Below are positions 1-17,971 of a DNA stretch of 17,971 nt, piece by piece. The notes below the pieces were generated by a model. The model did not search any database. It was not told the DNA's origin and was given only the letters and a program-made list of their open reading frames with translations. The stretch is from Oribacterium sp. (lineage in GTDB: Bacteria; Bacillota_A; Clostridia; Lachnospirales; Lachnospiraceae), in contig JAGAXP010000069.1 in the NCBI GenBank assembly GCA_017940955.1, positions 1 through 17,971 on the forward strand, in the 5' to 3' direction. Position 1 is the stretch's first letter; every line of letters begins with the position of its first letter. The position numbers were made by a program, and so were the translations under genes.

Positions 1-13
1 ATCTGTGTGTGAA

Positions 14-310
14 TGACTTAAGTTCTGGTTTCCGTTATCTGAGTCATACATAGGACTGAGCCTGAATGACTCAAATTTTGGTTTCCATTATCTGAGTCAA
101 CATTTTTTAAAATACTGTTTGACCGCAATTTAAAATAATCAAAAATGGGTCAAACATGTAGTTGTGAATCATTGACTTAAATATAGTTTTTACGTTAATG
201 AGTCAATCGAGTCCTTTTTTGATATGACCTCAAATTGCATTATGGGACATTAGGTCAAACATGAGTACTTATCATGTTGACTGCAAATACAGAAAACAGC
301 AAAGAAGTCA
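14..310. repeat. Six-unit array of inverted repeats, 52-53 bp period
   Basis: Six units follow one another. Each is a 33-bp element that begins with TGACT or TGACC and ends with its complement AGTCA or GGTCA: 14-46, 67-99, 120-152, 173-205, 225-257 and 278-310. The two arms start exactly 28 bp apart in every unit, and successive units start 53, 53, 53, 52 and 53 bp apart. Arms match each other better than they match other units: TGTTTGACC/GGTCAAACA in unit 3, ATTGACT/AGTCAAT in unit 4, TGACCT/AGGTCA in unit 5, GTTGACT/AGTCAAC in unit 6. The interior is degenerate and mostly AT-rich, although units 1 and 2 share a GGTTTCC core. A period of 53 is not a multiple of 3, so this is not a peptide repeat. 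It may continue beyond the left edge. Function is unknown; it could be an array of DNA-binding sites or of small hairpins. Confidence 0.85.
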
Positions 311-443
311 ACCAGCGGTACCGAATTGTCCTAAAAACCTAATAAACTTTGTTCTTCATTAAACAAGGGTCGGCTGAACTGTTACAGATTGAAAGAACAG
401 CCTAGCCACGCATCCCTTGCATTTTTTCCAATTTACGTATTGG
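311..443. other. Intergenic stretch downstream of the kinase gene
   Basis: No gene is seen here. The repeat period stops: no TGAC arm occurs at the expected position near 331. The only structures visible are weak. GGCTG (372-376) can pair with CAGCC (398-402), or CTGTT (379-383) with AACAG (396-400), and a 5-bp CCAAT/ATTGG hairpin sits just past the stop codon of the kinase gene. Neither is followed by a T run on the minus strand, so I cannot name a terminator for that gene. Confidence 0.5.
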
Positions 444-2096
444 TTATCCTACATCAAGGCAACTGCCACCGATGAACTCTCTAATAATAGAATTCTGAGG
501 TATCAACTCGGGGCTGATGGGGAGGATGTAGTCCAGGAATTTCAGGAGGCGCTTGGCTTCCTGGTATTCGGGGTCGGTGGGTTTTATCTGGAAGAGTAAG
601 GGGGCTGCGAAGATCTTCAGTACAGGGAGCTCGTAGATCATGCTGGAATTTACCATGACATCGGCGCTTTCCTGGTATGGGAAGATGTTCATGTTCTCGC
701 CTCTTCTCACGTTTTCCCACATTGCTATGGTATCCTTTGCTTTGTAGCCTCTGGTACGGTTGTCACGTACGATACGTCTCAGGAGACGGCCATCTGTTGT
801 TGGGATGCGGTTGTGGCTGTCAACATTGATCTGGGTCAGGGCTGAGATATAAATGCGGTATTTCGCATCAGCGCTTAATGCATAAGACATTTCGTCATTG
901 AGGCAGTGGATACCTTCGATGACCAGAACGTCATTTGCCTTCATTCTGCAGAAGTCGCCCTTATACTCTCTTTTACCAGTGAAGAAATTATATCTCGGAA
1001 GCTGTATGGTCTCACCCTCAAGAAGCTTCAGCATGTCGTTATTGAAAAGCTCCACATCAACACACTTTATGGATTCGAAATCCTTTTTGCCGTTTTCATC
1101 CTGGGGAGCAAGATCGCGGTCCCGGAAATAATTATCAACTGAAATAGGATGAGGGTTGAGACCCAAAGCTCTCAGCTGAATGCTTAAGCGTCTTGAAAAA
1201 GTGGTCTTTCCGGAGCTTGAGGGGCCCGCGATCATAACCATTTTTTTCTTCTTCTCTTCTATGTCCATTGCGATGTTTCCGATGGTCTTTTCGAAAAGCG
1301 CCTCCTGCATAAGGATAAGGTCATCAGAGTGACCGTCCACCACCATTTCATTCAATGAACCTATACAGGAGCAGCCGATCTTTTTTGCCCACTTTGAGGA
1401 GGTCTGCTGAACGTTATAGAGCTTATCAAAGGGGACAAAATCCGTTATCTTATCGGGCTCCTGACGGGATGGAAGGAGCAATACAAACCCCTCTCCGTAC
1501 GGTATAAGATCATAGAACTTTATATAGCCTGTACTCGGAACCATGTAGCCATAGAAGTAATCCCTGAAGCCGTCCATGTCATAGACATTGACATTGGCAG
1601 TCATGCGGAAACGGAAAAGCTTTTCCTTACTGTGCATTCCAACCTTACGGAAAAAATCTCTGGCTTCGTTGGTTCTTATGGAGCTTTTTGTGATGGGGAT
1701 GTTCATCTCATGATAAACGTCCATCTGTTCCTTGACCTTTTTCAAAAGCTCGGGTGTGATTTCTACACCTCCGTTCAGGTGACAGTAGTACCCGCGTCCC
1801 AAAGTATAATCTACTATAACTTCGAAACCTTTTACGTCGGAGCATAGCTTATAGAAAGCCTTTAGCATCATAAAGATGGCTGAACGTTCATAGGTCATCT
1901 GGCCTATTTTTGACCTTCCGGTTATGAATTGTATATTCCCGTCTTCCTTACAGGGGTTAAAAAGCTCATACAATACGCTGTTAAATCTGGCAAGTAAGAT
2001 ATCTTCCTCGTACAGTGACTGGAATTCTTTTGCCATATCAAGAAAGGTTGAGCCTTCCGGGAACTCATAGGTATCTCCGTTTAATGTAATGATCAT
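444..2096 (-). CDS. TGS-domain nucleoside (uridine kinase-like) kinase
   Basis: A 550-residue fusion. The N-terminus (about residues 1-60, starting MIITLNGDTYEFPEG) looks like a TGS domain of the threonyl-tRNA synthetase type. It is followed by a region resembling the second additional domain of those synthetases, and then a C-terminal P-loop kinase of the uridine kinase/phosphoribulokinase family. The Walker A motif is GPSSSGKTT at residues 291-299 with Lys297. Further kinase-like signals are SVDNYF (substrate side), LVIEGIH (Walker B) and RRIVRDNRTRG (lid arginines). Proteins of this build and length are common in Clostridia and are annotated as nucleoside kinases; the exact substrate is not certain. 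I chose the ATG at 2096 because GGAG lies six bases upstream and the TGS domain begins there. The reading frame extends to a TTG at 2138, but that codon lies in the T tract of the upstream terminator. Confidence 0.88.
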   Translation of the reverse strand: MIITLNGDTYEFPEGSTFLDMAKEFQSLYEEDILLARFNSVLYELFNPCKEDGNIQFITGRSKIGQMTYERSAIFMMLKAFYKLCSDVKGFEVIVDYTLGRGYYCHLNGGVEITPELLKKVKEQMDVYHEMNIPITKSSIRTNEARDFFRKVGMHSKEKLFRFRMTANVNVYDMDGFRDYFYGYMVPSTGYIKFYDLIPYGEGFVLLLPSRQEPDKITDFVPFDKLYNVQQTSSKWAKKIGCSCIGSLNEMVVDGHSDDLILMQEALFEKTIGNIAMDIEEKKKKMVMIAGPSSSGKTTFSRRLSIQLRALGLNPHPISVDNYFRDRDLAPQDENGKKDFESIKCVDVELFNNDMLKLLEGETIQLPRYNFFTGKREYKGDFCRMKANDVLVIEGIHCLNDEMSYALSADAKYRIYISALTQINVDSHNRIPTTDGRLLRRIVRDNRTRGYKAKDTIAMWENVRRGENMNIFPYQESADVMVNSSMIYELPVLKIFAAPLLFQIKPTDPEYQEAKRLLKFLDYILPISPELIPQNSIIREFIGGSCLDVG

Positions 2097-2136
2097 AATA
2101 AACTCCGTTCGTGAATAGCTGTTAGTCTTGTTTTTC

Positions 2137-2173
2137 AAAAACAGGATTCCCCGGAAAGCTGCGGGAAATCCTG
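2137..2173 (-). terminator. Rho-independent terminator after the nif3 gene
   Basis: A 12-bp stem (2142-2153 with 2162-2173, one G-U pair in the minus-strand RNA) closes an 8-base loop. On the minus strand five T follow directly. It sits downstream of the nif3-family gene and just before the kinase gene, so it should end the dgt-dnaG-trmK-nif3 transcript. A weak promoter-like pair (TTGATC, 18 bp, TATACT on the minus strand, about 2207-2236) lies upstream of the hairpin. If it is used, the hairpin would act as an attenuator for the kinase gene instead. Confidence 0.8.
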
Positions 2174-2258
2174 GGACAGTTATTTCTATAGTAGTTTTTA
2201 AGATGTGAAGTATATTGCTCTCATGAAATCCGGATCAATAAGCGGAGACTATGAAAAA

Positions 2259-3131
2259 TCACAGGGCCCTGGCCGGAAAACGGTAGTAGTCCTTGACGAT
2301 GTCAGCCTCAGGAAAACTGTCTCTGAGGAAATTTCCGATATGCTCAACAAAGATGTGCTCCAGACCATAGTGTCCGGCATCGATGAGACTTACACCTTCT
2401 TCGTTAAGATCGATTCCTTCATGATGTCCCATATCACCGCTTATAAATGCATCAACATGAAGAGACAATACTTCTTTAAGCTCGCTTCTGCCGGAACCCG
2501 GACAGCAGGCGATAGTTTTAATTGGTGCCCCTGCGTCATAAAAGCTTACAAACGGAAGGTCAAATTTTTCCTTCACAAGCTGAGCCAGTTCATCACAGGT
2601 CATGACATTGGGAAGCTTTGCAACAAATCCGATGCCATATTCTTTTATTTCGACAGTATTTCCGGAATTATCAGTTACGAGCTCCGGGGCAGAAATGCTG
2701 AGACCTTCCGGGGTTCCGTTTTCGTTACCCACGGGAACATATCCTGTGGGGTCCATGATCTTGGATTTCTCGAAGCCAAGTGTCTCGCATACTATGTCTC
2801 CCATGCCTCCGGGACAGCTGTCATAGTTTGTATGCATAGAATAAACAGCTACATCGTTATGAATCAGATCCATGAGCTTGATTCCAAGAGCCGAGCTGTC
2901 ATTTATGCATTTGATTCCTTTAAAAATGATTGGGTGGTGAGTTACGAGCATGTCGCAGCCGGATTCAATGGCTTCACTGATTACATCCATGGTTGCGTCC
3001 AGTGCAACACATACTCTGAAAACCTCTTTGTCTCTTCTGCCCACAAGAAGTCCGGGATTATCCCATTCGCAGGCTGATGCCGGTGGTGCCAAAAGGTCAA
3101 GTCTGTCTGTAATATCCCCTACTGTTAACAT
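2259..3131 (-). CDS. Nif3-like dinuclear metal-centre protein (YqfO family)
   Basis: 290 residues, member of the NIF3/YqfO family (often labelled GTP cyclohydrolase 1 type 2 homolog), which forms hexamers with a dinuclear metal site. The family's metal-ligand motifs are visible in order: LVTHHP near residue 64, SMHTNYDS near 97, and the C-terminal ISGDMGHH and DAGHYGLEHI, which supply the late His and Glu ligands. Residues between about 130 and 200 form the variable insert found in the longer bacterial members. Its start overlaps the end of trmK by 7 bases, so the two are translationally linked. A trmK-nif3 pair downstream of dnaG is a known Firmicute arrangement. The biochemical function of the family is unsettled, so I give no gene symbol. 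Confidence 0.9.
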   Translation of the reverse strand: MLTVGDITDRLDLLAPPASACEWDNPGLLVGRRDKEVFRVCVALDATMDVISEAIESGCDMLVTHHPIIFKGIKCINDSSALGIKLMDLIHNDVAVYSMHTNYDSCPGGMGDIVCETLGFEKSKIMDPTGYVPVGNENGTPEGLSISAPELVTDNSGNTVEIKEYGIGFVAKLPNVMTCDELAQLVKEKFDLPFVSFYDAGAPIKTIACCPGSGRSELKEVLSLHVDAFISGDMGHHEGIDLNEEGVSLIDAGHYGLEHIFVEHIGNFLRDSFPEADIVKDYYRFPARAL

Positions 3132-3814
3132 AAGTACCCCTCCAATGCTTTTAAACAGTGTTTATGTGCTTCTTTTATTGATTCATTCTGCGTTTTCTGA
3201 AGGATGCTTTCATAGCGTTTCTTTTCTTTCAGAAGAAACTTATGAAGTGTTTCATCCTTCTTGTGCAGCAAGATTCCGCCGTAGATGAAGTCTTCTTCGT
3301 TTTTGTAGAAGTCTTCGACTGATGGTTCTTCTTTCCTGGGACTATCAGGTGAAATAACAGTCATCACTGTGTAATATTTCCCATCCTCCATGAGCATCGC
3401 CTCGTCTCTGATGATCATGCGGTTATCTATGAGAAAGTGCCGGAAATGTTCTATATCCGACTGCGGTGAAAGAATAAAAGTATCAAAATCATGAAGGCGA
3501 TCCTGAAGTATCTTTTCCATCAGAAGTCCGCCCATTCCGGCAATGACTACAGTGTCTGCTTCGTGAGGCAAAACCCCTTTTAATCCGTCACTGAGTCGTG
3601 TTTCTATTTTGTCCGCAAGGCCGACGTTTATAATGTTGCTTTTTGCGGAACTGAGCGGTCCTTCATTAATGTCACAGGCGAGAGCCCTTCTGGACTTCCC
3701 CTTTAAAACCAGCTCGATGGAAACATAAGCATGATCACAGCCTATATCCGCCACGGTTTCCGAATCCGGAACCAGTTCCACGATTTTTTTAAGTCTGTCA
3801 GGTAAATTGGTCAT
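3125..3814 (-). CDS. trmK: tRNA (adenine(22)-N1)-methyltransferase TrmK
   Basis: 229 residues, the usual length for TrmK (YqfN), the SAM-dependent enzyme that makes m1A22 in tRNA. The Rossmann-type SAM motif is VADIGCDHAYVSIELV near residues 21-36. The acidic residue after strand 2 is in ACDINEGPL, and the family signature VVIAGMGGLLM follows near residue 90. The SPQSDIEHFRHFL segment and the charged, helical C-terminus (about 165-225) are also typical of the family. Its ATG shares one base with the TAA stop of dnaG (TAATG) and its end overlaps the nif3 gene by 7 bases, so this is a tightly coupled operon. Confidence 0.92.
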   Translation of the reverse strand: MTNLPDRLKKIVELVPDSETVADIGCDHAYVSIELVLKGKSRRALACDINEGPLSSAKSNIINVGLADKIETRLSDGLKGVLPHEADTVVIAGMGGLLMEKILQDRLHDFDTFILSPQSDIEHFRHFLIDNRMIIRDEAMLMEDGKYYTVMTVISPDSPRKEEPSVEDFYKNEEDFIYGGILLHKKDETLHKFLLKEKKRYESILQKTQNESIKEAHKHCLKALEGYLC

Positions 3815-5577
3815 TATAGTTTAAGGTTCTGAAGATCCGACTGCTGTTTGAAAAGCTCTGTAAGTCTGTGCGGATCTGTCTCATTTTCTATTTTCGTATT
3901 AAGTGAGGTAAGCTTAATGTTTCTGATGATGTCTTCAAGCCCCCGCTTAAATTCATTTTCGTCGGTATCCTCCGAAAGAAGATTTCCGTTAAACATGCCT
4001 GCCACTCTCTCATAGTCTTCGTCGGAATCCCGGAACCGGTCAAGAATCTCATTGGCAGGAGTTTCGTTATAAACCATGGTGAGAACCGTTCCCATGATTT
4101 CATCACTCATATCCTCCGGAAGTATAAACTCATGTACCTTTGGGATAAGCTCCGGTTTTTCCTGAAGCCAGGTTATAAGCTGCTTCTCTGATTTCTGCAG
4201 AGCCGTTTCCTTCCTGCGAACCTTGTCCTCCTTTGGAGTGAAGTTTGTCTGAGTATACATCCTCTCATTAAGAGGTGATGACTGACGTTCCCTGAGATCG
4301 CTCATGTTATTCACAAGCTTTCTCAGACTGTCAAGGTCGATAAGCTGCTCTCTTGCAACTGCCTTCACATAGTTCTCTCTTTCGATAGGTTCTTTTATGT
4401 CACTAAGCTTTGAGGCTACTTCATTTGTGTACTGTGTCATTCCGGCAGGATCGGAAAGATCGTAATCCTGCTTCATTACATCCATGAGCCACAGGAAGCT
4501 GTTTTTGGCGTTGTCGATGCGATCCTGAAATGCCTCAACCCCCATTGCCTTTATAAATTCATCCGGATCCTTATAAGGCTTCAGATTTATGACCTTGGTG
4601 TTAATGCCTACGGCCCGGAGCATTGGCATGGCTCTTTTTGCTGCGTTAATGCCGGCACCGTCTGAATCATAGGTCAAAACAACATCATCCACATATCGCT
4701 TTATAAGGCGGCACTGCTGATCGGTAAGTGCGGTTCCGAGAGAGGCAACGGCATTGGTAAAGCCTGCCTGATGCATCTGGATAACGTCCATGTAGCCTTC
4801 ACAAAGAATGAAATATTTCTTTCTGGATTTCTTTGCGTAACACAGACCGAAAAGGTTTCTTGATTTTTCAAAGAGCTTTGTCTCGGGACTGTTCAGGTAT
4901 TTCGGTTCTCCGTCACCGAGAACACGGCCTCCGAAACCTATAACCCTGTTATTGGCATCCATGATAGGGAACATGACACGGTTAAAGAACTTGTCATAGA
5001 TTCCTTTTTCCGAGTAATTAATAAGTCCGGACTGATGGAGTAAATCCTCGGAATATCCTGCGGACTTAAGGTACTGGTAGAGTCCGTCTCTGGTCTGATC
5101 CGCATAGCCGAGCCCCCAAAGCCGTAAGGTCTCATCACTGAGCTCACGCTTCTTGAAATAGTTCATGCCGATCTGGCCTTTTTTGTCTCTCAGGGCATTA
5201 TAAAAATAAACCGCAGCCTTTTTGTTAATGTCAAGGAGCTGAACCCTGAGGTCATTTTCCTTTTTTTCTTCCTCCGACTGATTTATCTCGGGAAGCTTAT
5301 AGCCTACATCATCCGCTACTTTTCGGATAGCCTCGGGAAAAGTAAGGTTCTCGTATTCCATGGTGAATCGGATCACATCTCCGCCCTTACCGCAGCCGAA
5401 GCAGTGAAATATCTGCATCCTGGGGTTAACGGAAAAGGATGGAGTTTTTTCGCCGTGGAATGGGCACAGCCCAAAGTAATTGGCTCCCTTTTTCTTTAAA
5501 TTCACGTACTTTCCGACCACGTCAACTATATCTGCCCGTGACCGGAGTTCCTGAAGTATTTCATCAGAATAACGCAA
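3814..5577 (-). CDS. dnaG: DNA primase DnaG
   Basis: Bacterial replicative primase that makes RNA primers with the DnaB helicase. With the TTG start used here it has 587 residues. The N-terminal zinc site is Cys38, His41, Cys59 and Cys62 (LCPFHGEKTPSFSV then FHCFGCG). The TOPRIM catalytic core shows the ILCEGYMDVI acidic motif, SLGTAL, and the YDSDGAG metal-binding motif. The C-terminal part (from about 430) is the helicase-interaction region and is weakly conserved. The frame also has an ATG at 5592, but that ATG has no ribosome site. An AGGAG lies 6-7 bases before the TTG at 5575-5577, and the resulting start MRYSDEIL matches the usual primase N-terminus and zinc-site numbering. It is followed directly by trmK, with no sigma factor gene between. 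Confidence 0.95.
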   Translation of the reverse strand: MRYSDEILQELRSRADIVDVVGKYVNLKKKGANYFGLCPFHGEKTPSFSVNPRMQIFHCFGCGKGGDVIRFTMEYENLTFPEAIRKVADDVGYKLPEINQSEEEKKENDLRVQLLDINKKAAVYFYNALRDKKGQIGMNYFKKRELSDETLRLWGLGYADQTRDGLYQYLKSAGYSEDLLHQSGLINYSEKGIYDKFFNRVMFPIMDANNRVIGFGGRVLGDGEPKYLNSPETKLFEKSRNLFGLCYAKKSRKKYFILCEGYMDVIQMHQAGFTNAVASLGTALTDQQCRLIKRYVDDVVLTYDSDGAGINAAKRAMPMLRAVGINTKVINLKPYKDPDEFIKAMGVEAFQDRIDNAKNSFLWLMDVMKQDYDLSDPAGMTQYTNEVASKLSDIKEPIERENYVKAVAREQLIDLDSLRKLVNNMSDLRERQSSPLNERMYTQTNFTPKEDKVRRKETALQKSEKQLITWLQEKPELIPKVHEFILPEDMSDEIMGTVLTMVYNETPANEILDRFRDSDEDYERVAGMFNGNLLSEDTDENEFKRGLEDIIRNIKLTSLNTKIENETDPHRLTELFKQQSDLQNLKL

Positions 5578-5714
5578 GGTGAATCTCCTCATCTATTAAC
5601 GCTGCTTTTGGAGCCTTGATATCTGACACACAGATGCACCTCTGACCGACTCTTCAAAGCATGTTTTTTTGTTATTTTTGGCTGACAAATGTATGTTGGT
5701 CTATCCGGCTCCTG

Positions 5715-6773
5715 TTAGAATTTCTGCCATCCTATAGGGACAAAATATTCTTTAAATTTGTATATACAGTAATCATCCGTCATGCCGGCAATGTAATCAC
5801 ATACACTTCGTTCATGTGCCAGCAGGATTTTGTTTTCTTTATCAGGGTCATCTTTACTGATGCCTGAAAGGGCATTCTCAAGCATAACCATGTACTCTTT
5901 TGTCATGGACTCGGGATTATCCATGTAATATTTAAAAAGAAGTCTGATCATGCGATGAACCTTGACTTCCTCTTTCTTTGCCTCACCACCCATATATACA
6001 TGGTTAAACATCCACATACGAAGTGCCTGCATAGCCTTTTCGGTGGTTGGTGACATACTGAGTTCAGTTTTATCTTTGGAACTGTATATCACATCGTGGA
6101 TAAGCGTGTTAAGTCGTTCCTTTACCGAGTGTCCGAGAACATCTGTTATCTCCCGCGGGATCTCTTCTTCTTTCATGAGTCCGGCCCGGATGGAATCATC
6201 GGTGTCATGATTGATATAGGCAATCTTATCTGCGAAACGAACTGCCTGTCCTTCAAGTGTATGTGGATGACCGGAGGTACGGTGATTAAGGATACCGTCA
6301 CGTACTTCTTTTGTAAGGTTCAGTCCCTTTCCTCCTTTTTCAAGGACCTCTACAACACGTACACTCTGTTCAACATGTGAGAAGCCGTTGTGGCAAAGCT
6401 CATTAAGAATTCGTTCTCCGCTGTGTCCAAAAGGTGTATGGCCGAGATCATGTCCCAGAGCTATGGCTTCAATTAGATCTTCATTGAGTCTTAAAGCTTT
6501 TCCAAAGGTGCGGGCAATCTGACTTACCTCCAGGGTATGGGTAAGTCTGGTGCGGTAATGGTCTCCTTCGGGTGCGATAAATACCTGTGTTTTGTGTTTA
6601 AGTCTTCTGAAGGCTTTGCAATGTATGATCCGGTCTCTGTCACGTTCGTAGCAGGGGCGGATGTCATCCGGATCTTCGTATGTATCACGGCCTGAGGACC
6701 CGGCTGACAGGGCTGCATAGGGTGACAATGTGATCCGCTCAAGTTCTTCAAGTTCTTCACGTATACAGCTCAT
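5715..6773 (-). CDS. dgt: Deoxyguanosinetriphosphate triphosphohydrolase-like HD protein
   Basis: 352 residues of the dGTPase family, which cleaves dNTPs to the deoxynucleoside and triphosphate and helps control the dNTP pool. The HD metal-site residues are visible: His79 in RLTHTLEVSQ, His108-Asp109 in ALGHDLGHTPFGH, and the late Asp in INHDTDDSIRAG. The N-terminal CYERDRDRIIHCKAFRRLKHKTQVF is the characteristic family motif (dGTPase signature around residues 41-65). The ATG at 6773 is preceded by TGGGGGC. It is followed after 137 bases by dnaG, the standard clostridial order. That gap contains no convincing terminator, so dgt and dnaG may be cotranscribed. True substrate preference among dNTPs cannot be told from sequence. 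Confidence 0.92.
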   Translation of the reverse strand: MSCIREELEELERITLSPYAALSAGSSGRDTYEDPDDIRPCYERDRDRIIHCKAFRRLKHKTQVFIAPEGDHYRTRLTHTLEVSQIARTFGKALRLNEDLIEAIALGHDLGHTPFGHSGERILNELCHNGFSHVEQSVRVVEVLEKGGKGLNLTKEVRDGILNHRTSGHPHTLEGQAVRFADKIAYINHDTDDSIRAGLMKEEEIPREITDVLGHSVKERLNTLIHDVIYSSKDKTELSMSPTTEKAMQALRMWMFNHVYMGGEAKKEEVKVHRMIRLLFKYYMDNPESMTKEYMVMLENALSGISKDDPDKENKILLAHERSVCDYIAGMTDDYCIYKFKEYFVPIGWQKF

Positions 6774-6807
6774 ATTTGCCCCCAGATTATAAAAAATTTA
6801 TAAATAT

Positions 6808-6845
6808 AGGATACCATTTTGGGACGTCATCCGCAATATATTGCG
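6808..6845 (-). promoter_or_regulatory. Candidate dgt promoter with overlapping palindrome
   Basis: On the minus strand TTGCGG (6831-6836) is followed after 17 bp by TATCCT (6808-6813), giving a start near 6801 and a short leader for dgt. The -35 lies inside a perfect 14-bp palindrome, CGCAATATATTGCG (6832-6845). A third TTGCG half-site lies one helical turn farther upstream (about 6851-6855). The -10 match is only moderate. Confidence 0.45.
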
Positions 6846-6925
6846 ATCATTTGCGCATGCTACGCTACAGAGTGTAAGGCGTTTGTAATGCATTTTTTAG
6901 CAATCGTAAGGTCATGAAATGGGTC

Positions 6926-6954
6926 AAAAAAATGCCGCCACTGAAGGGGCGGCA
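6926..6954 (-). terminator. Rho-independent terminator of the ilv-ridA operon
   Basis: TGCCGCC (6933-6939) pairs perfectly with GGCGGCA (6948-6954) around an 8-base loop. On the minus strand seven T follow (6926-6932). It begins 14 bases after the ridA stop codon and closes the branched-chain operon. Confidence 0.93.
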
Positions 6955-6967
6955 AGGTGAGTTTGAA

Positions 6968-7336
6968 TTACAGTTCTGCGATGGCTTCGATCTCGCATTT
7001 TACACCCTTTGGGATGTCCTTTACGGCGACGCAGGATCTGGCGGGGTTTGAGGTGAAGTATTTTGCGTAGACTTCGTTGAAGGCTGCGAAATCGCTGATG
7101 TCGCTGAGGAAGCAGGTGGTTTTTACTACTTTGTCCATGGAGCTTCCGGCAGCTTCTACGAGGCCTTTGATGTTCTTGCAGCTCTGTTCTGCCTGTTCAG
7201 CTATGGTTTCGGGTACGTTGCCTGTGGCGGGATTTACTGGGATCTGGCCGGAACAGAAAACGAGGTTTCCTACCTTCATAGCCTGTGAATATGGGCCGAT
7301 TGCTGCGGGTGCATTGCTTGTTGTTACTTTCTCCAT
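6968..7336 (-). CDS. ridA: RidA family enamine/imine deaminase
   Basis: 122 residues, full family length. RidA hydrolyses 2-aminoacrylate and the 2-iminobutanoate/2-iminopropanoate intermediates released by PLP dehydratases such as IlvA, protecting PLP enzymes from damage. Family motifs visible: IGPYSQA near residue 13, FCSGQIPVNP near 27, the active-site arginine in NPARSCV near 99, and the C-terminal KCEIEAIAEL with the conserved Glu. It starts 5 bases after the ilvN stop codon, with AAGGAG inside the end of ilvN as its ribosome site, so it is the last gene of the same operon. Sharing a transcript with threonine dehydratase fits the known role well. Confidence 0.95.
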   Translation of the reverse strand: MEKVTTSNAPAAIGPYSQAMKVGNLVFCSGQIPVNPATGNVPETIAEQAEQSCKNIKGLVEAAGSSMDKVVKTTCFLSDISDFAAFNEVYAKYFTSNPARSCVAVKDIPKGVKCEIEAIAEL

Positions 7337-7341
7337 GATAA

Positions 7342-7830
7342 TTAGTCTCCTTGTTCTTTTATCTTTGTTATCGCCAGGGTTCCGGTGCGGGCAAGTTCGA
7401 TGATGCGGATAGACTTGAGGGTGTCAAGGAACATCTGAACACGTTCGGGAGTATCACACATCTTTATGGTCATCATGGTCTTTGAAAGATCAATGATCCT
7501 TGCACCCATGATCTGGCAGTTTTCCATGATGTCTTTACGGTTGTCACGGTTATATTTTATTTTGACCAGTACCAGCTCCTGGGACAGGCCTTCGCTTTCG
7601 TCAAAGGTTTTGACTTTTATTATATCAAGCTTTTTGTTTAACTGTTTTTCAATCTGTTCAAGAGTCCGTTCGTCGCCGCTTGAAACGATGACCATGTTGG
7701 AAATGTTTTTATCCTCAGTTTCTCCAACTGTCAGTGAATCGATGTTGAAGCATCGTCTCCAGAAAAGACCTGCTACCTTTGCAAGTACACCCGAACGGTT
7801 TTCTACAAGACATGAATATATTCGTTTCAT
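7342..7830 (-). CDS. ilvN: Acetolactate synthase small (regulatory) subunit, full length
   Basis: 162 residues, the normal length for a two-domain IlvN/IlvH. The N-terminal ACT domain runs from residue 1 to about 75 (start MKRIYSCLVENRSGVLAKVAGLF, with the NRSGVL motif that helps form the valine site). The C-terminal domain (about 80-160) contains ELVLVKI and the MGARIIDLSKT segment. This subunit activates the catalytic subunit and makes it sensitive to valine. The frame reaches back to 7890, inside ilvB. The start at 7830 is favoured because GGAGG lies five bases upstream and because it gives the family N-terminus. It follows the upstream ilvB with a 10-base gap. Confidence 0.93.
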   Translation of the reverse strand: MKRIYSCLVENRSGVLAKVAGLFWRRCFNIDSLTVGETEDKNISNMVIVSSGDERTLEQIEKQLNKKLDIIKVKTFDESEGLSQELVLVKIKYNRDNRKDIMENCQIMGARIIDLSKTMMTIKMCDTPERVQMFLDTLKSIRIIELARTGTLAITKIKEQGD

Positions 7831-7840
7831 TCGGACCTCC

Positions 7841-9475
7841 TTAAGATATCTCAGATGGATCAACATCAACTTCCATAAGCACGGATTCATCCATCTTGAG
7901 GAATTCTTCCAGACCCGGATCGATGCTGTTGTTATTTGAAACTCTGATATATTTCATGCCATAGGCCTCAGCTATCTTGTCAAGCTCGGGGCTTCCGGAG
8001 AGATCCGTTACAGAGAATCTGTCATTGTAGGTGAAATGCTGATACTGTCTTACCAGTCCCAGCCATCCGTTTTTGATAACGGCGATCTTTACTGGAACAT
8101 TGTACTGGCGCATGGTGGCAAGCTCCATCATGCACATCTGGAAGCCGCCGTCTCCCACAACCGCAACAACCTGTTTTTTCGGAGCGGCAAGTTTTGCTCC
8201 CAGGGCTGCCGGTACGGAATAGCCCATGGTTCCCATGCCGCCGGAGGTGAAGAATTTGCCGTTTCGCATAACATAATTACCGCAGCTCCACATCTGATTC
8301 TGGCCGACATCAGCTACGTAGATGGCATCATCCTTCATTTTGGTGCTTAGCTGTATGATGAATTCTTCAGGTGTTACAAGCTCAGACTTTCTCACTCTTT
8401 CAAGCAGATTCTTGAGCTTTTTGTCTTCTGATTCCTTTTTGTAGGTTTTTAATATATCAACCCATTCGTGATAATCAGCATCGTTTTTCTGTTGATTGAA
8501 TTCTTCGAAAACGCTGGCTATGTCACCAACCAGAGGGATCTCGGGACCTGCATTTTTACCTATTTCCGCAGGGTCTACGTCGATATGAACCAGGGTTTTG
8601 TTTTCTGTGATGAGATCAGGCTGGCTGATGGATCTGTCCGCAACTCTTGCACCTACCATGATGATCATATCAGCTTCATTCATGGCTCTGTTTCCGTAAG
8701 AGTTTCCGTTATTGCCCACCATTCCGAAGAACATGGGATCCGAGGTTTTCATTACACCGATTCCCATCATTGTGCAGACAACCGGGATACGGTTTTTATC
8801 TGCAAAGGTACGGACTGCTTCTTCTGCTGCAGCGAGGTGAACACCGCCACCCACACAGATTATAGGCTTTTTTGCATCCTTAAGTCTTGCGAAGACTTTC
8901 TTTATCTGAACGGCATTACCCTTGACCGTCGGACGGTAGGTACGAAGCTTTGCCTCCTCAGGGTAATGGAAATTTTTAATCTCCTCTTTCTGGATATCTA
9001 TAGGGATGTCTATGAGAACAGGTCCCCGTCTTCCGGAGCTTGCGATATAAAATGCCTCCTTCATGATTCGGGGAATTTCCTTTGAATCTCTTACGATATA
9101 AGAATACTTGACAAAGGATTCGCAGGCACCGCAGATGTCAGCCTCCTGGAACACATCCGAACCCACCAGGTGACTGTTAACCTGCCCGGTTATGACAACT
9201 ATGGGGATACTGTCAGCAAAAGCTGTTGCTATTCCGGTGATGATATTGGTTGCACCGGGCCCCGAGGTAACCGCAGCAACTCCGACTTTTCCTGTGGTTC
9301 TGGCATAGCCATTGGCCGAATGAGCAGCATTCTGCTCCTGACGAACAAGTATGGTTTTAATGTCGGTGTCCAGGATGCTGTTGAAGAACGGAGCGATAGC
9401 AACTCCGGGATATCCGAAAACGTATTCAACCTGTTCCTGCTCAAGACATTTAACTAAAGCGTCTGCACCTGTCAT
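7841..9475 (-). CDS. ilvB: Acetolactate synthase large subunit, second copy (Tyr at the substrate-specificity site)
   Basis: 544 residues, catalytic thiamine-diphosphate subunit that condenses pyruvate with a second 2-oxoacid. The N-terminal pyrimidine-binding domain has the catalytic Glu in VRQEQNAAH and the SGPGATN motif. The FQEAD glutamine is present, the FAD/central domain includes GARVADR, and the C-terminal ThDP domain has GDGG with Asp442 and the metal-site Asn at KN (469). The position that is Trp in most synthases (Trp586 in yeast, Trp464 in E. coli isozyme II) is Tyr478 here (VRQYQ). That residue governs preference for 2-oxobutanoate and sulfonylurea binding in studied enzymes. The copy pairs with the full-length ilvN downstream. 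The ATG at 9475 has GGAG ten bases upstream. Confidence 0.92.
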   Translation of the reverse strand: MTGADALVKCLEQEQVEYVFGYPGVAIAPFFNSILDTDIKTILVRQEQNAAHSANGYARTTGKVGVAAVTSGPGATNIITGIATAFADSIPIVVITGQVNSHLVGSDVFQEADICGACESFVKYSYIVRDSKEIPRIMKEAFYIASSGRRGPVLIDIPIDIQKEEIKNFHYPEEAKLRTYRPTVKGNAVQIKKVFARLKDAKKPIICVGGGVHLAAAEEAVRTFADKNRIPVVCTMMGIGVMKTSDPMFFGMVGNNGNSYGNRAMNEADMIIMVGARVADRSISQPDLITENKTLVHIDVDPAEIGKNAGPEIPLVGDIASVFEEFNQQKNDADYHEWVDILKTYKKESEDKKLKNLLERVRKSELVTPEEFIIQLSTKMKDDAIYVADVGQNQMWSCGNYVMRNGKFFTSGGMGTMGYSVPAALGAKLAAPKKQVVAVVGDGGFQMCMMELATMRQYNVPVKIAVIKNGWLGLVRQYQHFTYNDRFSVTDLSGSPELDKIAEAYGMKYIRVSNNNSIDPGLEEFLKMDESVLMEVDVDPSEIS

Positions 9476-9506
9476 ATGAGGGGATCTCCTTCTTGAGTTT
9501 TTATAG

Positions 9507-9547
9507 AGCCCGCCGGCGTGGTGATTTAAAAATTGAGCTGACGGGCT
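9507..9547 (-). other. GC-rich hairpin between ilvA and the second ilvB
   Basis: AGCCCGCC (9507-9514) can pair with GACGGGCT (9540-9547), 8 bp with one G-U, around a 25-base AT-rich loop. On the minus strand the sequence after it is CTATAAAAACTC, without a T run, so it is not a standard terminator. A role as an mRNA-stabilising or processing element within the operon is inference. Confidence 0.4.
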
Positions 9548-9585
9548 TCGAAATTTATTGCCATTAAATACGGCTTATGACTTTA

Positions 9586-10794
9586 TCAGGGTCTGGTTAT
9601 GAGTTTGAAGCCTTCCTCCACAAACTTCTGGCGGATTGCTTCGATATGCTCGAAGTTTCTTGTCTCCATCTGGAGAGTGAGGTAACAACCGTTGATGTCT
9701 GTTCCCATGGAGATGGAATTATGATCAACCTTTGTGACATTGGCACCCATGGATGCAACGATGTGTGAAACCTCTTCAAGCTGACCCGGCTTGTCCAGAA
9801 GCTCTATAGTGAGGTCGGCCTTTCTTCCGGTCTTGATGAGACCGCGGTTTATAACTCGTGAAAGGATGTTAACGTCGATGTTTCCTCCTGAAACCACGCA
9901 TACTACCTTCTTGCCGGCTACAGGTATCTTGTTAAAAAGCACAGCGGCTACGGAAACTGCACCTGCACCCTCTGAAACCACCTTTTGTTTTTCCATAAGT
10001 GTGAGGATTGCGGCAGCTGTCTCATCATCTGTAACTGTTACGATCTCATCCACATACTTGCTTACCATGTCGTAAGTTACATCACCGGGACACTTTACAG
10101 AGATACCGTCTGCAAAGGTGTGAACAGTCTTAAGAGGCTCGATCTTCTTGTTCCTGATAGCTTCAGCCATGCTTGGAGCACCCGCTGCCTGAACACCGTA
10201 TACCTTACAGTTAGGGTTCAGTTTTTTAACAACGAAGCTTACACCTGAAATGAGTCCGCCGCCTCCGATGGGAACTACAACTGCATCGGCATCCGCAAGC
10301 TGGTCGCAGATCTCCATACCGATGGTTCCCTGACCGGCAATGACATCAATGTCATCGAAAGGATGGATAAATACAGCACCTGACTCCTTCTGATATGCAA
10401 CAGATGCTGCATAGGCATCGTCATATACACCGTCTATCATGCGGACTTCGGCACCAAAGCTCTTTGTGGCTTCAACCTTTGAAATAGGCGCGATGGCAGG
10501 AAGGAAAATTGTTGATTTGATTCCTGCTCTCTGAGCTGCAAGCGCTACGCCCTGTGCATGATTTCCGGCAGAACAGGCAACAACTCCCTTTGTCTTCTCT
10601 TCCGGGGAAAGGGTTGAGATTTTGTAGTAAGCACCTCTTATCTTGAAAGAACCTGTATTCTGAAGATTTTCAGCCTTCAGATAAAGGTCGCAGCCTGCAT
10701 CGATTCTGGTTGCGTGTACAAGTTCGGTTTTGTTGATGACAGGCTTGAGTACATGTGCTGCCTGGTATACGCGGTCTAGTGTAAGTTCGTTCAT
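9586..10794 (-). CDS. ilvA: Threonine ammonia-lyase with C-terminal ACT domain
   Basis: 402 residues. PLP enzyme that converts threonine to 2-oxobutanoate and ammonia, the first step to isoleucine. The PLP lysine is in TGSFKIRGA (about Lys51), the phosphate-binding loop is PIGGGGLISG near residue 180, and CSAGNHAQGVA near 76 is the family motif. A single ACT domain occupies about 328-402 (DLTIELLDKPGQL onward). It is therefore shorter than the E. coli biosynthetic enzyme with its two ACT-like domains, and longer than catabolic TdcB, which has none; the single-ACT form is common in Firmicutes. Lying between two synthase gene sets and upstream of ridA supports a biosynthetic role. A GGGAGG lies 11 bases before the ATG. 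Confidence 0.94.
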   Translation of the reverse strand: MNELTLDRVYQAAHVLKPVINKTELVHATRIDAGCDLYLKAENLQNTGSFKIRGAYYKISTLSPEEKTKGVVACSAGNHAQGVALAAQRAGIKSTIFLPAIAPISKVEATKSFGAEVRMIDGVYDDAYAASVAYQKESGAVFIHPFDDIDVIAGQGTIGMEICDQLADADAVVVPIGGGGLISGVSFVVKKLNPNCKVYGVQAAGAPSMAEAIRNKKIEPLKTVHTFADGISVKCPGDVTYDMVSKYVDEIVTVTDDETAAAILTLMEKQKVVSEGAGAVSVAAVLFNKIPVAGKKVVCVVSGGNIDVNILSRVINRGLIKTGRKADLTIELLDKPGQLEEVSHIVASMGANVTKVDHNSISMGTDINGCYLTLQMETRNFEHIEAIRQKFVEEGFKLITRP

Positions 10795-10805
10795 GATTTT
10801 TTAGT

Positions 10806-10830
10806 CCTCCCAAATTTTGCGATCTTTGGG
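10806..10830 (-). promoter_or_regulatory. Hairpin overlapping the ilvA ribosome binding site
   Basis: On the minus strand CCCAAA (10825-10830) can pair with TTTGGG (10809-10814) around a 10-base loop. The right arm contains the first bases of the GGGAGG ribosome site (10806-10811). The stem is short, so it may only modulate translation. The whole 172-base gap before ilvA (10795-10966) has no ORF that looks real; a second small hairpin, GAGGG/CCCTC, lies just after the ilvN-type stop. Confidence 0.35.
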
Positions 10831-10966
10831 TGTTTTCCTGAAGAATTGCTATTCTGTGAGAAAGCCTCGAAAATCGTAGATTGATTTCATTCCCAGAGAG
10901 CTCTTGTGTAATGTCTTGCAAGGTCGTCCTGCCTCTGAGTGTGAGGGATAGTGCCCTCTTGTTGAT

Positions 10967-11221
10967 TTAGTCTTCCTTGAATTCTGTTCTCAGGTCAACC
11001 TTTCTGATATCATACAGTTTTTCAAGCTGTGAAATAACCTGAGTTCTCATATAGTCGTCTCCTGTGGAAACGATCTCTATCTTGGTTACACCGGGAACAT
11101 CTGTCGGGCCGGCGTGGATCGTCTCGATGTTATAGCCTCTTTTTGAGTAAAGACCTGTAATTCTGTTAAGCACACCGAAACGATTATTTACCCAAAGATC
11201 AATGATAAATTTCTCTTCCAT
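10967..11221 (-). CDS. Short ACT-only acetolactate synthase small subunit (IlvM-like)
   Basis: 84 residues, about half the length of the ilvN product at 7342-7830 and similar to E. coli IlvM. It consists of one ACT domain: the first strand IIDLWVNN, the NRFGVLNRITGLYSKRGYNI segment corresponding to the regulator-binding loop, and the strand VTKIEIVSTGD. The C-terminal domain of IlvN/IlvH is missing altogether, and no frameshifted remnant is seen after the stop. CGGAG lies six bases before the ATG. It is placed 100 bases after the first ilvB, so it is probably the partner of that catalytic subunit; this pairing is inferred from order. Confidence 0.88.
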   Translation of the reverse strand: MEEKFIIDLWVNNRFGVLNRITGLYSKRGYNIETIHAGPTDVPGVTKIEIVSTGDDYMRTQVISQLEKLYDIRKVDLRTEFKED

Positions 11222-11248
11222 GATTTACTCCGTTCTATTGCATTAGTT

Positions 11249-11283
11249 CCTGCATTGCATAAGCAAATGGCCGGCAATGCAGG
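11249..11283 (-). other. Perfect 10-bp hairpin between ilvB and its small subunit
   Basis: CCTGCATTGC (11249-11258) and GCAATGCAGG (11274-11283) are perfect complements around a 15-base loop. There is no T run after it on the minus strand. It sits in the middle of the 100-base gap between the first ilvB and the short small-subunit gene, a gap unusually large for two subunits of one enzyme. It could be a processing or stabilising structure, or an element that sets the subunit ratio. Confidence 0.6.
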
Positions 11284-11321
11284 AAAAATCAAATTGTTGG
11301 TCAAAAGACTGATATGAGTTT

Positions 11322-12980
11322 TTAATCTTTAAGGATAATGCTCTTAATGGACTTTCCTGGCGGGATCATAGGAAGAACCTTTTCATCCTCGCTTATATGA
11401 CAGTCTATAACGAAGGAGCCAGCCGGTTCTTTATCGGTCTCTTCCAGTACTTTCTCAAGCTCTTCAAGAGTTGATACAGAATAACCCTTTGAGCCGAAGG
11501 CATCCGCAAGGGCTGCAAAGTTGGTTTTTCTTGCGAGAGTAGTCTGAGAATATCTGCCTTCGTAGAAAATGCCCTGCCACTGACGTACCATGCCGAGAAC
11601 ATTGTTATCAAGAATCACTACGGTAATAGGAAGCACCTGGCTTACCACTGTACAAAGCTCATTCAGATTCATACCGAAGGAACCTTCTGAGGTGAAAAGA
11701 ACTGTCCTCTTACAGCCTGAACCGATGCAGCCTCCGATGGCTGCGCCGAGACCGTAACCCATGGTTCCGAGACCACCTGAGGTAAGTAAGGTACGGGGCT
11801 GTTCAAAATCGTAGAACTGTACCGTCCACATCTGGTGCTGCCCTACATCGGTAGCAACGACTGTGTCATCCTGAACATGTTTTCTGACAGTTTCAATGAT
11901 GTTTTTCGGACAGAACTCTCCGGGACGATCCGGGATTCTGGTCTTCTTGAACTCTTCAACCTCTTCTCTCCATTCCTTGTGGCGAACACCCTGGATATCC
12001 TTGAGAAGATCCTGAAGGATACCCTTGATCTCACCCTGGAGACAGACATCGGGGCTTACATTCTTTCCGAATTCAGCCTTGTCTATGTCAATGTGAATGA
12101 CGGTACATTTTCTTGTGTATTCACCGATATCTCCCGTTGCACGGTCTGAGAATCGCACACCGATGGCCAGCATCAGATCACATTCTGACTGAGCCTTTGT
12201 GGCTGCGTACTGTCCGTGCATTCCGCACATTCCCAGGTTATATTCGTAGGAATCGGGGATTGCTGTTCTTCCCATCATACTGAGACCTATCGGCGCATCC
12301 AGTCGGTGTGAAAGCTCCAGAACCTCTTTTTCCGCACCTGATGCGAGAACACCGCCGCCGCAATATATGAATGGTCTGTGGCAGTTTTTTATGGCCTCCA
12401 AAGCAGCTTTCTTTACGTAAGGAACCTTTGGCTTATCCGGCATACGGGGGACAACTGCGATTCCGTACTCACACATATCGGTCTGGACATTCTTTGGAAT
12501 ATCTATAAGTACAGGACCTTTTCTTCCGGAGTTTGCGATGAGAAACGCTTCCTTGATGGTCTGCTCCAGTTCATGGACAGAACGTACCATGAAATTGTGC
12601 TTTACCACCGGCTGGGTGATACCCACAATGTCTACTTCCTGGAAACTGTCACGGCCCAGAGCATTGACGGAAACATTACCGGTGATAGCAACCAGAGGAA
12701 CCGAATCAAGGTTTGCATTGGCAATTCCGGTAACAAGATTGGTGGCACCCGGACCGGAAGTTGCGATAACTACTCCGGTTTTGCCTGAGGCTCTGGCGTA
12801 GCCGTCAGCCGCATGGCAGGCGCCCTGCTCGTGAGCTGTTATGATATGGTTGATCCTGTCACTGTTTTTATACAGCTCGTCATAGATGTCGAGAACTGCG
12901 CCTCCGGGATAACCGAACACGGTATCAACGCCCTGCTTGACAAGTTCTTCGATCAGAATCTGTGCTCCCTTTAATCTCAT
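11322..12980 (-). CDS. ilvB: Acetolactate synthase large subunit, first copy (Glu in place of the GDG Asp)
   Basis: 552 residues, thiamine-diphosphate catalytic subunit. The catalytic Glu is in TAHEQGACH, SGPGATN follows, then FQEVD and the central-domain GVRFSDRATG. The Trp that favours 2-oxobutanoate is kept (VRQWQ, Trp468). The ThDP/Mg motif is abnormal: where the family has GDG, this protein reads SEG (Ser431-Glu432-Gly433), so the metal-binding Asp is Glu. The spacing to the Asn ligand (DNN, Asn459) and to Trp468 is normal, and the rest of the protein shows no decay. AGGAG lies 7-8 bases before the ATG. First structural gene after the leader-peptide attenuator; followed by the short small-subunit gene. 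Confidence 0.93.
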   Translation of the reverse strand: MRLKGAQILIEELVKQGVDTVFGYPGGAVLDIYDELYKNSDRINHIITAHEQGACHAADGYARASGKTGVVIATSGPGATNLVTGIANANLDSVPLVAITGNVSVNALGRDSFQEVDIVGITQPVVKHNFMVRSVHELEQTIKEAFLIANSGRKGPVLIDIPKNVQTDMCEYGIAVVPRMPDKPKVPYVKKAALEAIKNCHRPFIYCGGGVLASGAEKEVLELSHRLDAPIGLSMMGRTAIPDSYEYNLGMCGMHGQYAATKAQSECDLMLAIGVRFSDRATGDIGEYTRKCTVIHIDIDKAEFGKNVSPDVCLQGEIKGILQDLLKDIQGVRHKEWREEVEEFKKTRIPDRPGEFCPKNIIETVRKHVQDDTVVATDVGQHQMWTVQFYDFEQPRTLLTSGGLGTMGYGLGAAIGGCIGSGCKRTVLFTSEGSFGMNLNELCTVVSQVLPITVVILDNNVLGMVRQWQGIFYEGRYSQTTLARKTNFAALADAFGSKGYSVSTLEELEKVLEETDKEPAGSFVIDCHISEDEKVLPMIPPGKSIKSIILKD

Positions 12981-13125
12981 CTTAGTTCTCCTTTGAAGGT
13001 GAAAATAATCCTATGATATGAGTCGTTAAAACGCTGCAGAATCCGGCAGATACCTTTCGGATTCCGTGTAACCCTCACATGTGCGTTTGTATACACAGTG
13101 CCCGCGTGACGGCTTTATTGCGGAT

Positions 13126-13154
13126 ATAATAAGTTTTATTACTATAAATCACAA
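13126..13154 (-). promoter_or_regulatory. Possible internal promoter for ilvB, downstream of the attenuator
   Basis: On the minus strand TTGTGA (13149-13154), a 17-bp spacer and TATTAT (13126-13131) predict a start near 13119. The AT-rich surroundings make a chance match possible. If used, it would give basal expression that bypasses the terminator at 13236-13271. The leader after it contains a 7-bp GAATCCG/CGGATTC hairpin and no T-box consensus. Confidence 0.45.
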
Positions 13155-13235
13155 ATATAACTATACAACTATTTCGAATAAATATCATGGATTTTCGACG
13201 GCTTTTTCTTCATTAAGAAGAGGAAGTTCCCTGCT

Positions 13236-13271
13236 AAAAAAATAACCTTGCAGTTGTAAAGCTGCAAGGTT
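13236..13271 (-). terminator. Attenuator terminator of the ilv operon leader
   Basis: On the minus strand AACCTTGCAG (13262-13271) pairs perfectly over 10 bp with CTGCAAGGTT (13244-13253) around an 8-base loop, followed by TATTTTTTT (T run 13236-13242). It lies 18 bases after the stop codon of the leader ORF and 255 bases before ilvB. A competing structure exists: AGCTTTACA (13255-13263), which spans the loop and the end of the 5' arm, is the exact complement of TGTAAAGCT (13305-13313) in the last codons of the leader ORF. CAGG (13298-13301) can also pair with the arm at 13265-13269. That is the layout of a terminator/antiterminator switch. Confidence 0.85.
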
Positions 13272-13289
13272 TAAAAGCGCGTCATGACT

Positions 13290-13391
13290 TTATATCTCCT
13301 GAAAAGCTTTACACAAATAAGCATTATTGCTAATGACAATAATGTTCACGAGAATAATAATGACTGCTAGTACAACACTGTAATTATTCAT
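13290..13391 (-). CDS. Branched-chain amino acid leader peptide (attenuator)
   Basis: A 33-codon ORF. Residues 6-20 read VVLAVIIILVNIIVI: 13 of 15 codons are Ile, Val or Leu. The tail (SNNAYLCKAFQEI) is ordinary and encodes the antiterminator segment. It lies between a good promoter and a strong terminator, upstream of ilvB-ilvA-ilvB-ilvN. Known leader peptides of ilv operons in Enterobacteria have the same design. A ribosome stalled on the Ile/Val/Leu codons would leave the antiterminator segment at 13298-13313 free, whereas a ribosome reaching the stop at 13290 would cover it. The ribosome site is weak (AAAGG at 13 bases, purine-rich AAAGAAG nearer). An in-frame ATG at 13412 would add seven residues but lies only about 10 bases from the predicted transcript start. 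A small membrane peptide is the alternative. Confidence 0.78.
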   Translation of the reverse strand: MNNYSVVLAVIIILVNIIVISNNAYLCKAFQEI

Positions 13392-13428
13392 GCTTCTTTG
13401 CGTGCCTTTCATTAAAATATATAAAACA

Positions 13429-13457
13429 ATTATGACTTTCTAAGTACGGCATGTCAA
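13429..13457 (-). promoter_or_regulatory. Leader promoter of the ilv operon
   Basis: On the minus strand a perfect TTGACA (13452-13457), a 17-bp spacer and CATAAT (13429-13434, five of six). The predicted start is near 13422, giving a leader RNA of about 187 bases that ends at the T run of the attenuator. Confidence 0.8.
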
Positions 13458-13463
13458 CAATCA

Positions 13464-13496
13464 ATAAGTTATAAGAGCTATGCTATAAGTTATAGC
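13464..13496. promoter_or_regulatory. Two ATAAGTTATA repeats upstream of the ilv promoter
   Basis: ATAAGTTATA occurs at 13464-13473 and 13485-13494, exactly 21 bp apart (two helical turns) and ending 6 bp before the -35 box. Each copy is itself dyadic (ATAA-G-TTAT). The distal copy extends to a 15-base palindrome, GCTATAAGTTATAGC (13482-13496). This has the layout of a tandem operator for a dimeric regulator. It does not resemble the CodY consensus. Confidence 0.5.
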
Positions 13497-13547
13497 TGTT
13501 ATGCTTTGAGATTGAAGACCGGGCGGCTTTTTCGACAGGTTCAAAAC

Positions 13548-14867
13548 TTATGGTGAGGCAGTCTTTCCCGGATTCAGGGAATTAATGAACTGCTGTGCAA
13601 CTCTTCCGGTGTGGCCACCCTTTCTCACGGACCAGACATTGGCAGCGGCAAGAAGCTCCTTCTCCTCCATATCGATGTGATATTTCTTTGCAAGATTGAT
13701 GACTATCTGCCGGAATTCCTGCATGCTTGGTTTGGTGTACAGGATGTTGAGACCAAAGCGGTCCACAAGAGACAGCTTCTCTTCCAGGGTGTCGGAGTGG
13801 AATACATCTCCGCCTACTCCCATATCGTCACGGTCCTTTGTGTTTTCCTTTATGAGATGACGGCGGTTGGAGGTGGCATAAATCAGGATGTTGTCCGGTT
13901 TTGTTTCGAAGCCTCCTTCGATGACTGCCTTAAGGTATTTGTATTCGATCTCGAAATCCTCAAAGGAAAGGTCATCCATATAGATGATGAACTTATAGTT
14001 TCTGGTCTTGACCTTTGAAATCACGTATGAAAGATCCTTGAACTGATGCTTGTAGATCTCGATGAGTCTGAGACCCTTAGGGTAAAACTCGTTGAGGGTT
14101 GCCTTGATGGTTGTGGACTTTCCGGTCCCGGCATCGCCATAGAGAAGTACGTTGTTGGCACTCTTCCCTTCCACAAAAGCAAGGGTGTTGTCATAGACCT
14201 GCTTCTTCTGCAGTTCATATCCCACAAGGTCATCGTAGTTTACAGACTCCAGGTTGTTGATAGGGATAAGCTCAGGAGAACCGTCAATATTATTTCTGAT
14301 ACGGAAAGCTTTATTGAGACCAAACATTCCGACGCCGTAGTTTTCATAGTATTCCGAGATGGCATCATAAAAGCGCTCCCGAGTACCGGCCGAGAGAAGT
14401 CTGACCTTCAGAGAGTTTACGGTTTTTGAAATGTAGCTGTAATACATTCTCTCGTGCTTCTGCACAGCCTTATAGGACTGCAGCTTTTTCATACAGCTGA
14501 TCCCAAGCTTCAGTTCAAGGAAGGAGAAATCATAATGAATCAGGTCCATAAGATACCGGCAATCTCCGAGAGCTATCTCGGAGGCGGAGCCTCTTGGAAT
14601 CACACTGTTTTCGGAAACCAGAGCAAGAGGATTTTCATCATTCATGATGAGAAAGCTAATGTAGGCTGCCCAGAGATTCTCAGTGAAACCGTACTTTGTT
14701 GCAGTCTCCATGATGTAGTGAACCTCATCCAGGCACTCCGAAAGAAGCTCCTGAACAGACTGCTCCTCATTGTATCTCAGGAGATTCTCCGCTTTCGCCA
14801 GAGTTCTCAGAGTCCGGTCATGTTTTACATTGTTGTATAAGATGAGATGGTCAAGTATTTCAAGCAT
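13548..14867 (-). CDS. DUF815-family AAA-type ATPase
   Basis: 439 residues. The C-terminal two thirds match the DUF815 family of P-loop ATPases: Walker A GDAGTGKST at 244-252 (Lys250), Walker B FIIYMDDLSFED, a sensor-like ATSNRRHL, an arginine-containing DRFGL segment, and a helical lid ending GHTGRVAQQF. The N-terminal 200 residues are mostly helical and specific to this family's longer Clostridial members. No membrane segment is seen. Cellular role is unknown in the family. GGAGG lies six bases before the ATG. It is separated from ilvC by a terminator and from the ilv leader by its own 3' region, so it is probably transcribed on its own or by readthrough; a link to branched-chain synthesis is not supported beyond position. 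Confidence 0.88.
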   Translation of the reverse strand: MLEILDHLILYNNVKHDRTLRTLAKAENLLRYNEEQSVQELLSECLDEVHYIMETATKYGFTENLWAAYISFLIMNDENPLALVSENSVIPRGSASEIALGDCRYLMDLIHYDFSFLELKLGISCMKKLQSYKAVQKHERMYYSYISKTVNSLKVRLLSAGTRERFYDAISEYYENYGVGMFGLNKAFRIRNNIDGSPELIPINNLESVNYDDLVGYELQKKQVYDNTLAFVEGKSANNVLLYGDAGTGKSTTIKATLNEFYPKGLRLIEIYKHQFKDLSYVISKVKTRNYKFIIYMDDLSFEDFEIEYKYLKAVIEGGFETKPDNILIYATSNRRHLIKENTKDRDDMGVGGDVFHSDTLEEKLSLVDRFGLNILYTKPSMQEFRQIVINLAKKYHIDMEEKELLAAANVWSVRKGGHTGRVAQQFINSLNPGKTASP

Positions 14868-14890
14868 TATTCACCTCCGTGCCTGAATAG

Positions 14891-14921
14891 AAATAAAGAC
14901 CGGCGTTTAAAACAGCCGGCC
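14891..14921 (-). terminator. Terminator after ilvC
   Basis: On the minus strand GGCCGGC (14915-14921) pairs with GCCGGTC (14898-14904), 7 bp with one G-U, around a 10-base loop, followed by TTTATTT. It begins 18 bases after the ilvC stop and ends before the ribosome site of the ATPase gene. Confidence 0.8.
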
Positions 14922-14939
14922 TAAAAAACGGTTTTAAAA

Positions 14940-15959
14940 TCAGTTATTAACGAGCTTGTCGGATTCGTTGTTCCAGCTGTAAAGCTTTCTGATATCTGCA
15001 CCAACTGTCTCTGTAGGGTGCTGAGCAGCCTTTGCTCTCATTGCCTGGAAGTGAACCTTACCGTTGTTCATATCCTGAAGGAACTCAGATGCAAATGTTC
15101 CGTCCTGGATATCTGAAAGGATCTTCTTCATAGCCTTCTTGGTATCCTCTGTAACGATCTTAGGACCTGTTACATAGTCACCGAACTCAGCTGTGTTGGA
15201 GATAGAATATCTCATGCCTGCGAAACCTGACTGATAGATAAGGTCTACGATAAGCTTCATCTCGTGAACACACTCGAAATAAGCATTTCTTGGATCATAG
15301 CCGGCTTCAACGAGAGTTTCGAAACCTGCCTGCATAAGTGCGCAAACACCACCGCAAAGAACTGCCTGCTCACCGAAAAGATCTGTCTCTGTCTCTGTCT
15401 TGAAGGTTGTCTCAAGGATACCTGCACGTGCGCCGCCGATGCCTGCGCCGTAAGCAAGAGCCTTGTCAAGTGCATGACCTGTAGCATCCTGATGGATAGC
15501 TACGAGACAAGGTGTTCCCTTTCCTGCCTGGTACTCTGAACGAACTGTGTGGCCCGGTGCCTTAGGAGCGATCATAGCTACATCAACGTCTGCAGGAGGA
15601 ACGATGAGCTTATAGTTGATATTGAAGCCGTGTGCGAACATGAGCATATCGCCGGCCTTAAGGTTCGGCTCTACATCCTTCTTGTACATACCTGCCTGAA
15701 GCTCGTCGTTAATGAGGATCATAATGACGTCTGACTGCTTAACAGCCTCTGCTGTAGGAAGTACTGTGAGACCCTGTGACTCTGCCTTAGCCTTTGATTT
15801 TGAACCCTCATAAAGACCAACGACTACATCACAGCCTGACTCTTTAAGATTGAGTGCATGAGCATGTCCCTGTGATCCGTATCCGATGATGCAGATCTTC
15901 TTGCCGTTAAGGAAAGATATGTCACAGTCTTTTTCGTAAAATAATCTTGGTTCTGCCAT
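14940..15959 (-). CDS. ilvC: Ketol-acid reductoisomerase, class I
   Basis: 339 residues, the short class I form. It converts acetolactate and acetohydroxybutanoate to the dihydroxy acids using NAD(P)H and Mg. The N-terminal Rossmann domain has [13 protein letters not shown] near residue 26. The cofactor-selecting loop reads [11 protein letters not shown], with Tyr where many NADPH enzymes have Arg, so cofactor preference is open. Catalytic and metal residues are visible in [16 protein letters not shown], the [12 protein letters not shown]sp/Glu pair, the [11 protein letters not shown]lu pair and SNTAE. GGAGG lies nine bases before the ATG. It is transcribed separately from the synthase operon, from its own promoter, and outside the leader-peptide attenuator. 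Confidence 0.97.
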
Positions 15960-16022
15960 TTTTAAAATCCTCCAAAATATAGTTATTAACTCATAAGCTT
16001 ATATCGCTTGTAATCTAGTAAA

Positions 16023-16051
16023 ATTATAGTTTTTGCACAATCAAAATGCAA
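16023..16051 (-). promoter_or_regulatory. ilvC promoter
   Basis: On the minus strand a perfect TATAAT (16023-16028) sits 17 bp after TTGCAT (16046-16051). The predicted start is near 16016, giving a leader of about 56 bases with no leader ORF and no terminator. The region is strongly AT-rich. Confidence 0.6.
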
Positions 16052-16152
16052 CATGAATTATGAGAAGATAATATATTATAACTTCATAGAATGTATAACC
16101 TGCTGCATAAGTCCTGTATCAGGCATAGAATCATCCGTCAAGCTCAGTTGGA

Positions 16153-16199
16153 ATCCACCGGGGACGGTTTCTCGCCGGTGAGAACCGCCCCCGGTGGAT
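16153..16199. repeat. REP-like 47-bp GC-rich palindrome
   Basis: ATCCACCGGGG (16153-16163) is the exact complement of CCCCGGTGGAT (16189-16199). The interior, CGGTTTCTC and GAGAACCG, continues the pairing with one mismatch and one bulge, leaving a very small loop. There is no T run on either side, and the GC-rich composition contrasts with the AT-rich flanks. It looks like a dispersed intergenic REP-type element rather than a terminator. Confidence 0.65.
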
Positions 16200-16211
16200 A
16201 GCTATTGTGGC

Positions 16212-16244
16212 AAAAAAACGGATTGAATGTTTACATTCAATCCG
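16212..16244 (-). terminator. Terminator of the FAD-dependent dehydrogenase gene
   Basis: A perfect 11-bp stem, CGGATTGAATG (16219-16229) with CATTCAATCCG (16234-16244), a 4-base loop, and seven T on the minus strand (16212-16218). It begins 26 bases after the stop codon. Confidence 0.95.
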
Positions 16245-16270
16245 CGTTTTCTTAAACAATTTTAGAAATA

Positions 16271-17650
16271 TTATTTTATTCTTTCAGCAATCTCTCTCGC
16301 TACATATACTCCGCTTGCTGAAGCATGTGAAAGCGAATGGGTAACACCGCTTCCGTCTCCTATTACAAAGAGATCTGGATAAATGGTCTCAAGCTTCTCA
16401 TCAACAGAAACTTCCATATTGTAGAACTTAACCTCTACACCGTAAAGCAGGGTGTCATCATTGGCAGTACCCGGAGCGATCTTATCGAGAGCGTAGATCA
16501 TCTCGATGATTCCATCAAGGATTCGCTTCGGAAGAACGAGACTCAGGTCACCGGGGGTAGCCTTAAGGGTAGGTCTTACAGTGCCCTCTTCTATACGCTT
16601 AACGGTACTGCGGCGTCCCCTTTCGAGATCTCCGAATCTCTGTACGATAACTCCTCCGCCCAGCATATTGGAGAGGCGGGCAATGCTTTCACCGTAGCCG
16701 TTACTGTCCTTAAAAGGCTCTGAGAAATGCTTGCTTACCAGAAGCGCAAAGTTTGTATTCTCGGTCTGAAGTGAAGGATCCTCATAGCTGTGACCGTTTA
16801 CTGTGATGATGCCGTTGGTGTTTTCATTAACAACAGCACCACGGGGGTTCATACAGAAGGTACGGACAGAATCCTCAAACTTCTGTGTCTGGTAAACGAT
16901 CTTTCCTTCGTAGAGTGCGCTTGTGATATCTTCAAATACAACTGCCGGAAGCTCCACACGGACACCAAGGTCAACACGGTTTGACTTGGTCGGGATATTA
17001 AGCTCTTCACATACTGACTGCATCCACTTACTGCCGCTGCGGCCTACGGAGATGACGCAGTATTTACAGGTGGCTTTACCGTCCTTAAAGGACACCTCAT
17101 AGCCATCCTCAAGCTTCTCAACCTTTTCGATAGGTGTTCTGAAGAAGAATTTGATGTGATCCTTCATCTCTTCATACATATTTTTGAGAACCACATAGTT
17201 CTTGTCGGTTCCCAGATGTCTTACGGATGCATCAAGGAGTGTAAGCTTACTCTGGATACACTTCTTTTTAAACTCGGATCCTGAGGTGCTGTAAAGCTTT
17301 GTGCCCTCTCCGCCGTGGCTCATGTTAATGTTGTCAACATATTTCATAAGCTCGATGGCATTGTCACGACCTACGTGCTCGTAGAGAGTTCCGCCGAAAG
17401 CATTGGTAATGTTGTACTTACCGTCAGAGAAGGCTCCCGCACCGCCGAAGCCGCTCATGATGGAGCAGATTGGACAATTGATGCAGGACTTAATCTTGTC
17501 ACCGTCTATGGGACATTTTCTCTTTTCCAGAGGATTGCCGGATTCATAAACTGCTATCTGAAGCTGTGGGTCCAGTTTCATAAGCTCATAGGCCGCGAAT
17601 ATACCTCCAGGTCCCGCACCGATTATTATAACGTCAAAATTAGTGTTCAT
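16271..17650 (-). CDS. Uncharacterised FAD-dependent dehydrogenase (COG2509-like)
   Basis: 459 residues. The N-terminal dinucleotide-binding motif is VIIIGAGPGGIFAAYE with glycines 11, 13 and 16 and the ribose-binding Glu36. A cysteine cluster follows: Cys46, Cys56, Cys59 and Cys62 (C-x9-C-x2-C-x2-C), next to a glycine-rich SGFGGAGAFSDGK. A second FAD signature lies near the C-terminus (LFVIGDGSGVTHSLSHASASGVYVA). The build matches the uncharacterised FAD-dependent dehydrogenases common in Firmicutes; substrate unknown. The frame extends to 17677, but the ATG at 17650 has AGGGAG seven bases upstream and begins the protein just before the FAD motif. It has its own promoter and terminator, so it is monocistronic. 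Confidence 0.85.
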   Translation of the reverse strand: MNTNFDVIIIGAGPGGIFAAYELMKLDPQLQIAVYESGNPLEKRKCPIDGDKIKSCINCPICSIMSGFGGAGAFSDGKYNITNAFGGTLYEHVGRDNAIELMKYVDNINMSHGGEGTKLYSTSGSEFKKKCIQSKLTLLDASVRHLGTDKNYVVLKNMYEEMKDHIKFFFRTPIEKVEKLEDGYEVSFKDGKATCKYCVISVGRSGSKWMQSVCEELNIPTKSNRVDLGVRVELPAVVFEDITSALYEGKIVYQTQKFEDSVRTFCMNPRGAVVNENTNGIITVNGHSYEDPSLQTENTNFALLVSKHFSEPFKDSNGYGESIARLSNMLGGGVIVQRFGDLERGRRSTVKRIEEGTVRPTLKATPGDLSLVLPKRILDGIIEMIYALDKIAPGTANDDTLLYGVEVKFYNMEVSVDEKLETIYPDLFVIGDGSGVTHSLSHASASGVYVAREIAERIK

Positions 17651-17663
17651 TGATTTTCTCCCT

Positions 17664-17727
17664 AAAAAAGCCGCCATTTACAGTTTGCTTACGACAAAAA
17701 AAGTCATAAGACGCTGTAAATGGCAGC
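17664..17727 (-). promoter_or_regulatory. Terminator-like leader hairpin before the FAD gene
   Basis: On the minus strand GCTGCCATTTACAG (17714-17727) pairs with CTGTAAATGGCGGC (17670-17683), 14 positions with one mismatch. Inside, CTTATGAC pairs with GTCGTAAG to extend the stem, with a T7 loop. Six T (17664-17669) follow at once, and the AGGGAG ribosome site begins on the next base. The hairpin lies between the predicted promoter and the start codon, so it could act as a transcriptional attenuator. Confidence 0.75.
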
Positions 17728-17772
17728 CTGCAAAAACGCCCAACCATACCAAGGGCATATTATGACTATAGA

Positions 17773-17801
17773 ATTTTAAAGGTTTTGTGCTCCATCGTCA
17801 A
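17773..17801 (-). promoter_or_regulatory. Promoter of the FAD-dependent dehydrogenase gene
   Basis: On the minus strand TTGACG (17796-17801), a 17-bp spacer and TAAAAT (17773-17778), each matching consensus at five of six. The predicted start is near 17766, with a leader of about 116 bases. Confidence 0.7.
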
Positions 17802-17831
17802 GCATAAAGTACCTTGGCAAAAGCATAAAGT
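17800..17831. promoter_or_regulatory. Two 11-bp direct repeats at the FAD gene promoter
   Basis: AAGCATAAAGT occurs at 17800-17810 and 17821-17831, identical, 21 bp apart (two helical turns). The proximal copy touches the -35 box. Direct repeats in this position are typical of response-regulator or activator binding sites. Confidence 0.55.
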
Positions 17832-17971
17832 GTTACTATTCACAGTTAAACTCCTTTGATTCATGCAGTACCATCTGCTTTTCTGCATTCGCCCACCCCA
17901 TTCACGTGACTTATTGATTTACTTTTTAGTCCCACCCCAGCTCATGCAGAAAATCAGATTCTGGACTCATA
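17832..17971. other. Right-edge region without a confident gene
   Basis: No complete gene is seen. On the minus strand a frame open at the window edge ends at a TAA at 17926-17928 after SPESDFLHELGWD, which could be the C-terminus of a gene starting outside the window. CCCACCCCA is repeated at 17892-17900 and 17931-17939. ATGCAG (17863-17868) and CTGCAT (17883-17888) form a 6-bp inverted repeat. Confidence 0.3.

Follow-up and report, generated by a model that had tools for sequence, protein, structure and literature searches.

In enterobacteria, the ilvGMEDA and ilvBN operons of branched-chain amino acid (BCAA) synthesis are preceded by attenuators which combine a BCAA-rich peptide of about 32 codons, a terminator and an alternative pairing, the leaders concerned being those named ilvL and ivbL, respectively. 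Enterobacterial BCAA leader peptides of 32 residues containing 15 and 11 BCAAs are on record (PMC6123439). In Gram-positive bacteria, the same sources give experimental evidence of ribosome-mediated BCAA attenuation in Staphylococcus aureus and Listeria monocytogenes, with predictions for Lactococcus lactis and streptococci (PMC6123439, PMC5794164). The leucine-rich attenuator of S. aureus ilvD (ilv-leu) has BCAA codons and a terminator and is conserved in its genus; for its antiterminator, pairing with the poly-U tail has been proposed, and the dominant repressor there is given as CodY (PMC5794164). Motifs in which a BCAA-rich upstream ORF precedes ilvB, together with a terminator and an antiterminator, are described as ilvB-II from Corynebacterium, as ilvB-OMG from various phyla and from Leptospira (PMC10272879, PMC11109978). 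The histidine attenuators of Peptostreptococcaceae, Erysipelotrichales and the B. cereus group are also ribosome-mediated, in Firmicutes without HisR, but concern histidine rather than BCAAs (PMC9413887); histidine leaders are given for Bacillus (PMC2965389), and a candidate aroF upstream ORF for Acholeplasma (PMC8632094). Clostridial ilv and leu T-box leaders, by contrast, serve the same pathway and are terminator-based, but sense the tRNA directly. It is to such T-boxes and to CodY that control of the ilv genes in the Lachnospiraceae is usually assigned.

The window considered here, by which is meant the whole stretch of 17,971 nucleotides that was analysed, originates from Oribacterium or a very near relative (Lachnospiraceae). 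Its first acetolactate synthase large subunit, IlvB1, is 96% identical to that of Oribacterium sp. WCC10 and 65% identical to that of O. sinus, and the nearest genome, G001, has 98% identity across the leader region; the genus set searched comprises 17 genomes, the window's own assembly lying outside it. On its minus strand, the window carries what is, with a probability that we put at about 0.92, a ribosome-mediated (leader-peptide) transcription attenuator controlling the operon ilvB1-ilvN1-ilvA-ilvB2-ilvN2-ridA. The likeness to the enterobacterial ilv attenuators considered here is one of architecture, and the gene order differs; moreover, the first pairing segment of the Oribacterium leader lies in the ribosome-binding region, such that its pairing also covers the start codon, unlike in the enterobacterial leaders. 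Set against S. aureus, the Oribacterium antiterminator takes the 5′ arm and loop of the terminator, and a search that detected CodY in its two controls, B. subtilis and L. lactis, found it in none of the 17 genus genomes. The Corynebacterium, Leptospira and ilvB-OMG motifs belong, as far as their descriptions go, to other lineages. An initial reading made from the sequence alone had treated the Firmicute setting as exceptional for this kind of control, which holds only in part, BCAA attenuation being known from S. aureus and L. monocytogenes (PMC5794164, PMC6123439). The mechanism is therefore a classic one that is already known in Gram-positives, and it is the distribution that is notable: among the literature matches listed, a set which leaves most subscription literature outside its scope, no report deals with leader peptides of ilv or aroF genes from either Lachnospiraceae or Lentisphaerota.

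The elements of the leader follow one another along the minus strand. A sigma-70-type promoter (TTGACA, 17 bp, CATAAT; 13457-13429) matches the consensus at 11 of 12 positions and would start transcription near 13422; the -35/-10 pattern is present in most of the relatives aligned. On direct reading, a likely Shine-Dalgarno sequence, AAAGG (13405-13409), stands at a spacing of 13 nt from the start codon, which is long and typical of the window's clade, stronger versions being found elsewhere (GGAGG in L009, AAGGAGG in L025). The leader peptide ORF (13290-13391), conserved in the genus, has 33 codons and a stop and encodes MNNYSVVLAVIIILVNIIVISNNAYLCKAFQEI; in its control codons, 6-20 (13332-13376), 13 of the 15 are for Ile, Val or Leu, all six Ile codons being ATT. 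Such a run is more than a product of chance: among ORFs of 15-65 codons, those in which 13 or more of 15 codons are for Ile, Val or Leu number one in the window and three in 1.15 million strand-bases of 80 ilvB loci, where two of the three are ilvB leaders. The intrinsic terminator (13236-13271), with 10 perfect pairs at 13271-13244 and the tail ATTTTTTT with its 7-T run, is placed as in an attenuator, that is, 3′ of the ORF and 5′ of the structural genes. Promoter, codon run and terminator are all as the sequence-only reading had described them.

The leader RNA (13424-13236) folds at -52.1 kcal/mol, with z = -4.74. In its minimum free energy (MFE) structure, which is the ribosome-free fold, segment 1 at the 5′ end of the leader (13390-13411) pairs with segment 2 (13300-13324), and the terminator, formed by segments 3 and 4, stands alone. 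The alternative is a pairing of the antiterminator strand within segment 2 (13313-13298) with segment 3 (13255-13268), the 5′ arm and loop of the terminator. In this regard, the 9-bp complement proposed earlier, TGTAAAGCT (13313-13305) with AGCTTTACA (13263-13255), is exact on direct reading, but the antiterminator is longer, gaining four further pairs between 13301-13298 and 13268-13265. Similarly, the 8-bp hairpin over the last control codons (13322-13344; 13344-13337 with 13329-13322) is exact, but the main structure opposing the antiterminator is the long 1:2 pairing, which had been missed. As a candidate for the main protector the hairpin was rejected, since none of its pairs changes on both sides: 99% of its cells are paired, with one-sided (G-U) changes only, and codon constraint alone could keep it. 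A pairing of the 1:2 type is found in the MFE structures of all 11 genus loci folded, a count that reflects folding and not covariation; in the ten loci other than the window an upstream segment holds segment 2, at least partly, and for L009, L134 and L145 the segment in question falls within the ORF. Two other leaders, L251 and L253, lack the 1:2 pairing in their MFE structures. Within the window's clade, the start codon and Shine-Dalgarno sequence are inside the 1:2 pairing, which suggests that ribosome loading would have to be co-transcriptional.

The first gene 3′ of the attenuator is ilvB1 (11322-12980, minus strand, as are all the genes that follow; TIGR00118, 671.5 bits), encoding an acetolactate synthase large subunit. 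Behind it come ilvN1 (10967-11221), an 84-residue ACT small subunit (TIGR00119, 66.6 bits against a cut-off of 56.9); ilvA, threonine ammonia-lyase (9586-10794; TIGR01127); ilvB2, a second acetolactate synthase large subunit (7841-9475; TIGR00118); the small subunit gene ilvN2 (7342-7890; TIGR00119), the real start of which may be near 7830 because its TIGR00119 match begins at residue 21; and a ridA-like enamine/imine deaminase gene (6968-7336; TIGR00004). By our own terminator rule there is a minus-strand terminator at 6933-6954, probably the end of the operon, and no other between 13244 and 6954, so that the six genes would appear to form a single transcript and a single attenuator may govern two acetolactate synthases together with threonine deaminase. 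Between ilvC and the leader sits a DUF815 ATPase gene (13548-14867). The gap between the terminator and ilvB1 was considered as a part of the switch and rejected: it differs or is absent in relatives, and its stretch 13132-13060 recurs elsewhere in five genus genomes (L012-L014, L017-L019, L021, L023). This stretch looks, therefore, like an interspersed repeat; by eye, it is tandem-like in L016.

Within the genus, 13 of the 17 genomes carry the leader directly upstream of ilvB. DNA similarity finds it in 10 genomes, with a partial eleventh (L011) in G015, and direct reading of the regions upstream of ilvB adds G003, G004 and G009; the search model R1 matches 14 of the 17 at E 0.1 or better, 13 of these matches adjoining ilvB. 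In the exception, G015, the leader (L222) precedes a small ACT gene with no more than weak similarity to the small subunit gene ilvN, and the genome has no ilvD match and only a distant ilvB. A distant ilvB (30-36% identity) is likewise all that G017 has, G016 has no ilvB match, and G012 has an ilvB of another type (51% identity) with no leader upstream. The leaders aligned include those of O. sinus DSM 17245 and of strain WCC10. The core of the peptide in the genus is SVIIILVNIIVI. Towards the end of the run, 12 of the 13 genus leaders in alignment A2 (all but L145) and all six leaders from other genera (L228-L231, L233, L239) share an Ile-Ile pair. Because this pair is the most constant part of the run, isoleucine is most likely the dominant regulating amino acid. 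L016, L007 and L008 have an additional base 3′ of the control codons, which puts the rest of the ORF in another frame: the peptide then ends in AFFV, and TAA within the GTAAAGC of segment 2 serves as the stop codon, the RNA of this segment staying as it is elsewhere. In other words, what is kept is the RNA and not the tail of the peptide; a ribosome releasing at this stop codon would sit on segment 2.

Alignment of the regions upstream of ilvB, a check that the sequence-only reading had proposed, also shows covariation in both of the competing helices. Among 13 genus leaders, 12 of them distinct, the terminator (3:4) has 100% of its cells paired, against 28-55% in slid controls, and both sides have changed in 6 of its 10 pairs; for the antiterminator (2:3) the values are 91.7%, against 22-53%, and 7 of 10. 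For both helices, none of 500 shuffles reaches four of the five measures, the fifth being the number of pair types, in which 344 (terminator) and 359 (antiterminator) of the 500 shuffles are as high. As an example, where the window has GTAAAGC:GCTTTAC, both L009 and L025 have GTAACGC:GCGTTAC, and L145 has GTTGCAC:GTGCAAT. Across seven genera, nine distinct antiterminator 8-mer pairs, registered by hand, are paired at 63 of 72 positions, and 9 of 20000 permutations are as good. Over a wider set of 16 non-redundant leaders from Clostridia and Lentisphaerota, complementarity between segment 2 and the terminator arm exceeds that of dinucleotide shuffles (Fisher p = 1.4e-6), single loci often being weak (p of 0.62, 0.53 and 0.48 in L154, L030 and L025); against foreign segments, a leader's own segment ranks first in 4 of 16 (binomial p = 0.015) and 12th to 14th in three. 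A second set of 10 Ile/Val/Leu leaders, with L222 dropped from an original 11 as having no terminator by our own rule and with the control-codon end misplaced in L239, gives Fisher p = 0.076.

The mechanism that these features suggest is as follows. In the absence of a ribosome, segment 1 would pair with segment 2 and the terminator would form. With ample charged tRNA for Ile, Val and Leu, a ribosome would reach the stop codon and cover segment 2, and the terminator would again form. If charged Ile, Val or Leu tRNA were short, the ribosome would stall within codons 6-20 and open the 1:2 pairing, whereupon segment 2 could pair with the 5′ arm and loop of the terminator and RNA polymerase could enter the operon. 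Translation of the ORF, ribosome stalling and the response of the operon are what we infer here. The attenuation model usually assumes that no pairs form across the ribosome; folding was done with all RNA 5′ of the ribosome front blocked and with RNA polymerase just past the terminator loop. In this blocked model, the antiterminator has its full 13 pairs with the ribosome at codons 1-22, which include every control codon from V6 to I20; the pair probability of the segment 2 core is at least 0.99 with the ribosome at codons 6-23, drops to about half at codon 24 and does not exceed 0.02 from codon 25 onward, three or four outer pairs lingering to codon 27, and without a ribosome the 1:2 pairing and the terminator form. 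Once pairs across the ribosome are permitted, the partial transcript forms the antiterminator at only 5 of 34 positions (codons 1-3, 21 and 22), and the full-length transcript keeps the terminator at all 34. The expected stall geometry, in which the control codons free segment 2 and release at the stop codon covers it, is thus obtained in the model only with the RNA 5′ of the ribosome barred from pairing. Under this proviso the folding fits, and together with the conservation, the covariation of both helices and the ilvB synteny it supports the earlier proposal that stalled translation at Ile, Val and Leu codons would open the operon.

Other readings of the same region have to be weighed. The ORF might encode a stable, hydrophobic small membrane protein with a function of its own, the terminator merely ending its mRNA; indeed, the product is 33 residues long and strongly hydrophobic, it has its own promoter motif and terminator, and its core is conserved in the genus. 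A conserved protein sits poorly, however, with the frame shift by which L016, L007 and L008 change or lose the C-terminal part over the same underlying RNA, with an antiterminator that covaries with the terminator loop, with the adjacency to ilvB in 13 of the 14 genus genomes that have a model match, and with the non-homologous Ile/Val/Leu peptides found at the same place in other Clostridia. We regard this reading as highly improbable. A different matter is whether the product of termination, an RNA of about 187 nt, or else the peptide, might in addition affect other BCAA or transport genes in trans, an action of this kind having been described for some tryptophan attenuators. By the z-score given above, the terminated RNA is well folded, and a plentiful supply of amino acids would make it abundant; such an action is compatible with attenuation in cis, the two not being exclusive, and we consider it unlikely.

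It could also be supposed that a T-box, a ppGpp riboswitch or another ligand- or tRNA-binding riboswitch controls the operon and that the ORF is incidental. T-boxes are certainly at hand: there are matches in all 17 genus genomes, above the cut-off in 16, the scoring having covered part of the first-look candidates in several genomes (75 of 114 in G001). In other Clostridia, T-box motifs lie upstream of ilvB in at least 7 of 80 and at least 5 of 30 loci, which are lower bounds because our own pattern missed T-boxes ahead of ilvD in G004 and G010 that Rfam finds. Moreover, G012, the sole genus genome with a biosynthetic-type ilvB and no leader, has a T-box (88.8 bits; gathering score, 93) before ilvA, a DUF815 gene and its different ilvB, all on one strand (L259). 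Against this, Rfam 15 has no family at gathering score anywhere in the window, and the T-box or other riboswitch considered there was rejected on that ground, in agreement with the sequence-only reading, which had found no T-box consensus. Nor, in 20 ilvB loci, does any family match the ilvB leaders or the region up to 2 kb upstream of ilvB, the hits in these loci being two T-boxes more than 2 kb upstream, which belong to another gene (leuA in L056), and one tRNA; no listed T-box lies shortly upstream of a leader-bearing ilvB. Riboswitch control of the operon is, on this evidence, scarcely credible, and the leader-peptide attenuator is the reading retained in what follows. The conserved leader family is itself absent from the RNA family library searched, Rfam 15.

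Both kinds of sensor do, however, serve the one pathway within the genus. A match to ilvD above the family cut-off is present in 14 of the 17 genomes. In G004 and G010, where the leader stands before ilvB, ilvD is preceded by a T-box and then by a putative transporter gene, which we take to be of the BASS type; on our own reading of the alignment, the specifier is AUC (Ile). In G005, G007 and G012, a T-box on the strand of ilvD is 3.4-3.5 kb distant from it on the upstream side, and in G009 a second Ile/Val leader (L181 / L223; MVQEHNFTITSVIIILINVIAVVCNNVSFALPDSRS, with a terminator and the pairing GCGTTAC:GTAACGC) stands before a small ACT gene and ilvD. The other eight ilvD genomes have no leader within 1.5 kb and, among the matches listed, no T-box near ilvD. 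Two rows with an ORF plus terminator, L195 and L196, are both downstream of ilvD and were taken as chance; L196 has a hairpin, ggggacggttctc, and the window has a like one, a large GC-rich palindrome 3′ of a terminator, at 16196-16154. At 11 genus loci of leuA, where the leuA matches are below the family cut-off, there is no leader or T-box pattern. Outside the genus, Ruminococcus locus L056 carries a T-box, leuA (2-isopropylmalate synthase, 800.9 bits), a leader and ilvB in a row (656-3001), an order that L076 shares by eye.

Beyond Oribacterium, model R1 matches 11 of 299 genomes of the family and model R2 16 of 397. Nine of the 16 have an Ile/Val/Leu leader followed by ilvB (G001, G002, G426, G626, G665, G676, G679, G453 and G757, the last with no terminator by our own rule), such that homologous leaders precede the same ilvB subtype in six Lachnospiraceae genera besides Oribacterium. 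In G467, of a seventh genus, ilvB follows directly downstream of a match which is itself cut by the contig end; the remaining six comprise three leaders of 3-deoxy-7-phosphoheptulonate (DAHP) synthase and three unexplained matches. IlvB at five of the leader loci (L228, L230-L233) is 66-69% identical to that of the window, whereas the usual Lachnospiraceae types listed, like the IlvB of G012, reach 46-50%, and hence leader and IlvB subtype seem, from these identities, to travel together. In the class, R2 matches 10 of 391 genomes: G001; G089 and G165, of another family, with a leader directly before ilvB; DAHP-synthase leaders in G106 and G132; a leader before a GerA gene in G179; and four unexplained. 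Locus L249, from a genome with 6% contamination, has an Ile-rich leader belonging to this family (1477-1632; R2 E 2.2e-11) and then, in place of an ilv gene, a GerA spore germination gene. Loci with no Ile/Val/Leu leader before an ilv gene were not counted (L224-L227, L235-L237, L244-L246, L248, L252, L254, L255, L257, L258), L227 being the opposite strand of the G005 leader; L247 is cut by a contig end.

Leaders without homology to this family have the same arrangement. Among the 80 ilvB loci examined, a non-homologous Ile/Val/Leu ORF with a terminator lies upstream of ilvB in L026-L030, L039, L052 and L056, and L076 is a weaker homologue of L039 and L056; L028 is from the isolate Oligosphaera ethanolica and L027 from a Lentisphaerae metagenome-assembled genome. 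L027 has a pair of Ile/Val leader ORFs in tandem ahead of a single ilvB, and each of the two has a terminator to itself (2575-2960). In the class, ilvB is present in 199 of 391 genomes; the best 30 of these 199 loci include 8 with a leader (L148, which is that of G001, L150, L152 and L154-L158, L155 being the same record as L052), at least 5 with a T-box motif and 17 with neither. In a tree of IlvB with 84 rows, a single clade of 34 (SH-aLRT 100) takes in all 14 leader rows, of which L025 and L135 are identical, together with 6 of 7 T-box rows; the Lachnospiraceae rows other than Oribacterium fall outside it. Each label needs three changes on this tree, two of them forced by well-supported branches; as we read the tree, there may have been several sensor exchanges within one IlvB lineage.

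The R1 and R2 matches also brought out, in Lachnospiraceae and other Clostridia, Phe/Tyr-rich ORFs before a terminator upstream of DAHP synthase (L234, L242, L243, L250 and L256, those of L242 and L256 read by eye), for example MTQNRFFNFFFFAFTGFTFCTVRSCRCD. Their complementarity gives Fisher p = 0.025 over the five, L242 alone having p = 0.97, and they are leads rather than results. No DAHP synthase of the TIGR01361 type is present in the 17 genus genomes. Taking the leader loci together, it is more probable than not that ribosome-mediated attenuation is widespread and largely uncatalogued in gut Clostridia, that it has been exchanged repeatedly with T-boxes, that it covers aromatic (DAHP synthase) as well as BCAA synthesis, and that single genomes (G004, G010, L056) split one pathway between both sensors.

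The overall picture is that the leader described here adds a covariation-supported BCAA attenuator family in the Lachnospiraceae, a major family of the mammalian gut. R2 provides a search model for genomes which show at this position a bare 5′ UTR or a hydrophobic small ORF. Furthermore, the genus is a natural comparison, having one pathway under T-box and leader, sometimes in the same genome, and the question of why one sensor of tRNA charging replaces another is therefore testable.
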